Shown piece after piece: positions 1-64,000 of a stretch of DNA of 64,000 nt (within the stretch, counting starts at the first letter, position 1; the number at the start of each line of letters is the position of its first letter). Below the pieces are notes generated by a model. The model did no database searches. It was not told the DNA's origin and worked only from the letters and a program-made list of their open reading frames with translations. Both the position numbers and the translations under genes were made by a program. The stretch covers positions 62,001 through 126,000 of the forward strand of contig JAOAIP010000038.1 in NCBI GenBank assembly GCA_026414605.1. Reading direction: 5' to 3'. The DNA is from Bacteroidia bacterium. GTDB lineage: Bacteria; Bacteroidota; Bacteroidia; B-17B0; Aurantibacillaceae.

Positions 1-1
1 G

Positions 2-334
2 CAAACACCTATTCCTGCATTAGCGTCATTGACAATGTTAGAAGCGATATTTGAAGAATTTAAGTCCGGCGATACTTCAGTAATTACCGTATTAAAGGAT
101 AATCCTGCGGCATTAAAATTCAATCAACATATTGGTTACACTATTTACTATGAAGATGAAAAAGTGTATAAACTAAAACTCACTTTAAAAGATTATTTTG
201 CAAAAACCTACAAACTAAAAAAAGCAGCAGCACTTCTTGTTGGAAAAGAAAAAAGTAGGATAGAAATAATAGCAGAACCTTCTGATCTTTTGGACGATAA
301 AATTAATGCTTATTTATTATCCAAAAAATCTTGA
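2..334 (+). CDS. GNAT-family N-acetyltransferase, C-terminal part (cut by window start)
   Basis: The reading frame is open from base 2, so the start codon and N-terminal acetyl-CoA-binding strands lie outside the window. The visible part has the end of a GNAT fold: a region with NPAALKFNQHIGY, which matches the conserved N-x-x-A-x-x-x-Y/F-x-x-x-G-Y/F segment near the end of the acetyl-CoA site, followed by a basic tail of about 60 residues. A TTG at 29 and ATG at 35 are internal and probably not used. The substrate cannot be told. The last 25 bases overlap the convergent gene on the other strand. Confidence 0.6.
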   Translation, partial: QTPIPALASLTMLEAIFEEFKSGDTSVITVLKDNPAALKFNQHIGYTIYYEDEKVYKLKLTLKDYFAKTYKLKKAAALLVGKEKSRIEIIAEPSDLLDDKINAYLLSKKS

Positions 335-846
335 TTAGCAGAACTTTCCGAAGTTGTGAGAGTTTGTAACTTTTCTGTTTCTCTTAATGCATAAAAATAC
401 ATTCCTGCAAATAAAATATCAAAAGCCAAAGTAATAAAAGTAATGGCAATGACAGATTTCCCTCCTCCCATTAGTGCAGAATATTTAGCGTAATCATCCC
501 AAGTTAAAATTGAAATAATATAAGGAGCAAATTCTGCAAAGAGATAAATATACCATCCTTTTTTATTGAGTTGCCACATTAATACCACGCCAACAGTTGA
601 TAAAATCAAAAAAAACAAATTGACATAAGGCATTACTTTAAGATATTTATTCGTATCGTATTCATAAGCCAATTCCCTTAATTGATCGGCCATTTCTGGT
701 TTGAATTCCTCAATTTTTTCTGCTGACTCTAATAATTCTTTTTTATGATCTTTGACCAATGAAAATCCTAAGGAAACAAATTGAATAAAAATAGATACCA
801 ATGATGCAATAAAAAGATATCTCAGCAAAGGATGTTTTTGTACCAT
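310..846 (-). CDS. Hypothetical four-helix integral membrane protein
   Basis: I do not recognise a family. From the ATG at 846 the protein is 178 residues with about four hydrophobic segments (near residues 8-28, 75-93, 97-117 and 130-153) and a charged, probably coiled loop between the first two (residues 32-65, rich in E and K). The C-terminal 25 residues are polar. A TTG six bases upstream (852) would add two residues, but the ATG is preferred. The gene is convergent with the GNAT gene and overlaps its end. Bacteroidota genomes hold many such short inner-membrane proteins of unknown role, and nothing nearby suggests a job. Confidence 0.55.
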   Translation of the reverse strand: MVQKHPLLRYLFIASLVSIFIQFVSLGFSLVKDHKKELLESAEKIEEFKPEMADQLRELAYEYDTNKYLKVMPYVNLFFLILSTVGVVLMWQLNKKGWYIYLFAEFAPYIISILTWDDYAKYSALMGGGKSVIAITFITLAFDILFAGMYFYALRETEKLQTLTTSESSANQDFLDNK

Positions 847-947
847 ACTCAAATTTTTGTGCTTAAAGGTAGTAAATACCCTTCATAAAATCCCAAAAAA
901 ACTTAATATGTAAGTGCGGTCTTCCTGTTTCTTATTTTTTGCCTTAT

Positions 948-963
948 TATTTTCGTAAATTCG
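948..963 (+). promoter_or_regulatory. Probable -7 region of the secA promoter
   Basis: Two overlapping matches to the Bacteroidota -7 box occur here, TATTTTCG (948-955) and TAAATTCG (956-963). A start of transcription a few bases later lies downstream of the TTG at 939. This supports the ATG at 984 as the secA start rather than the longer reading frame. Confidence 0.4.
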
Positions 964-983
964 CCCATTCAAATTTTAAATAT

Positions 984-3900
984 ATGCTCGGTTTTTTGAA
1001 AAAAATTTTTAATCTCAAAACAAAATCTGAAAAAGACATTGAACAAATTTTGCCCGTTGTAGAAGAAATAAATTCTATCTATTCTACTCTTTCTTCTTTG
1101 AGCAATGATGAACTTCGTGCTAAAACTTTAGAATTCAAAAAAAGAATTCAAGAGTATATTTCTGATGAACAAACACAAATTCAATCTATTAAAGAACGTT
1201 TAGAAAAAGAACCTGATTTAGATGTTGAAGAAAAAGAAAAGTTATTCAAAAAAATAGAAGAATTAGATAAAAAATCATTAGAAAAAATTGAGGAGGTTTT
1301 AGAAGAAATTCTGCCTGAAGCATTTGCGGTTTTGAAAGAAACGGCTCGTCGGTTTTCTGAAAATGATCAACTTGAAGTCAGTGCATCAGAATTAGATAAA
1401 CAACTCGCTCAGCAAGGAAAAGATTTTGTTAGTATAGAAAACAATAAAGCCCTATGGAAAACGACTTGGAATGTAATGGGACATCCAATTAAATGGAATA
1501 TGGTGCATTACGATGTACAGTTGATAGGCGGTATTGTGTTGCATAGAGGTAAAATAGCCGAAATGGCAACCGGTGAAGGAAAAACTTTAGTATCTACATT
1601 ACCCTTGTATTTGAATGCATTAGCCGGTAGAGGCGTTCATTTAGTAACCGTCAACAACTATCTTTCTCGTCGTGACTGTCAATGGAATGGACCACTATTT
1701 ATGTTTCATGGACTTACTGTAGATTGTATTGATAATTACGAACCTCATTCGCAAGAACGAAGAAATGCTTATCTATGCGACATTACTTATGGAACAAACA
1801 ATGAATTTGGTTTTGATTATTTGCGTGATAATATGGTTTCATCACCTGATGAGTTAGTTCAACGCGGGCATCATTATGCCATTGTAGACGAAGTGGATTC
1901 TGTGCTTATTGACGATGCACGTACGCCTTTGATTATTTCTGGCCCTACTCCAAAAGGGGACAAACACGAATTTAATGAATACAAACCTTATGTTGAAAAA
2001 TTAGTCAATGCTCAAAAGCAATATGTACAAACTTGTTTAGTAGAAGCCAAAAAACATTTTTCAGAAGGTAAAGAAAAAGAAGCCGGTGTGCCTTTATTAA
2101 GAGCATACAGAGGATTACCGAAAAACTCTGCTTTGATTAAGTTTTTAAGTGAACCCGGTGTAAAAACTTTATTGCAAAAAACAGAAAACTATTACATGCA
2201 AGACCAAATGAAGGAAATGCACAAAATTGACCAAGAATTGTATTTTGTTATTGATGAAAAAAATAATCATGTTGAACTAACAGACAAAGGCATTGACTTT
2301 TTAAGTTCATTAGTAAATGACCAAAAATTCTTTGTTATCCCTAATGTTGGAGAAGAAATTGCAGAAATAGAAAAATCGTCTTTATCACCAAAAGAAAAAG
2401 CCCAAAAGAAAGAAGAACTCTTACAAGATTTTAGTTTAAAAAGCGAACGCATTCATACCGTCAATCAATTACTCAAAGCATACACTTTATTTGAAAGAGA
2501 TGTTGATTATGTGATTGATAATGGACAAGTCAAAATTGTAGATGAGCAAACAGGACGTATTATGGAAGGTCGTCGCTATAGCGATGGATTGCACCAAGCC
2601 ATTGAAGCCAAAGAAAATGTAAAAGTAGAAGCCGCCACACAAACGTATGCCACCATTACCTTACAGAATTACTTTAGAATGTATCATAAATTGGCAGGTA
2701 TGACCGGTACTGCCGAAACAGAAGCACAAGAGTTTTGGGATATCTACAAACTGGATGTAGTAGTGATACCTACACACAAACCCGTTATTAGAAAGGATTA
2801 TGAAGATTTAGTATATCGTACAAAAAGAGAAAAATACAATGCTGTTATAGAAGAAATTGTTAAACTTGTAAATGCAGGACGCCCTGTATTAGTAGGTACT
2901 ACATCGGTTGAAAACTCCGAGATATTGAGTAGAATGCTCAAATTAAGAGGTATTAAACACAATGTGTTAAACGCAAAGCATCATCAAAAGGAAGCAGAAA
3001 TCGTAGCAGAAGCAGGAAAGGCAGGTACTGTAACCATAGCCACCAATATGGCAGGACGCGGTACAGATATTAAATTAGGCCCTGGTGTAAAAGAAGCAGG
3101 CGGATTAGCCATCATTGGTACAGAAAGACACGAATCGCGTAGAGTAGATAGACAGTTGCGTGGTCGTGCAGGAAGACAAGGCGACCCCGGAAGTTCTCAG
3201 TTTTTTGTATCATTAGAAGACGATTTGATGCGTTTGTTTGGAAGCGAGCGTATAGCGGCATTGATAGATAGAATGGGGGGCTTAGAAGAAGGTGAGCCCA
3301 TACAACATTCTATGCTTTCAAAGTCCATTGAGCGAGCACAAAAGAAAGTAGAAGAAAACAACTTTGGTATTCGTAAGCGATTGATAGAGTACGATGATGT
3401 TATGAATGCTCAACGCGAAGTCATCTATTCACGTCGTAGAAATGCTTTATTTGGCGATAAATTGAGCATTGATATAGCCAATATGTTTTATGATACAATA
3501 GAAGCATTGGTTTCTATTTATCATTCCGAAAAAAATTATGACGCCTTTAATTTAGAATTTATTCGTTTGTTTGCAATGGAGTTACCTATCTCCGAAGACG
3601 AATTTTCAAAACTTAAAATGGATGAACTCATTGAAAAATTATTCAAAGAGACCTACAATTATTATACACAAAAGAAAAATCAAATTGCCGATCAAATTTA
3701 TCCATTTATTGAAAGTGTATACACAAATCCTGAAAATAAATTTGAAAACATCTTATTTCCATTTACAGATAAAATTAAAACATTACACGTTGTTGCTAAT
3801 TTAAAAAAATCTTATGAAACGCACGGCAAAGAAGTGTTGTTAACTCTTGAGAAAATGACCGTATTGGCAATGATTGATGATGCTTGGAAAGAACATTTAA

Positions 3901-4283
3901 GAGAATTAGATGATTTAAAACAATCGGTGCATAATGCTGTGTATGAACAAAAAGATCCATTAGTGATTTACAAAATTGAATCCTTTAATTTATTCAAGCA
4001 AATGATTGAAAATACTAATAAAGAAATAGTATCTTTCTTGATAAAAGCCCATTTGCCTGTAGAAGAAGAAACACAACAAGTAAAACAAGCCCAATTTGTT
4101 CAACAAGCACCTCCTCCAAGAAAAGAGAGATTAGTAGAATCTCGTACAGATATTGAAGAAAATGGACAACAAAGAAAACCCAAACAACAACCTATTAAAG
4201 TAGGTGAAAAAATTCGCCCGAATGACCCCTGTCCCTGTGGAAGTGGTAAGAAATACAAAAAATGCCATGGTGCAGGACTTTGA
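984..4283 (+). CDS. secA: Protein translocase ATPase SecA
   Basis: SecA is the cytoplasmic motor that drives preproteins through SecYEG using ATP. The 1,099-residue product has the Walker A motif MATGEGKT (about residue 193), the DEVD Walker B box (about 302-305) followed by SVLIDDARTPLIISG, the second helicase domain with MAGRGTDI and a QLRGRAGRQGDPG segment, and a C-terminal zinc-binding SEC-C tail ending CPCGSGKKYKKCHG (about 1083-1096). Bacteroidota SecA is longer than the roughly 900-residue E. coli enzyme, and this length fits. The start is the ATG at 984, giving MLGFLKKIF; the frame extends upstream to a TTG at 939, but that lies in the promoter. The gene appears monocistronic. Confidence 0.97.
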   Translation: MLGFLKKIFNLKTKSEKDIEQILPVVEEINSIYSTLSSLSNDELRAKTLEFKKRIQEYISDEQTQIQSIKERLEKEPDLDVEEKEKLFKKIEELDKKSLEKIEEVLEEILPEAFAVLKETARRFSENDQLEVSASELDKQLAQQGKDFVSIENNKALWKTTWNVMGHPIKWNMVHYDVQLIGGIVLHRGKIAEMATGEGKTLVSTLPLYLNALAGRGVHLVTVNNYLSRRDCQWNGPLFMFHGLTVDCIDNYEPHSQERRNAYLCDITYGTNNEFGFDYLRDNMVSSPDELVQRGHHYAIVDEVDSVLIDDARTPLIISGPTPKGDKHEFNEYKPYVEKLVNAQKQYVQTCLVEAKKHFSEGKEKEAGVPLLRAYRGLPKNSALIKFLSEPGVKTLLQKTENYYMQDQMKEMHKIDQELYFVIDEKNNHVELTDKGIDFLSSLVNDQKFFVIPNVGEEIAEIEKSSLSPKEKAQKKEELLQDFSLKSERIHTVNQLLKAYTLFERDVDYVIDNGQVKIVDEQTGRIMEGRRYSDGLHQAIEAKENVKVEAATQTYATITLQNYFRMYHKLAGMTGTAETEAQEFWDIYKLDVVVIPTHKPVIRKDYEDLVYRTKREKYNAVIEEIVKLVNAGRPVLVGTTSVENSEILSRMLKLRGIKHNVLNAKHHQKEAEIVAEAGKAGTVTIATNMAGRGTDIKLGPGVKEAGGLAIIGTERHESRRVDRQLRGRAGRQGDPGSSQFFVSLEDDLMRLFGSERIAALIDRMGGLEEGEPIQHSMLSKSIERAQKKVEENNFGIRKRLIEYDDVMNAQREVIYSRRRNALFGDKLSIDIANMFYDTIEALVSIYHSEKNYDAFNLEFIRLFAMELPISEDEFSKLKMDELIEKLFKETYNYYTQKKNQIADQIYPFIESVYTNPENKFENILFPFTDKIKTLHVVANLKKSYETHGKEVLLTLEKMTVLAMIDDAWKEHLRELDDLKQSVHNAVYEQKDPLVIYKIESFNLFKQMIENTNKEIVSFLIKAHLPVEEETQQVKQAQFVQQAPPPRKERLVESRTDIEENGQQRKPKQQPIKVGEKIRPNDPCPCGSGKKYKKCHGAGL

Positions 4284-4382
4284 TTATAGTACCGAAAACT
4301 TTTAATAAAAAGTGTTGTTAGATAAATGTAAAATGAAATAATAAGTATGTTTTATTATTGCAATTGATGGTCAATATCATTA

Positions 4383-4412
4383 TTTGTATTCATAAAAAAA
4401 TCTGTACTTTCG
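4383..4412 (+). promoter_or_regulatory. -33/-7 promoter of the OppA-like lipoprotein gene
   Basis: TTTG at 4383-4386 and TACTTTCG at 4405-4412 are separated by 18 bases, and the ATG follows 15 bases later at 4428. This matches the Bacteroidota housekeeping sigma factor pattern. Confidence 0.6.
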
Positions 4413-4427
4413 CACAAAAAAGAGAAT

Positions 4428-6089
4428 ATGAAATTAGCCCGTTCATTGTTTGTTTTAGTTCTTTTTATATTGACACTTTCATCTTGTAAAAATAAAGAAA
4501 CTAAACAAGATGCCAAGGATGATAGTAAAAAAATGGTATTTTATTACAATGAAAAAGATGGTATATCTTCTATAGATCCTGCCGAAGCCAATTCTCTTCC
4601 ACATATTTGGGTATGTAATCAACTTTTTAATGGCTTGGTACAATTAGATGATTCATTAAATGTACTTCCTTGTATTGCTAAATCTTGGGATATTTTAGAG
4701 AATGGAACAAAATATGTGTTTTATCTTCGTAATGATGTTTATTTTCATGATGATCCTTGTTTTCCACAAGGTAAAGGCAGAAAAGTTACCGCGTATGATT
4801 TTGAATTTTCATTTAATCGTTTATTCATTACACCTAATTCTACAGCAGCGTCTTTATTAACTTATGTAGATAAAACCGAAAAAACCAACTATAGACCTTT
4901 TCAAGCCATTGATGACTCTACTTTTGTCATCTATTTAAAGCAACCATACAGTGTATTTTTAAACATTCTAACGATGAAGTATTTTTCAGTTATTCCTTAT
5001 GAAGCCATTGATTATTACAAAAGATATTTTCGCACTCATGCCGTTGGAACAGGTCCTTTTATGCTGAAACAATGGGAAGAAGGAAATAGAATGATATTAG
5101 TAAAAAATCCTCATTACTTTGAAAAAGATGAAGAAGGAAATTCTTTGCCTTATTTAGATGCAATATCTATTTCTTTTATTCGGGATAAAGAAACTGCTTT
5201 TATTGAATTTTTAAATGGGAAATTAGATATGATTAGCGGAGCAGATGCCATTAATGTGAATGAAGTATTAGATAAAAGTGGAATGTTGAATAAAACCTAT
5301 GCTTCAAAGTGCTATCTACAAAAAGGACATTATTTAAAGATTGACTATATAGGATTATTGGTAGATAAAAAAATCAACAAGAATTCCCCTTTACATAAAA
5401 AACAATTTAGACAAGCCCTCAATTATGCTATTGATAGAGAACGTTTAGTAAAGTATTTTCGCAATGGTGTGGGAATGCCTGCTATTGCAGGATTTATTCC
5501 AAAAGGATTTAAATCTTTTGATACCAATGTAGTAAAAGGATATCGCTATGATCCTGAAAAAGTAAAATTGCTCTTAAAAGAAGCAGGGTATCCTGATGGA
5601 AAAGGGTTGTCTGAAATAACATTACACATTACAGAAGATTACAAAGATCAAGCGTCTTTTTTACAATCCCAATGGCAAGAGTTTAATATCCCTATTCGGG
5701 TGAGTGTAGAACAACCTTCATTAGTGCGGCAAGCCACATTTATGGCTCAATACGAAATGTTCAAAAAAAGTTGGATTGTAGATTATATTGATGAAGAAAA
5801 CTTTTTTTCTTTATTTTATAGTAAAAACTTTGTGCCTACAGGGTTTAATTATACGCATTTTGAAGATGTAGAATTTGATTTATTGTATGAAAAAGCCCTT
5901 CGCACCATGGATGAAAAAGAAAAAATAAAAATTTATCAAGAAATGGATAAAATAATTATTGATGAAGCCCCCGTTATTCCACTTTATTATGATGAAGTAG
6001 TTCGTTTGGTCAATCCAAAAGTTTCAGGATTTCACTTAAATCCAATGAATTTGTTGAACTTAAAAACAGTAAAGAAAAAATTAGATTAA
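4428..6089 (+). CDS. ABC transporter substrate-binding lipoprotein, OppA/DppA family (SBP_bac_5)
   Basis: A 553-residue extracytoplasmic solute-binding protein of the peptide/nickel family. It begins with a lipoprotein signal whose lipobox is LSSC (lipidated Cys at about residue 20), followed by a polar linker. The mature part shows family-5 features: an early ISSIDPAEA segment, the NGLVQLDD region, a TAYDFEFSFNRL segment typical of the conserved V-x-A-x-D-v-x-x-s-x-x-R signature, and VGTGPFMLKQWEEGNRMILVKNPHYF. It probably captures oligopeptides in the periplasm. No permease or ATPase gene lies beside it, so its transporter is elsewhere or the protein works alone. It has its own promoter and is convergent with the downstream gene. 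Confidence 0.88.
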   Translation: MKLARSLFVLVLFILTLSSCKNKETKQDAKDDSKKMVFYYNEKDGISSIDPAEANSLPHIWVCNQLFNGLVQLDDSLNVLPCIAKSWDILENGTKYVFYLRNDVYFHDDPCFPQGKGRKVTAYDFEFSFNRLFITPNSTAASLLTYVDKTEKTNYRPFQAIDDSTFVIYLKQPYSVFLNILTMKYFSVIPYEAIDYYKRYFRTHAVGTGPFMLKQWEEGNRMILVKNPHYFEKDEEGNSLPYLDAISISFIRDKETAFIEFLNGKLDMISGADAINVNEVLDKSGMLNKTYASKCYLQKGHYLKIDYIGLLVDKKINKNSPLHKKQFRQALNYAIDRERLVKYFRNGVGMPAIAGFIPKGFKSFDTNVVKGYRYDPEKVKLLLKEAGYPDGKGLSEITLHITEDYKDQASFLQSQWQEFNIPIRVSVEQPSLVRQATFMAQYEMFKKSWIVDYIDEENFFSLFYSKNFVPTGFNYTHFEDVEFDLLYEKALRTMDEKEKIKIYQEMDKIIIDEAPVIPLYYDEVVRLVNPKVSGFHLNPMNLLNLKTVKKKLD

Positions 6090-6138
6090 AGTATTTTTGA
6101 GTATTTTGAAAGTGCTTTACTGTTGTAATATTGCTTTT

Positions 6139-6588
6139 TTACAATTCTATTTTTCTCAAAAAGTTTAAAACCTCGCTTAAATAATTTGCAGCATTATGTA
6201 ATATAACAGAAAATGTTTTTTGGTGTTGAATATGGTCAGATATTTTTATTTCAGATAAAATAGTTTTAGCGATTAAATAAGTATTTTTAACGGATTCGCC
6301 CGAGTTGAAATGAATAACGACAGAATATTGTTTTGTATTTAATACTTTATAGATAGTTGGTTTTAAAAACAAATTAAATGGTAAAAAATCTTTTTGATAA
6401 ATAACAATCACTTCGTCAGCAGAGATTTTTTTTATTTTAGAATAATCTAAAATAGGTTTTTTAGAATAAATAAATAAGTCCTTTTTTTCAATTTCAACAG
6501 CATTAAAAAATTGGACAAACTCCTCGTAGTGCAAAAGGATATTTTCTAAACTACTAACAACGGCGATAGAATGGATTTGGGGATGCAT
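6139..6588 (-). CDS. Conserved hypothetical protein (possible DUF6913-like), coupled to nrnA
   Basis: A 149-residue soluble protein without signal peptide or membrane helix. Its start overlaps the nrnA stop in a TAATG (one-base overlap), so translation is probably coupled to nrnA. The size and the run of alternating hydrophobic strands (an EVIVIYQKDF strand, then a YSVVIHFNSG strand followed by a helix) recall DUF6913 proteins of Bacteroidota, but I cannot confirm the family by eye. No catalytic motif is obvious. The tight pairing suggests a role linked to nucleotide or RNA turnover by NrnA, which is inference only. Confidence 0.6.
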   Translation of the reverse strand: MHPQIHSIAVVSSLENILLHYEEFVQFFNAVEIEKKDLFIYSKKPILDYSKIKKISADEVIVIYQKDFLPFNLFLKPTIYKVLNTKQYSVVIHFNSGESVKNTYLIAKTILSEIKISDHIQHQKTFSVILHNAANYLSEVLNFLRKIEL

Positions 6589-7598
6589 TACAAATTAAGT
6601 TTTTGAACAATAGATTCAAATAGTTTAGTTACTTCATCAAGAGGAATGGTCATTTGACCACCTGCCGCATTTTTATGTCCTCCGCCATTAAAGTATTGAC
6701 GAGCAATTTCATTAACATCTAAAGAACCTTTACTTCTTAAAGAAACTCGGACTAACTTATCTGTTTCTGTAAAAAGTGCAGATATCTGAACATCTTTAAT
6801 AGATAATGCTGAATTTACCAACCCTTCAGTATCTCCTTTTTTATAGTTGAATTTTTTTAATTCTTTTTGAGATAAAGCAATATAAGCGGCTTTGAATTCA
6901 GGGAAATACCGTAATTTTTCTGATAGTGCATAGCCAACCAATTTTAATCTATCATAAGAATAGGTGTCAAAGACATTTTGCTGAATTTGTGTGTGATGAA
7001 TGTTGTATTCTAATAAATGGGCTGCAATACGCATAGTTTCTGGTGATACAGAATCGTATTTAAATGAACCTGTATCTGTTACTAATCCTGTATAAATGCA
7101 CTGGGCTATTTTTTTGTCAATATTGTTTAACCAATTTAAATGTTTTGCAAATTTGTAAATTAATTCACACGTGCTACTGGCTTTGTCATCAAAGTAAAAA
7201 GCATTAAAATAACGTTCAGGCATACGATGATGGTCAATTAAAATTTTTGGTGCTGAGATATTAGTAATCAGTTCATTTAACCCATCTGTTCCCAAGCGAC
7301 GAAAGGAATTACAGTCCAACAAAAAAATCAAATCTGTTTTAGGAAGAATTTGTTTTACTTTTTCTTTATCATTTTCAAATAAAATAATTTTATCAGAAGC
7401 GGGCATCCAATTCAAAAATTCAGGAAAAGCATTGGGTAAAACAACAGTAACTTTTTTCTTTAATTTTTTAATCAAAAAATATAATGCTAATGAAGAACCT
7501 ACGGCATCTGCATCAGGATTATGATGAGACAAAATGAGTACTGACTTGGCTTTATTAAGCAGAGACAATAATGTTTTTTTATCAGAAAATTTATTCAT
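6588..7598 (-). CDS. nrnA: DHH/DHHA1 phosphoesterase, bifunctional oligoribonuclease and pAp phosphatase (NrnA type)
   Basis: The 336-residue product belongs to the DHH family that degrades short RNA oligomers and 3'-phosphoadenosine 5'-phosphate in the cytoplasm with Mn2+. The metal-binding motifs are all present: SHHNPDADAVGSS (about residues 24-36), LLDCNSFRRLG (about 93-103), the name-giving IDHHRMPE (about 122), and the DHHA1 substrate motif FNGGGHKNAAGG (about 303-314). The ATG at 7598 gives MNKFSDKK; the frame extends upstream to 7640 but those residues (including a hairpin region) are not conserved-looking. It overlaps the following small gene by one base. Confidence 0.9.
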   Translation of the reverse strand: MNKFSDKKTLLSLLNKAKSVLILSHHNPDADAVGSSLALYFLIKKLKKKVTVVLPNAFPEFLNWMPASDKIILFENDKEKVKQILPKTDLIFLLDCNSFRRLGTDGLNELITNISAPKILIDHHRMPERYFNAFYFDDKASSTCELIYKFAKHLNWLNNIDKKIAQCIYTGLVTDTGSFKYDSVSPETMRIAAHLLEYNIHHTQIQQNVFDTYSYDRLKLVGYALSEKLRYFPEFKAAYIALSQKELKKFNYKKGDTEGLVNSALSIKDVQISALFTETDKLVRVSLRSKGSLDVNEIARQYFNGGGHKNAAGGQMTIPLDEVTKLFESIVQKLNL

Positions 7599-7614
7599 AG
7601 GATGGTAAGATTTA

Positions 7615-7638
7615 AAAACAAAAAAGGGCAAACTGCCC
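7615..7638 (-). terminator. Intrinsic terminator or attenuator between the DUF2795 gene and nrnA
   Basis: On the minus strand GGGCA-GTT-TGCCC (7638-7626) is followed directly by a run of six T and more T-rich sequence. It lies downstream of the DUF2795 gene and only about 17-40 bases before the nrnA ATG. It could end the upstream transcript, or act in the nrnA leader if transcription reads through. Confidence 0.6.
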
Positions 7639-7683
7639 AATTTTGAATGAAGAAATTTGTTTGTTTAAGGTAAAGTTTTTCAT

Positions 7684-7905
7684 TTAATATTCTTCTTCGT
7701 TAAATAAAAAGTCATCTTTTGAAGGATAATCAGGCCATAAATCTTCGATAGAATCAAATATCTCTGTTTCGTCTTCAATTTCTTGAAGGTTTTCAATCAC
7801 TTCCAAAGGTGCACCGCTACGCATTGCATAATCAATCAATTCTTCCTTTGTAGCAGGCCAAGGTGCGTCTTCTAACCACGATGCTAATTCTAATGTCCAA
7901 TACAT
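7684..7905 (-). CDS. DUF2795 family small acidic protein
   Basis: A 73-residue acidic protein starting MYWTLELASWLEDAPW. It closely resembles short DUF2795 proteins common in Bacteroidota, which share the LEDAPWPATKEELIDYA segment, a GAPLEVIENLQE helix and a C-terminal S-I-E-D-L/I-W-P-D-Y-P-S/T-K-D/E-D-F-x-F-N-E-x-E-Y block, all seen here. The function is unknown. The ATG at 7905 fits the family's usual beginning; the frame extends to a TTG at 7929, which would add eight unlike residues. An intrinsic terminator follows. Confidence 0.85.
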   Translation of the reverse strand: MYWTLELASWLEDAPWPATKEELIDYAMRSGAPLEVIENLQEIEDETEIFDSIEDLWPDYPSKDDFLFNEEEY

Positions 7906-8054
7906 AATCTTATTATTTTGGCGACGCAAAAGAATGAATTATTTTTCTAATATCAAAATTTTTTAATTTTTTTGGGTTAATTTAAGGGCTAAAAAACAAT
8001 TTCTCACTAAATTTTCTCACTAAATATAGATGCAAAGCAACAAAATTAAAGCAT

Positions 8055-9650
8055 TTAATCAAACTCATTCATTGTAAAGAACTTTATTTCAGGATATTTT
8101 TCTTGTGCCATTTGTAATAACCACGCCGATTCTGCTAAAAATACAGGGCGATTGAGTTTGTCATAAGCAATATATTGGGCTTTGTCATTGATAAACTCTT
8201 GTAGTTTTTTATCATTGTCCGAAACCAGCCATACGGCTTTATAGATAGGCAAACTATCAAAATCACATTTCGCTGAATACTCATGAGCAAGACGATGCTG
8301 TAATACTTCAAATTGCAGTTGTCCTACTGTGCCTACAATTTTACGATTATCAGTTTTTTTAGAAAACAACTGTGCTACGCCTTCATCTGTTAGTTGTTCT
8401 AATCCCTTTTGTAATTGTTTTGTTTTCATTGGGTCTTTATTCACAACATACTTAAACACTTCGGGTGAAAATGCAGGAATACCTTTGAATTGCAAATCTT
8501 CGCCTTCTGTCAAAGTATCACCAATTTTGAAATTTCCCGAATCATAAAGCCCAATCACATCACCAGGATATGCTTCGTCTATGACTGATTTTTGTTGAGC
8601 CATAAATGCGGTGGGGTTGCTAAACTTTAACCACTTTTTGTGCCGTGTATGAAAGTAGTTTTTATTTCTTTCAAACTTCCCAGATACGATTCTTAAAAAT
8701 GCTATTCTATCTCTGTGACGTGGGTCAAGGTTAGCGTGAATTTTAAAGACAAATCCTGTAAATTGTGGATAATCCGAAGGAATCCATTTTTTATCACTTT
8801 GTCTGCCAGTAGGGGCGGGGGCTATTTCTACAAATGTATCCAATAGTTCTTGAATACCAAAATTATTTACAGCACTTCCAAAAAACACAGGACTGATATT
8901 CCCTTTTAAATACTCTTCTTTTTCAAACACATCATACACCGACTGAATAATCTCTACATCTTCACGTAATTTTTGAGCAAAATTTTCACCAAGGTTATTA
9001 TCTAATTCATTTGAATGAATGTCTTTTATACTCACGATATTTTCTGCACGAACAAATTTATTTTCATTGTTGAATAAGTTTAATTGCTTATCGTGTAAGT
9101 GATAAACACCTTTGAATGATTTTCCAATGCCTATTGGCCAAGTCATTGGAAAAACTTTTATTTTCAACTCCTTTTCAATTTCATCTAATAAATCAAAAGG
9201 ATCTCTTCCTTCTCTATCTAATTTATTGATAAATACAATGACAGGTGTATTTCGCATTCTACATACTTCCAAAAGTTTTCGCGTTTGACTTTCTACACCT
9301 TTTACACAATCAATTACCATAATCACACTATCCACAGCAGTTAATGTTCTGTAAGTATCTTCTGCAAAATCCTCGTGACCTGGTGTGTCCAATATGTTGA
9401 TTTTGTATCCTTTGTATTCAAATGCCATTACCGAAGTAGATACTGAAATTCCTCTTTGTTTTTCAATTTCCAAAAAGTCAGACGTTGTACTTCTATTGAT
9501 TTTATTGGACTTTACAGCCCCTGCTATTTGAATGGCTCCACCAAACAAAAGTAATTTTTCAGTCAGTGTAGTTTTACCAGCATCGGGGTGTGCAATAATG
9601 GCAAAGGTTCTGCGTCTTTGTATTTCATTCATCCAAGGCACCATAGTCAT
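8055..9650 (-). CDS. prfC: Peptide chain release factor 3 (RF3)
   Basis: RF3 is the translational GTPase that recycles RF1 and RF2 from the ribosome after peptide release. The 531-residue protein has the G1 motif [10 protein letters not shown] near residue 20, the G2/switch region with [11 protein letters not shown]3 DTPGHEDF, and G4 NKLDREG, followed by the RF3-specific segment with PMTWPIG, domain II and a C-terminal domain. Length fits the family. The first ATG is used here; an ATG six codons in ([12 protein letters not shown]) matches the family's usual start equally well. The HIT gene lies just upstream on the same strand with a gap of only three bases, so they are likely co-transcribed. 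Confidence 0.95.
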
Positions 9651-9653
9651 TTA

Positions 9654-10052
9654 TTAAAGAATAATGTTTTGACGAATAGATTGAGCAATTTGTTCAAATT
9701 CTTCTTTACTCAACTGTAATTTTGGATTTGAAAAATTACAATCTGCCATAGTATTGATAGGAATAAGATGAATATGAGCGTGTGGCACTTCCAGTCCTAT
9801 TACTTGCATTGAAATACGATTACAAGGAATGGTCTTCTTAATTCCAATAGCCACTTTTTTTGCAAACTCCATAAGGTGAATATAAGTGGCATCGTCAAGG
9901 TCAAACAAATAATCCACTTCCTTTTTAGGAATAACCAATGTGTGCCCTTTGCGAAGTGGAAAAATATCCAAAAATGCTAAACAAATATCGTCTTCTGCAA
10001 CCTTATATGCAGGAATTTCCCCTTGCACTATTTTACTAAAAATACTTGGCAT
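9654..10052 (-). CDS. HIT family nucleotide-binding hydrolase
   Basis: A 132-residue histidine-triad protein with the motif HAHIHLIPI near its C-terminal third and the conserved N-terminal IFSKIVQGEIPAYKV, typical of HinT-like hydrolases that act on adenosine-5'-phosphoramidates and related nucleotides. The ATG at 10052 (MPSIFSKI) is the family's usual start; the frame opens further up to 10085 without conserved residues. It is the first gene before prfC in the same direction. Confidence 0.9.
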   Translation of the reverse strand: MPSIFSKIVQGEIPAYKVAEDDICLAFLDIFPLRKGHTLVIPKKEVDYLFDLDDATYIHLMEFAKKVAIGIKKTIPCNRISMQVIGLEVPHAHIHLIPINTMADCNFSNPKLQLSKEEFEQIAQSIRQNIIL

Positions 10053-10317
10053 AGTTTTATTTTTTAAAGGATGGCAAAAATACAAAATAATAACTTGCTT
10101 AAAATTTTGAATTGATTTTCAATTTTTATTAGGGCGTGCCCCTCACACACCACAGCATTTCCAATCTTTGTAAATGTTTTTATTCCATTGTTAAAAACGA
10201 CAAACTGTGTCGTTTAAAATTTTAAATCGGCTGTGGTGTGTTCGGGTCGGGCTGCTACGGGCTTCGCTATCGCTTCGGCAACCCTCGCCTTCGTCATTGC
10301 GAACGAAGTGATGCACC

Positions 10318-10420
10318 CGTCATTGCGAATGAACGCAGTGAATGAAGCAATCTCAAAAAGAATTTCCACTATCCAATACGAGATTGCTTCGCCCTTCTTA
10401 AATAAGGGCTCGCAATGACG
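10318..10420. repeat. 103-bp imperfect palindrome (CGTCATTGCGA ... TCGCAATGACG)
   Basis: The left arm begins CGTCATTGCGA and runs to GAAGCAATCTC (10318-10354). The right arm begins GAGATTGCTTCGC (10380) and ends CTCGCAATGACG (10420). The two arms could fold into a long hairpin with a loop of about 25 bases and a small internal hairpin AGGGCTCG/CGCCCTT region. A partial extra copy of the left arm (TCATTGCGAACGAAGTGATG) lies just upstream at about 10293. This looks like a small non-autonomous palindromic element. Confidence 0.65.
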
Positions 10421-10472
10421 ATGACTAACGAAGGCGAGGCAGTGCCGGCGGTTCGCTTCGCTCACCGCCGCC

Positions 10473-10627
10473 CTCCGCATCCCTCACGCAACTCACCCCC
10501 TTCCCCTCTCTTTTTCAAAAGAGAGGGGCGATGCGAAAGTTGTTTTATTCCAATTGTTCCCCCTCTCTAATTGAATTAGAGAGGGGGAATAAAAGGGGGT
10601 GAGTAAAAACTCCGCATCCCTCACGCA
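10473..10627. mobile_element. MITE-like element between 18-bp direct repeats
   Basis: The same 18 bases, CTCCGCATCCCTCACGCA, occur at 10473-10490 and 10610-10627. Between them lies a 119-bp insert whose ends are inverted (CTCACCCCCTT at 10492 and AAGGGGGTGAG at about 10593-10603). Inside are two perfect hairpins: 10503-10528 (12-bp stem, 2-base loop) and 10559-10587 (14-bp stem, 1-base loop). The arrangement is that of a small palindromic element inserted in, or duplicated together with, the surrounding repeat. No transposase gene is present. Confidence 0.55.
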
Positions 10628-10945
10628 AAAAATAAGTTGAAAGAGAAAGTCAAAAGTGGAACGTATTTTGGTAAAATCATTGATTTTCACTATTGTCTAA
10701 GATAATTGTTAATAAAAAATTATAACATTGACTATCAATGAATCAAATTTTAAAATTTGAGAGTTTGAAAAAGCACTCCCCCCTCCTCTTTTCATCTCCG
10801 CTTTTCATCCTTACTATTGATATTTCTCGTATAATTTCAAAAAACATTTTGGGCAATGATGATTCATCTTGTTCTTACAAGTATTACAACATATAGCCGC
10901 CTCTTATTTTTAGGACAGCATAGCAATACCTACCACGAAAACCTG
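10628..10945. other. Gene-free stretch with a possible cysteine-rich ORF remnant
   Basis: No intact gene is visible. On the minus strand, 10903-10814 reads 29 codons containing ICCNTCKNK and HHCPKCF, with four paired cysteines, and ends in a stop, but it has no start codon and stops lie immediately upstream. A related-looking Cys/Gly-rich stretch lies in another frame just before it. This could be the broken end of a small zinc-ribbon or cysteine-rich protein, or chance. The rest, including a C-rich tract near 10777-10790, shows nothing I can name. Confidence 0.25.
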
Positions 10946-12259
10946 TTAAAATCCTCGCGATAATTTAGAGGTTGCCTGATAAACTTTTATGGCTTTTTCA
11001 CGGGATGTTTTAAGATCTACCACAGGTTTAGGATACGATGCCGTATTCCATTCGGGAACCCATTTTTCTATATACAAATAATCAGGATCAAATTTTTTTT
11101 GTTGCTCTATTGGATTAAAAATTCTGAAATACGGAGCGGCATCACAGCCAGTAGAAGCAGCCCATTGCCAATTTCCCACATTAGCACTTAAATCAAAATC
11201 ATTCAGATGTTGAGCGAACCATGCTTCTCCCCATCTCCAGTCAATCAGTAAATTCTTTACAAGAAAACTTGCAGTAATCATACGAACACGGTTGTGCATG
11301 TATCCGGTGTGCAATAATTCACGCATACCAGCATCTACAATCGGTATCCCCGTATTCCCCGTTTTCCATTTTTCAAATTTTTCCAAATCATTTTCCCAGG
11401 GAAGATTATCAAATGCTCTTCTATAGCAACTGTGAACCGTATGCGGAAAAAAATACAAAAGCATCATAAAGAATTCTCTCCATATTAGTTCGTTCAGCCA
11501 TGTTTCTGCTTTTTGCCGCATAGCCAAAGACACCAAATGACGAATACTAACCGTTCCGAAGCGAAGATGAACGCTTAAGCGTGTTGTTCCGTCTGTTCCG
11601 GGAAAATCACGGCGATCCTTGTACATTCGCAGCAATTCCGGATCCGGATCGGAGGGCGGTGAAAAGGTTATATCCGTCCGATGAAATCCGATTTCTTCCA
11701 GGGAAGGAAAATAAAGAACTTCTTCGCTTTTTTTCAGGGAATCAAAATATTTACTAACAGGATATGGCTTGTAATAAAATGGTGTGCATTTTTCTTTCCA
11801 TTTTTTTGAGTAAGGCGTAAACACTGTGTAGGGATGTCCGTCATCTTTTACTATTTCCTCTTTTTCAAAAATGCATTGATCTTTAATTGTCTTAAAAACA
11901 ATTCCCCTGCTTTTCAATAGTTGAGCAACTTTATTATCTCTTTCAATGGCGTAGGGCTCGTAGTCATGGTTGGTATACACGGCTTTAAGCGGATAATCCT
12001 CTGCCAGTTTTTTAAAAACCTCCACAGGATTTCCTTTCAAGACAAGAATATCCGAGTTCAACGCTCTGAGTTGATTTTTTAAATGCTGAAGTGACTGATG
12101 AATAAAATCTACCCTTCGGTCAGATCGGTTTTTCAAATCATTCAGAATAACGGTATCAAAAATGAAAATCGGTTGAACTTCGGGGTTTTCCTTCAATGCG
12201 TAGTAAAGCCCGGCATTATCGTTGAGTCGCAAATCTCGTCTGAACCAGAAGATGACCAT
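10946..12259 (-). CDS. phrB: Deoxyribodipyrimidine photo-lyase (CPD photolyase, cryptochrome/photolyase family)
   Basis: Photolyases use blue light, FADH- and an antenna chromophore to split UV-induced pyrimidine dimers. The 437-residue product starts MVIFWFRRDLRLNDN, the family's N-terminal antenna-domain signature, and carries the FAD-binding helical domain with TRLSVHLRFGTVSIR, LIWREFF, HNRVRM, and the conserved block DFDLSANVGNWQWAASTGCDAAPYFRIFNP. The ATG at 12259 is chosen; the frame extends seven codons to 12280, but these overlap the stop region of a short upstream ORF. The gene sits next to the carotenoid operon in the same orientation, a pairing common in Bacteroidota and consistent with a joint light-protection role. 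Confidence 0.95.
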   Translation of the reverse strand: MVIFWFRRDLRLNDNAGLYYALKENPEVQPIFIFDTVILNDLKNRSDRRVDFIHQSLQHLKNQLRALNSDILVLKGNPVEVFKKLAEDYPLKAVYTNHDYEPYAIERDNKVAQLLKSRGIVFKTIKDQCIFEKEEIVKDDGHPYTVFTPYSKKWKEKCTPFYYKPYPVSKYFDSLKKSEEVLYFPSLEEIGFHRTDITFSPPSDPDPELLRMYKDRRDFPGTDGTTRLSVHLRFGTVSIRHLVSLAMRQKAETWLNELIWREFFMMLLYFFPHTVHSCYRRAFDNLPWENDLEKFEKWKTGNTGIPIVDAGMRELLHTGYMHNRVRMITASFLVKNLLIDWRWGEAWFAQHLNDFDLSANVGNWQWAASTGCDAAPYFRIFNPIEQQKKFDPDYLYIEKWVPEWNTASYPKPVVDLKTSREKAIKVYQATSKLSRGF

Positions 12260-12272
12260 AAGAACAGAAGAT

Positions 12273-12437
12273 TTAGGCAATTTGGGATGAATATTGACGA
12301 AGTTTTTCCATCGGAGTTGTGTGGGTAGTTGATTGGATGGCTATTTTTTTTAGCACAGGTACTTTTACTTTATTGCTTGTGATTGAGAATAAATTGATTA
12401 AAGCACACATGAAAAAAACAGTTATTATTTTTCTCAT
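12273..12437 (-). CDS. Small secreted-type protein upstream of the photolyase gene
   Basis: A 54-codon ORF begins with ATG at 12437, shortly after a good -7 box, and ends 13 bases before the photolyase start. The product opens MRKIITVFFMCALINLFS, a convincing N-terminal signal or anchor (two basic residues, then about 14 hydrophobic ones), followed by a basic region (NKVKVPVLKK) and a polar tail ending QYSSQIA. I know no family. It is either a real small envelope protein co-transcribed with the photolyase, a leader peptide, or the 5' stump of a longer lost gene. The promoter position and signal-like start argue for expression. Confidence 0.5.
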   Translation of the reverse strand: MRKIITVFFMCALINLFSITSNKVKVPVLKKIAIQSTTHTTPMEKLRQYSSQIA

Positions 12438-12456
12438 AGTTGTAAATATTATGTTG

Positions 12457-12464
12457 CAAAAATA
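12457..12464 (-). promoter_or_regulatory. -7 box upstream of the small ORF and photolyase gene
   Basis: On the minus strand the sequence reads TATTTTTG followed by C, a perfect TAnnTTTG match, about 20 bases before the ATG of the 54-codon ORF. The -33 box is not clear. No better match lies nearer the photolyase, so both genes are probably on one transcript. Confidence 0.45.
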
Positions 12465-12548
12465 ATAAAAATATTTTGACTTGCGAATTCAAGTAACAAG
12501 TGCGACATTTTCAATAAATTGAGAGAAATTCAATGGAAAAAATGTGGC

Positions 12549-13253
12549 TTATGAATTTTGAAATTTTTTACTGAATTTTTCAAAGAAAAACGTATTTAAC
12601 CCCAAAAGCAAAAAACCATAAAAAAAATCTTCCACCGGAATACTGATAATCCTGATCCCTATATGATGCAAAGGATTATAATTCACAATGGGACTTTGCA
12701 CAATAAATCCTCCGGTTAATACTCCGTTGGAAAGGATCATCATGGGAAAGACAAATATAAACATAATAATACAATAGTACATTAGCACAAATTTTTTGCT
12801 TAACAATAAATACAAAATAAAAATGCTTAAAAAGAAAAAAGTCCAGAATGTGTAATATTTTCCGGTGTTAAAAAAGGCAACTGATGCAGTGCAAGCAATC
12901 AGAACAATCATAGTTATTTGCATCATCTTGTCGGAAATGAGTTTGGGAATGAATTTTTTTATGACGTGATAGGAAAAAACACAGGCATACGGAATGGCAA
13001 AAAAGAATAAGATTTCTTCCAACGGAAGAGAAAATATTCTGAAAGGCAAGGTATATTTTTCCGAAAACCACCATACGGATAAGCGTGTGAAAATACTGTC
13101 CCAAATTAAAAACGGTATGGAGGTTATTGTTGCCGCTAATAAAAAGGACTTTCCATATTCAACAAAACGAAAAGGTCTTAGAAATGAAAGAATAAATGGA
13201 AAAATAAAACACAACACGTCAACAAGAATATAAATAAAATGAGAGGTATTCAT
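12549..13253 (-). CDS. crtY: Lycopene cyclase, fused CrtYc-CrtYd type
   Basis: The 234-residue integral membrane protein converts lycopene to beta-carotene. It has about seven hydrophobic segments and the two half-domains of heterodimer-type cyclases: the first with IPFLIWDSIFT and LPLEEILFFF (about residues 77-86), the second with the matching IPVEDFFYGFLLLGLN near the C-terminus. The Pro-x-Glu-Glu/Asp repeats are the presumed active residues. In actinobacteria the halves are separate CrtYc and CrtYd; here they are one chain, as usual in Bacteroidota. It is the last gene of the carotenoid operon, and its start overlaps the crtZ stop by four bases (ATGA). Confidence 0.9.
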   Translation of the reverse strand: MNTSHFIYILVDVLCFIFPFILSFLRPFRFVEYGKSFLLAATITSIPFLIWDSIFTRLSVWWFSEKYTLPFRIFSLPLEEILFFFAIPYACVFSYHVIKKFIPKLISDKMMQITMIVLIACTASVAFFNTGKYYTFWTFFFLSIFILYLLLSKKFVLMYYCIIMFIFVFPMMILSNGVLTGGFIVQSPIVNYNPLHHIGIRIISIPVEDFFYGFLLLGLNTFFFEKFSKKFQNS

Positions 13254-13726
13254 TTGGAGGATGAAAATTTGTATGCTTCTTTAAAGTATTTTTTCGGAAC
13301 AACCAACATTCCAAAACACTCTCCGTCTTCTTTACCTAAATGTTTGTGATGAATTTTATGGGCTTTTCGTAATGCCCGAAAATAAAAGTTATCAATTTTA
13401 GAAAACCATTTCAGGCGTTCGTGAATCACAACTTCGTGTACCAGAAAATATGCCAAACCGTATAAGGCAACTCCAATTCCCACAAATAAAAGGGAACTAT
13501 AGTTTGAATAAAAACTGCCTGTGTATATCATAATCATAGATGGAATGGCAAAAATTAGAAAGAAAACATCGTTTTTTTCAAATACGGGATGAATTTTTTT
13601 TCTGTGATCATGATGGTCTTCATGCAATTTCCATAGGAAACCATGCATGACGTATTTGTGCGTAAGCCATGTAATACCTTCCATAACAACAAAGGTTCCG
13701 AGTGTAATTAAAATGTTAACCCACAT
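13250..13726 (-). CDS. crtZ: Beta-carotene 3-hydroxylase CrtZ (fatty acid hydroxylase superfamily)
   Basis: CrtZ is a membrane di-iron enzyme that hydroxylates beta-carotene at both rings, giving zeaxanthin. The 158-residue protein has the four histidine clusters expected: HKYVMHG (about residue 23), HEDHHDH (about 35), HEVVIHERLKW (about 97) and HKIHHKH (about 117), with membrane helices between them. Length fits bacterial CrtZ. Its start lies within the last 11 bases of idi and its end overlaps crtY, so the three genes are translationally linked. Confidence 0.95.
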   Translation of the reverse strand: MWVNILITLGTFVVMEGITWLTHKYVMHGFLWKLHEDHHDHRKKIHPVFEKNDVFFLIFAIPSMIMIYTGSFYSNYSSLLFVGIGVALYGLAYFLVHEVVIHERLKWFSKIDNFYFRALRKAHKIHHKHLGKEDGECFGMLVVPKKYFKEAYKFSSSK

Positions 13727-14252
13727 AATCTGTAAATTTTATTTTTTCTATTAAAGGAATCAAAAGTTTAAACCAATAGGTGTATACATCAGGATTTTGC
13801 TGAATATCTTTTTTCAATTCCTCTAAGGATGTCGTTTTCCAGTTTTGAACTTCATTTTTATTTATGGCCGGAACTTCATCCGAAAAACCGATGAATACAT
13901 AATCCAGTTCATGTTCAATAAGCCCATTATCAAATCTCACATAGTATGTAAACTTATCAATCAAATAGAGTTCATCCACGTTCATTCCCATTTCTTCATA
14001 TAAACGACGAATAGCACTGCTTTTTACATCTTCATACTGCTGCGGATGACTGCAACAAGTATTGGTCCACAAACCGGGACTATGGTATTTGTGAAATGCT
14101 CGCTGCTGTAAATATAATTTACCTTCTTTGTTAAAAATAAATACAGAAAATGCCCGGTGAAGCAATCCTTCCTTGTGTGCTTTTAGTTTCTCACACGTAC
14201 CGATTATTTCATCGTTAGGAGTAACTAATATAACGTGATCTCTATTCATCAA
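13716..14252 (-). CDS. idi: Isopentenyl-diphosphate delta-isomerase, type 1
   Basis: This Nudix-fold enzyme interconverts IPP and DMAPP, balancing the C5 units used for carotenoid synthesis. The 178-residue protein has the catalytic-cysteine motif TNTCCSHP (about residues 63-70), the Nudix-like segment AIRRLYEEMGM, the metal-site HELDYVFIG region, and an N-terminal segment LHRAFSVFIFN typical of type 1 enzymes. Its end overlaps crtZ by 11 bases and its start overlaps the unknown gene by 11 bases, showing it belongs to the carotenoid operon. A GGPP synthase gene is absent from the cluster and must be elsewhere. Confidence 0.95.
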   Translation of the reverse strand: MMNRDHVILVTPNDEIIGTCEKLKAHKEGLLHRAFSVFIFNKEGKLYLQQRAFHKYHSPGLWTNTCCSHPQQYEDVKSSAIRRLYEEMGMNVDELYLIDKFTYYVRFDNGLIEHELDYVFIGFSDEVPAINKNEVQNWKTTSLEELKKDIQQNPDVYTYWFKLLIPLIEKIKFTDYVG

Positions 14253-14709
14253 TTCCCGCAGATAGTAATTCTTTTTCTGTAAATACCTTTCTGTTTTGTT
14301 TTATAAAGGTAAGAATTTTTTGCAAAAGATCGTTGTCCTTTACGAGATTATTTTTCAGGGCATGAAGTATCATTTTTTTGTCTTCTTCAATATGACCTGA
14401 GTAACCTAAAAAAGAAGGCATTCTTAATTGCAAGGCCAGCCGGACAAATCGCACTTCTATATTTTGAGGATCTTTCATAATGGCTGTATGCATGTGTTCT
14501 TTCCCTTCATTAAAATAGTGCAATTTGGAAAAAGGACTAAACACGTAATTTGCCATCAGAAAAGAAGATAGTGCCTTATAGGCCCAAACCACGGCATCCT
14601 CACCCTTGTAATTTTTTAGTTTGTCATACAAATAATTACATGCTTCCGATGTTTTTCCGGCCATATCTGCTTCCTTTCGTAGTTCTATTATGTTTATATT
14701 CTCCATCAT
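14242..14709 (-). CDS. Conserved hypothetical helical (TPR-like) protein of the carotenoid operon
   Basis: About 155 residues, soluble and mainly helical, with segments resembling degenerate tetratricopeptide repeats (VVWAYKALSSFLMAN; HMHTAIMKDPQNIEVRFVRL, where DPxNxxxRF is TPR-like). No catalytic motif or membrane helix is seen. The start is uncertain: ATGs at 14709 and 14706 give MMENINII; the frame reaches an ATG at 14733. It sits between crtB and idi and overlaps idi, so it is co-expressed with carotenoid synthesis. I recall similar proteins beside crt genes in other Bacteroidota, but the role is unknown; a scaffold or chaperone for the membrane enzymes is only a guess. Confidence 0.7.
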   Translation of the reverse strand: MMENINIIELRKEADMAGKTSEACNYLYDKLKNYKGEDAVVWAYKALSSFLMANYVFSPFSKLHYFNEGKEHMHTAIMKDPQNIEVRFVRLALQLRMPSFLGYSGHIEEDKKMILHALKNNLVKDNDLLQKILTFIKQNRKVFTEKELLSAGIDE

Positions 14710-14744
14710 AGTAACAATAACAGTGACATCCATACATCAATGCA

Positions 14745-15587
14745 TTAAATGAAATTTAGTTTGTAATTTATCATAGATTTCAGCAATAATAATGCTTTTT
14801 GAAAATTCGGAATTCGTATTCTTTTCTTCAATATTTCCTGATGAGAAAGCGATTTTATCTTATTGAACAAGGAATAATAATACACATACGCAACATAGAC
14901 ACCAAACTTTGCTTTGTATGGTAATTTTTTGATTCCAATGAAAGCATTTTTGAAATCTTTCTCAATATCTTCTTCAATTTTACTTTTTTGCTCATTATTC
15001 AGGTTTTCCAGATCTATTTCAGGAAAATATATTCTTCCCAGCAATTTGTAATCATTGTGCGCATCCCGGAGGAAATTCACTTTTTGAAAAGCACTGCCTA
15101 AGGCACGGGCATGCGGAAGCAGGTCTTCATATAAATCCCGGTTTTTCTCTGCAAATACTTTTAAACACATCAGCCCGACAACTTCTGCCGAACCGTAAAT
15201 ATATTGCTTGAAGGATTCTTCATCATGTTGTTCGCGTTTTGTATCCATTTCCATGCTCATTAAAAATGCATCAATCAGTTCTTTGTCTATATCGTATTCA
15301 TGCACAACTTTTTGAAAAGCATTCAACACGGGGTTGCTGCTGATTCTTCGGTCAATGGCTTGGTAGGTTTCCTGAATAAATTCTTTTATCAGCGTTACTC
15401 TGTCATAATCTAAAAAGGAATCCACAATTTCATCTGCCAGACGCACAAATCCGTAAATGGCATAAATCGGATCCCGCAAACTTTTATCCAGGCAATAAAT
15501 TCCAAGGGAAAAACTTGTGCTGTAATGGTTGGTAATAATCCTGCTGATTTTTACCGATACCGAATCAAATAGTTCCTGCTGGTTCAT
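14745..15587 (-). CDS. crtB: Phytoene synthase
   Basis: CrtB joins two GGPP molecules into phytoene, the first committed step to carotenoids. The 280-residue protein shows the squalene/phytoene synthase features: YSTSFSLG near residue 22, the first aspartate-rich motif in YGFVRLADEIVDSF (about 46-59), and the second in FLRDAHNDYKLLGRIYFP (about 172-189), with a basic C-terminus. It begins four bases after the crtI stop in the same operon. Squalene synthase (HpnC/D) is an alternative for the family, but the crt context decides. Confidence 0.95.
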   Translation of the reverse strand: MNQQELFDSVSVKISRIITNHYSTSFSLGIYCLDKSLRDPIYAIYGFVRLADEIVDSFLDYDRVTLIKEFIQETYQAIDRRISSNPVLNAFQKVVHEYDIDKELIDAFLMSMEMDTKREQHDEESFKQYIYGSAEVVGLMCLKVFAEKNRDLYEDLLPHARALGSAFQKVNFLRDAHNDYKLLGRIYFPEIDLENLNNEQKSKIEEDIEKDFKNAFIGIKKLPYKAKFGVYVAYVYYYSLFNKIKSLSHQEILKKRIRIPNFQKALLLLKSMINYKLNFI

Positions 15588-15591
15588 GGGA

Positions 15592-17070
15592 TTATATTTT
15601 TAGTTTTTGTTGAACAAGATTGGCGGCAATTTTTCCGGAGATGAGTGAAGGAGGAACTCCCGGTCCGGGAACCGTCAGTTGCCCCGCATACACCAGATTT
15701 TTGACCTTTTTGTTTAACATAGAGGGCTTAAGGGTTGCCGTTTGCAGGAGGGTGTTGGCTAACCCGTAGGCATTTCCTTTGAAGGAATAATAATCTTTGG
15801 TGAAGTCCGAAACAGTGTAGGATTTTTTGAAGACGATGTTGTTGGAAATATCTATTCCGGTGTACTGGTAGATTCTGTTTAAGATGTTTTTAAAATAGTA
15901 TTCTTCTTTTTCCGGATTGTCCTTAAGTCCTGAGGCAACAGGAATCAAGGTAACAAGGTTTTCATGTCCTTCGGGAGCCACCGTTTTATCAGTTTTTGAA
16001 GTGCAGGATAGATAAAACAACGGATTTTCAGGCCATTTGGGTTTTTCATAAATGTCTTTGGAGTGTTGTTCAAAATCGGCATCAAAAAACAGAGTGTGAT
16101 GAGATAAGGCAGGAATTTTTTTGTTTACACCTATGTAAAACAAAAGAGCGGACGGAGCCAGGAATCTTTTATTCCAATATTTTTCAGAATAATTTGCATA
16201 TTCATTACCAAGCAGATGCCTATCCACAAAATGATAGTCAGCGGCAGCAACGACCGCATCGCACGAGTATTCCGTTTTGTTTGTTACAACGCTCTTTATG
16301 GAGTTATTTTTTATTTCAAGTTTTATGACCTCTTCTTCTGTCCGAATATTCACATTATGTTCCCTGAGAATTTTTTCAATGGCCTTCACAACCTCATACA
16401 TTCCTCCTTGCGGATACCAAGTTCCCAATTCAAATGCCGCGTAATTCATCAGCGAATACAATGCAGGTATATCTTTCGGCATTCCGCCTAAAAAGATGAC
16501 CGGAAATTCCATCAGTTTTATCAGTTTCTCATCTTTAAAATATTTCCTGATATATTGACTCATGGAGGTGAATACGGAAAGTTTCGGGAGGTTATAAATC
16601 AGACGTTTATCCAGTAGTTCCCTTACAGAAATAAAGGGTTTGTAAACAATCTCCTCCATGGCTATTTTATATTTTATTTCCGCCTCTTTCATGAATGCTT
16701 TCAGTTTTTCAGAGCTTCCGGGTTCAATGCTTTCAAACAATTTATACAGGTCGTTTGTTTGAGCGGGCACGGATATTTTTTCTTTGTTATCAAAGACAAT
16801 TTCAAATGCCGGATTCAGAAGGGTATTTTCATAAAAATCGCCTGTGGTATGACGGAAGTCATTATAGAATTTTTCAAAAACATCGGGCATCCAATACCAG
16901 GAGGGGCCTAAATCAAAGCGAAACCCTTCTTTTTCAAGTAAGCGGCAGCGTCCGCCCAACGTGCTGTTTTTTTCAAGCAGGGTTACTGAATAACCATCTT
17001 TTGCAAGATAAGCAGCCGCCGACATTCCGGCAAATCCGCCTCCGATAACTATGATGTGTTTGGCTTTCAA
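15592..17070 (-). CDS. crtI: Phytoene desaturase CrtI
   Basis: CrtI uses FAD to desaturate phytoene to lycopene. The protein has the N-terminal dinucleotide-binding fold HIIVIGGGFAGMSAAAYLA, then LEKNSTLGGRC, FDLGPSWYWMPD, and the C-terminal family signature LVYAGQLTVPGPGVPPSLISGKI-like region. A longer frame begins with ATG at 17205, but a perfect -7 box lies at 17188-17181, downstream of that ATG, so those codons are probably not transcribed. The family's conserved start coincides with a TTG at 17070 (L-K-A-K-H), giving about 492 residues, the usual length. First gene of the operon crtI-crtB-unknown-idi-crtZ-crtY. Confidence 0.93.
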   Translation of the reverse strand: MKAKHIIVIGGGFAGMSAAAYLAKDGYSVTLLEKNSTLGGRCRLLEKEGFRFDLGPSWYWMPDVFEKFYNDFRHTTGDFYENTLLNPAFEIVFDNKEKISVPAQTNDLYKLFESIEPGSSEKLKAFMKEAEIKYKIAMEEIVYKPFISVRELLDKRLIYNLPKLSVFTSMSQYIRKYFKDEKLIKLMEFPVIFLGGMPKDIPALYSLMNYAAFELGTWYPQGGMYEVVKAIEKILREHNVNIRTEEEVIKLEIKNNSIKSVVTNKTEYSCDAVVAAADYHFVDRHLLGNEYANYSEKYWNKRFLAPSALLFYIGVNKKIPALSHHTLFFDADFEQHSKDIYEKPKWPENPLFYLSCTSKTDKTVAPEGHENLVTLIPVASGLKDNPEKEEYYFKNILNRIYQYTGIDISNNIVFKKSYTVSDFTKDYYSFKGNAYGLANTLLQTATLKPSMLNKKVKNLVYAGQLTVPGPGVPPSLISGKIAANLVQQKLKI

Positions 17071-17180
17071 ATGTTTAATTTTCTGTAATAATATATTGTT
17101 GCTACTCAGCAGGTTATTAGATAAAAAATTATCAATAACGCATTGTTTAAAGAATTTTTTTATTGAATAGTATTTGACTG

Positions 17181-17188
17181 CAAAAATA
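17181..17188 (-). promoter_or_regulatory. -7 box of the carotenoid operon promoter
   Basis: On the minus strand TATTTTTG then C matches TAnnTTTG exactly. Transcription would start near 17175, leaving a leader of about 105 bases before the TTG at 17070. The proximal copy of a 29-bp repeat covers the region where the -33 box should be, and no TTTG is seen at the right distance, which would fit a promoter needing an activator. Confidence 0.5.
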
Positions 17189-17208
17189 CAGAATTTGATA
17201 GTCATAAC

Positions 17209-17307
17209 GGAAATAAAAAGAGAATATATTATTTTAATTTAGTATTCTTTAACTTTTCTCTTAATATACTGCCAGAATGGAAATAAAATGAGAACATATT
17301 ATTTTAA
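17209..17307. repeat. 29-bp direct repeat, two copies exactly 70 bp apart, upstream of crtI
   Basis: GGAAATAAAAAGAGAATATA-type sequence occurs at 17209-17237 and again at 17279-17307, with 27 of 29 positions identical; similarity stops abruptly at both ends. The proximal copy begins about 20 bases upstream of the crtI -7 box, the distal copy seven helical turns further. Candidate operator or activator sites for the carotenoid operon; alternatively a chance tandem duplication with the intervening 41 bases diverged. Confidence 0.6.
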
Positions 17308-17318
17308 CGAAACAATAG

Positions 17319-17540
17319 TATGATCAATTACTTCAAACTATTGCTACATTAGAAGTAAATGTTAAGGCACACGAGGAACCATTAATAAGCAACAAGAAAT
17401 CCTCAAAAATCAAGAAGAAAGGATAAGAGAGTTAGAATTTAGGATTAAAGAATAAGAAGGGGAACTGCATCAAAATCACAGTAATAATCATAAGCCACCA
17501 AGTAGTGATGGGTTAAAGAAAGTCATTAAAACCAACAGGT
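17319..17540 (+). pseudogene. IS66-family transposase remnant (N-terminal region, frameshifted)
   Basis: Translation from 17319 gives DQLLQTIATLEVNVKAHEE, then after a shift of one base near 17385-17392 it continues in the next frame as QQEILKNQEERIRELEFRIK, a stop (TAA, 17453-17455), and then HQNHSNNHKPPSSDGLKK. The coiled coil followed by N-S-x-N-S/N-x-K-P-P-S-S-D-G is the diagnostic N-terminus of IS66 transposases. The rest of the gene and the element ends are gone. It is an old, inactive insertion scar between the carotenoid operon and dnaK. Confidence 0.75.
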
Positions 17541-17563
17541 TACTATTCAGGTTATATTTTAAC

Positions 17564-17591
17564 ACAAAGGATTTGCACAAAATTCACAAAG
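17564..17591. repeat. Dispersed short repeat ACAAAGG..TTTGCACAAA..TTCACAAAG, copy 1
   Basis: A 28-base stretch, nearly identical (one gap, one substitution) to one at 25211-25237 after xerD. Both lie between genes in the same orientation. No further copy was seen in the window. Similar CACAAAG-type words are frequent in Bacteroidota intergenic DNA; their role is unknown. Confidence 0.5.
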
Positions 17592-17603
17592 TATCTTTGA
17601 TAC

Positions 17604-17840
17604 ATTCTATTTTGTCCCTACTGTAAAAAAATCCCAATTCATTTAAACCCCGCATTGACTTCTTGCTGCCGCCCTTTCAGTGCTTGATATAGTGATGGAT
17701 TTGTTTTCATAGTCCACCCATCTATTAACAGATAACAGACGAAAGGCGGTATCTTTCAGGGCTTAAAATGGTTTTGTGATTTATCACTATTGTATTTCGT
17801 CCCTTCGGGGCTACCTCTATTTTGTCCCTACAGGATTTAC
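17604..17840. repeat. Fragmentary palindrome array between the IS66 remnant and dnaK
   Basis: Gene-free DNA with several short palindromes or palindrome halves: TTTTGTCCCTACTG (about 17610), GCCCTTTCAGTGC (about 17675), CTTTCAGGGCTT (about 17751), GTCCCTTCGGGGC (about 17799) and TTTTGTCCCTACAGGAT (about 17820). A wider inverted pair CCGCCCTTTC and GAAAGGCGG (about 17671 and 17734) is also present. Several resemble hairpins 4 and 6 of the arrays at 30.3 and 51.7 kb, so this may be a decayed third array. From 17841 to the dnaK start nothing else is recognised. Confidence 0.45.
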
Positions 17841-17974
17841 CACTTTTTACCTTATACTTTAAATTACACCTTCAGTATCTCACTATCAATACTATCCCTG
17901 TCATATTGTCATAATTTTTGATATTAAAGCCCAATGGCATAATCATTGCTAATTCCTCATCAAAATTAAAAACT

Positions 17975-19861
17975 ATGAGCAAAATTATAGGAATCGACTT
18001 AGGAACAACCAACAGCTGCGTAGCAGTAATGGAAGGTAACGATGTGGTAGTAATACCCAATAGCGAAGGTAAAAGAACTACACCTTCTGTCGTTGCTTTC
18101 TTAGATAATGGTGAAAGAAAAGTAGGTGAACCTGCTAAAAGACAAGCCATTACTAATCCACAACGTACTATTTATTCTATCAAGCGTTTTATGGGACGCT
18201 TTTACGATGAAGTATTGGAAGAAATAAAAAGAGTCCCTTACAAAGTTGTAAAAGGACCTAATAATACGCCTCGCGTAGAAATTGACGGCAGACAATATAC
18301 TCCTCAAGAAATCTCTGCAATGATTCTCCAAAAAATGAAAAAAACTGCAGAAGATTATCTTGGACATGAAGTAACAGAAGCCGTTATTACCGTACCTGCT
18401 TACTTCAACGATGCCCAAAGACAAGCCACAAAAGAAGCGGGCGAAATTGCGGGCTTAAAAGTTCGTAGAATTATCAACGAACCTACTGCTGCCGCTCTCG
18501 CTTTTGGCGAAGACAAAAAAGGAAAAAACTTAAAAATCGTAGTATTTGACTGCGGTGGTGGTACACACGATGTGTCCGTACTTGAAATGGGCGACGGTGT
18601 ATTTGAAGTAAAAGCAACAGATGGAGATACCCACTTAGGTGGTGATGACTTTGACCAAGCCATCATAGACTGGATTGCAGAAGAATTCAAAAAAGAAGAA
18701 GGTGTTGATTTAAGACAAGACCCAATGGCATTACAAAGATTAAAAGATGCCGCAGAAAAAGCAAAAATCGAACTTTCAAGTACTACTACTACTGAAATTA
18801 ACTTACCATACATTACTTCTGTAAACAATGTACCTAAGCACTTAACCAAAACATTAACGCGCGCAAAATTTGAACAATTAGTAGATCATTTGATTAAACG
18901 TACCATAGAACCATGCAAGTCAGCACTTGACAAAGCAGGATTAAAACCATCCGACATTGATGAAGTAATTTTAGTAGGTGGATCTACTCGTATTCCTGCT
19001 ATACAAGCTGCTGTTGAAAAATTCTTTGGTAAAGCACCTAACAAAAGTGTCAACCCTGATGAAGCAGTAGCCATTGGCGCTGCTATTCAAGGAGCAGTAC
19101 TAACAGGAGAAGTAAAAGATGTATTACTCCTTGATGTTATACCTCTTTCATTAGGTATTGAAACCTTAGGTGGTGTATTTACCAAACTTATCGAAGCAAA
19201 TACTACTATACCTACTCGCAAATCAGAGGTATTCTCTACAGCAGTAGACAATCAAACATCTGTTCAAATCCACGTATTACAAGGAGAAAGACCAATGGCT
19301 AAAGACAATAGAAGTTTAGGTCAATTTATCTTGGATGGAATACCACCTGCACCAAGAGGAGTACCTCAAATAGAAGTAACTTTTGATGTAGATGCCAATG
19401 GTATCTTAAATGTTACAGCAAAAGATAAAGCCACTGGTAAAGAACAAAAAATTAGAATTGAAGCAGGTTCGGGCTTAACAAAAGAAGAAATCGAAAGAAT
19501 GAAAAAAGAAGCCGAACTTCACGCTGAAGAAGATAGAAAAGCAAAAGAAAGAGCAGATAAACTCAATCAAGCAGACGCCTTAATTTTCCAAACTGAAAAA
19601 CAACTCAAAGAATATGGCGATAAATTGCCTGCTGATAAAAAATCGAATATAGAAACTGCTCTGCAAGAATTGAAATCCGCTTATGAAACAAAAGATATAG
19701 AAAAAATAGATGCCGCATTGAACAAACTCAATGAAGCCTGGAACGCCGCTGCTACAGATATGTACAACGCTACCAATTCTAATTCAACTGCTTCAGACCA
19801 AGCAAGTAATTCAAACAACACAGGCGGTCCATCTGATGTAGAATACGAAGAAGTAAAATAA
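17975..19861 (+). CDS. dnaK: Molecular chaperone DnaK (Hsp70)
   Basis: DnaK is the cytoplasmic ATP-dependent chaperone working with DnaJ and GrpE. The 628-residue protein starts [21 protein letters not shown], has the KRFMGR segment, [18 protein letters not shown], the [10 protein letters not shown] actin-fold motif and [11 protein letters not shown], then the substrate-binding domain with [17 protein letters not shown] and a disordered N/S/T-rich end closing in DVEYEEVK. In the phosphate-2 motif it reads [10 protein letters not shown] instead of the usual DLGGGTFDVS; I think this is a lineage variant. The ATG at 17975 is used; a longer frame to 17918 adds unlike residues. A strong terminator follows, and no dnaJ or grpE is adjacent. 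Confidence 0.97.
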
Positions 19862-19876
19862 ATCCAATAGTTAAGT

Positions 19877-19906
19877 AAAATCCCCTCAATTTTTGAGGGG
19901 ATTTTT
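19877..19906 (+). terminator. Intrinsic terminator after dnaK
   Basis: AAATCCCCTCAA, a short T-rich loop and TTGAGGGGATTT form a long stem directly followed by a run of T. It lies 16 bases after the dnaK stop and separates dnaK from the acyltransferase gene. Confidence 0.85.
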
Positions 19907-19977
19907 ATTTTAAATTTTTTCGCAAAAATTTTTACCCCTAATTCACTATTATTGTCCCAACTTAAAATCATTTACTA

Positions 19978-20934
19978 ATGACCTATCTCAAAGAAATCAT
20001 CCCGCCCGTAGATAAAAATCTGCTACTTTCTGAATTGACAAAAGATAAATTCATCCGCTATACTAAAAATGGTAAGAATGAAATTTATATTGTCAATTAT
20101 CATAATGCTCCTAATGTTGTTAGAGAAATTGGGAGATTGCGAGAATTGACCTTTCGTAATGCAGGCGGAGGTACAGGCAAAGAAATAGATATTGACGAGT
20201 TTGATACCTCAGAAAATTGCTATCAACAACTTATTGTATGGAATCCTGAAGATAAAGAAATTGTTGGATCGTATCGCTTTATTCTGTGTAAAAATGCTTT
20301 AAAAAATGGACATTTAAAGTTAGCAACTTCTGAACTATTTTATTTTAGCCCTCAATTTATAAATGAATATGCTCCATATACAATTGAACTTGGTAGATCT
20401 TTCATTCAACCCAAATACCAACCTACCGAAGATTATCGAAAAGGATTATTTAGTTTAGATAATTTATGGGACGGCTTAGGTGCACTTGTTGTAGATTATC
20501 CTGATATGAAATACTTCTTTGGAAAAGTTACAATGTATACACATTTTAATAGAGAAGCCCGAGATTTGATTTTAGGATTTATGAGACATTTCTTTCCCTA
20601 CAAAGATAATTTAGTTTATCCTATTCATCCTATAAAATTAGAATATGACATTTCTTGGTTTATAGATAAAATTAAGAACTTATCCTACAAAGATGCGCAC
20701 TTAGAACTTACACACGAAGTTAAAAAACGTGGCGAAAGAATCCCCCCTCTTGTAAATAATTATATGAATCTCTCTTCTACAATGAGAACTTTTGGAACAG
20801 CCATTAATCCTGGATTTGGAGGTGTAGAAGAAACAGGTCTTATGGTAACCATTGCCGATATTTATCCATCCAAAAAAGACCGATATATTCAACCCTATAT
20901 TGAGTTTAAATCTTCTTTATTATACAAAAATTAG
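19978..20934 (+). CDS. GNAT-like lipid N-acyltransferase (OlsB/GlsB type, PF13444 family)
   Basis: A 318-residue soluble or peripheral protein of the family formerly called hemolysin. The acyltransferase core shows REIGRLRELTFRNAGGGTGKE, where E and R/L spacing is typical, then EIVGSYRFIL, the YTIELGRSFI strand, QPKYQ and the PLVNNYM segment near the end. Relatives acylate ornithine (OlsB) or glycine (GlsB) with 3-hydroxyacyl-ACP to start aminolipid synthesis; in Bacteroides GlsB makes N-acyl glycine for glycine lipids and flavolipin-type lipids. The partner O-acyltransferase (GlsA/PlsC-like) is not adjacent. The lon gene follows after 64 bases, so the two may share a transcript. Confidence 0.75.
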   Translation: MTYLKEIIPPVDKNLLLSELTKDKFIRYTKNGKNEIYIVNYHNAPNVVREIGRLRELTFRNAGGGTGKEIDIDEFDTSENCYQQLIVWNPEDKEIVGSYRFILCKNALKNGHLKLATSELFYFSPQFINEYAPYTIELGRSFIQPKYQPTEDYRKGLFSLDNLWDGLGALVVDYPDMKYFFGKVTMYTHFNREARDLILGFMRHFFPYKDNLVYPIHPIKLEYDISWFIDKIKNLSYKDAHLELTHEVKKRGERIPPLVNNYMNLSSTMRTFGTAINPGFGGVEETGLMVTIADIYPSKKDRYIQPYIEFKSSLLYKN

Positions 20935-20998
20935 CCATAATCCCCAAAACAATAATGGCACAAAAATTGTCCTTTCATCAACTCAAATCTATATTAAA

Positions 20999-23392
20999 AT
21001 GTTTGAAAATATGTTTCACCCAATGATGGACGAAGAAGCCGAATTTATACCTTTACTTTCTGCAGAAGATGAAGAAAATATAGCGTCTGAAAAATTGCCC
21101 GATATACTGCCAATTTTACCGCTTCGTAATACAGTGATATTTCCGGGCGTAGTAATACCCATTACAGTAGGTAGAGACAAATCTATTGCACTCATCAAAG
21201 ATGCATATAAAAATAAAGACATCATAGGTGTTGTTGCTCAAAAAGATGAAAAAATAGAAGACCCACTTCCATCTGATATTTATACTATAGGAACATCTGC
21301 TCGTATCCTAAAATTATTAAGAATGCCCGATGGCAATACAACTGTGATTTTGCAAGGCAGAAAAAAAATCCAAATTAAAAATGTCATTCAAACTGAACCT
21401 TATTTCAAAGCAGAAATAATAGGCATCAACGATAATAACATTAATCTCGATGACCCTGAATTAATTGCCATCATTTCTTCTATAAAAGAAGTGGCTAATA
21501 AAATCATTAAACAATCGCCCAACATTCCATCAGAAGCAAGTTTTGCTATTAATAATATAGAAAGCCCAACATTTTTAGTAAGTTTTATTGCTTCTCATAT
21601 GAATATATCTCTGGCAGACAAGCAGCAACTGCTGGAGATAACCGATTTGAAAAATAGATCTTTACAATTACTTTCTTTGTTGAATAAAGAACTCAATTTA
21701 ATTGAGTTAAAAAATAAAATTCAGGACAAAACAAGAAGTGATATTGACAAACAACAAAGAGAATATTTTTTAAGCCAACAACTTAAAACCATTCAGGAAG
21801 AATTAGGAGGATCTTATTTTGAACAAGAAATTAAAGAATTTGAAGAAAAAGCCAAGACAAAAAAATGGAATGAGACAACAAAAGCATTCTTTGAGAAAAA
21901 TCTCAATAAACTCAAAAGAATGAATCCTAATTCTCCCGAATATGGTATTACAGCCGCCCATTTAGAATTATTACTGGACCTTCCGTGGAATGAATACACA
22001 GAAGATATATTTGATATTCCAAAAGCACAAGCCATCTTGGATGAAGACCATTTTGGATTAGAAAAAGTAAAAGAAAGAATTTTAGAATATCTTGCTGTTA
22101 TCAAACTTAAACAAGATTTAAAATCTCCTATACTGTGTTTGTATGGGCCACCTGGTGTAGGAAAAACATCATTAGGAAAAAGCATTGCTCGTGCATTAGG
22201 AAGAAAATACGTGCGTATGAGTTTAGGTGGATTGCACGACGAGAGCGAAATTAGAGGACATCGTAAAACATACATTGGTGCTATGCCCGGAAGAATTATT
22301 CAAAACATCCGCAAAGCAGGTAGTGCTAATCCTGTATTTGTCTTAGATGAAATTGATAAAATAGGTAGAGATTTCCAAGGCGACCCTGCCTCTGCACTTT
22401 TAGAAGTATTAGACCCAGAACAAAACAACTCATTTTATGACAATTATTTAGAAACAGAATTTGATTTAAGCAAAGTGCTATTTATTGCTACTTGTAATGA
22501 TTTAAGCACTATACACCCTGCTTTATTAGATCGCTTTGAAATTATTAATGTTACTGGTTACAGCACTGAAGAAAAATTAGAAATTGCTAAAAAGTTTTTA
22601 ATACCTAAAATAAGTGATGAAACGGGCATAAAAAAACAACAATTAAAACTCACAGATGCTGTAATAGAAGAAGTTATAGAAAATTATACATTTGAAAGTG
22701 GTGTTCGGAATCTGGAAAAACGTTTGTCAAAAATTGCTCGTCATATTGCTCTGAAAATATCTAAAAACGAAGATATACCAAAAATTACTAAAGAATATTT
22801 ACCCAAAATTTTTGGACCTACTCATATTAAAGAAAAATACGAAAATAACAATGACCCTGGCGTAGTACCAGGATTAGCATGGACACCTAATGGTGGTGAG
22901 ATATTGTATATTGAAACAGTTGCTTCACCTGCTAAAGAAACCAACCTAACACTTACAGGCAACTTAGGCAATGTGATGAAAGAAAGTGCAACCATTGCAT
23001 TAGAATACATCAAATCGCATGCTAAGATATTAGGTATTAACGAAAAAGATCTTGAAGGCAAGCATTTTCATATGCATATACCTGAAGGTGCCGTCCCAAA
23101 AGATGGTCCAAGTGCAGGCATTGCAATGATTGTGTCTTTGATTAGTTGCATCACTCAAAAGAAAGTCAAAAAGTATCTTTCAATGACAGGAGAAATTACC
23201 TTACGTGGAAAGTTATTGCCTGTTGGAGGCATTAAGGAAAAAATCCTTGCGGCAAAACGTGCAGGTATTAAAGAAATCATTTTATGCAAAGCCAATGAAC
23301 AAGATGTTTTAGACATTCCATCAGAATATTTAAAGGGCTTGAAATTTTCTTATGTAGAAAACATCCCCGAAGCAGTTAAAATAGCGTTTTAA
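20999..23392 (+). CDS. lon: ATP-dependent protease Lon
   Basis: Lon is a homohexameric AAA+ protease degrading misfolded and regulatory proteins in the cytoplasm. The 797-residue product has the N-terminal LON domain (LPILPLRNTVIFPGVVIPI at about residue 35), a coiled middle, Walker A GPPGVGKTSLGKS (about 382), Walker B VFVLDEIDKIG, and the C-terminal protease domain with catalytic Ser705 in KDGPSAGIAM and Lys746 in GGIKEKILAAKRAG. The ATG at 20999 is used; the frame runs back to 20852 inside the preceding gene, which is a shadow. It follows dnaK and the acyltransferase, so two proteostasis genes sit within 3 kb. Confidence 0.96.
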   Translation: MFENMFHPMMDEEAEFIPLLSAEDEENIASEKLPDILPILPLRNTVIFPGVVIPITVGRDKSIALIKDAYKNKDIIGVVAQKDEKIEDPLPSDIYTIGTSARILKLLRMPDGNTTVILQGRKKIQIKNVIQTEPYFKAEIIGINDNNINLDDPELIAIISSIKEVANKIIKQSPNIPSEASFAINNIESPTFLVSFIASHMNISLADKQQLLEITDLKNRSLQLLSLLNKELNLIELKNKIQDKTRSDIDKQQREYFLSQQLKTIQEELGGSYFEQEIKEFEEKAKTKKWNETTKAFFEKNLNKLKRMNPNSPEYGITAAHLELLLDLPWNEYTEDIFDIPKAQAILDEDHFGLEKVKERILEYLAVIKLKQDLKSPILCLYGPPGVGKTSLGKSIARALGRKYVRMSLGGLHDESEIRGHRKTYIGAMPGRIIQNIRKAGSANPVFVLDEIDKIGRDFQGDPASALLEVLDPEQNNSFYDNYLETEFDLSKVLFIATCNDLSTIHPALLDRFEIINVTGYSTEEKLEIAKKFLIPKISDETGIKKQQLKLTDAVIEEVIENYTFESGVRNLEKRLSKIARHIALKISKNEDIPKITKEYLPKIFGPTHIKEKYENNNDPGVVPGLAWTPNGGEILYIETVASPAKETNLTLTGNLGNVMKESATIALEYIKSHAKILGINEKDLEGKHFHMHIPEGAVPKDGPSAGIAMIVSLISCITQKKVKKYLSMTGEITLRGKLLPVGGIKEKILAAKRAGIKEIILCKANEQDVLDIPSEYLKGLKFSYVENIPEAVKIAF

Positions 23393-23520
23393 TCAAGTGG
23401 TTTAATTCCTTTGATGTTTTTTAAATTACAAAAATTTGTTCTACTTTAATGAATAAATGATTCGTTATATCTTTTTTTGTTGAATAATTTGTATTATTGC
23501 TCTGTTTTTACAGAGTTTGA

Positions 23521-24270
23521 ATGTTTCAAAAAAAAAGTTTTATAGTTATTGCATTGGCGTTTTCATTTTGTGTAACGGCACAAAAGAAGAATGCATTTAA
23601 ACAAATGCAATTGAATTATCCTATTGTTAAAGCCATTTATGAAAAGTATTGGAAAGCATTGTCCGATAGCATTCGCAGTAAAAAAATTTCTCCTGATAGT
23701 TTTAATCTTTACTTTAGAGTATTTAAATATGAAAAAGAATTTGAAATATGGATGAAAAATTCGGGAGATGTAAGGTATCAATTATTCAAAACAATGTATT
23801 TGTGTGCAACAAGTGGTGATTTAGGACCTAAAAAATACAATAAAGACGGGCATATTCCCGAAGGTTTTTATGCTATTACAAAATTTAATCCAAACGATAA
23901 ATATAAATACCTTGCCTTAAAAATTGATTTTCCTAATGCAGTGGATAGAGAAATCGCCGAAGAACCATTGACCACATCTGTTTTTATTCATGGTACTTGC
24001 GAAACAACTGCCGATATTGTTTTAGATAAAGAAGACATAGAACAAATTTATATACTCTGCGTAGAAGCAAGAAATAGAAAGGAAGCATTATACATTGATA
24101 TTTATCCTTGTCGCTTTTCAAAAGAAGCAGAAAATATGTTATCAAATTATCCTAAAAAATCAATTCGTTTTTGGAATAATATAAAAGATGCTTATTTTTA
24201 TTTTGAAGAAAATAAATGGTTACCAAGAATCAATTCTAACAATAAAGGAAAATACATTTACGAAGAATGA
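23521..24270 (+). CDS. L,D-transpeptidase-like (YafK/DpaA-type) protein lacking the catalytic cysteine
   Basis: A 249-residue exported protein with a signal peptide (basic start, IVIALAFSFCVTA core, cleavage near residue 20). It resembles the YafK branch of the YkuD family: GHIPEGFYAITKFNPND, then LKIDFPNAVDRE, then an IHG motif at 156-158 followed by TCETTAD. In YafK-type enzymes this region reads HGxCxSxGC; here His157, Gly158 and Cys160 are kept but the catalytic Cys is Asp165 and the preceding Gly is Ala164. The C-terminal DIYPCRF strand also fits the family. It is therefore either an inactive homologue with a binding role in the cell wall or an enzyme with changed chemistry. Its end overlaps xerD by four bases (ATGA). 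Confidence 0.65.
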   Translation: MFQKKSFIVIALAFSFCVTAQKKNAFKQMQLNYPIVKAIYEKYWKALSDSIRSKKISPDSFNLYFRVFKYEKEFEIWMKNSGDVRYQLFKTMYLCATSGDLGPKKYNKDGHIPEGFYAITKFNPNDKYKYLALKIDFPNAVDREIAEEPLTTSVFIHGTCETTADIVLDKEDIEQIYILCVEARNRKEALYIDIYPCRFSKEAENMLSNYPKKSIRFWNNIKDAYFYFEENKWLPRINSNNKGKYIYEE

Positions 24271-25178
24271 TGTCAGAAAAAGAAATTATTCAGCAATTTC
24301 AATCTTATTTGTTTTTAGAAAAAAATTTATCACCTCATTCTATTGATGCTTATATTAATGATGTAGAAAAATTATCTCAATATTTAAAAGATAATCAACA
24401 AGATGTTTCACTTATTACTGCCCAAAGAAAGCATATTCAAGAATTTATTAAAACACTTTTTCAAATAGGATTAGAACCATCAAGTATTAGTCGCATTATT
24501 TCAGGTATAAAAGCATTCTATAATTTTTTGAATTATGCAGAAATCATCCAACATCATCCTGCAGATACCATTGAATCGCCTAAAAGCATTAGAAAATTAC
24601 CCACTGTGCTTTCTGTCTATGAAATAGAACAAATGATTCAACAAATAGATAGAAGTACACCCGAAGGAGAAAGAAACTATGCTATGATTGAAACCCTTTA
24701 TGGCTGCGGCCTCAGAGTATCTGAATTAGTATCCTTAAAAATCAGTGATATTAATTTTTCAGACGAATACATTAAAGTAACAGGGAAAGGTAATAAAGAG
24801 CGATTAGTTCCACTCGGTCAATTAGCCAAAAAAGCCCTTTTGAACTATTATGAAAATTATAGAAAGCATTATTCCACTAATAAAAAACACGAAGATATTT
24901 TATTCTTAAACAAGTTTTATCGTCCTTTGAGTCGCATTATGGTGTTTTATATTATTAAAGATTTAGCACAAAAAGCAGGTATTCAAAAAAGCATAAGTCC
25001 ACATACTTTAAGACATTCATTTGCTACGCACTTAATAGAAGGCGGGGCAAATATCCGTGCTGTTCAAGAATTATTAGGACATTCAAGTATTACGACTACA
25101 GAAATTTATACTCATATTGATAGAGAATATCTACGAGAAAATATCTTAAGTTATCATCCAAGAAATAAAAAACAATGA
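24267..25178 (+). CDS. xerD: Site-specific tyrosine recombinase XerD
   Basis: Xer recombinases resolve chromosome dimers at dif. The 303-residue protein has the N-terminal SAM-like core-binding domain (residues about 5-90, with LEKNLSPHSIDAYINDVEKL) and the catalytic domain with the full R-K-H-R-H-Y set: GCGLRVSEL (Arg about 150), VTGKGNKERLVPL (Lys), SPHTLRHSFATHL (His, Arg about 245-248), LGHSSITTTEIYTH (His about 271, Tyr about 280). Length and sequence fit the chromosomal XerD, not a phage integrase. ATGs at 24267 and 24270 are both possible; the first overlaps the stop of the transpeptidase-like gene, suggesting coupling. Confidence 0.92.
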   Translation: MMSEKEIIQQFQSYLFLEKNLSPHSIDAYINDVEKLSQYLKDNQQDVSLITAQRKHIQEFIKTLFQIGLEPSSISRIISGIKAFYNFLNYAEIIQHHPADTIESPKSIRKLPTVLSVYEIEQMIQQIDRSTPEGERNYAMIETLYGCGLRVSELVSLKISDINFSDEYIKVTGKGNKERLVPLGQLAKKALLNYYENYRKHYSTNKKHEDILFLNKFYRPLSRIMVFYIIKDLAQKAGIQKSISPHTLRHSFATHLIEGGANIRAVQELLGHSSITTTEIYTHIDREYLRENILSYHPRNKKQ

Positions 25179-25210
25179 AAAACTGCACAAACTATTTTTA
25201 CCACAAAAAT

Positions 25211-25237
25211 ACAAAGGTTTGCACAAAGTTCACAAAG
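25211..25237. repeat. Dispersed short repeat ACAAAGGTTTGCACAAAGTTCACAAAG, copy 2
   Basis: Second copy of the repeat at 17564-17591, in the same orientation, 33 bases after the xerD stop. The unit itself contains three CACAAAG-like words. The remainder of the 133-base gap to the next gene shows nothing else. Confidence 0.5.
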
Positions 25238-25311
25238 ACATTTTTAATTAATTATCGCATTCTTTGTAGTTAATTTAAGATACCTTAAATAAAAAACACT
25301 GAGATTATTTT

Positions 25312-26451
25312 ATGAAAAAAATCTGCATCCTGTCTGTCATTTCGGATGTTTATACTGATCAACGCATACTTCGAACTGCATCTGCATTATCAGAGTTGGA
25401 TTATGAAATGATTATCATTGGAAGAAAAACTTCTTCAACCACTCATCATTTAAATTCATATAACTATGTTATCAAACACCTTCAACCCCCCTTCAAAAAA
25501 GGTGTTGGAATGTATTTGTTTTTCACTATACAATTATTTTTTCAATTACTTTTTTTTGTTATAAAAAATAGAAAGAATAAAATTTTATTATTTGCTAATG
25601 ACTTGGATACACTATTGCCTAATTATCTTATATCAAAAATTTTTCACTTGTCTCTTATTTACGATTCGCACGAATTATTTACAGAAGTGCCCGAATTACA
25701 GAACAAAAAAATTAAAAAGAAAATATGGGAAACCCTTGAAAAATGTATAGTCCCAAAACTTCCCTTTGCTATTACAGTCAATAAAAGCATCGCAAATTGG
25801 TATCACAACAAATATCACATACCTTTTTATGTAATCCGCAATGTGCCTTCTACTCCACAAATTAATACGATTAAATCAAGAACAGATTTAAAATTACCTA
25901 TTCACAAAAAAATTATTATCCTTCAAGGTACAGGCATCAATATCCACAGAGGATCAGAAGAATTAGTAGACGCAATGCAATACTTAAATGAAGAGTATTT
26001 ATTGTTAATCATAGGTGGCGGCGATGTCATTAATATTTTAAAACAAAAAGTTATAGAATTAAAATTACACAACAAAGTGATGATTAAAGATAGAATGCCT
26101 GCTGATGAATTATTTCATTATACCGCCAATGCTGATTTAGGAATAAGCATAGACAAGCCCAACAATTTAAATTACCTTTATAGTTTGCCTAATAAATTAT
26201 TTAGTTACATACACGCTCACATTCCAATTTTGGCTACACGATTACCTGAAATAGAAAAAATTATTACCCACTATCAAATAGGAATGTTTATTGACACCCA
26301 TCAACCCGAACATATTGCTGAAAAAATAAAAGAAGCCCTTCATCACCCTGAATATCCTATATGGAAACAAAATACTCTCAAAGCCGCCCAAGATCTTAAT
26401 TGGGAAAAAGAAAAAGAAAATTTAAAGAATTTGGTTTTATCATTAAAATAA
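25312..26451 (+). CDS. Family 4 (GT-B) glycosyltransferase
   Basis: A 379-residue glycosyltransferase probably acting at the inner membrane on a surface polysaccharide. The N-terminal Rossmann half begins KKICILSVISDVYTDQRILRTASAL, and the donor-binding half holds ILQGTGINIHRGSEELVDAM, LLIIGGG, and an E-rich nucleotide-sugar region replaced here by LYSLPNKLFSYIHAHIPILAT, the usual K-x-x-E-Y-x-A-x-G-x-P position (here NKLFSYIHAHIP). A hydrophobic stretch at residues 65-82 (VGMYLFFTIQLFFQLLFFV) suggests membrane contact. The sugar is not predictable. It is not in a polysaccharide cluster; neighbours are xerD and a zinc peptidase. Confidence 0.85.
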   Translation: MKKICILSVISDVYTDQRILRTASALSELDYEMIIIGRKTSSTTHHLNSYNYVIKHLQPPFKKGVGMYLFFTIQLFFQLLFFVIKNRKNKILLFANDLDTLLPNYLISKIFHLSLIYDSHELFTEVPELQNKKIKKKIWETLEKCIVPKLPFAITVNKSIANWYHNKYHIPFYVIRNVPSTPQINTIKSRTDLKLPIHKKIIILQGTGINIHRGSEELVDAMQYLNEEYLLLIIGGGDVINILKQKVIELKLHNKVMIKDRMPADELFHYTANADLGISIDKPNNLNYLYSLPNKLFSYIHAHIPILATRLPEIEKIITHYQIGMFIDTHQPEHIAEKIKEALHHPEYPIWKQNTLKAAQDLNWEKEKENLKNLVLSLK

Positions 26452-26510
26452 ACAAATCGTTTCGCTTTCTGACAAATTGACTTTCAATAAACTTGGAATG
26501 TATTTTGTTG

Positions 26511-26518
26511 TAATTTTG
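26511..26518 (+). promoter_or_regulatory. -7 box of the zinc peptidase gene
   Basis: TAATTTTG followed by CC matches TAnnTTTG; the ATG at 26535 follows 16 bases later. No clear -33 box. Confidence 0.45.
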
Positions 26519-26534
26519 CCCAAAAAATAAATGT

Positions 26535-27242
26535 ATGATGTACTACGATCCATTTTTATTATTGTTAAGTATTGTTTTAATGGTGGTAGGATTAATTGTA
26601 AGTTCTACTTTGAAAAGTAAATTTCAAGAATACAGTATGGATCCATTGCCAAATGGGATGAGTGGAAAGGATATAGCCGAAAAAATGCTACGAGATAATG
26701 GTATTTATGATGTAAAAGTAATTTCGGTAGAAGGCGAATTGACAGATCATTACAACCCCATCAATAAAACAGTCAATTTAAGCCCTAATGTCTATTATGG
26801 GAAACATATATCGGCTGCGGCTGTGGCAGCACACGAATGCGGACACGCTATTCAACATGCTACGGCTTATAGTATGTTGATGTTGAGAAGTCAATTAGTG
26901 CCTGTTGTTCAAGTGAGTGCTACGATAATGAATATGTTAGTTATTGGATTAGCATTTGCAGGGGCTATGATGCCAAAGTTATTAAATACTTTTCTTTTGA
27001 TATTTATTGTAGCACAAAGTGTGATTACATTATTTAGTTTAATCACTTTACCCGTTGAAATTGATGCCAGCAAAAGAGCATTACAGTGGTTGAGCCACAC
27101 CAATATCCTATACGGTGAAAAATATGAAAAAGCCAAAGATGCTTTGAAATGGGCGGCTTATACTTATGTAGTAGCTGCTATTGGTTCAGTAGCAACTTTG
27201 TTGTATTACATTTGGCGATTTACACAGAGTAGAGAAGAATAG
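26535..27242 (+). CDS. Membrane-bound neutral zinc metallopeptidase (YugP-like, Zn_protease family)
   Basis: A 235-residue integral membrane peptidase. It begins with a hydrophobic helix (FLLLLSIVLMVVGLIVSS), then a soluble part with DNGIYDVKVISVEG and HYNPINKTVNLSPNVYYG, the zinc site AAVAAHECGHAIQHA (His95 and His99 as ligands, Glu96 as base), and three more helices with LPVEIDASKRAL between them, a family-specific segment that may supply the third ligand. The target is unknown. All key residues are present and the length fits. ATGs at 26535 and 26538 are both possible. Confidence 0.9.
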   Translation: MMYYDPFLLLLSIVLMVVGLIVSSTLKSKFQEYSMDPLPNGMSGKDIAEKMLRDNGIYDVKVISVEGELTDHYNPINKTVNLSPNVYYGKHISAAAVAAHECGHAIQHATAYSMLMLRSQLVPVVQVSATIMNMLVIGLAFAGAMMPKLLNTFLLIFIVAQSVITLFSLITLPVEIDASKRALQWLSHTNILYGEKYEKAKDALKWAAYTYVVAAIGSVATLLYYIWRFTQSREE

Positions 27243-27436
27243 GTAAAAGAAAGAAGATGGAAGCATTTTTATCAATTTTAATTTTATAGTTTTCAATTTT
27301 CTGAAAACACCGATGTTTGTATCATTCTATATAAAATAAGGACAAAACGAATGTATTTTTAGACAAAACCGAAAATTTAACACACTAATTAACATTTATT
27401 AACTTTTAGTTTAAATAAGGATCGATAAACATTTCT

Positions 27437-27444
27437 TATATTTG
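27437..27444 (+). promoter_or_regulatory. -7 box of the PhaE-type gene
   Basis: TATATTTG followed by CGG is a perfect TAnnTTTG match; the ATG follows at 27473, leaving a short leader of about 20 bases. With the terminator after the gene this marks a single-gene transcript. The 230-base gap before it holds nothing else I recognise. Confidence 0.55.
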
Positions 27445-27472
27445 CGGTCGCAAAAAATTAAAAACTAAAATT

Positions 27473-28825
27473 ATGAAGACAAACAATGCTTTCGTGGATG
27501 CGCTGATTGAGAGTCAAAGTCAGGCATTGAACAATTGGCTGGAAGCCACACAAAAAATGCAAAATGCAATTGCTAATGGTAATGCAATGACCGAAGGTCC
27601 TGCTATTTACAAAGAATGGCTTGAAAAACAAATGGCTTTAGCAGGTGGAACCGTTGCTAAAATGACTGAACCAACTACTACTCCACAACAACAAGTTGAA
27701 ATTTTTTTCAAAAGTTGGTTTCAATCTCAAATGGACTATTTCAAAAAAATGACCGATTTTAATCAAAGTGTTTGGAGCAGTGTGTCTAACTTTGGAAGAC
27801 CTGCAAATGACTACATTTCTACATTTTCTACCATGAATAACCAATGGACAAACATTTACAATGAATGGGTAAAAGCAGTCAATACCACATTTGAAACCTA
27901 TCAATCTGCATTCAAAGGGGCTTTCAACAAAAACATTTTTCAAGAAATGATGCAAAGCAACGCGTTGTACAACTCTTTCAAAGAATTGTATACACCTATT
28001 TTTGAAGCATTTCAAAAAGGAGAATACAAACCCGAACTCTTTAAGCAATTTTACGATGTAGAAACTTACAAAAAATTAACTGACAGAATTTTTGGAGGAC
28101 TATTTAATACAACACCCGATTTGAAAACCTTCTTTGACACTGCAATGACTCAAATTCATAACTATTTTTCAAGCCAAAATGCTTTGAGAGAACAATACAT
28201 GAATTATTACAAAAAGTTATTTGAAAATTATCCTCAATTATTCACTGGTGATTTCGATCAAATAAAAGAATTGTATCAAAAATACGGCAACATTTATTAT
28301 GAAACATTTAAACCTTTGTTGAATTTAATCAATAACCCAAAAGACAAAGAAAGATTAGAAGAGATATTAATTTTAATGGACAAAATTGCTCAATATGCTA
28401 TTAAGCAATCAGAATTATCTGCTGATGTAAACTTGAAAATTTATCAATCTTTAGAAAAAGTAGCAGAGAAATACAGCAAAAAAATGATGAATGCAGATGC
28501 TTCTGCTTTAACTCAAGTAGATTACAAGTCCATCTATAACGAATGGTTGAAAGAAGCAGATGAACTTTTGACAGAACTTTTTGGTACAGAGTCCTTTTCA
28601 AAATTAAAAGGCGAAGTGTTGAATTTGAGTATGGATATTAAGACCTACTTTGAAAAGCAAATGGAAAAATATCTTGAATTTTTCCCAGTGGCTAAAACAT
28701 CAGAATTAGAAGAAGTTTACAAAACCATCCACGATTTGAAAAAACAAGTAAAATCATTAGAGCAAAAATTAGAATTACTCATTGAAGAAGAAAAGAAAGC
28801 AACTAAAAAGCAAGCCGTTAAATAA
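27473..28825 (+). CDS. phaE: PhaE-type polyhydroxyalkanoate synthase subunit / phasin-like granule protein
   Basis: A 450-residue, mostly helical protein rich in Phe, Tyr, Asn and Lys. The N-terminal part (ALIESQSQALNNWLEATQKM and repeated W/F-containing amphipathic helices with MDYFKKMTDFNQSVWSS) resembles phasins and PhaE, and the end FPVAKTSELEEVYKTIHDLK followed by a coiled coil matches the C-terminal PhaE signature (a short hydrophobic segment, then E/D-x-L/V-h-x-x-h-H-x-L-x-x). PhaE is the non-catalytic partner of PhaC in class III PHA synthases. No phaC, phaA or phaB is adjacent, and the gene has its own promoter and terminator, so it may act with a distant PhaC or mainly coat granules. 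No signal peptide. Confidence 0.65.
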   Translation: MKTNNAFVDALIESQSQALNNWLEATQKMQNAIANGNAMTEGPAIYKEWLEKQMALAGGTVAKMTEPTTTPQQQVEIFFKSWFQSQMDYFKKMTDFNQSVWSSVSNFGRPANDYISTFSTMNNQWTNIYNEWVKAVNTTFETYQSAFKGAFNKNIFQEMMQSNALYNSFKELYTPIFEAFQKGEYKPELFKQFYDVETYKKLTDRIFGGLFNTTPDLKTFFDTAMTQIHNYFSSQNALREQYMNYYKKLFENYPQLFTGDFDQIKELYQKYGNIYYETFKPLLNLINNPKDKERLEEILILMDKIAQYAIKQSELSADVNLKIYQSLEKVAEKYSKKMMNADASALTQVDYKSIYNEWLKEADELLTELFGTESFSKLKGEVLNLSMDIKTYFEKQMEKYLEFFPVAKTSELEEVYKTIHDLKKQVKSLEQKLELLIEEEKKATKKQAVK

Positions 28826-28844
28826 TTAGTAAATCAGTAATTTA

Positions 28845-28877
28845 AAAACCCTTCTCAACTTGAGAAGGGTTTTTTGT
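28845..28877 (+). terminator. Intrinsic terminator after the PhaE-type gene
   Basis: AACCCTTCTCAA, one base, TTGAGAAGGGTT forms a 12-bp perfect stem followed by five or more T. It lies about 20 bases after the stop codon. Confidence 0.85.
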
Positions 28878-28997
28878 TTTAAACTTGTTTTATCTGCATA
28901 AAATTTATCATAGCAAAACATTCAAATTAAATTTAAAAATCAAGAAATTAACACGACGATATTTTTTATAGTATATTTAGCCCTCTAAAAAATTTTT

Positions 28998-30140
28998 ATG
29001 ATCAACTTTCAAAACACATACATTCTCAAAAAATTAAAATCAAAGCATTTTGCATTTTATGTTTTTATATTTACCACGATTTTATTTTTCACTACTTGTA
29101 AAAATAAATTAAACATACTTGCACCCTATAAAGAATTAGTAAGCGTATATGCGATATTAAATCCACAAGAAAATTATCAATACATTCGTATAAATAAAGT
29201 ATTTGCCGGAGAAGGAAATGCTTATGATATGGCTCAAAATAAAGATACCATCAACTTTCCCGCAGGGCAACTTCAAGTTTCTTTGAAAAGAAAAGTGAAC
29301 GGATCGTATGCTCCTGTATCCCCATTATCCAGTAGTATAGAGTTGTTTTTAAGAGATACTGTGCTTTATACACAATCTGGTACTTTTAATAAAGAACAAA
29401 GATTTTATTATACCAATCAAAAAATTTATCCTTCAGGAACTTACGAATTATACATAAAAGACACAAAGACAAATACTACTTTTACAGCATCTACTACAAT
29501 GATAGATAGTGTAAAACCAGGATATACACAACCATTAGCACCGCCTTATTATCCTGTAACGCCTGATCCCAACAACCCACCCTATTATTATTTAGATCTA
29601 AGTAATTTGACTGTAACCAGAGATGTACGATTTAAGAGCGAACCCAATGCGTATATGTACGAAATGTATGTTCAAATGCATTATATTGATTCATTGATTG
29701 ATCATAGTACCAAAGCCAAATATGTAGAAAATAAGTATACTGCTATTTTTTCAAACACGTTGAATGGTGGCGAAGATATGAAGTTTAGTTATACTTCCAA
29801 TCAATTATTAAATAGTTTTTATTTGTCTATTTTAAATAAAGACAATGATCCAAACATCTTATTTAGACGAATTGTAAAATTTGATTATATCATTTATGCT
29901 GCCAATTATGATTACTATGTGTTTTTACAATCCAATATGCCTTCTACATCTGTAGCACAAGATAAGCCCATTTATAGTAATATCTCTAATGGGGCTGTGG
30001 GTATTTTTGCGGCACGTTCAAGGATTCATGTGAGCAAGCATCCCGCTAATTCTTTTATTTATTTTTTAGCCACTACAAAACCCTTTTGTAATTTGAATTT
30101 CTTAAATTATGACGGCAACCCTTCGCCTTCTTGTAATTGA
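28998..30140 (+). CDS. DUF4249 family lipoprotein
   Basis: A 380-residue outer-membrane-type lipoprotein. After a basic N-terminus and hydrophobic core (FYVFIFTTILFFTTC) the lipobox cysteine is at about residue 34. The segment LVSVYAILNPQENYQYIRINKVF is the hallmark start of DUF4249 domains, followed by beta-rich sequence and a C-terminal VGIFAARSR strand, also typical. DUF4249 proteins usually sit beside a TonB-dependent receptor with a carboxypeptidase-like domain; none is adjacent here. The gene stands alone between the PhaE-type gene and a repeat array. The function is unknown; a role in surface uptake is inference from the family. Confidence 0.78.
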   Translation: MINFQNTYILKKLKSKHFAFYVFIFTTILFFTTCKNKLNILAPYKELVSVYAILNPQENYQYIRINKVFAGEGNAYDMAQNKDTINFPAGQLQVSLKRKVNGSYAPVSPLSSSIELFLRDTVLYTQSGTFNKEQRFYYTNQKIYPSGTYELYIKDTKTNTTFTASTTMIDSVKPGYTQPLAPPYYPVTPDPNNPPYYYLDLSNLTVTRDVRFKSEPNAYMYEMYVQMHYIDSLIDHSTKAKYVENKYTAIFSNTLNGGEDMKFSYTSNQLLNSFYLSILNKDNDPNILFRRIVKFDYIIYAANYDYYVFLQSNMPSTSVAQDKPIYSNISNGAVGIFAARSRIHVSKHPANSFIYFLATTKPFCNLNFLNYDGNPSPSCN

Positions 30141-30282
30141 TAGAAGAAGTTTTCCGTAGTTTTATTTTTCAAAATCATTTATGATAATTCTTTTTTGTGG
30201 TGATATATAGGATTTGATCTTTTAAGCACAAATTGTTTTATTAGAACGATAACTGATTATTTTTATCATCTCCATAAATTTC

Positions 30283-30485
30283 TGCCCTGAAGGAACAAAA
30301 GATGTTGTAGCAATGGACTTTCATCCATTGACTAAAAGAAACAACAAAAAAGAGTCCAGTAGGGACAATCCATTTTTGATAATTTAATATGTACCGATCC
30401 GATGGATCTTTGTTTGAGTTATATTTATTTTTTGTACGGAAAAAGGCTATCCTTACAATACAAAGCAAAATCGTGCCTATGGCAC
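30283..30485 (-). repeat. Hairpin array, copy B (inverted relative to 51.7 kb copy)
   Basis: Read on the minus strand this stretch aligns over about 200 bases with 51644-51842. It contains in order GTGCC-ATA-GGCAC (30485-30473), an imperfect AAGGATAGCC..CCGTAC, GATCC-ATC-GGATC (30408-30396), GTCC-CTACT-GGAC (30366-30354), CAATGGA-TGAAAG-TCCATTG (30330-30311) and a decayed GTTCCTTCAGGGC (about 30296-30283). Units are spaced about 30-45 bases. Two stems differ from the other copy by paired changes that keep base pairing. The 499-base gap between the flanking genes holds otherwise only a promoter. Confidence 0.75.
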
Positions 30486-30612
30486 TTTTTTCTTTTATAG
30501 GTTTCCATCTACCCAAAGTTTAACAATAATAAAACAATTTAAAGAATTTAACTCCTACCTCAAAGAAAAAATTAGCAAATTGATCTAATTTTTTTAATTA
30601 AAGAATATTCTT

Positions 30613-30620
30613 TATATTTG
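30613..30620 (+). promoter_or_regulatory. -7 box of the T9SS cargo gene
   Basis: TATATTTG followed by C is a perfect match. Transcription would start near 30627, just before the ATGs at 30634 and 30640; this favours 30640 as start (leader of about 13 bases). Confidence 0.5.
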
Positions 30621-30639
30621 CAATACAAAATTTATGATT

Positions 30640-32097
30640 ATGAAAACAAAATTTTGTTTTTTAGGATTGGGAATTTTTATCACAAGTTTATTCGTCGCTC
30701 AACAATCCCCTTCTACTTCTATTAGAAGCGAACGATTGCAAACTTTTTTTGAAAGAATTAAAAAAAATAAAACACCCATTAGTACACAGAGATATTCTTC
30801 AAATAAAACAAATAAAATTCAAGAAGATAATGCTATTCTGTATTTACCAACACGATCGGTAAGATATAATTGGAATATAGGCAATAATAACTGGGATTAT
30901 TCGGATTCATCAACATATTTATATTATACAAGTACTCCTAATCTTGGTAAATTATTAGATGAAACAATTTATAGAGATTCATTGCCTTCAAGTAAGTATT
31001 ATTATCAATACAATAATTATGGATTGTTACAATGCAAAAAAAATTTTAATTATCAAAGCTGGTCAGGACAATGGGCTGTAAGCGGGAGAGATACATTATA
31101 TTATAATAATTCTAATAAGTTAGTCAAATGGGAGAATCAGTATTATAGCAGTTACGACCAATACTTTCGTACCACTGAAAAAGGTGTTAATACATATAAT
31201 AATTATCAAAAAATAATCAAACAAACGATTTATGATACTTATAATAATTACTATTATGGAGACACTACTTTATATCCTTATTCTCAAGTATTGGTTAATT
31301 ATAATTTATCTCAACAATATACAGATATGACTTATCAAGAATATGACACCAGTGCAAAAATGTTTGTGAATAATCTTCGCGAATTATATAATTATGACAA
31401 TACAGGAAAAATAAATAAAATAACACTGCTTAATTGGAACCAAAGTACAAACAAATGGGACACTGCTTCTATTTCTTTAATTACTTGGTATAAATGGATA
31501 AGCAACAATGTTGAAGATCTTTGCAACAATTTACCTTCTGTTATTATTATTAAACAAAGATATTCTCCTGGCGTTTATTTGAATAGTGAAAAATATGAAT
31601 TTACTTATGATCCTATTGATGATGAACAGATAGAAGAAAAAGATTATTATTGGGATGGATCATTGGGTGGATGGTACTGGGATTGGGGATGGAAAGAGAT
31701 ACTAACAAGAAATCCTTATTATGGTAATATGATTGTTGAAAAAATTATACAATACAAACAAACTTACAATCAAAATTATACTAATTATAGTAAAACGGTC
31801 TACAAACAACCATCCTTTACAAACCTTGCATTAATATCTAAAAATTCAGATGTTGTAATTTATCCTAATCCTGCAAATGATTTTTTTAATATTATAATAA
31901 ACAGTAATACAAATAATAAAATAGCATTATCTATCTATGACATAATAGGTAAAAAAATAAAAACAATAAATATAGATGATGTGAATAAACCTAATAAAAT
32001 TGAAATAGGAAATCTTGAAAAAGCCATTTATTTCATTGAATTAACAAATAGAGAAAATAATGCTGTTATATTTAGAAGTATTTTAGTTCGTGAATAA
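30640..32097 (+). CDS. Secreted protein with type IX secretion C-terminal domain
   Basis: About 485 residues. The N-terminus is a Sec signal peptide (MKTKFCFLGLGIFITSLFVA, cleavage before QQS). The middle is rich in Tyr, Asn, Ser, Thr and Trp, with repeated Y-N-x-x-N-K-I-x-K/T-type strands resembling the YD/RHS-like repeats seen in Bacteroidota surface proteins. The last 75 residues form a type A sorting domain: VVIYPNPANDFFNI, then IALSIYDIIGKKIKT and IYFIELTNRENNAVIFRSILV. Such proteins cross the outer membrane by T9SS and are released or anchored to A-LPS. No enzyme motif is seen. ATG at 30640 is favoured over 30634 by the promoter position and the signal peptide. Confidence 0.82.
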   Translation: MKTKFCFLGLGIFITSLFVAQQSPSTSIRSERLQTFFERIKKNKTPISTQRYSSNKTNKIQEDNAILYLPTRSVRYNWNIGNNNWDYSDSSTYLYYTSTPNLGKLLDETIYRDSLPSSKYYYQYNNYGLLQCKKNFNYQSWSGQWAVSGRDTLYYNNSNKLVKWENQYYSSYDQYFRTTEKGVNTYNNYQKIIKQTIYDTYNNYYYGDTTLYPYSQVLVNYNLSQQYTDMTYQEYDTSAKMFVNNLRELYNYDNTGKINKITLLNWNQSTNKWDTASISLITWYKWISNNVEDLCNNLPSVIIIKQRYSPGVYLNSEKYEFTYDPIDDEQIEEKDYYWDGSLGGWYWDWGWKEILTRNPYYGNMIVEKIIQYKQTYNQNYTNYSKTVYKQPSFTNLALISKNSDVVIYPNPANDFFNIIINSNTNNKIALSIYDIIGKKIKTINIDDVNKPNKIEIGNLEKAIYFIELTNRENNAVIFRSILVRE

Positions 32098-32253
32098 TTG
32101 TAAAAAACTATGTTTAACCCGTATAAAGTAAATTTAAGTAGGGTTTGGTGAAAAAGCAAAATTTTGCTTTCAAAAAATTAAGTAGAATGTGATGGGAGTT
32201 TATAATACATTTCTTTTGTTTTTATTATCTATATTTTAAGTAACAATTAATGT

Positions 32254-32285
32254 CTTGCATTACTCTTTATTTTTCAGTATCTTTA
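32254..32285 (+). promoter_or_regulatory. Possible -33/-7 promoter of the gyrB operon
   Basis: CTTG (32254-32257), 20 bases, then TATCTTTA (32278-32285), a near match to the Bacteroidota promoter; the ATG follows at 32313. Upstream, AAAGCAAAATTTTGCTTT (about 32153) forms a small hairpin that may end the preceding transcript. Confidence 0.35.
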
Positions 32286-32312
32286 TGGGCTTAATTAAAA
32301 AAGTATTGAAGA

Positions 32313-34265
32313 ATGGAAAACAATGAAAAAAAAGTAAAAAATTATAGTGCAGATAATATACAGATATTAGAAGGATTAGAAGCCGTTCGCAAACGCCCTG
32401 CAATGTATATTGGTGATGTGGGTATTAAGGGTTTACATCATCTGGTGTATGAAGTTGTAGATAATTCTATTGATGAAGCATTAGCAGGGTATTGTAAAAA
32501 CATAGAAGTAACTATTCACAAAGACAATTCTATTACGGTCAAAGACGATGGACGTGGTATTCCTACAGATATTCATCCTAAACAAGGTGTATCGGCTTTA
32601 CAAGTCGTTATGACGGTACTTCACGCTGGTGGAAAATTTGACAAAGATACTTACAAAGTATCGGGAGGATTGCACGGTGTAGGTGTATCTTGTGTAAATG
32701 CTTTGTCTATTCACTTAAAAGCAGAAGTGCATAGAGAAGGAAAAATCTTTGTTCAAGAATATTCCAAAGGACATCCTTTGTACGATGTAAAAGTAGTCGG
32801 TGAAACCAATTACAGAGGAACTATTGTTACTTTCAAACCAGATCCTGAAATTTTTACTATTTTAGAATACAACTATACAACCCTTGCCAATAGAATGCGA
32901 GAGTTGGCATTTTTGAATAAAGGTATACGAATTACTTTAACCGATGAAAGAAGAACTGATGAAAATAATCAGTATTATTCCGAAACATTTTATTCAGAAG
33001 GAGGATTAAAAGAATTTGTAGAATATCTGGATGCAGGCAAAGAAAAACTTTTGGGAGATGTTATTTACTTGAATACAGAAAAGCAAGGCATTCCTGTTGA
33101 AGTGGCTTTGACTTACAATAATACTTATGCCGAAACCATTCAAAGTTATGTAAACAACATCAATACTATAGAAGGTGGCACGCATTTAGCAGGATTTAGA
33201 AGGGGCTTGACCCGAACATTAAAAAGTTATGCCGACAGAAATGGCTTATTAGCAAAAGCAAAAGTAGAAATAACCGGAGATGATTTTAGAGAAGGATTAA
33301 CAGCCGTTATTTCTGTAAAAGTCGCAGAGCCCCAATTTGAAGGACAAACCAAAACCAAATTGGGCAATAATGAAGTAATGGGAGCAGTAGATATGGCAGT
33401 GAGTGAAGCATTAGAACATTACCTTGAAGAACACCCCAAGCAAGCCAAAATCATTGTAGATAAAGTAGTATTAGCCGCCACCGCACGAATCGCTGCTCGC
33501 AAAGCCAGAGAATTAGTTCAAAGAAAATCAGTGATGAGCGGAGGCGGACTGCCTGGTAAATTAGCCGATTGTTCAAGTACCAATCCTGAAGAATGTGAAT
33601 TGTTTTTAGTAGAGGGGGACTCTGCGGGTGGAACAGCCAAACAAGGCAGAAATAGAGAGTTTCAAGCCATTTTGCCACTAAGAGGAAAGATATTGAATGT
33701 AGAAAAAGCATTAGAATCCAAAATTTACGATAACGAAGAAATAAAAAACATCTATACTGCATTAGGTGTATTCAGGGGAACAAAAGAAGACGACAAAGCC
33801 CTGAATATGGATAAATTGCGTTATCATAAAATCATCATAATGACCGATGCCGATATAGATGGATCTCATATTACTACATTGATTCTCACGTTCTTTTTTA
33901 GACACATGCGTGAATTGATTGAAAAAGGACATGTATTCATTGCATCACCACCATTATATTTAGTGAAAAAAGGAAAAGAACAAGTATATTGCTGGAACGA
34001 CGAGCAAAGAGACGAAGCCATAAAAAGATTAGGCGGAGACAAGCCCGACAGCGTATCTGTACAAAGATATAAAGGGCTTGGGGAAATGAATGCAGAACAA
34101 TTATGGGAAACAACAATGAATCCTGAAACAAGAACATTAAAGCAAGTAACCATAGATAATGCCGCCGAAGCCGATCGTATATTCTCAATGTTGATGGGAG
34201 ATGAAGTCGCACCTCGTAGAGAATTTATTGAACAAAATGCACGCTATGCAAAAATTGATGCTTAA
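32313..34265 (+). CDS. gyrB: DNA gyrase subunit B
   Basis: GyrB is the ATPase subunit of gyrase, which adds negative supercoils. The 650-residue protein shows the GHKL ATPase domain: EGLEAVRKRPAMYIGD (about 22-37), the Mg-binding EVVDNSIDEALAGY, DDGRGIP, and KVSGGLHGVGVSCVNALS; then the transducer domain and the TOPRIM domain with EGDSAGG (about 430) and DADIDGSHI, and a C-terminal QRYKGLGEMNAEQLWETTM. Length is that of the short GyrB without the proteobacterial insertion. ParE is an alternative; the YKGLGEMN motif and length favour GyrB. Followed after 14 bases by rnpA. Confidence 0.95.
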   Translation: MENNEKKVKNYSADNIQILEGLEAVRKRPAMYIGDVGIKGLHHLVYEVVDNSIDEALAGYCKNIEVTIHKDNSITVKDDGRGIPTDIHPKQGVSALQVVMTVLHAGGKFDKDTYKVSGGLHGVGVSCVNALSIHLKAEVHREGKIFVQEYSKGHPLYDVKVVGETNYRGTIVTFKPDPEIFTILEYNYTTLANRMRELAFLNKGIRITLTDERRTDENNQYYSETFYSEGGLKEFVEYLDAGKEKLLGDVIYLNTEKQGIPVEVALTYNNTYAETIQSYVNNINTIEGGTHLAGFRRGLTRTLKSYADRNGLLAKAKVEITGDDFREGLTAVISVKVAEPQFEGQTKTKLGNNEVMGAVDMAVSEALEHYLEEHPKQAKIIVDKVVLAATARIAARKARELVQRKSVMSGGGLPGKLADCSSTNPEECELFLVEGDSAGGTAKQGRNREFQAILPLRGKILNVEKALESKIYDNEEIKNIYTALGVFRGTKEDDKALNMDKLRYHKIIIMTDADIDGSHITTLILTFFFRHMRELIEKGHVFIASPPLYLVKKGKEQVYCWNDEQRDEAIKRLGGDKPDSVSVQRYKGLGEMNAEQLWETTMNPETRTLKQVTIDNAAEADRIFSMLMGDEVAPRREFIEQNARYAKIDA

Positions 34266-34279
34266 TTAATTTTACAAAT

Positions 34280-34672
34280 GTGACATTGCGTTATACCTTA
34301 AAAAAGCATCAAATACTTTCCAGCAAAAAAGAGATTTCGCATTTATTTAATAGTGGCAAATCAATATCTGAATATCCTATAAAATTAGTTTATTTAATTG
34401 TTCCAAAAATTGAAGCATCTATTCGTCAAGAGAAATTTAAAGTAATGTTTGTTGTTCCTAAAAAGCAAATTCGAAAATCAGCACATAGAAATACGATTAA
34501 ACGAAAGATGCGAGAAAGTTTTCGTTTATTACAACACGACCTAAAATCTATTGATCAACACACTTATTTTTTGGCTTTCATTTATATTTCAAAAGATAGA
34601 AATCAAGATACTTTAATGAAAATTCCCGAGAGTATTAAAAAATTAATTGAAAAGATAAATACTTCAAGTTGA
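34280..34672 (+). CDS. rnpA: Ribonuclease P protein component
   Basis: RnpA binds the RNase P RNA and helps mature tRNA 5' ends. The 130-residue basic protein has the family's opening YTLKKHQILSSKKEISHLFNSGKS and the signature RKSAHRNTIKRKMRESFRLL (equivalent of R-N-x-x-K-R-x-x-R-E-x-F/Y-R). A GTG at 34280 or TTG at 34286 must be the start because no in-frame ATG is available near the conserved beginning; the only nearby ATG (34278) is in another frame and ends at once. In most bacteria rnpA follows rpmH; here it follows gyrB directly. Confidence 0.9.
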   Translation: MTLRYTLKKHQILSSKKEISHLFNSGKSISEYPIKLVYLIVPKIEASIRQEKFKVMFVVPKKQIRKSAHRNTIKRKMRESFRLLQHDLKSIDQHTYFLAFIYISKDRNQDTLMKIPESIKKLIEKINTSS

Positions 34673-34679
34673 ACTAAAA

Positions 34680-35384
34680 ATGTTGTCCGTTCAGCCCCAA
34701 ATAAGACCATTGCCTTATGTTGATTATTGGATGGTGGCGAGTATTTTAATCCCCATTACTTTGCTTTTTTACATTTATTTATACTCACCAAATGCTATCA
34801 TTTTGCCCATCCGTTCGCTTATAGATCATAGAGTTCGTAGAGAGTTAAAAGAATCTCGCAATTCTTTTCAAGCAAGGATTCTTAATCTTTTAAATATCAT
34901 ATTTTACTTTAGTTTTACATTTGTTCTTTATTTTTTAATCAAAGATAAAATTAAAAGTAACATCTTAAAAGAATATCTCTTTCAATCAAAATATCTTGAT
35001 AATGATTTTGTAATATTTCTTTTATTATTTATCAGTGTCTTTTTGGTAGTATTTCTTAAAAAGCAAGTGTTTATGCTGATTGCATACATTTTTGATGAAA
35101 CAGAACGATATTGGAATTTTACATTTAATATGGAAATGTTTATTAAAACAATGGGCATTTTAATTCTTCCTTTTATTTTTGTATTCGTTTTTAAGTGGAC
35201 AGAAAAAATTTTTTTCTTGCAAATTGTATTCTTTTCAAATCTAATTCTTTACTTTTTGTTTTTATTAAAAAGTTTTTTTGAACTTCCTAAAAAAGCATTT
35301 GTAGATTATTTGAATTTTATTTTGTACCTTTGCGGGCTTGAAATAATACCCTTATTATTTGTACTGAAATTCTTTTTTGATTAA
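34680..35384 (+). CDS. DUF4271 family membrane protein
   Basis: A 234-residue membrane protein with about six hydrophobic helices (near residues 19-37, 72-92, 112-131, 155-177, 182-203 and 214-233) and an R/K-rich loop after the first. In Bacteroidota DUF4271 proteins usually stand immediately before hemD, exactly as here: the stop codon at 35382-35384 abuts the hemD ATG at 35385. The conserved pairing suggests co-translation and perhaps a role in haem or envelope function, but none has been shown to my knowledge. Confidence 0.82.
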   Translation: MLSVQPQIRPLPYVDYWMVASILIPITLLFYIYLYSPNAIILPIRSLIDHRVRRELKESRNSFQARILNLLNIIFYFSFTFVLYFLIKDKIKSNILKEYLFQSKYLDNDFVIFLLLFISVFLVVFLKKQVFMLIAYIFDETERYWNFTFNMEMFIKTMGILILPFIFVFVFKWTEKIFFLQIVFFSNLILYFLFLLKSFFELPKKAFVDYLNFILYLCGLEIIPLLFVLKFFFD

Positions 35385-36602
35385 ATGGCTGTTAGCAAAA
35401 AAAATACAAGTAAATCATCTACTTCCAAAAAGACCAAAAAGTCCGTAAAAAAAGTGTCTTCAAACAACAAGAAAAAAGAAAATAAAATTGCCACTATGTC
35501 GGCAATAAGTTCTTCTTCAAGCACTAAAAGTACTAAAAAGAACACTTCTGCTGAAAAAATCGCAAATGACAAAACAAATGTATCAAAAGATATAAAAGCA
35601 GAAAGCACCTCATCAACGACCACAACAGAATCCATTTCTGCTACAGTAAAGACATCTCATCAAAATGATTCATTAAACACAAACACAAGTGCTACAGAAA
35701 TAAAAGAAACCACAGAACAAAAGCCCCAAAGTTCGGAAGATCAAGCCCAACAAAGCAAAAGAGGAAGACGTAAAAAAAGACAAGAAAAATCTTGGGAAGA
35801 AAAAGCAAAAGCACTACCTGTTTTTGAGGTAAGTAATTTTCCTAAACTTCCTGTAAAAAATATCTTGATAACCCAAGCAAAGCCAGCCGACTTACAAAAT
35901 CCCTATCAATTATTGATAGATAAATACAAAGTCAATATTGACTTTCGTCCATTTATTAAAGTAGAAGGATTAACCGCACAAGAGTTTAGAAACCAAAGAG
36001 TAGATGTTTTAGAACACAAAGGTGTTATTTTTACAAGTCGTTTGGCAATTGATCACTTTTTTAGAATTATGAACGAAATGCGAGTAGTACTACCTGACTC
36101 TATGAAGTTCTTTTGCTTAAATGAACAAATCGCTTACTATATGCAAAAGTATATGGAATTGCGTAAAAGGCGAATATTCTGGGGGCAAGGTAGTATTGAA
36201 GATTTGAAAAAAGTATTAAAGAAAAATATAGACGGCAAATTTTTATTACCCGCATCCGATACGATTAGAGAAAAAGTAATAGGCATCTTGGATGCTATTA
36301 AAGCAAAATATTCTACCGTTGATGTTTACAAAACCATTCCTGAAAACATCTCTAACTTGAAGCCCGAAAAATACGATATGATTGTATTCTTTACACCCAT
36401 CGCCGTAGAAGCATTGCACAAATATTTTCCAAAATTAAAACAGGATAAAATACGCTTTGCCGCATACAGTATTTTAACAGCAAATAAATTAAAAGAATTA
36501 GGATACAGAGTAGATATTTATGCTCCTACAAAAGAATTTCCAAGTATGGTCAATGCTATGGCACATTATTTACTTCACATTAACGAAAAATCAAAAAAAT
36601 AA
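35385..36602 (+). CDS. hemD: Uroporphyrinogen-III synthase with long basic N-terminal extension
   Basis: HemD closes and inverts ring D of hydroxymethylbilane, giving uroporphyrinogen III for haem. Residues from about 155 to 405 match Bacteroidota HemD: KNILITQAKPADLQNPYQLL, NIDFRPFIKVEGLTAQEFR, GVIFTSRLAIDHFFRI, PDSMKFFCLNEQIAYYMQKY, IVFFTPIAVEALHKYF. The first about 145 residues are an unusual low-complexity extension rich in K, S, T and E, ending in SKRGRRKKRQEKSWEEK. Family members are usually near 250 residues. No second domain is recognisable in the extension; it is probably disordered and could bind nucleic acid or a membrane. The ATG directly follows the DUF4271 stop. Confidence 0.85.
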   Translation: MAVSKKNTSKSSTSKKTKKSVKKVSSNNKKKENKIATMSAISSSSSTKSTKKNTSAEKIANDKTNVSKDIKAESTSSTTTTESISATVKTSHQNDSLNTNTSATEIKETTEQKPQSSEDQAQQSKRGRRKKRQEKSWEEKAKALPVFEVSNFPKLPVKNILITQAKPADLQNPYQLLIDKYKVNIDFRPFIKVEGLTAQEFRNQRVDVLEHKGVIFTSRLAIDHFFRIMNEMRVVLPDSMKFFCLNEQIAYYMQKYMELRKRRIFWGQGSIEDLKKVLKKNIDGKFLLPASDTIREKVIGILDAIKAKYSTVDVYKTIPENISNLKPEKYDMIVFFTPIAVEALHKYFPKLKQDKIRFAAYSILTANKLKELGYRVDIYAPTKEFPSMVNAMAHYLLHINEKSKK

Positions 36603-36673
36603 TCAATATCAAAATTTTTGTTCTTTTTTAAAAAAGACAAACCACTGTTCATTAAAAATTAATCTTAACTTCT

Positions 36674-38629
36674 TTACTTCTCTTTCTTTTGTTTAAAATG
36701 CTTTTCTTTTAGTTCCGATAAAAATTCAGCCACTTTTGGATAGTTTGGATTAATTTCCAAAAGTTTTTCATAAGAATGAATTGCCGCTGTAGTATCGCCA
36801 TTCAATATCTGTAATTCTGCTAATGCAAAATGTAAATACTCCGACCTTGGACGTTCTTGTAATTGTTCTTTGAAAAAGTTAATGCCTTTTGCATATAATT
36901 TTTCTCGTTTGCAATATTCCTTCATTACATCAAAAGGAATTTCATAAGATTTATCTTTATCTCTACGAATGGCTTTTCTAATAAATATCTCCACTGTATC
37001 ATTGTTACGATTCGTTTTAAAGTAAGAGATAGCAATATTTGTTAATACTTCTTTTCTGGTACTATCTATTTGATAAGATTTTAATAAATAGGGGATACTT
37101 GCTTCATAATTCTTTTTCCAATTCATTAATAAATAAGCGATATTGTTGTAACAACTTCCACAACTACTATCTAATTGCAAACCCCTTTGAAATTCTTCAT
37201 AAGCAATGCCTAAATATCTATGCATATCACCACTGGACAATCTCCCTGTGTTTTGCAAGTATTCTATGACAATTTGCGATCCATATAAGATGTGTAATTT
37301 CACAGATTCAGGATATTTTTTCACATCTGCTTCATAAAGGTATAATTTATACCTCCATTCATAATTCCTTTTCCATATCCAAATACTCAATACAATAAAA
37401 TAAACCATCATAAATACTTTTAATTTTGGAACATTCCACCAATTCAATTCTTTTATTTCAATTTGTTTTTTTTCTGCAATAAACTTTTGATATACCCATT
37501 CTATACAATACGCCAATATCATTGCCCACCCTACAGATGCCATAAAAACAAATCTATCCGCCACTATGCCTGGTGCTGGTTTCACAAAATTCAAAAACAT
37601 AGAAATACACACACTAAAAAACATTACTCCATACCACAAAATATCGCCTTGTTTAAATCTTTTGAAAAACAAATATGCTAATAACACAAAAGACACAATA
37701 CCAATAATGCCATAAAAATTGAAAATACTATTAAAAGGTATAACATTGTATCCATAATAACAAGACATTTTTATTGGAAAAACCAACATCCAAATATAAA
37801 AACCTAAACTCGTAAAAAGAGTAATTATTCTATACTTTAATTCATTGTGGAAATACAAAGGATTTTCAAAATAATTAAAAACTCTTTGTTTTAATTTAGT
37901 GTCTAATAATAATTTTTGACCTTTTTTTAATGCTACATACATCAAGAATAAAAGCACCACAACAAGCACAATGGTCCCCAAAATTTTTATCCATTGCTGC
38001 TGATTAAAGTTAGTTTTGTTTTTTTGAACGTAAATGAGTGGTAAAATTGCCATTAAAGGCAAAGCATCAAACTTACTGGCTAATGCAAAAAAGAAAAAGA
38101 TGGGAACTAAAATTAAATAAATCGTTTTCTTATCCTTTTGCCATTTGAGAAAATAAATGAGTACAAGCATTGAAAAAATAAAACTTAATAAAACATCTCT
38201 GTTCTTTAAACTGGCTACCACTTCGCTATGCAAAGGAATAAATGCAAATAATATCACGATCCATAAAATAGTTTGTAAGGAATAATTTTCAAACAACAAC
38301 AAAAGCATACGAAATAACAATATCAAGCACATCGCATAATAAACGATATTGAAAAAATGATGGATATGCACCTTATTGCCAAAAAACTCTACTTCTAATG
38401 CATAAGAAATTTTCACCATTGGACGATATTCGTATTCATTACCGCTTTCATCCTTTGCGTGATAACTTGTAAGTATTTTAGGAATGCCCTTTATCCCCTT
38501 TTTTGCAGGGCTTAAATCACCAACTACAAAATCATCATCCAAGGCATAATCGTTTTTTATGGTATTGCCATACAACAAAAATGCAATGGCTATAAGCAGC
38601 CAATAAATTTTTCCGTAACTTTGTTTCAT
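36674..38629 (-). CDS. Membrane glycosyltransferase-like protein with C-terminal TPRs (TMTC-like)
   Basis: A 651-residue protein with about eleven membrane helices over residues 8-400 and a periplasmic C-terminus of TPRs (residues about 440-645: YGSQIVIEYLQ, HRYLGIAYEEFQRGLQLDSS, LLKSYQIDSTRKEVLTNIAISY, ALAELQILNGDTTAAIHSYEKLLEINPNYP). The first loop carries NDYALDDDFVV, matching the acidic D-D motif of GT-C O-mannosyltransferases and their TMTC relatives. It probably transfers a polyprenyl-linked sugar to periplasmic proteins, which is inference. The ATG at 38629 (MKQSYGK) is used; the frame reaches 38656 inside the divergent gene. Only 11 bases separate the two divergent starts. Confidence 0.78.
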   Translation of the reverse strand: MKQSYGKIYWLLIAIAFLLYGNTIKNDYALDDDFVVGDLSPAKKGIKGIPKILTSYHAKDESGNEYEYRPMVKISYALEVEFFGNKVHIHHFFNIVYYAMCLILLFRMLLLLFENYSLQTILWIVILFAFIPLHSEVVASLKNRDVLLSFIFSMLVLIYFLKWQKDKKTIYLILVPIFFFFALASKFDALPLMAILPLIYVQKNKTNFNQQQWIKILGTIVLVVVLLFLMYVALKKGQKLLLDTKLKQRVFNYFENPLYFHNELKYRIITLFTSLGFYIWMLVFPIKMSCYYGYNVIPFNSIFNFYGIIGIVSFVLLAYLFFKRFKQGDILWYGVMFFSVCISMFLNFVKPAPGIVADRFVFMASVGWAMILAYCIEWVYQKFIAEKKQIEIKELNWWNVPKLKVFMMVYFIVLSIWIWKRNYEWRYKLYLYEADVKKYPESVKLHILYGSQIVIEYLQNTGRLSSGDMHRYLGIAYEEFQRGLQLDSSCGSCYNNIAYLLMNWKKNYEASIPYLLKSYQIDSTRKEVLTNIAISYFKTNRNNDTVEIFIRKAIRRDKDKSYEIPFDVMKEYCKREKLYAKGINFFKEQLQERPRSEYLHFALAELQILNGDTTAAIHSYEKLLEINPNYPKVAEFLSELKEKHFKQKKEK

Positions 38630-38640
38630 AATTTTAAGCA

Positions 38641-39627
38641 ATGCAAATAAAAGCAATTTCTACATATCTTCCTGAAAAAAAAATTACCAACGAAGAATTA
38701 GCCCATCAGTTTAATGTTTCTCCAGAAGATATTTTCAAAAAAACAGGTGTTCTTGTTCGTTGCCACACTTCTTTAAATATCAATATGCAAAAAATGGCGG
38801 AATATACAGCCAATCAATTGTTTGAACAAGATCCAGATATTCGGTCTCAAATAGATGCATTGATATTAGTAGGACACGGATTTAGTTACAAAGCCCCTAA
38901 TACTTCTGCTATAATGCAATATACTTTAAAATTATCTAAAAAATGTTTTTGCATTGATCTTCCCCACGGTTGCACAGGATACATTTATGGATTGTCCATA
39001 GCCCACTCTTTGATAAAATCTGATATTGCAAAAAATATTCTTTTATTAACTGCAGATACTCCATCTTATGGAATAAAAAAAGATGATCTTGAATTGCTTT
39101 CTATTTTTGGAGATAGTGCTACTGCTACTTTTATTACAAACTCTAATACTTCTACGTCTTTCGAAAAATTTATATTTTATACCGATGGTAGTGGATATGA
39201 TAAATTAATTGTTGAAAGAAGCGGAACTATTAATCCTGCTGACTTAGAATACTATTCTGATAAGAGCAATCCACCGCACGGTATAATGAAAATGGATGGA
39301 ACAGCCATTTTTTTAATGAGCATCAAACGTGTTCCCAACTTAATATATGAAACCTTAGAAAAAAACAATCTACAAATAGAGGACATTGATTACTTTATAT
39401 TTCATCAAGCCAATAGTTTTATGTTAGAAGTGCTTCGTAAAAAACTTAAAATCCCTGAAGATAAATTTTTTAATGATATTCGCTATACAGGAAATACCGT
39501 GTCTTCAAGCATCCCCATTGCTTTGCAACAATTGATAAAAGAAAACAAATTACAAAGAGGAATGAAATTATTATTAGCAGGATTTGGTTTAGGATACACC
39601 TTGGGGGCTACTGTGATAGAATTTTAG
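38641..39627 (+). CDS. 3-oxoacyl-ACP synthase III (KASIII/FabH-like), first of pair
   Basis: A 328-residue thiolase-fold condensing enzyme with the intact KASIII triad: Cys in DLPHGCTGYIYGL (about residue 114), His in FHQANSFMLEVL (about 257) and Asn in YTGNTVSSSIP (about 288). Such enzymes join an acyl-CoA to malonyl-ACP. The opening IKAISTYLPEKKITNEELA fits family N-termini. It is first in a four-gene operon (KASIII, ACP, KASIII, SDR). Its position next to a dedicated ACP and a reductase suggests a specialised short acyl product rather than bulk fatty acid synthesis. Confidence 0.85.
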   Translation: MQIKAISTYLPEKKITNEELAHQFNVSPEDIFKKTGVLVRCHTSLNINMQKMAEYTANQLFEQDPDIRSQIDALILVGHGFSYKAPNTSAIMQYTLKLSKKCFCIDLPHGCTGYIYGLSIAHSLIKSDIAKNILLLTADTPSYGIKKDDLELLSIFGDSATATFITNSNTSTSFEKFIFYTDGSGYDKLIVERSGTINPADLEYYSDKSNPPHGIMKMDGTAIFLMSIKRVPNLIYETLEKNNLQIEDIDYFIFHQANSFMLEVLRKKLKIPEDKFFNDIRYTGNTVSSSIPIALQQLIKENKLQRGMKLLLAGFGLGYTLGATVIEF

Positions 39628-39653
39628 TATTTTTACAGAAAAAATTTATACTT

Positions 39654-39890
39654 ATGGATATACAAGAATTTATACAACGATTAGAAAATGAATTTGAAGA
39701 TTTACCAAAAGGAACATTAAAACCTGACACCAATTATAGAGATATTCCAAATTGGAGTTCTATGCACGCTTTGATTATTATTGCTTTTGCCGACGCTCAA
39801 TTTAATGTAGAACTCACGGCTTCTGATTTGAGAAACGCCAATACCATTCAAGATTTATATGATGTTATAAAATCAAAAATGCAATCGTAA
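39654..39890 (+). CDS. Acyl carrier protein
   Basis: A 78-residue acidic four-helix carrier. The phosphopantetheine attachment serine is in NWSSMHALIIIAF (about residues 33-45), where the usual D-S-L/M is S-S-M; the following helix and the C-terminal LTASDLRNANTIQDLYDVI are typical of carriers of specialised pathways. The stop codon overlaps the start of the second KASIII gene (TAATG), so the two are translationally coupled. It is distinct from a standard FabF-linked AcpP and probably serves only this operon. Confidence 0.85.
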   Translation: MDIQEFIQRLENEFEDLPKGTLKPDTNYRDIPNWSSMHALIIIAFADAQFNVELTASDLRNANTIQDLYDVIKSKMQS

Positions 39891-40948
39891 TGGCATTAAT
39901 AAAACTTCAAAATATCTGTATTAACGCTATTAGTGCGGCTGTTCCAAAACAAACTTTTTACACAAAAGATTACACTTATATATCCGAACAAGAACGTTTA
40001 ATGTTCATCAAAAATGTTGGTATAGAACAAAGACGTGTGGCTCCATTTCACATTACAGCATCTGATCTTTGTTATCATAGTACTTTAAAACTATTAGAAG
40101 AACTGAATTGGGAAAAAGAAAGTATTGATGCCTTGATTTTTGTTACTCAGTCCCCTGATTACTTCATACCTGCGAGCAGTATTATTTTACAACACAGGTT
40201 AGGATTAAGCAAAAACACCATTGCATTTGATATTAACTTAGGTTGCAGTGGCTATGTATATGGCTTATATGTATTGGGAAGTTTGTTGCAGTCAGGACAA
40301 ATTAAACGAGGTATTTTATTAGCAGGAGATAAATCAACGATTTCTGTGTGTTTTAAAGATAAAAGTACGTATCCCTTATTTGGTGATGCAGGAAGTGCTA
40401 CGGCTTTATCTTATGATGAGTCGGCATCGCCTATTTATTTTCATCTTCAAAGTGATGGAAGCGGAGAAGATGCAATTAAAATTCCCCACGGAGGAAGCCG
40501 CTATCACATCCAACCTGATACTTTTGATGAAGTAGAAATAGAACCAGGCATTACTCGTAGTAAAAGACACTTGCAGTTGTTGGGTGCAGACATTTTCAAT
40601 TTTGCACTTAGAGAAGTTTCTCCAAATGTAGATAAATTACTTGCCTTTTCAGGCATTGACAAAGAATCTATTGATTACTTTGTATTACATCAAGCCAATT
40701 TTTTTATGAACGAAAGTGTTAGAAAAAAAATGAAAATACCTGCAGAAAAAGTTCCTTATTCTATTCAAAAATTTGGGAATACGAGTTCTGCATCCATTCC
40801 TTTGACAATAGTTACTAATTTGAGAGAACTATTAATCTCTCCTAAAAAACTTTTACTTTCCGGATTTGGTGTTGGTTTTTCTTGGGCGTCTTGTGTTTTT
40901 ACAACATCACCTTCTTTGAAAATTTCAGAGTTAATAGAAATAGATTAA
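39890..40948 (+). CDS. 3-oxoacyl-ACP synthase III (KASIII/FabH-like), second of pair
   Basis: A 352-residue condensing enzyme homologous to the first. The triad is also complete: Cys in INLGCSGYVYGLYVLGSL (about residue 117), His in VLHQANFFMNESVRKK (about 265), Asn in FGNTSSASIP (about 296). Two active-looking KASIII proteins around one ACP could perform two successive steps, use different starter acyl-CoAs, or pair as a heterodimer. The PqsB/PqsC model, where one partner lacks the cysteine, does not fit. Coupled to the ACP by a one-base overlap; the SDR follows after three bases. Confidence 0.85.
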   Translation: MALIKLQNICINAISAAVPKQTFYTKDYTYISEQERLMFIKNVGIEQRRVAPFHITASDLCYHSTLKLLEELNWEKESIDALIFVTQSPDYFIPASSIILQHRLGLSKNTIAFDINLGCSGYVYGLYVLGSLLQSGQIKRGILLAGDKSTISVCFKDKSTYPLFGDAGSATALSYDESASPIYFHLQSDGSGEDAIKIPHGGSRYHIQPDTFDEVEIEPGITRSKRHLQLLGADIFNFALREVSPNVDKLLAFSGIDKESIDYFVLHQANFFMNESVRKKMKIPAEKVPYSIQKFGNTSSASIPLTIVTNLRELLISPKKLLLSGFGVGFSWASCVFTTSPSLKISELIEID

Positions 40949-40951
40949 ACT

Positions 40952-41710
40952 ATGTTGGAATCATTAAAACATAAAACCATTCTTGTAACGGGTGCATCTT
41001 CGGGTATTGGAAGAACGACGGCCATTTTACTGAGTCTGTATTGTGATAACATTATCATTACTGCCCGAAGAGAAAAAGAGCTGAACGATACTTTGCTAAT
41101 GATGAAAAAAGGCAATCACCAAGTGATTGTTGCAGATTTAAAACAAACTTCAGAGATTGAACATTTAGCAAAAACCATCCCATCTATTGATGGATGGGCA
41201 CATTGTACGGGAAAGGTCTTGCCTGTTCCTGTCAAGTTTATTCAGCAAAAACACTATGAAGATGTTTTTCAAACCAATTATTTATCTGCAGTTTATCTTT
41301 TATCCCATTTATTAAAGTATAACAAACTTAATGCTAATTCTTCTATTGTTTTTATATCATCTATTTCTACGTTACACTCTTATTTTGGCGGGGCGTTATA
41401 CACTTCATCCAAGGCCGCCCTTGAATCTTATGCTCGTACTGTTGCTTTAGAATTAGCCCCTAAAAAAATTCGTGTCAATGTATTACAACCTGCTTTAGTC
41501 CGAACAAACATTTATGAAGATACAGTCAATGCCGCAATGAATGAAGAAGAAATAAAGAAGTATGAAAAACAGTATCCTCTTGGAATCGGCGATCCACAAG
41601 ATGTAGCAAATATGATTGTTTTTTTACTTTCTAATGCTTCTAAGTGGATGACAGGAACTTTTATCAAGATGGATGGTGGATTGACATTAGGATTCAATAA
41701 AAGTGATTAG
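40952..41710 (+). CDS. Short-chain dehydrogenase/reductase (FabG-like)
   Basis: A 252-residue classical SDR. The NAD(P)-binding motif TGASSGIGRTTAIL is at residues 13-26, an arginine-containing TARREKELN follows (suggesting NADPH), the active-site serine lies in IVFISSIS, and the Y-x-x-x-K pair in LYTSSKAALESYARTVALELAPKKIRVN. The end FIKMDGGLTLGF is typical of FabG-like reductases. In this operon it would reduce the 3-oxoacyl-ACP made by the KASIII enzymes to 3-hydroxyacyl-ACP. No dehydratase or enoyl reductase accompanies it, so a hydroxyacyl product is the simplest reading. Confidence 0.85.
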   Translation: MLESLKHKTILVTGASSGIGRTTAILLSLYCDNIIITARREKELNDTLLMMKKGNHQVIVADLKQTSEIEHLAKTIPSIDGWAHCTGKVLPVPVKFIQQKHYEDVFQTNYLSAVYLLSHLLKYNKLNANSSIVFISSISTLHSYFGGALYTSSKAALESYARTVALELAPKKIRVNVLQPALVRTNIYEDTVNAAMNEEEIKKYEKQYPLGIGDPQDVANMIVFLLSNASKWMTGTFIKMDGGLTLGFNKSD

Positions 41711-41794
41711 AATTTTTACAAATTATTTTTAATTTTTATCATAGATGTTTCACATCAATAACTTTAACCTGATTGTTTTATGCAACAGATTTAT

Positions 41795-42892
41795 TTAGCA
41801 AATAAAACCTCCACCTACTAAATCATCGCCTTCATAAAACACTGCACTTTGTCCAGGTGCTACGGCATATACAGGTTCGTGAAATACAATTTCAATGTAA
41901 TCCTTATCTATTACTTGTAAAGTAGCCATTTTTCCAGGGTCTTTGTAACGAATTTTTACCAATGCTTGAAAATTATCAGGCAATCGGTCGTATTTAATGA
42001 TATTGTAATTTCTCACTTTAATAATTTGTTGAGCCAATTCTTCTTTATCTCCTAATATAATTTCATTGTTTTCAGGAATAATTTCTTTGACATAAACAGG
42101 ATGCCCCAGTGCCACTTCTAATCCCTTTCTTTGTCCAATAGTATAATAAGGATATCCTTTGTGTTTTCCTACAATTTGTCCGTGATAGATAAAATTGCCT
42201 TCGCCTATTTTTTCAGGTAATTCGGGTATTCGGTTGTTTAAAAATTTTCTGTAATCATTGTCAGGAATAAAACAAATATCATAACTTTCTGATTTTTTGG
42301 CTAAATAATCAAATCCTTCTTTTTTAGCCATTTCTCTGACTTCTTGCTTAGTATATTCAGAAAGTGGAAATATTGTTCTTGCCAATACATCTTGTGTTAA
42401 GCCCCATAAAACATAGGTTTGGTCTTTATTTGCATCTCTTCCCCTTGATAAAACATAACGACCATTTTCAAAGCGAATATTTGCATAATGTCCTGTAGCG
42501 ATATACTCACAACCAATCATATCGGCTCTTTTAAGCAGAGCATCCCATTTAATATGTGTATTGCACAAAACACAAGGGTTCGGCGTTCTGCCTGCAAGAT
42601 ATTCTTCTACAAAGTTATTGATAATTTTATCTGTAAATTCTTCTCTTATATCTAATACATAGTGCGGAAAACCTAATTTGACCGCCACTATACGAGCATC
42701 ATTGATACTGTCTAAACTACAACAACCCGTTTCTTTGCTATTTACTTTAGAACTTTCATAATCCCAAGTTTTCATTGTAATCCCTACCAAATCATACCCT
42801 GCCTTTTTGAGCAATAGAGCCGTCATAGAACTATCTATGCCGCCACTCATTGCGACCAATACTTTTTTATTTTTTGGAATACTTACAGACAT
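41795..42892 (-). CDS. mnmA: tRNA-specific 2-thiouridylase MnmA
   Basis: MnmA thiolates uridine 34 of tRNA-Lys, -Glu and -Gln. The 365-residue protein has the PP-loop ATP motif AMSGGIDSSM (about residues 13-22), the catalytic cysteine pair in NPCVLCN (about 105) and SYDICFIPD (about 203), and the TGHYANI segment. The C-terminal beta-barrel ends YAVAPGQSAVFYEGDDLVGGG, as in the family. It lies three bases after the accC gene on the same strand, so it is probably co-transcribed. A short, terminator-free gap separates it from the convergent SDR. Confidence 0.95.
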   Translation of the reverse strand: MSVSIPKNKKVLVAMSGGIDSSMTALLLKKAGYDLVGITMKTWDYESSKVNSKETGCCSLDSINDARIVAVKLGFPHYVLDIREEFTDKIINNFVEEYLAGRTPNPCVLCNTHIKWDALLKRADMIGCEYIATGHYANIRFENGRYVLSRGRDANKDQTYVLWGLTQDVLARTIFPLSEYTKQEVREMAKKEGFDYLAKKSESYDICFIPDNDYRKFLNNRIPELPEKIGEGNFIYHGQIVGKHKGYPYYTIGQRKGLEVALGHPVYVKEIIPENNEIILGDKEELAQQIIKVRNYNIIKYDRLPDNFQALVKIRYKDPGKMATLQVIDKDYIEIVFHEPVYAVAPGQSAVFYEGDDLVGGGFIC

Positions 42893-42895
42893 AAA

Positions 42896-44404
42896 TTATT
42901 TGCGTCTTCTATACCATTCAGAGGTATGTTCTTGATTAAGGTTATTATGTTGATATACTCGCCATTTGTTTTTTTCTATTTCAAAAAAACTACTTGAAAA
43001 AATGGCCAAAACATTTTGTTCTTCTTGATTTAAAGGTTCGGATAATAGTTGTGGTTGAAAGTGTTTAGCCACAAATCCTGTATCAAATTTTCCTGAAATA
43101 AAATCGGGATGGCGTAAAACAAATTTACAAAAATCTAATGTAGTTTCTACACCAACAATTTTGTATTCATCAATAGCCCTTAGCATTTTTTCAATAGCGG
43201 CATTTCTATCTTTGGCATGAACAATAAGTTTAGCAATCATTGGGTCATAATAAATAGGAATTTCCATACCTTCTTCGTAACCATCATCTACACGAATACC
43301 GTGTCCTTGTGGACGTTGATACATCAAGAGTTTTCCAACATCAGGTAAAAAATTGTTGAGCGGATCTTCTGCACTTACACGAACTTCAATAGCGTGTCCA
43401 TTGATTTTTAAATCTTCTTGAGAAAAAGAAAGGGGCTCGCCCATTGCGATTTTTATTTGTTCTTTGACAAGATCAAGTCCTGTAATCATCTCTGTAACAG
43501 GATGTTCTACTTGCAAACGGGCATTCACTTCTAAGAAATAAAAGTTACGATGTTTATCTACTAAAAACTCGACTGTTCCTGCATTAGTGTAACCAACGGC
43601 TTTTGCTAATGCTACTGCACATTCACCCATTCTTTTGCGAAGATCATCATTGACAGCAGAGGAAGGGGCTTCTTCTATAACTTTTTGATGTCTTCTTTGA
43701 ATAGAGCATTCGCGTTCAAAAAGATAAACAACATTGCCGTAATGATCGGCTAAAATTTGAACTTCAATGTGTTTAGGTTCTTCGGCGTATTTTTCAATAA
43801 ACACAGCGTCGTCTCCAAAAGCGGAAAGGGCTTCGCTCATAGCACGTTGAATACCTTCTTCAAGTTCATTAATAGTGTTAATCAAACGCATTCCCTTTCC
43901 ACCACCACCAGCAGATGCTTTAATTAATAACGGAAATCCTATTTTTTCGGCTACTTTTTTGGCTTCATCAATACTACGAATAGCCCCATCAGAACCCGAG
44001 ATCATTGGCACTTGTTGTTCTTTAGCAGTTTGTTTGGCACTTAATTTATCGCCAATTTTTCTCATTGCAGAAGGCGGAGGACCTATAAATATAAGCCCTG
44101 CATTGATAACTTTTTCAGCAAAATCCGCATTTTCGCTTAAAAATCCATACCCCGGATGAATAGCATCCGCATTGCATTGCAAAGCAATTTCAATGATTTT
44201 ATCTCCAAGAAGATACGATTGATTAGAAGGTGGAGGACCTATCCTATAACTTTCATCGGCAGATCTTACAAAAGGGGCATGTTTATCTGCATCTGAATAA
44301 ATAGCAACGGTTTTTATACCCATTTCTTTGGCAGAACGGATAACTCTTAAAGCAATTTCACCTCTGTTGGCTATAAGTATTTTTTTTATTTCTCTTTTTT
44401 TCAT
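42896..44404 (-). CDS. accC: Acyl-CoA carboxylase, biotin carboxylase subunit (AccC/PccA-like)
   Basis: A 502-residue biotin carboxylase that uses ATP and bicarbonate to carboxylate biotin. It opens IKKILIANRGEIALRVIRSAKEMGI, with GYGFLSENADFA, the ATP-grasp glycine loop KASAGGGGKGMRLI, and the active-site block NARLQVEHPVTEMITGLDLVKEQI. There is no C-terminal biotinyl domain, so a separate BCCP and carboxyltransferase are needed; neither is adjacent. A C-terminal extension of about 50 residues beyond E. coli AccC is seen in Bacteroidota subunits of acetyl- or propionyl-CoA carboxylase; which of the two cannot be decided here. Confidence 0.88.
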   Translation of the reverse strand: MKKREIKKILIANRGEIALRVIRSAKEMGIKTVAIYSDADKHAPFVRSADESYRIGPPPSNQSYLLGDKIIEIALQCNADAIHPGYGFLSENADFAEKVINAGLIFIGPPPSAMRKIGDKLSAKQTAKEQQVPMISGSDGAIRSIDEAKKVAEKIGFPLLIKASAGGGGKGMRLINTINELEEGIQRAMSEALSAFGDDAVFIEKYAEEPKHIEVQILADHYGNVVYLFERECSIQRRHQKVIEEAPSSAVNDDLRKRMGECAVALAKAVGYTNAGTVEFLVDKHRNFYFLEVNARLQVEHPVTEMITGLDLVKEQIKIAMGEPLSFSQEDLKINGHAIEVRVSAEDPLNNFLPDVGKLLMYQRPQGHGIRVDDGYEEGMEIPIYYDPMIAKLIVHAKDRNAAIEKMLRAIDEYKIVGVETTLDFCKFVLRHPDFISGKFDTGFVAKHFQPQLLSEPLNQEEQNVLAIFSSSFFEIEKNKWRVYQHNNLNQEHTSEWYRRRK

Positions 44405-44420
44405 TTAATCAATTTTGGTG

Positions 44421-44428
44421 CAAATATA
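44421..44428 (-). promoter_or_regulatory. -7 box of the accC-mnmA operon
   Basis: On the minus strand TATATTTG then C matches TAnnTTTG; the accC ATG at 44404 follows 16 bases later. No clear -33 box. Confidence 0.5.
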
Positions 44429-44536
44429 TTTATTAAAATGCTTAATTGTTAGAAGTTAATTAAAAGTAACTATGATTGTTATTCAAAACAATACTGTTTG
44501 TTATTTGGGATTTTAAATTGGATATTTGCAAGTGAT

Positions 44537-45790
44537 ATGAAAGTGTTTTTATTCATAGCACGAAAAATTAGCACGTTTAAAAATAAAGATTTCAACATCT
44601 CTGCACCTGCTATAAAGATTGGGATTGTGGCAGTGAGTTTAGGAATTGCAGTAATGTTGCTTACTGTTTCAGTAATAAAAGGATTTAAACATCAAATTAA
44701 AAACAAATTAAAAAGTTTGACATCCGATATTATAATAATGCCTTATCAATCATCGGAAGATATTACTTCACGTCCTTTAATGATTCAAAAAGATAGTTTG
44801 GAATTGATTAGAAAATCTCATTTTGTCAAATATGCAGAACCAGTATGTATCAAAAATGGGATATTGAAAATTAAAGAAGAAAATGAAGGCATTGTGTTTA
44901 AAGGCGTTTTTCCGAATCATCATTGGGATGTTTTGCAATCCTACTTAATAGAGGGGAACTTTCCAATTTATTCAGATACAGGTATTTCAAAAGAAGTAGT
45001 CATTTCAAAGAAATTAGCAGATAAAATGCAAATTCATTTAAATCAAAAAATAATTGTATATTTTATAGTAAAAGTAGAAAATGAAGAAGGAGAAGAAAAA
45101 ATTGATTATCGTTCTCGTGATTTTTATGTCAAAGGAATTATTAATCCGCAAATGGGAGAATTAGATAATCAATTGATTTATGGAGATGGAAGAATTATTC
45201 AAAAAGTAAACTCTTGGACTTCGAATGCTTATTCTCAAATTGAGATATTTAGTAAAGAAGGACATAGTGGAGAAGAGATCATTGAAAATTTGATTGATAA
45301 ATTGCCTTACAATTATCAATTTGTACCTGTAGAAGATTTGTATAGTAATGTTTTTAATTGGTTGGAAATGATAGATGTGAATGCAGTTGTTATTATTGTT
45401 TTAATGTTGATTGTGGCGGCTGTAAATATGGTATCTGCTTTGATTATTCTTATTCTTGAAAAGGTGAATTTAATAGGCATCTTAAAAGCACTTGGAATGA
45501 ATAATTGGAACATTAAAAATGTTTTTTTAATCATTTCCTTAAAGATATTAGGATGGGGCTTGGTAGTTGGAAATATAATTGCTCTTTTATTCATCTTTCT
45601 TCAGCAAAACTATCATATATTTACATTAAATCCTGATGCTTATTATGTAGATTATATCCCAGTGGAGTGGAATATTATTGATTTTGTATTATTGAATATC
45701 GGAACTATTGTAAACTGTTTGCTTTTTATGTATATACCAACTATTTTAATTAGCAAATTATCGCCATCTCAGATATTACGATGGGAATAA
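44537..45790 (+). CDS. FtsX-like ABC transporter permease (LolC/LolE-type lipoprotein release)
   Basis: A 417-residue permease with one N-terminal helix (KIGIVAVSLGIAVMLLTVSVIKGF), a large periplasmic domain (residues about 50-265) and three C-terminal helices in FtsX arrangement, with NMVSALIILILEKVNLIGILKALGM, the typical coupling region, and a closing LSPSQILRWE. Lol permeases extract lipoproteins from the inner membrane with the ATPase LolD, which is not adjacent. The frame extends to 44498, but the ATG at 44537 (MKVFLFIARKI) matches the family's start with its short cytoplasmic R-K segment. Confidence 0.85.
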   Translation: MKVFLFIARKISTFKNKDFNISAPAIKIGIVAVSLGIAVMLLTVSVIKGFKHQIKNKLKSLTSDIIIMPYQSSEDITSRPLMIQKDSLELIRKSHFVKYAEPVCIKNGILKIKEENEGIVFKGVFPNHHWDVLQSYLIEGNFPIYSDTGISKEVVISKKLADKMQIHLNQKIIVYFIVKVENEEGEEKIDYRSRDFYVKGIINPQMGELDNQLIYGDGRIIQKVNSWTSNAYSQIEIFSKEGHSGEEIIENLIDKLPYNYQFVPVEDLYSNVFNWLEMIDVNAVVIIVLMLIVAAVNMVSALIILILEKVNLIGILKALGMNNWNIKNVFLIISLKILGWGLVVGNIIALLFIFLQQNYHIFTLNPDAYYVDYIPVEWNIIDFVLLNIGTIVNCLLFMYIPTILISKLSPSQILRWE

Positions 45791-45805
45791 GAATTTTGAA
45801 AGATA

Positions 45806-45837
45806 TTTGAAAAAGATGTAAGTTTTACATAATTTTG
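45806..45837 (+). promoter_or_regulatory. -33/-7 promoter of tRNA-Lys
   Basis: TTTG (45806-45809), exactly 20 bases, then TAATTTTG (45830-45837): the best consensus match in the window. Transcription would start near 45844, about 12 bases before the tRNA. Confidence 0.7.
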
Positions 45838-45855
45838 CGGTTGCATTAAACTATT

Positions 45856-45928
45856 GCTTTCTTAGCTCAGTTGGTAGAGCAACTGACTCTTAATCAGTGG
45901 GTCGGGGGTTCGAGTCCCCCAGAAAGCA
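45856..45928 (+). tRNA. tRNA-Lys (CTT)
   Basis: A 73-base cloverleaf: acceptor GCTTTCT pairing perfectly with AGAAAGC, D stem GCTC/GAGC with loop AGTTGGTA, anticodon stem ACTGA/TCAGT with loop CTCTTAA (anticodon CTT, reading AAG), T stem GGGGG/CCCCC with loop TTCGAGT, and discriminator A. The 3' CCA is not encoded. Confidence 0.97.
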
Positions 45929-46004
45929 CTTTGTGAAAAAGTAATGCATTTTTTGCTCTAGAAAATTGTGTGTTTGATTCTTTTTGATTCTAATTATGAT
46001 TTAA

Positions 46005-47921
46005 ATGATTATTAAACATTTGAAGAAAACAGAAAATAGTTTATTTGTTTTATTTTTAATTATTAGTGTAAGTATTGTTGGGTATTTAAATCTTACAGCC
46101 GATTCTCCTTATGATTGTGGCGATGGTGTACAACATTATTTAATTGCTCGTTATTCTTGGGAACATTCGCATTTATTTTTAAGCCTATGGGGAAAGCCGT
46201 TGTTTACCTTATTTGCATCGCCTTTTGCTCAATTTGGATGGAAAGGAATAATTGTATTTCAATTATTATGTGGTATAATAAGTTCTATATTTGGATTTTT
46301 AATCGCTCAGAAATTAGAATTCAAAGTATCTTATTTAATACCTGTATTTATTTTTTTCTCACCTATTTATTTTAATGTTATAAATACGGGATTAACCGAA
46401 TTGTTTTTTTCTTGCTTACTGATTTTGTCTCTATGGTTTTTTGTTACTAAAAAATATAGTGCTTCTGTGATTTTATATTCTTTTCTACCTTATGCGAGAA
46501 TTGAAGGTGTTTTCGTAATGCCATTAGTATTGATTGGACTTTATTTAAGAAAAAAAATACAATTAGTACCATTGTTGTTTACTGGTACAATCATAATTAC
46601 TTTAATAGGTTGGCCTTATTACAAAGATTGGCTATGGGTGATTCATAAAAATTATAGCATAGGTGATGACTATGGCATTAAAGGTAGTTTTTTTCATTAT
46701 TTTAAACAATATAAATTAATTTTCGGATTATGGCATACATATGCTCTTTTACTTGGAATTATGTGGATTTTAATTGATTTTCTCATTAAACATAAAAAAG
46801 AATATATAGTTGAAAAAGGAATGTTGATAGGTCATTTAGTTTTGATATTTTTAGCACATTCCTTTTTCTTTTGGTTTCCTGGTATCAATAATAATTTAGG
46901 GATGCTTCGTTATCTTTCAATGGTAATACCTTTAAGTGCTATTCTATCTACTAATATATTTAATTTCAATTTTAATTTTTCAACAAAACATTCAAAATAC
47001 TTTATTCTGGGTTTTGCATTAATATATGCTATTCTATTAATAAAACAACCCTTTAATCCATATACATATCCCTATCAAGCAAGTGATGAAGAAACAGTTA
47101 TTCAACATTCATTGCCTTTTATCAAAAAGTTAAATCCTGAAAATAAAAAAATTTATTATCATCATCCATTATTTCCATATTTTTTAAAGTTTGATCCATT
47201 TGACTCTAATAAATCCATTACATTTTATCCTGGAACACTGCAAGAATATTCATCAATACCTGATAGTAGTATTATTTTATGGGATTCTCATTTTGGCCCA
47301 CAAGAAGGTGGAACGCCAATTAATGAGTTAATACAAAATTCTAATTATCATCTACAAAAAGTATTTAAGCATTTTTCAACAAAGTTTGCAGTTGCAATTT
47401 TTATAAAACATTCTAATGATCACTATACTATTAAACCTGATACAGAATTTGTGTTTACTCTCAAAGAAGGTAAAATTGAAAAATTGGAAGAACTTAAAGA
47501 TTTTAACGTACCAATTCAACATCCTATGCAAAAAGATAATCCATTTCTTTCTCCGCCCTATTCAATATGTTTTTCAAATGATAATGAATTTGGCCCCGTC
47601 AGTTTTGAAAGAAAAACAACGAATGATTGGTTTATTGGATTTAGTGCAGTAATAAATGCTTTTCCAATGGATAGTATGAGCAAGGTAACATTGGTAACAC
47701 ACGTTGTAGATACTACAAATAATGAAACAAGATATTGGAATGGCTTTAATTTTCCTGATACTTTAAAATTAAATGAATGGAATCGTTTTGAAATTAAAGC
47801 AACTATCAATTATTCATTAAAACCAAAAGAAAAAGTCAGTATTTATATTTGGAATTTTGGTAAAAGAAAATTTTGTGTAGATGATATCCGTTTTACATAT
47901 TATTACATTCCCCAAAATTGA
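46005..47921 (+). CDS. Polytopic GT-C-like glycosyltransferase (ArnT/PMT-like), unassigned
   Basis: A 638-residue membrane protein with about ten helices in residues 10-350 and a soluble periplasmic C-terminal half. The first loop holds SPYDCGDGVQHYLIARYSW, with an acidic residue placed like the catalytic Asp of GT-C enzymes, and helices carry the LTELFFSCLLILSLWF and RIEGVFVMPLVLIGL segments typical of this fold. The C-terminal domain (about 400-638) is beta-rich and includes NEWNRFEIKATI, resembling a carbohydrate-binding-like jelly roll. Substrate unknown. It stands alone after the tRNA and is convergent with the helicase gene. Confidence 0.65.
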   Translation: MIIKHLKKTENSLFVLFLIISVSIVGYLNLTADSPYDCGDGVQHYLIARYSWEHSHLFLSLWGKPLFTLFASPFAQFGWKGIIVFQLLCGIISSIFGFLIAQKLEFKVSYLIPVFIFFSPIYFNVINTGLTELFFSCLLILSLWFFVTKKYSASVILYSFLPYARIEGVFVMPLVLIGLYLRKKIQLVPLLFTGTIIITLIGWPYYKDWLWVIHKNYSIGDDYGIKGSFFHYFKQYKLIFGLWHTYALLLGIMWILIDFLIKHKKEYIVEKGMLIGHLVLIFLAHSFFFWFPGINNNLGMLRYLSMVIPLSAILSTNIFNFNFNFSTKHSKYFILGFALIYAILLIKQPFNPYTYPYQASDEETVIQHSLPFIKKLNPENKKIYYHHPLFPYFLKFDPFDSNKSITFYPGTLQEYSSIPDSSIILWDSHFGPQEGGTPINELIQNSNYHLQKVFKHFSTKFAVAIFIKHSNDHYTIKPDTEFVFTLKEGKIEKLEELKDFNVPIQHPMQKDNPFLSPPYSICFSNDNEFGPVSFERKTTNDWFIGFSAVINAFPMDSMSKVTLVTHVVDTTNNETRYWNGFNFPDTLKLNEWNRFEIKATINYSLKPKEKVSIYIWNFGKRKFCVDDIRFTYYYIPQN

Positions 47922-47950
47922 TTTATTCTAATCCTTTGGAATGTGTAAAA

Positions 47951-50293
47951 TTACACTTTTGTAAGTTTAGCAAATTTAAGAAGCAACACTTTTTGTCCTT
48001 GAGTATCAAATTGAATGATGGCTTTACTGTCTGGCCAATTTCCTGAAATGTTCAAAATAATCCCCTTTCCAAACTTGTCGTGATACACCGTATCTCCTGT
48101 TTTTAAATTTTTATTTTGCAAAGTATCTTCATTGTTTTTAAGAATAGATGCTGATGTATTGGCTTCTTTTATAGATACTAATTTTCTTGGGCTTGATGGT
48201 CTTTGTTGTTCTATCTCCTTTTTAGGATACGAAGGAATATCATCATACGCACTGCTGTAATACGTATCTTGGTTTTTATTATTAATTCCTTTGATGTTGA
48301 TATACTCTTGTGGTAATTCATTAATAAATCTACTTGGTGTCGTAAATGCCGTTCTACCATTTAAAAATCTTTTTTTTGCAAAAGACAAATATACTTTTTC
48401 TTTAGCCCTTGTGACGGCTACATAAAACAAACGTCTTTCTTCTTCAATTTCATCTTCAAACATAGACCTTCCCGATGGAAAAAGTCCTTCTTCTAATCCT
48501 ACCACAAAAACATAAGGAAACTCTAATCCTTTTGAATTATGAATGGTCATCAAACGAACCGCATTATTATTACCATTTTTATCTTTTTCATCTTGAGAAG
48601 TTAATAAACTGACTTCTCTAACAAATTCATCTAAGGTGCGATAGTTGGGCAAATCTTCTAACAAACCCGCATTTGGAATTTCATCAGATAAAGTTCTTTC
48701 TGTTTTTGAAAATTGATCTATAGCATTTAATAACTCATTAATATTTAATACCCGTTCTTTATTATCTTCTGTTGGTGCTTGTTCAAGATGCTTTATGATG
48801 CCTGAAAAATCAATGATTTCTTTGGCTAAAGTAAAAGCGTCTTTTTCAAAAAGATAGTTTTGAAAACTGATGATATGTGTTGTAAAATGTTCAATGCTTT
48901 GAATTTGTTTGTTGCTGAATTGTAATTCGTTTTGTAAAATTCTAACATTTGTCAATAAATCAAAAATAGAAACTTCATTATCAAAAGCATAATTACGAAT
49001 TCGTTCTAATGCAGTATCTCCTATACCTCTTGAAGGATAGTTAATGATTCTTAATAACGCCTCTTCATCTCTTGGATTTAAGACCACCTTAAAATAAGCA
49101 ATAACATCTTTGATTTCTTTTCTTTGATAAAAAGACATTCCACTGACTATTTTATAAGGTATTTGATAAAAACGAAAGGCATCTTCAAATAAACGTGATT
49201 GAGCATTAGTACGGTACAGTATCGTTATATCTTCATACGACACACCATTTTTCTTCAAATTGACAACTTCTTTTGCAATAGTATATGCTTCTTCTTGCCC
49301 ATCTCCATTAATATACAAGTGCAAAGGATCACCTTTAGGATTATTGGTATAAACTTTTTTGGGGATTTGATTTTTATTTCTGCGAATAATGGCATTAGAT
49401 GCTTCCACTATAAATTTAGTACTACGATAATTTTCTTCCAGTTTAAATAATTTATGCGTAGGAAAATCTTTACGAAAATTAGTAACAATGTTATTAATAT
49501 CTGCTCCTCTAAAACTATAAATACTTTGGGCATCATCTCCTACTACACAAATGTTCTGATGATTTTGTGCCAATGCTTTTACAGACAGATATTGCGAAAA
49601 ATTAGTATCTTGAAATTCATCCACTAATATGTACTGAAAAGCATTTTGATATTTTGCTAAAGTGTCAGGAAAATCACGAAATAAAACATTGGTATAATAA
49701 AGCAAATCATCAAAATCCATAGCAGAATTTTTGTGTAATTGCTTTTGATAGGCCTTGTATATTTCTATGAAATATTCTCTTTGAGATTGTTTATCTTGAA
49801 TAAGCAAATCCGAACGCATTTCGTATACAGATGGAGATATCATTTTGTTTTTACATTCTGAAATGCGGGCTAAAACAGATGCGGGCTTATACTTGTTTTT
49901 ATCATCTAACTGCATTCGTTTAATAATATCTGTAATTATTTTTTTACTATCTTCTGTGTCATAAATAGTAAAATTACTGAGATAGTTTAATTTATCTGCT
50001 TCTCTTCGCAATATCTTTGCAAATACAGAATGGAAAGTGCCCATCCATACTTGTTTCGCAAGTTCTTCTCCAACTAATTGACCAATTCTTTGTTTCATCT
50101 CTCCAGCGGCCTTATTCGTAAAGGTCAAAGCCAAGATATTGTAGGGCTTCCATCCTTGTTGTATCAAGTAAGCAATTTTGTAAGTTAATACTCTTGTTTT
50201 GCCAGATCCTGCACCTGCAATTACCATCAAAGGTCCATCTAAATATTCTACGGACAATCTTTGGGCGTTATTTAAATCATTTAAGAAGTCCAT
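47951..50293 (-). CDS. pcrA: ATP-dependent DNA helicase, UvrD/PcrA family
   Basis: A 780-residue superfamily 1A helicase unwinding DNA 3' to 5' in repair and replication-conflict resolution. Motifs: Q motif LNNAQRLSVEY, Walker A AGAGSGKTRVLTYKIA (about 27-42), FTNKAAGEMKQRI (Ia), VDEFQDTN (II), GDDAQSIYSFRGA (III), YRSTKFIVEASN, MTIHNSKGLEFPYVFVVGLEEGLFP (V) and VAVTRAKEKVYLSFA (VI). The C-terminal Tudor-like domain GDTVYHDKFGKGIILNISG, which binds RNA polymerase in PcrA/UvrD, is present. UvrD or PcrA cannot be told apart by eye. The last base pairs lie 29 bases from the convergent gene. Confidence 0.93.
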   Translation of the reverse strand: MDFLNDLNNAQRLSVEYLDGPLMVIAGAGSGKTRVLTYKIAYLIQQGWKPYNILALTFTNKAAGEMKQRIGQLVGEELAKQVWMGTFHSVFAKILRREADKLNYLSNFTIYDTEDSKKIITDIIKRMQLDDKNKYKPASVLARISECKNKMISPSVYEMRSDLLIQDKQSQREYFIEIYKAYQKQLHKNSAMDFDDLLYYTNVLFRDFPDTLAKYQNAFQYILVDEFQDTNFSQYLSVKALAQNHQNICVVGDDAQSIYSFRGADINNIVTNFRKDFPTHKLFKLEENYRSTKFIVEASNAIIRRNKNQIPKKVYTNNPKGDPLHLYINGDGQEEAYTIAKEVVNLKKNGVSYEDITILYRTNAQSRLFEDAFRFYQIPYKIVSGMSFYQRKEIKDVIAYFKVVLNPRDEEALLRIINYPSRGIGDTALERIRNYAFDNEVSIFDLLTNVRILQNELQFSNKQIQSIEHFTTHIISFQNYLFEKDAFTLAKEIIDFSGIIKHLEQAPTEDNKERVLNINELLNAIDQFSKTERTLSDEIPNAGLLEDLPNYRTLDEFVREVSLLTSQDEKDKNGNNNAVRLMTIHNSKGLEFPYVFVVGLEEGLFPSGRSMFEDEIEEERRLFYVAVTRAKEKVYLSFAKKRFLNGRTAFTTPSRFINELPQEYINIKGINNKNQDTYYSSAYDDIPSYPKKEIEQQRPSSPRKLVSIKEANTSASILKNNEDTLQNKNLKTGDTVYHDKFGKGIILNISGNWPDSKAIIQFDTQGQKVLLLKFAKLTKV

Positions 50294-50318
50294 AATTTTT
50301 AATAAAAAATTTATTCCG

Positions 50319-50326
50319 CAAAAATA
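50319..50326 (-). promoter_or_regulatory. -7 box of the helicase gene
   Basis: On the minus strand TATTTTTG followed by CGG matches TAnnTTTG; the ATG at 50293 follows 25 bases later. Confidence 0.5.
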
Positions 50327-50426
50327 AGCAAGTATTTTTAATAAGTTGAACTTATGATTTTAAAAAATGAATTTTAAAACTACACTAAACCATTAAACTT
50401 ATTATTTTACATTGTATATTTTTACC

Positions 50427-50434
50427 TACCTTTG
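50427..50434 (+). promoter_or_regulatory. -7 box of the TlpA-like gene
   Basis: TACCTTTG is the most common -7 form in Bacteroidota; the ATG follows at 50448. A TTTT 18 bases upstream may serve as -33 box. Confidence 0.55.
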
Positions 50435-50447
50435 AGCCAAAAATTGT

Positions 50448-51575
50448 ATGAAAAATTCTTTATTAACTTCATTAGTTATTAGTACCAGTATCGCATTTGT
50501 ATCTTGCGATAGCAAAAAAAACGATGCTTATTTGAGTGGTGAAATAAAAGATGGATCTGGTAAAAAAATATACTTAGATCAACTCACTTCTCAATCTGCT
50601 GTAACTGTAGACAGTGCTACTATTGATGAAAAAGGTCAATTTGCATTCACTCATTTCAAACCCAATTTGAACTTTTATCGTGTAAGAATGGATCAACAAA
50701 ACTTTGCGATATTAGTTTTAGATTCTACTGATAAAGTTACTTTTGTTGCAGATGCCAAAAATTTAGCAGATGCTAAAATTACAGGATCTAAAGAAACAGA
50801 TGCTTTTAATGAGTTTAATGCCATCAGCAAAAAATACAAAACCACAGTAGATTCTTTACAACAATTTTTTCAAGCAGAATTAATGAAAAACCCTAACGAT
50901 TCTGTAAAAATTAATAAACTAAAAACCGATATTGATGCTGTTTATCAAGGATTAATCTCAAAATGGGCAGATGAATTGGCTGCAAAAGTAAAACAACATT
51001 CTGATAAATTTGCTTCTATCATTGCTTTGCAAATGTTAGATCCACAAAAATATCCTGATGTGTATGAACAATTAGATAAAGGATTAGGACTTAAATATCC
51101 CCAACATCCTATGGTGCAAATGTTGCACAAAATGGTAGCAAGACAAGCCGCTTTAGCCCCTGGCACACCTTGTCCTGAAATTGCTTTACCTGGTCCTGAT
51201 GGCAAAGAAGTGCGTTTGTCTTCTTTTAGAGGGAAAATAGTATTGATTGATTTTTGGGCAAGTTGGTGCAAACCTTGTAGAGCAGATATGCCCTTTATGG
51301 TTCAGTTATACAAAAAATACAAAAACAAAGGATTTGAAATTTTAGGCATTTCTCTTGACAAAGAAAAAGAAAATTGGTTACAAGCCATCAAACAAGATGG
51401 TATTACTTGGCCACAAGCCAGTGATTTGAAATTTTGGAACAGTGAGGTTGTTGGTTTATTTAATATAGAAGCGATTCCTTACACAATACTTGTTGATAAA
51501 GAAGGTAAAATTATTGCAAAAGGATTGAGAGGATCAGAATTAGAAGAAAAATTAAAGCAATTATTTGAAAAATAA
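50448..51575 (+). CDS. TlpA-like thioredoxin lipoprotein with N-terminal DUF4369
   Basis: A 375-residue lipoprotein with signal MKNSLLTSLVISTSIAFVSC (lipidated Cys20). Residues 27-120 resemble DUF4369 (AYLSGEIKDGSGKKIYLDQL, ATIDEKGQFAF, FYRVRM), a beta domain typical of Bacteroidota thioredoxin lipoproteins. A helical linker follows, and then the thioredoxin fold from about 235 with active site DFWASWCKPCRADMPFM (Cys-Lys-Pro-Cys), LGISLDKEKENW and the cis-proline segment AIPYTILVDKEGKI. It probably reduces periplasmic disulfides. Monocistronic, with its own promoter; followed by the hairpin array. Confidence 0.9.
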   Translation: MKNSLLTSLVISTSIAFVSCDSKKNDAYLSGEIKDGSGKKIYLDQLTSQSAVTVDSATIDEKGQFAFTHFKPNLNFYRVRMDQQNFAILVLDSTDKVTFVADAKNLADAKITGSKETDAFNEFNAISKKYKTTVDSLQQFFQAELMKNPNDSVKINKLKTDIDAVYQGLISKWADELAAKVKQHSDKFASIIALQMLDPQKYPDVYEQLDKGLGLKYPQHPMVQMLHKMVARQAALAPGTPCPEIALPGPDGKEVRLSSFRGKIVLIDFWASWCKPCRADMPFMVQLYKKYKNKGFEILGISLDKEKENWLQAIKQDGITWPQASDLKFWNSEVVGLFNIEAIPYTILVDKEGKIIAKGLRGSELEEKLKQLFEK

Positions 51576-51643
51576 ACTGCTTTTTATTTATCTCTTTTTG
51601 ACCAATTCTTATCTTTAAGGTATTAGTGAAATTAATTTTAATA

Positions 51644-51842
51644 GTGCCGTAGGCACGATTCTACTCTATATTGTAAGGATGGACTTTAGTCCGTCCAAGA
51701 GATAATAAATCAACATAGAGCCATCGGCTCGGCTCATATTAAATATAGAAAATGAATCGTTCCTACAGAACTCTTTTTTGGTTATTTCTTTTAGTCAATG
51801 GATTAAAGTCCATTGCTATAAGATCTGTTGTTCCTTCGGAAC
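51644..51842 (+). repeat. Hairpin array, copy A: six different palindromes at 30-41 bp spacing
   Basis: In order: GTGCC-GTA-GGCAC (51644-51656), GGAC-TTTA-GTCC (51681-51692), GAGCC-ATC-GGCTC (51718-51730), GTTC-CTACA-GAAC (51759-51771), CAATGGA-TTAAAG-TCCATTG (51796-51815), GTTCC-TTC-GGAAC (51830-51842). Centres are about 37, 37, 41, 40 and 31 bases apart. The whole array recurs inverted at 30283-30485. It fills the 349-base gap between the TlpA-like and M1 peptidase genes, where no ORF is credible. Confidence 0.8.
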
Positions 51843-51924
51843 TACTTTTATAGAAATTAAATCTTATTCAATATCCTAAAAAGTATTTGCCGTTTTCTTT
51901 TTTTTTGATCTATAAAATTTAAGT

Positions 51925-54900
51925 ATGAAAAGTAGATATTGGTGTATCTTATGGATTTTATCTTTTATTAAAACATATACTCAAAATTTAAATTCATCCG
52001 AATATTTTCAACAACAAGTCAATTATAAAATATCCGTTCAATTAAACGATGTTCATCATAGTTTAAAAGGATTTGAAGAAATAGAGTACATCAATAACTC
52101 ACCAGACACACTTCGTTATATTTACTTTCACCTTTGGCCAAATGCATACAAAAATCAATCTACTTGTCTTGCCCAACAGCTCTTAAAATTTGGTGATAGA
52201 GATTTTTACTTTTCAAAACCCGAAGAAAGAGGTTATATTGACAGTTTAGATTTTCAAATCAATAATAACAAATGCCGATGGAAAACCTTAAAAGATACCA
52301 TTGATATTGCAGTGCTTTATTTAAATGAACCTTTATTACCACATCAATCTATCAAAATTACAACGCCTTTTTATGTCAAGATTCCTTCAGCCAAATTTTC
52401 CCGTTTAGGCCATCTTGGAAATGCGTATTATATTACACAATGGTATCCCAAGCCCGCAGTGTACGATCGCTATGGATGGCATCCTATGCCCTATCTTCAC
52501 AATGGAGAATTTTTTAGTGAATATGGGCAATACGATGTTCGCATCACATTGCCCAAAAATTATGTTCTTGCAGCAACAGGCAATAGAATTGCCGATGAGG
52601 AAGAAGAACAATTTTTAAACCAACGTATCCGACTGACGCAACATATCATTGCAAATGCAAAAGATACTGTTCTATCCGACAATTTTCCTGAAAGTAGTAA
52701 AGAATACAAAACAGTTCGTTTTATTGAAAACAATGTGCACGATTTTGCATGGTTTGCAGATAAAAGATTTTTAGTGCTTAAAGATGAAATTGAACTTTTT
52801 GAATCCAAAAAGAAAATTAATACGTGGCTTTATTTTACACCTAAAAACATAAATCTTTGGAAAAAAGCATTAGAATACATCAATGAAGCCACCTTGTTTT
52901 ATTCTTATTTTGTAGGCGATTATCCATACAACAATATTAGTGCTGTAGATGGAACTACGGCGGCAGGCGGAGGAATGGAATACCCCACCATCACACTAAT
53001 CAATCAATCATCTACTGACAAACAATTAGAAGAAACTATTGTGCACGAAGTAGGACACAATTGGTTTTATGGTATTCTTGGAACCAATGAAAGAGATTAT
53101 CCTGCAATGGATGAAGGTATAAATTCTTTTTATGAAATGCGATATTTGTATAAAAAATATCCTGAATTAAAATTATCCGAAACTTTTGGAATTCCACAAG
53201 GAAAAAAATTTTTAGGAATAGAAAAATTACCACAAAAAAAATACTATGAATGGAGTTACAAATTATTAGCCGCACACAATGCTGATATGCCCATTTTATG
53301 GCCATCTGAAAAATATACTGAATTAAATTCTGGTGGCATTGTTTATTGCAAAACAGCGTTTATAGTTGAGTATCTCAAAAATTTTTATGGTGAAGAAGTG
53401 TTTGATGAAGCAATGGCTTTTTATTTCAAAGCATTTAAATTCAAACATCCTTATCCCGAAGATTTTAAATTACTCTTGAATTATTTTGGTGGCGGTGATA
53501 ATATCCCTTTGCTTGAAAATATTATATTGACAAGAAAACATATTGATTACAAAATCTCAAAAATTAGAAAAAACGAAAACAATGTATATGAATTAACAAT
53601 CACGAATAAAGGTCAAATGACCGCTCCTATCGTCATACAAGCCATCAAAGACAACAAAGTGATATCAGAAATTTGGAAGAACAATATCACCCAAAAAGAA
53701 ACTATTTCATTCCCGCCATTGCAAGCCGATTACTTTAGGATTGATTACAATGAAATAACCCCCGATTTGAATCGCCGCAATAATACTATCAAAACCACAG
53801 GATTGTTCAAAAAAACAGAACCTTTGCAATTGAACTTTGGATGGAAAGTAGATGATTTTTATAAAACACAAGTGCATCATTCGCCCCTTGTGGCTTGGAA
53901 TTTCAACGATGGCACAATGATTGGTTGGGCTTTCTACAATTATGGCATTTTCCCAAAGAGAGTAGAAGGTTTTATTGCACCAATGTATGCACTCAAAAGC
54001 AAAACCATTGTAGGAAGCAGCGATGTATATTTTAATTTCTTTCCTGAAAAGAAAATTAAACTACTTCAATTTGGTGTGGCAACAAAGTCCTATTCTTATC
54101 TTTATGGAAAAACCATTGATAACAAAACCTATTTCAATCAGTATTCCAAAATTGAACCATACTTAAACATCTTATTTCAACAAAAAGATCCTACTAAAAA
54201 AGAACGTCATTACTTGACCCTCCGTTCAGTTATTTTATTGGATAGAGAATCATTACAACCTATATTAAACTTTACAGAAAAATCCTATTGGATGAATGAA
54301 TACAAATATACGTTTGAAAAAAATTCCGCCATTTCTCCATTTAGTATTGAACTCAAACTTCAACATAACAATGCGATAGCAAAGTCCTTTGTAACACTCA
54401 ATGGAAAATTTTACACAAACACAAAAAACTTTTTTGAATACAGAATTTTTGCAGGAAAATTTTTAAATGGCGTAAATATTTTAAATGCTCCTTATGCTTA
54501 TCGTCCATCAGGATATAGCAATACCCAAGATTACTTAATGGATTACTACTATTTTGGACGATATCAATACGATGTGTTCTATAGACAGCAATTTGTAGAA
54601 GCAGAAGGTGGATTAAAAGTATGGACGGCTCTTGGTTATTCTCAAGATTGGATGAGCAGTATCAATCTGTATTCTCCTTCCATTGCAGGATTTAGATTAT
54701 TTGCAGATTTAGTAGTATCTGATCAAAAATACTTAAATGTTTCCTCCAATACCTATTCCAAAGCACTTTACGATGCAGGTATTCAGTTTTCTGTAGGAAA
54801 ATTTTTGAACATTTATTTTCCCCTTTTGATGAGTGATGTGTTGAAAGATAATTTAAAACTCAATGGCTTTGAAAAATGGTTTCAATGGATTCGTTATTCT

Positions 54901-54954
54901 ATTCATCTCAATCGTATCAATCCAAGATTTGAAGCCACTAAAAGAATAGAGTAA
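51925..54954 (+). CDS. M1-family zinc metallopeptidase with large C-terminal, possibly beta-barrel, region
   Basis: A 1,009-residue exported peptidase. A short hydrophobic start (YWCILWILSFIKTYTQ) acts as signal. The N-terminal M1 beta domain has a HHSLKGFEEIEYIN-type opening and YFHLWPNAY; the catalytic domain holds the exopeptidase-like GGMEYPTITL (about 351) and the zinc site HEVGHNWFYG with the third ligand in AMDEGINSFYE (18 residues on). From about residue 630 to 1009 the sequence changes to alternating aromatic beta strands with short turns (WAFYNYGIFPKRVEGFIAP, FLNIYFPLLMS, IRYSIHLNRINPRF), which looks like an outer-membrane beta-barrel. Probable role: peptide breakdown at the cell surface. 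Confidence 0.87.
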   Translation: MKSRYWCILWILSFIKTYTQNLNSSEYFQQQVNYKISVQLNDVHHSLKGFEEIEYINNSPDTLRYIYFHLWPNAYKNQSTCLAQQLLKFGDRDFYFSKPEERGYIDSLDFQINNNKCRWKTLKDTIDIAVLYLNEPLLPHQSIKITTPFYVKIPSAKFSRLGHLGNAYYITQWYPKPAVYDRYGWHPMPYLHNGEFFSEYGQYDVRITLPKNYVLAATGNRIADEEEEQFLNQRIRLTQHIIANAKDTVLSDNFPESSKEYKTVRFIENNVHDFAWFADKRFLVLKDEIELFESKKKINTWLYFTPKNINLWKKALEYINEATLFYSYFVGDYPYNNISAVDGTTAAGGGMEYPTITLINQSSTDKQLEETIVHEVGHNWFYGILGTNERDYPAMDEGINSFYEMRYLYKKYPELKLSETFGIPQGKKFLGIEKLPQKKYYEWSYKLLAAHNADMPILWPSEKYTELNSGGIVYCKTAFIVEYLKNFYGEEVFDEAMAFYFKAFKFKHPYPEDFKLLLNYFGGGDNIPLLENIILTRKHIDYKISKIRKNENNVYELTITNKGQMTAPIVIQAIKDNKVISEIWKNNITQKETISFPPLQADYFRIDYNEITPDLNRRNNTIKTTGLFKKTEPLQLNFGWKVDDFYKTQVHHSPLVAWNFNDGTMIGWAFYNYGIFPKRVEGFIAPMYALKSKTIVGSSDVYFNFFPEKKIKLLQFGVATKSYSYLYGKTIDNKTYFNQYSKIEPYLNILFQQKDPTKKERHYLTLRSVILLDRESLQPILNFTEKSYWMNEYKYTFEKNSAISPFSIELKLQHNNAIAKSFVTLNGKFYTNTKNFFEYRIFAGKFLNGVNILNAPYAYRPSGYSNTQDYLMDYYYFGRYQYDVFYRQQFVEAEGGLKVWTALGYSQDWMSSINLYSPSIAGFRLFADLVVSDQKYLNVSSNTYSKALYDAGIQFSVGKFLNIYFPLLMSDVLKDNLKLNGFEKWFQWIRYSIHLNRINPRFEATKRIE

Positions 54955-55034
54955 ATTTTTATACATTCACATATACACATAACTCTATTCTTGTTCTAAC
55001 ATTTTTTAATTTTACCATTGTATAAATTATTTCT

Positions 55035-55042
55035 TATACTTG
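55035..55042 (+). promoter_or_regulatory. -7 box of the parvulin gene
   Basis: TATACTTG followed by C, near match to TAnnTTTG. Transcription would begin near 55049, after the TTG at 55040 that opens the longer frame, so the ATG at 55064 is the start. Confidence 0.5.
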
Positions 55043-55063
55043 CACTCCGCAAAAAATCATCGT

Positions 55064-57160
55064 ATGAAAAAAACAGCATTTTCTTTGTTAGTTAGTATTA
55101 CAGCATATTCATTGGCTCAAAATAATGACCCTATTGTAATGAAGATAGGTGGAAGACCTATTCCTAAATCTGAATTTAAAGCATTATATCACAAAAACAA
55201 CAGCAAATCATTAGATAAAAAAAATGTAGAAGAATACGCTCAAATGTTTGCCCTCTACAAAATGAAAGTGTATGAAGCAGAAGCAAATGGATTAGACACA
55301 ACACTCCAATTCAAAAATGAATTTAATAGTTATAAAAAACAATTAGCCACTCCTTATTTGAGCGATAAAAACACCAGTGAATCGGTTGTAAAAGAAGCAT
55401 ACGACAGATTAAAAACAGAAGTTAAAGCCGCTCATATTCTTATTCGTTGTAAAGAAGATGATTTGCCCAAAGATACATTAGAAGCGTGGACAAGAGCATA
55501 TCTTATTCGTAATGCACTCTTAGGAAAACTCCCTACCGCCAAAGAAATTGCTGATTATGATAAACTCCTTCGCAATTCATCTTATATTCAATCCGATTTC
55601 AGAAAGAAAGATAGTGCTGTTTACAAAGCCAAACTCAACTCCGTTAAAAACCTATCACAATACATCAAAGAAGCCAAAGAAGATAAATTTTTAGAAGTTG
55701 CACCCAAAACATCCGACGACCCATCTGTTTTAGATAACAAAGGAATGCTTGGTTATTTCTCTGCCTTTGATATGGTGTATCCTTTTGAATCTGCGGCGTA
55801 TAACACAAAAGTCGGTGATATTGCCCCTCTTGTTCGTACAAAATATGGTTATCATATTGTAAAAGTATATGACAAAAGACCTTCTCGTGGCGAAATTCAA
55901 GTGGCACACCTGATGGTAAAATTCCCCAAAGATGCTACTCCCGAAGATAAAGAAAACGCTCGCAAAAAAATTTTTGAAATCTACCAAAAAATAAAAAACA
56001 AAGACATCCCTTTTGAAGAAGCCGTTAAACAATACTCAGATGACGAACAAAGCAAAATGAGAAATGGAATGCTACCACCTTTTAAATCAGGTCGTTATCC
56101 CGAATCGTTTGAAACCGCTGCCTTTGCACTACAAAACGATGGAGACATTTCCGAACCTGTTGAAACTCCTTATGGATGGCATATTATTAAAAGAATAGGA
56201 CTTAAACTTTTACCTCCCTTTGATGCTATACAAAAAGAACTTCGTGCAAAAATTCAAAAAGATGCTCGTGGTTTAGCAGGACAAAAAGCACTAATTGCCA
56301 AAGTAAAACAAGAATGCAACTTTACAGAAAACATTAAAAATAGAGACCAGATATTAAAATATCTTGATTCTTCTTATTTAAGTGCTCAATGGAGTGCAGA
56401 CAAAGTAAAACCTATAGAAAATTTAGAACTCATTAAATTGTGTGATAAAAAATATACTGTAAAAGATTTTGCTCAATACCTTGAATCGCAAATGATAGTA
56501 AGAAGTCCTACAGATTTAAAAGGATTAATGGAAAACATCTATGCTAAATGGAGAGATAAAGTAGTTATTGATTTTGAAGAAGAACGACTTCCCCAAAAAT
56601 ACCCTGAATACAAACAGCAAATCAATGAATATAGAGATGGCATTTTGTTATTTGATATTACCGACAGAAGCGTATGGAGTAAAGCCGTTAAAGACACTGC
56701 TGGACTAAGACAATTTTATGAAAAAAATAAAGACAAATATATGTGGAAAGAAAGAGCCGATATTACCATCTTCAAATGTGCGGATGAAAAAATTGCAAAA
56801 GAAGTAAGAAAGTTGTTACAAAAAAATAAATCCGAAAAAGAGATATTAGATGCTATCAATAAAAAATCTCAACTCAATCTTTCTACTTACAACTTAGTTG
56901 TATTAAAAGGTGAAAATCCATTGGTAGATAAATATTGGAAAGAAGGCATCATCCCTGAAAACAATAACAACACCAATGAAAAAAAGATAGAAGTAATTAA
57001 AATCAACAAGATACTTCCTCCATCTCCAAAAACATTGATGGAAGCCAAAGGTCAAGTGATTGCAGATTATCAAAATTATTTAGAAAAAGAATGGTTGGAT
57101 TACCTAAAGAAAAAATACCCTGTTGAAATCAATTATGAGGTCTTAAAGACCATTCAATAA
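55064..57160 (+). CDS. Periplasmic peptidyl-prolyl isomerase with two parvulin domains (SurA/PpiD-like)
   Basis: A 698-residue chaperone with signal peptide MKKTAFSLLVSITAYSLA. The N-terminal chaperone part includes KIGGRPIPKSEFKALYHK and a long helix. Parvulin domain 1 starts VKAAHILIRCKEDD (about 125) and ends TKYGYHIVKVYDKRPS; it holds a large helical insertion. Domain 2 starts IQVAHLMVKFPKDATPEDKE (about 275), with YSDDEQSKMRNGMLPPFKSG and TPYGWHIIKRI. A C-terminal region of about 300 residues has no clear domain. It likely assists folding of outer-membrane proteins. No membrane anchor as in PpiD, so the SurA type is closer. Confidence 0.88.
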   Translation: MKKTAFSLLVSITAYSLAQNNDPIVMKIGGRPIPKSEFKALYHKNNSKSLDKKNVEEYAQMFALYKMKVYEAEANGLDTTLQFKNEFNSYKKQLATPYLSDKNTSESVVKEAYDRLKTEVKAAHILIRCKEDDLPKDTLEAWTRAYLIRNALLGKLPTAKEIADYDKLLRNSSYIQSDFRKKDSAVYKAKLNSVKNLSQYIKEAKEDKFLEVAPKTSDDPSVLDNKGMLGYFSAFDMVYPFESAAYNTKVGDIAPLVRTKYGYHIVKVYDKRPSRGEIQVAHLMVKFPKDATPEDKENARKKIFEIYQKIKNKDIPFEEAVKQYSDDEQSKMRNGMLPPFKSGRYPESFETAAFALQNDGDISEPVETPYGWHIIKRIGLKLLPPFDAIQKELRAKIQKDARGLAGQKALIAKVKQECNFTENIKNRDQILKYLDSSYLSAQWSADKVKPIENLELIKLCDKKYTVKDFAQYLESQMIVRSPTDLKGLMENIYAKWRDKVVIDFEEERLPQKYPEYKQQINEYRDGILLFDITDRSVWSKAVKDTAGLRQFYEKNKDKYMWKERADITIFKCADEKIAKEVRKLLQKNKSEKEILDAINKKSQLNLSTYNLVVLKGENPLVDKYWKEGIIPENNNNTNEKKIEVIKINKILPPSPKTLMEAKGQVIADYQNYLEKEWLDYLKKKYPVEINYEVLKTIQ

Positions 57161-57193
57161 ATTTACATTACCCAAATTCACACTCAAATTAAA

Positions 57194-57221
57194 AAAGCCC
57201 TTCATACGAAGGGCTTTTTGA
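57194..57221. terminator. Bidirectional intrinsic terminator between the parvulin gene and cysS
   Basis: AAAGCCCTTC-ATAC-GAAGGGCTTT has A-rich sequence on the left and T-rich on the right, so it can terminate both convergent transcripts. It lies 34 bases after one stop and 22 after the other. Confidence 0.85.
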
Positions 57222-57242
57222 TTTTTAAGGCAATATTCGTTT

Positions 57243-58712
57243 TTATTTCATACTCCATCGTGTTCCTTCAGCCGTGTCTTTAATCACTATACCTATTGAC
57301 TCTAATTTGTTTCTAATCGCATCCGATAAAGTATAGTTTTTATTCTTCTTGGCTTCTGAACGAATTTCTAAAACAATTTCTACTAATGCTTTCAGTTTTT
57401 GAAGTACAGCGTCATTATTTGCATCTCTTTGTGGAATACCAAGAATTTCATAGAAAAAATCATTGAATAATTTTTTTAATTCTTCAATATCCTTTGCCGA
57501 TAGTTGTACTTGTCCTTCATTGGCTTTATTAATCCATTTTGCTATTTCAAAAAGTTCAGCAATTAATACAGCCGTATTCAAATCATCATTCATAGCATCA
57601 TAGCACTTTTGTCGGAATGCCTGTATATCTATTGATGAGGATTCTGCGGGCTTTAAAGTAGTTAATAACTCAAAACTTTCTATCAAACGTTGATATCCTT
57701 TTTCTGCTGCATTTAAAGCATCTAAGGTAATATCTAAGGTGCTTCTGTAGTGCGTTTGCATCATAAAAAAGCGAATTACCGATGGGCTGAATCCTTTGGG
57801 AATAAGGGGATTAGTGCCATTAATTAATTCTAATGGTAAAACTACATTCCCAAGTGATTTGCTCATTTTCTTGCCATTTAAGGTAAGCATATTGGTATGC
57901 AACCAATAGCGTGCCGGTTGTTTACCGCAATAAGCAATGTTTTGGGCAATTTCATTCGTATGATGCGTGGGGGCTAAATCCATTCCGCCTCCATGAATAT
58001 CAAATTGTTCTCCAAGATATTTCGTGCTCATCGCCGAGCATTCAATGTGCCATCCTGGAAACCCCTTTCCCCATGGGCTATTCCATTGCATTAAATGTTG
58101 CGGCTTGGCTTTAATCCAAAGTGCGAAATCCAAACGTCCTCGTTTTTCGTCTTGTCCCTCCAATTCCCGAGTATTGTTAAGTAGTTCTTCTAAATTTCTT
58201 CCTGTGAGAGCAGTATAATCATAATGTTGAGCAAATTTTTCTACATCAAAATAAACCGTTCCATTGACTTCGTATGCCCAGCCGTTTTTGAGAATTTGCA
58301 TTGCCATTTCTTGTTGTTCCAAAATATGTCCCGTAGCCGTTGGCTCAATAGATGGAGGCAATACATTAAAGATACGCATTATTTCATGAAAAGAAACCGT
58401 GTATTTTTGGACAATTTCCATTGGTTCTAAACGTTCTAAAACAGCACGTTTGGATATTTTATCTTCATCTGAATCATCTTCCAAATGTCCTGCATCTGTG
58501 ATATTTCTTACATATCGGACTTTGTAATCAAGATGTTTTAAATAACGAAATAAGACATCAAAAGATATAAATGTTCTTACATTTCCTAAATGCACATCGT
58601 TGTATACAGTAGGACCACAAACATACATTCCTACAAATGGTGGATTAAGAGGAGTAAATAATTCTTTCTTTCGTGTAAGTGTATTGTACAAATACAATTT
58701 TTGATTCTGCAT
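57243..58712 (-). CDS. cysS: Cysteinyl-tRNA synthetase
   Basis: A 489-residue class I synthetase. It has the HIGH-equivalent PTVYNDVHLGN with preceding zinc ligand Cys in YVCGPTVY (about residue 30), the zinc-site segment PGWHIECSAMS, HGGGMDLAPTHHTNEIAQ and the KMSKSLGN loop (about 270), then the helical anticodon-binding region. The frame extends to a GTG at 58733, but a consensus -7 box covers that position, so ATG 58712 (MQNQKLYLYNT) is the start. Convergent with the parvulin gene across a shared terminator. Confidence 0.96.
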   Translation of the reverse strand: MQNQKLYLYNTLTRKKELFTPLNPPFVGMYVCGPTVYNDVHLGNVRTFISFDVLFRYLKHLDYKVRYVRNITDAGHLEDDSDEDKISKRAVLERLEPMEIVQKYTVSFHEIMRIFNVLPPSIEPTATGHILEQQEMAMQILKNGWAYEVNGTVYFDVEKFAQHYDYTALTGRNLEELLNNTRELEGQDEKRGRLDFALWIKAKPQHLMQWNSPWGKGFPGWHIECSAMSTKYLGEQFDIHGGGMDLAPTHHTNEIAQNIAYCGKQPARYWLHTNMLTLNGKKMSKSLGNVVLPLELINGTNPLIPKGFSPSVIRFFMMQTHYRSTLDITLDALNAAEKGYQRLIESFELLTTLKPAESSSIDIQAFRQKCYDAMNDDLNTAVLIAELFEIAKWINKANEGQVQLSAKDIEELKKLFNDFFYEILGIPQRDANNDAVLQKLKALVEIVLEIRSEAKKNKNYTLSDAIRNKLESIGIVIKDTAEGTRWSMK

Positions 58713-58730
58713 AGTTTCAATTTTCACGCT

Positions 58731-58738
58731 CAAAGTTA
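58731..58738 (-). promoter_or_regulatory. -7 box of cysS
   Basis: On the minus strand TAACTTTG matches TAnnTTTG. It lies on the GTG at 58733, which therefore cannot be the start codon of cysS. Confidence 0.55.
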
Positions 58739-58856
58739 GGAAATAATTTTTTGAGAAATGGATGGATAAAGATTATCAACATCTCCAAAAATGATATTTC
58801 TCAATCATACTCTATAAATTTTGTTAATCCCTTTATACTTGTATTATTTTATTCAT

Positions 58857-58864
58857 TACATTTG
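58857..58864 (+). promoter_or_regulatory. -7 box before the small membrane protein and RND operon
   Basis: TACATTTG followed by CC matches TAnnTTTG, 18 bases before the GTG at 58883. Confidence 0.45.
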
Positions 58865-58882
58865 CCCGCACAAAATTATTGA

Positions 58883-59242
58883 GTGAAACAAACTACACTA
58901 CATAAACTTTTAGGAACTGTTTTATTAATAGTAGTGTTTTTGTCCTTATTAGTTAATGTTTACAATTATATTACTTTTGCCACAAAACATTTTCAATCTG
59001 TAAATACTACAATTGTTACACCTTCTGATACCTCTACCCCAAGCGATTTTAATTTTATTTCAGAAGAAGAAAGAGATGAAGAAGAAATTGTTTTAAACGC
59101 ACCATTATTTATACTTTCTTTTTTCACATTACTCACATTACTGTTTTTAAATCTTTCCAATAAATTTGTTTCATCAAATATCCTTTCATTTCCAGTATTA
59201 AAAGCCCCTCTTTTTATTTACATCTGTAACTTGAGAAATTAA
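58883..59242 (+). CDS. Small two-helix membrane protein upstream of the RND efflux genes
   Basis: A 119-residue protein starting at GTG (58883), right after a -7 box. It has an N-terminal helix (LLGTVLLIVVFLSLLVNVYNYI), a polar, Thr/Ser-rich then acidic loop (SEEERDEEEIV) and a second helix (LFILSFFTLLTLLFLNL), with a short hydrophobic C-terminus. I know no family. It is 72 bases before the efflux adaptor and may share its transcript, but codon usage is as AT-rich as the upstream genes, unlike the efflux genes. A leader or unrelated small envelope protein are both possible. Confidence 0.5.
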   Translation: MKQTTLHKLLGTVLLIVVFLSLLVNVYNYITFATKHFQSVNTTIVTPSDTSTPSDFNFISEEERDEEEIVLNAPLFILSFFTLLTLLFLNLSNKFVSSNILSFPVLKAPLFIYICNLRN

Positions 59243-59314
59243 TATCAGTTAAAAATTTCTCTCATTCTTAATTTCAATTTTCCACCAATAACATTCAATT
59301 AAAATTTTATTACT

Positions 59315-60403
59315 ATGCTAAAAAAGTATTTAGCGTATGCTGCATCAGCATTGATAGGGATTAACTTAGTAGCATGCCATTCTGAAAAACCGGAAGATGA
59401 AACCGTTATTTTTGAAATAACAACGCCGCTGAAAAAAGACACGGTTATTACGCGTCCCTATGTGGGCGTTGTGTATGCCCATCAACACACGGAAATACGG
59501 GCGTTGGAAAAAGGGTACCTGGAAAAAATCTATGTAGATGAAGGTAAGCCCGTCAAGCAAGGGCAAATTATGTTTCAAATTTTGCCTATTGTTTATCAGG
59601 CAGAACGGGATAAAGCCCTTGCCGAAGTAAATTATGCAGAAGTAGAATATCAGAACGCCAAGCAATTGGCTGAAAAAAATGTGATTTCTCCGAATGAATT
59701 AGCACTTGCCAAAGCCAAACTGGAAAAAGCCAAAGCGGAATTAGCCCTGGCAGAAGCACACCTGAAATTTACAAACATCACAGCGCCGTTTGACGGACTT
59801 ATGGATAAATATTACGTGCGGCTGGGGGCCTTGCTGGACGAAGGAGATATTCTTACCACCTTATCGGATATTTCAAAACTTTGGGTTTATTTTAATGTTC
59901 CCGAAGCAGAATACTTAAATTTCAAAAAGCACTACAACCTTGACAGCACCATTCGTGTTAAATTCCTAATGGCAAACGGTGAGATCTTTCCTTACGACGG
60001 CGTCATTGAAACCATTGAAGCGGATTTTGATAACGAAACAGGAAATATCGCATTCAGAGCGGGTTTCCCAAATCCAAAAGGATTGCTACGACACGGTGAA
60101 ACCGGAAATATCTTGTTTCCAATCCCATATAAAAATGTAGTTCTTGTTCCGCAAAAAGCCACCTTTGAAATTTTGGAAAAAAAGTTTGTATATGTTGTAG
60201 ATAACAACAATGTCGTGCATCAGAGAGAAATTGAATTAGGGGGCGAATTACAGGATATCTTCATTGTAAAAAACGGATTAAACGGAAATGAAAAAATATT
60301 ACTGGAAGGAATACGAAAAGTTAAGGATGGAGACAAACTGAAAGAATTCAAATTTATTCCTGCTGATAAAGTATATAACAACTTGAAAACTTACGCCGAA
60401 TAA
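59315..60403 (+). CDS. RND efflux periplasmic adaptor (AcrA/MexA-like lipoprotein)
   Basis: A 362-residue membrane-fusion lipoprotein (lipobox LVAC, Cys21). It shows the adaptor order: beta-barrel strand, lipoyl half EIRALEKGYLEKIYVDEGKPVKQGQIMFQI, a coiled-coil hairpin with AEVEYQNAKQLAEKNVISPNELALAKAKLEKAKAEL-type heptads, second lipoyl half LKFTNITAPFDGLMDKYYVRLGALL, then barrel and membrane-proximal domains. It links the inner-membrane pump encoded 18 bases downstream to an outer-membrane channel. The substrate (drugs, dyes, bile-like compounds) is not evident. Base composition is clearly less AT-rich than in the neighbours upstream. Confidence 0.92.
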   Translation: MLKKYLAYAASALIGINLVACHSEKPEDETVIFEITTPLKKDTVITRPYVGVVYAHQHTEIRALEKGYLEKIYVDEGKPVKQGQIMFQILPIVYQAERDKALAEVNYAEVEYQNAKQLAEKNVISPNELALAKAKLEKAKAELALAEAHLKFTNITAPFDGLMDKYYVRLGALLDEGDILTTLSDISKLWVYFNVPEAEYLNFKKHYNLDSTIRVKFLMANGEIFPYDGVIETIEADFDNETGNIAFRAGFPNPKGLLRHGETGNILFPIPYKNVVLVPQKATFEILEKKFVYVVDNNNVVHQREIELGGELQDIFIVKNGLNGNEKILLEGIRKVKDGDKLKEFKFIPADKVYNNLKTYAE

Positions 60404-60421
60404 TTCATCAAACAAAAAACT

Positions 60422-63400
60422 ATGTTCAGTAAATTTTTACACAGACCTGTATTTGCCATAGTAATATCCATATTACTGGTATTTCTGGGTTTGTTATCTA
60501 TTAAAACAACGCCCACTTCACAGTTTCCGGATATTGCTCCGCCCATGGTGGTGGTGCGTGCCTCGTATCCGGGGGCGAGCGCCAAAGTGCTTACAGAATC
60601 CGTTCTTGCTCCGTTGGAGCAAGCCATAAACGGAGTTCCCGGTATGCGATATATGTTATCCGACGCCACGAGTTCCGGAGAAGCCAATATCCGTGTGGTG
60701 TTTCATTTAGGAACCGATCCGGGAGATGCTGTGGTAAATGTCAACAACCGTGTAATGGCTGTATTGAACCGTTTGCCCATTTTGGTTCAGCGTGAAGGGG
60801 TGATTGTTACTCCGCTTATTCCAAGTATGTTGCTGAATATCAACATCTACAGCAAAGATCCCAAAGCCAACATGCGGTATTTGTTTAATTATGCCTATGT
60901 AAAGTTATTACCGGAACTGCAAAGAATTAACGGTATCGGACAAGGTGTGATGTTGGGAAGCCGTCAATATGCGATGCGTGTGTGGCTGAAGCCCGACCGT
61001 ATGCGTGCCTACAATGTTTCTCCTGAAGAAGTCATGGAAGCCCTTTCCGAACAAAGCATCATCGGGTCGCCTGGAAGAATCGGACGTGCAGACGGAATAC
61101 AATCTCAGTCATTAGAATATGTGCTCACGTATATCGGACGTTTTAATAAACCGGAACAATATCAGGACGTAGTCATACGATCCAATAATAAAGGGGAATT
61201 ATTAAAACTCAAAGACATTGCCGATGTGGAACTGGGTAGTGAATATTATGACATTTATTCCAACATCAGTATTGAAGGAAAAAATTATCCCTGTGCCACG
61301 ATTGTATTACGTCAGGCATACGGCAGTAATGCAAGCGAAACCATTAAGGAAGTAAAGAAAAAACTTGATGAATTAAAAAAAGATTTTCCGCCGGGTATGG
61401 AATATGAACTTACCTATGATGTTTCCAAATTTCTGAATGCTTCTATCAGCAGTGTAATGGATACGTTGCGGGACGCTTTCATTTTGGTGGCATTGGTTGT
61501 CCTATTGTTTTTAGGAGATTGGCGTTCCACATTAGTGCCCATTATTGCAGTTCCTGTATCATTGATTGGTGCATTTCTTTTCGTAAATATATTTGGCCTT
61601 ACCATTAACATGATTACCTTGTTTTCCATAGTACTGGCCATTGGTATTGTTGTGGATGATGCCATTGTTGTAGTTGAAGCTATTCACGCCAAAATGGAAA
61701 ACAATCCGAAAATATCTATATTTAAAGCGGTGCAACTTGTGTTGGGAGAAATTACCGGTGCTATTATTGCCATCACATTGGTAATGGCTTCTGTATTTAT
61801 TCCTGTCGGTTTTATGTCCGGCCCGGTAGGAATTTTTTACCGACAATTCTCTGTAACCATGGCATCTTCTATTATATTGTCGGGACTAGTTGCTCTAACA
61901 CTCACTCCCGTTTTATCAGCAATGATATTAAAAAGATTAGATCATCACGGTCATCCCAAAGGATGGTGGGGAAAATTTATTCACGCATTTAATACATGGT
62001 TTCAGGGTTTGACAGATCGTTATGTATCACTGCTGGAGAAAATAGTTCCCAAAAGATGGCTGACGATATTGTTTTTGTTAATCTTTATTGCGGGTATTGT
62101 TTTAGTAAATTATAAAATGCCGTCGGGTTTTATTCCCGGAGAAGATCAGGGAATCATTTATGTAATTATTCAGACACCTCCAGGTTCTACACTGGAAAGA
62201 ACCAATCAAATATCAAGAAGATTACAGGATATCATATCCAAAATACCTGAAGTTCAATCTGTGGCTTCGTATGCAGGATGGGAAGTACTCACCGACGGAC
62301 GCGGTTCCAATGCGGGAACATGTATGATTAACCTCAAGCCATGGGAAGAAAGAAGCAAAACTGTTAAGGAGATTATTGAAGAACTGAAAGAAAAAGTAAA
62401 GGACTTTCCGGGTGCCACGATTGAATTCTTTGAACCGCCTTCTGTTCCGGGATACGGAAACGCCGGTGGATTTTCCCTGCAATTACTGGACAAAACCAAT
62501 ACCGGTGATTACAAAGCATTGGAAAAAGTAACCAATGATTTTCTTGAAGAATTGAAAAAGAGAAAAGAAATCACCGGATTATTCACTTTTTACAGTGCCA
62601 ACTATCCTCAATATGAAATTATCATTGACAACAATGTTGCCATGCAAAAAGGCGTAACCATCAATGATATCATGAATACGTTATCTATTTACATCGGAAG
62701 TACTTACGAATTGGGATTCATTAAATATCAATGGTATTTTAAAGTGTTTGTACAAGCGCATCCCAAATACAGAAGCATTCCAACCGACCTCAACGATATT
62801 TATATTAAAAACAAATACGATAAAATGGTTCCGCTTTCTTCATTGGTAAAAATCAGAAAGTATCAGGATGCCAATGAAATCAACAGATACAATTTGTATC
62901 CGACCGCATCCATTCGCGGAGAACCGGCAAGAGGATACAGCAGCGGTGAAGTGATAGATATTATCAAAGAACTGGCCGCACAAAAGTTACCAAGAGGATA
63001 CAGCATTGACTGGTCTTTCTTATCAAAAGATGAAGCAGAAAGAGGGAACGAAGCATTGTTCATTTTTATCATTGTGGTGATATTTGTATATCTCGTATTG
63101 GCTGCACAATACGAAAGTTTTATTCTTCCGTTTTCAGTAATAGTTTCTTTGTTGCCCGGTATTATGGGGGCATTATTTGCGGTTCGTGCCATGGGATTGG
63201 AAAACGATATTTATACACAGGTCTCTCTCATCATGCTCATTGGTTTATTAGGTAAAAATGCTATTTTGATTGTAGAGTTTGCCAATCAGAAGCACCATCT
63301 TGAAAAAATGAGTGTTTTGCAGGCAGCGTTAGAAGGGGCTCGTTTGCGTTTTCGTCCGATTGTGATGACTTCTTTTGCCTTCATAGCAGGGTTGATTCCG

Positions 63401-63667
63401 TTGGCACTGGCCCATGGTGCGGGGGCTGTGGGTAATAAAACCATCGGTTGGGCTTCCTTGGGCGGAATGTTGTTTGGTACCGTGCTGGGTGTAATTGTGA
63501 ATCCCGGTTTATATTACATTTTCGGAAAAATGGCAGAAGGAAAACAACTCATCAAAAGAGAAGAAGAAACGGCCTTATCTGAAGCATTTGCCCATTCCGT
63601 GGATACCTTTCCTGTTGATGAAGATGAAGATGAAAATGAAGATAAAGATTCCAATAATAAAAATTAA
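60422..63667 (+). CDS. RND multidrug efflux pump, HAE1 family (AcrB-like)
   Basis: A 1,081-residue proton-driven inner-membrane pump with twelve helices in two repeats. It begins FSKFLHRPVFAIVISILLV; the proton-relay residues are present: the Asp pair in GIVVDDAIVVVEAIH (TM4) and the Lys in GLLGKNAILIVEFANQ (TM10). Porter and docking domains are complete, including PGASAKVLTESVLAPLEQAINGVPGM and the GFIPGEDQG segment. The C-terminus ends in a highly acidic tail (DEDEDENEDKDSNNKN) that is longer than usual. The HAE1-type sequence argues for organic substrates rather than metals. Operon: adaptor, pump, outer-membrane factor. Confidence 0.95.
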   Translation: MFSKFLHRPVFAIVISILLVFLGLLSIKTTPTSQFPDIAPPMVVVRASYPGASAKVLTESVLAPLEQAINGVPGMRYMLSDATSSGEANIRVVFHLGTDPGDAVVNVNNRVMAVLNRLPILVQREGVIVTPLIPSMLLNINIYSKDPKANMRYLFNYAYVKLLPELQRINGIGQGVMLGSRQYAMRVWLKPDRMRAYNVSPEEVMEALSEQSIIGSPGRIGRADGIQSQSLEYVLTYIGRFNKPEQYQDVVIRSNNKGELLKLKDIADVELGSEYYDIYSNISIEGKNYPCATIVLRQAYGSNASETIKEVKKKLDELKKDFPPGMEYELTYDVSKFLNASISSVMDTLRDAFILVALVVLLFLGDWRSTLVPIIAVPVSLIGAFLFVNIFGLTINMITLFSIVLAIGIVVDDAIVVVEAIHAKMENNPKISIFKAVQLVLGEITGAIIAITLVMASVFIPVGFMSGPVGIFYRQFSVTMASSIILSGLVALTLTPVLSAMILKRLDHHGHPKGWWGKFIHAFNTWFQGLTDRYVSLLEKIVPKRWLTILFLLIFIAGIVLVNYKMPSGFIPGEDQGIIYVIIQTPPGSTLERTNQISRRLQDIISKIPEVQSVASYAGWEVLTDGRGSNAGTCMINLKPWEERSKTVKEIIEELKEKVKDFPGATIEFFEPPSVPGYGNAGGFSLQLLDKTNTGDYKALEKVTNDFLEELKKRKEITGLFTFYSANYPQYEIIIDNNVAMQKGVTINDIMNTLSIYIGSTYELGFIKYQWYFKVFVQAHPKYRSIPTDLNDIYIKNKYDKMVPLSSLVKIRKYQDANEINRYNLYPTASIRGEPARGYSSGEVIDIIKELAAQKLPRGYSIDWSFLSKDEAERGNEALFIFIIVVIFVYLVLAAQYESFILPFSVIVSLLPGIMGALFAVRAMGLENDIYTQVSLIMLIGLLGKNAILIVEFANQKHHLEKMSVLQAALEGARLRFRPIVMTSFAFIAGLIPLALAHGAGAVGNKTIGWASLGGMLFGTVLGVIVNPGLYYIFGKMAEGKQLIKREEETALSEAFAHSVDTFPVDEDEDENEDKDSNNKN

Positions 63668-63671
63668 AGTG

Positions 63672-64000
63672 TATGAAAAAATTGGCAAGGATTTTATTGA
63701 TAATAATTTTGTTTCAGCAATGTGCTGTCCCGCCTTACACACAAAAATCTGAAAACAGACAAACACCTGATAAATTTTCTGTTTCTAAATCCACAAATAG
63801 CAATGACACAACAAATTCCGCTATTTTGCCGTGGAAAAATTTCTTTAACGATACTAACCTCATTCAACTGATAGATATTGCTTTACAAAACAACAGAGAA
63901 CTACAAATCGTAATACAGGAAATCAATATTGCCAAGAACAATGTTCGTCTCAAAAAAGCACAGTATCTGCCTTTTATAGGATTGGTTGCTGGCGCCGGCC
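63672..64000 (+). CDS. Outer-membrane efflux lipoprotein, NodT/OprM family (N-terminal part, cut by window end)
   Basis: The ATG is five bases after the pump gene's stop. The 109 visible codons give a lipoprotein signal with lipobox FQQC (Cys18), a polar linker, and then WKNFFNDTNLIQLIDIALQNNRELQI, matching the NodT-family opening W-x-x-F-F-x-D-x-x-L-x-x-L-I, followed by helical sequence (EINIAKNNVRLKKAQYLPFIG). This is the TolC-like channel of the RND system. The rest lies outside the window. Confidence 0.9.

Follow-up and report, generated by a model that had tools for sequence, protein, structure and literature searches.

A tandem KASIII operon linked to a GT2-GNAT gene pair in Bacteroidia: a probable acyl module for amino sugar modification

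Two KASIII-type condensing enzymes, one acyl carrier protein (ACP), and one FabG-like ketoreductase (SDR) are encoded side by side in a draft genome of a Bacteroidia bacterium (2.48 Mb, 96% complete). This raises the question of which acyl group these four proteins make and where it is used. The operon lies in a window of 64,000 nucleotides, positions 62001-126000 of contig C58; positions below are those of the window unless a contig is named. All four genes are on the + strand: K1 (328 aa) at 38641-39627, ACP (78 aa) at 39654-39890, K2 (352 aa) at 39890-40948, and SDR (252 aa) at 40952-41710. K1 and ACP are 26 nt apart, ACP and K2 share an ATGA-type overlap, and only 3 nt separate K2 from SDR, in agreement with the first-pass annotation, which had described four tightly coupled genes at 38641-41710. 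As was also stated there, no dehydratase, enoyl reductase, thioesterase, or acyltransferase is found within the four-gene cassette itself. Since the K1-ACP-K2-SDR arrangement recurs across many genomes of the class, it is not due to chance. In addition, the element TAACTTTG (38616-38623, + strand) sits 18 nt ahead of the K1 start. It resembles TAnnTTTG, which we take to be the consensus of the Bacteroidota -7 promoter element, and an identical or near-identical motif precedes K1 in the loci L003, L004, L007, and L054. This gives a faint hint of a promoter-like element.

Both condensing enzymes pass the two Pfam KASIII domains (E=1.2e-31 for PF08541 and 6.6e-15 for K1; 1.1e-26 for PF08541 and 2.8e-14 for K2), and the SDR passes adh_short_C2 with E=7.6e-41, in line with its earlier description as a FabG-like reductase. 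The glycine-rich motif of the SDR and its residues S139, Y150, K154, and R39 are invariant among 17 homologues. The ACP scores 16.9 bits against Pfam PP-binding, under the cut-off of 20.8 bits. AlphaFold predicts for it, with high confidence (pLDDT 92.5), a helical ACP fold in which helix II begins at Ser36. The best fold matches of this model are ACPs, with TM scores of about 0.7-0.8; the Foldseek E-values are only about 1e-3 to 1e-2 for this short chain. Ser36, the second serine of the WSSM motif, is invariant among 17 homologues, whereas Ser35 is variable. Ser36 is thus the predicted 4'-phosphopantetheine site, and the proposal of a dedicated carrier with an SSM motif is borne out.

The catalytic Cys, His, and Asn are kept in 45 of 45 K1-type and 70 of 70 K2-type proteins, the K1 and K2 of the window included, so that the full triads noticed in the first pass are a general feature. 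Both enzymes miss the FabH cut-offs: against TIGR00747, K1 scores 213.2 and K2 198.2 (cut-off 292.1), and against PRK09352, 236.5 and 231.8 (cut-off 249). Positions are numbered below after E. coli FabH, the reference sequence of which is that of PDB 1hn9 apart from one residue. We take K214 and R249 to be functional basic positions of FabH and F87 to form the floor of its acyl pocket. W32, R36, and R151 of E. coli FabH are CoA contacts (PMC4606726). These three residues, together with K214 and R249, are present in 20 of 20 FabH-clade proteins and are mostly changed in K1 and K2; W32, R151, K214, and R249 are not conserved in K1. The Trp32/Arg151 clamp on the CoA adenine, found in all 20 FabH-clade proteins, is absent from the window enzymes, where the two positions are Asp and Leu in K1 and Met and Lys in K2.

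Position 87 differs between the two condensing enzymes. It is Ala, Gly, or Thr in 42 of 45 K1-type proteins (Ala in the window); the exceptions are Phe in L053 and Leu in the K1-clade proteins of L030 and L120. In tandem K2 it is Leu or Ile in all 33 listed (Ile in the window), and in lone KASIIIs it is mostly Leu, Ile, or Met, with Thr, His, and Val in single cases. From the small residue of K1 in the alignment, as against Leu, Ile, or Met in K2 and the lone KASIIIs, we infer by indirect argument that K2 primes with acetyl and that K1, with a larger acyl pocket, extends 3-hydroxybutyryl. The residue at position 87 might therefore serve as a sequence hint separating priming from extending KASIIIs. 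K2 is also the form retained in most single-KAS variants. In a quick tree, FabH forms one group with a support of 100. K1 falls on one side of a branch with a very low support of 18, and K2 needs three changes, with L116/L117 and L115 falling outside the main K2 group. K1, K2, and FabH are thus separate lineages and not recent copies, the exact grouping of K1 being unsure.

The neighbourhoods of the cassette in relatives point to its partners. Among 20 loci read in the family, 17 show K1-ACP-K2-SDR followed by a family 2 type glycosyltransferase (GT2) gene and a GNAT acyltransferase gene, and the same order is seen in most of 30 class-level loci read with short flanks. When the loci were deduplicated and limited to those with K1, K2, and room behind the SDR, GT2 directly followed the SDR in 36 of 39. 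The three exceptions are L003, from the genus of the window, L059, and L099, the last of which has GNAT without GT2. Of the 23 tandem loci that leave 1.8 kb or more behind the SDR, 21 have GNAT. In the 295 genomes surveyed in the class, K2 and GNAT are found in 54 each, and 46 genomes have both (p about 5e-37, shared ancestry ignored). The gene set with its conserved motifs is thus in fixed linkage and co-occurrence with the GT2-GNAT pair. Two active KASIIIs around one ACP, which had been called unusual, are the usual state of the module in these Bacteroidota. It should be mentioned that genes for aspartyl/asparaginyl hydroxylases lie behind GNAT in many family loci; three of them were confirmed by Pfam in L053.

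The variants of the module are also informative. In five of the eight genomes with K2 and without GNAT (G170, G182, G241, G283, and G306), K2 is in polysaccharide-type loci. K2 homologues in such loci are adjoined by genes for a PglD-type hexapeptide acyltransferase and a DegT aminotransferase, and sometimes by PglF-like genes; the PglD-type acyltransferase was confirmed by Pfam in four of these loci. Seven loci (L102, L104, L107, L109, L111, L113, and L118) have ACP-K2-GT2-GNAT without K1 and SDR. Two more are likely to be of this kind: in L105 the sequence extends no further than GT2, and in L110 the ACP is unmatched. L103 retains ACP-K2-SDR-GT2 without K1. The loci without SDR show that the reductase is not universal, and it is dispensable or borrowed in the genomes with ACP-K2-GT2-GNAT. 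The idea that K1-only sets do not exist was dropped, as L030 has a K1-clade KAS with ACP and SDR beside DegT.

In the genome of the window, the GNAT and GT2 profiles match two adjacent genes at C58:60755-62334, on the same contig and just left of the window (E=6.2e-80 for profile A1 and 7.9e-104 for profile A2). GT2 (C58:60755-61720) precedes GNAT (C58:61717-62334), the C-terminal part of which reaches into the window at 2-334 on the + strand, the strand of the cassette. The pair is about 38 kb away from the cassette. It is also apart from the cassette in G002, G012, and G019 of the same genus, where the GT2 of G012 is cut by the contig start, and in G010; both halves persist in these genomes where they are split. 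The apparent isolation of the cassette is therefore an effect of the window edge and of rearrangement, and the view that it is self-contained and stands apart has to be abandoned: GT2 and a PseH-like GNAT directly follow it in relatives. The neighbourhood comparison recommended in the first pass did reveal a conserved acyltransferase, namely this GNAT.

The nearest curated family of GNAT is PseH (TIGR03585; 58.0 bits, E=1.2e-15), under the cut-off of 93.1. Its sequence matches in the PDB include the solved PseH, behind spermidine N-acetyltransferases. The alignments of GT2 with ArnC (PRK10714) and with PgfS span the whole of GT2; they score 133.4 bits (8.8e-39) against a cut-off of 529 and 117.9 against 500, respectively. 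By analogy with these families, GNAT would N-acylate a UDP-4-amino sugar and GT2 would load it onto polyprenyl phosphate. The genome has one PglF-like dehydratase and five strong matches to DegT aminotransferases, a complement that is sufficient in kind for a UDP-4-amino sugar.

The gene divergent from the cassette, at 36674-38629 on the - strand, encodes a putative TMTC-like membrane glycosyltransferase of GT-C type with C-terminal TPR repeats. The protein matches TMTC_DUF1736 with 27.6 bits (cut-off 27), in addition to TPR matches. A YALDD motif is invariant among six homologues. Within the genus, and in the majority of the remaining loci of the family, a TMTC-like gene adjoins the cassette. 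In S. mutans, PgfS is co-transcribed with the PMT-type membrane protein PgfM1 (PMC5856776), and on this model the TMTC-like protein is perhaps the user of the polyprenyl-phosphate sugar. This link is the weakest part of the scheme: the paralogues are many, and the AlphaFold model, with a pLDDT of 62, is unreliable in its membrane half, much of which is below 50, so the model was set aside for the GT-C fold search.

Taken together, a dedicated acyl module that makes 3,5-dihydroxyhexanoyl-ACP for transfer by GNAT onto an amino sugar, and by GT2 and a GT-C enzyme onward to a surface acceptor, is the reading we prefer, with a probability of roughly 60%. The condensation order, chain length, sugar, and acceptor in it are predictions. 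K2 would use acetyl as the starter and condense it with malonyl carried by the ACP of the operon to give acetoacetyl-ACP, which the SDR would reduce to 3-hydroxybutyryl-ACP. K1 would then add a second malonyl unit, and a second reduction by the SDR would yield 3,5-dihydroxyhexanoyl-ACP. The PseH-like GNAT would use this acyl group to N-acylate a nucleotide-linked deoxy-amino sugar, and the ArnC/PgfS-like GT2 would pass the acylated sugar to polyprenyl phosphate. Finally, delivery of the sugar to a surface acceptor would fall to a GT-C enzyme in the membrane, for which the TMTC-like protein encoded divergently next to the cassette is a possible candidate. Much of the original interpretation survives in this scheme, that is, a supply of short hydroxyacyl-ACP for amino sugar acylation with two condensations possible. 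The 3-hydroxybutyryl group, named there as the simplest product, is probably one round short; the equivalent gene set of Flavobacterium psychrophilum has been assigned to 3,5-dihydroxyhexanoyl (PMC6519341). A set of two KASIIIs, a single ACP, and a single ketoreductase is better matched by two rounds of condensation and reduction than by a product that is 3-hydroxybutyryl only.

A single condensation, with 3-hydroxybutyryl-ACP as the donor for N-acylation, is possible, if on the unlikely side; K1 and K2 would then differ in their starters or work together as a heterodimer. One condensation and one reduction are the natural reading of the single-KAS sets, such as those in the polysaccharide-type loci L112, L114, L115, and L119 and the set of L030 described above. 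However, K1 and K2 in tandem loci have both kept the complete triad, and their lineages are old and separate. Loss of the triad would be expected in a partner without catalytic function, as seen for one KAS in L116 and L117, which has Ser at the Cys position. Dedicated ACPs and KASs are also found in lipid and pigment pathways, and a product that has nothing to do with sugars, such as an aryl polyene or amino-lipid, has been considered. This is very unlikely: the cassette has no dehydratase, KAS-II pair, thioesterase, or ammonia lyase, and the neighbour genes in relatives are for sugar enzymes. No aryl polyene set (dehydratase, KAS-II/CLF pair, and ammonia lyase) was found in the cassette or among its neighbours, and the single Ketoacyl-synt_C match of the genome is on another contig.

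A search of the assembly for the KASIII C-terminal domain matched K1 and K2 and no other gene. Hence they could replace an absent housekeeping FabH and supply ordinary fatty acid synthesis, and if annotated as FabH they would be read in this way. This is the least probable of the explanations weighed here and scarcely credible. The plsX gene is at C36:128-1072 on the - strand, 127 bases from the contig start, and in relatives, including those of the same genus (L019 and L020), fabH lies directly behind plsX; fabH is therefore most likely in an assembly gap. Moreover, K1 and K2 group apart from FabH and are without its CoA-contact residues, relatives have FabH in addition to the pair, and genomes of the family with the tandem pair usually hold a further stand-alone KASIII. 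This explanation was thus largely refuted.

In the preferred reading, which leads to an acylated amino sugar, an orphan-looking KASIII operon is tied to a probable glycan-modification pathway present in about one-sixth of the sampled genomes of the class. The scheme names a predicted product and partner enzymes, which makes it testable in vitro. A bolder version, in which a polyprenyl-phosphate amino sugar bearing 3,5-dihydroxyhexanoyl is put on exported proteins by a TMTC-like GT-C enzyme in a system widespread among Bacteroidota, is speculative and rather improbable; if true, it would mean that proteins are glycosylated with sugars bearing a polyketide-like acyl group. The acyl module itself is already known. 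What looks undescribed is the fixed coupling of this module to GT2-GNAT, in many cases with a TMTC-like GT-C gene alongside: among the titles listed, a limited search of open-licence literature found no description of the six-gene operon or of a GNAT-type acyl-ACP sugar acyltransferase beyond the wfp paper discussed below.

Compared with known systems, K1 and K2 share the fold and the Cys-His-Asn triad of housekeeping FabH, but their lineage is separate, the residues contacting CoA and ACP are changed, and their ACP is dedicated. The pairs ArnC-ArnT and PgfS-PgfM1 consist of a polyprenyl-phosphate sugar synthase and a GT-C enzyme. GT2 is like the former component over its full length, far under the cut-offs, whereas the candidate for the GT-C role in the present system is TMTC-like and carries TPR repeats. 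We know of no acyl module in systems of these types. PseH, the best curated match of GNAT, is the N-acetyltransferase for UDP-4-amino-4,6-dideoxy-N-acetyl-altrosamine; its donor is acetyl-CoA, whereas a longer acyl-ACP is expected for GNAT.

The closest precedent is F. psychrophilum, where wfpC (KAS), wfpD (ACP), wfpE (KAS), wfpF (ketoreductase), and wfpG (PglD-type acyltransferase) were assigned to 3,5-dihydroxyhexanoyl on Qui2NAc4N (Cisar et al. 2019, PMC6519341). The four genes wfpC-D-E-F are of the same kinds as the cassette genes, in the order suggested by their letters; the likeness is drawn from gene order and family. The first pass had asked whether the cassette is a fixed part of a known pathway. 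The wfp set is indeed similar, but that glycan structure was determined and the gene assignment was proposed from gene content (PMC6519341), so this holds only in part, the wfp pathway being a predicted one too. Its acyltransferase is of PglD type within a wzy-dependent O-antigen cluster. In the present case, no PglD-type acyltransferase adjoins the window cassette, and a PseH-like GNAT and an ArnC/PgfS-like GT2 are found outside any O-antigen cluster. In both systems, a dedicated ACP is proposed to carry a short acyl group for N-acylation of an amino sugar nucleotide, UDP-Qui2NAc4N in the case of wfp.

The start codons of the TMTC-like membrane gene (ATG at 38629, minus strand) and of K1, a KASIII-type condensing enzyme (ATG at 38641, plus strand), are 11 nt apart (window 38616-38641). 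The TAnnTTTG motif sits inside the first codons of the TMTC-like gene and is retained in relatives. In L103, one of the homologous loci from other genomes of the class, a TMTC-like gene is on the opposite side of an ACP-K2-SDR-GT2 variant, in which the SDR is kept and K1 is absent. An ACP-K2-GT2-GNAT form, without K1 and SDR, was observed in L102, L104, L107, L109, L111, L113, and L118.

In a same-genus genome, K1 and ACP are separated by three ORFs (L004:2862-4153), and the same insert is present in L033. The third ORF matches SecB (1e-15), and the first, judged by eye, looks like a small HEPN-type protein; the insert is possibly a toxin-antitoxin-chaperone module. In a relative, L007:7280-9585, both K1 and K2 are broken into two reading frames apiece, perhaps through sequencing errors.

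In genomes of the family, the six-gene operon is followed by Asp/Asn beta-hydroxylase genes, for example three in L053:12548-14809; a weaker homologue is near the separated GT2-GNAT pair of L140.

In the polysaccharide-type loci L116 and L117, the catalytic Cys of one member of an adjacent KASIII pair is changed to Ser (L116:5996, L117:7800). This replacement suggests that the Ser-bearing KASIII would be a non-condensing partner.
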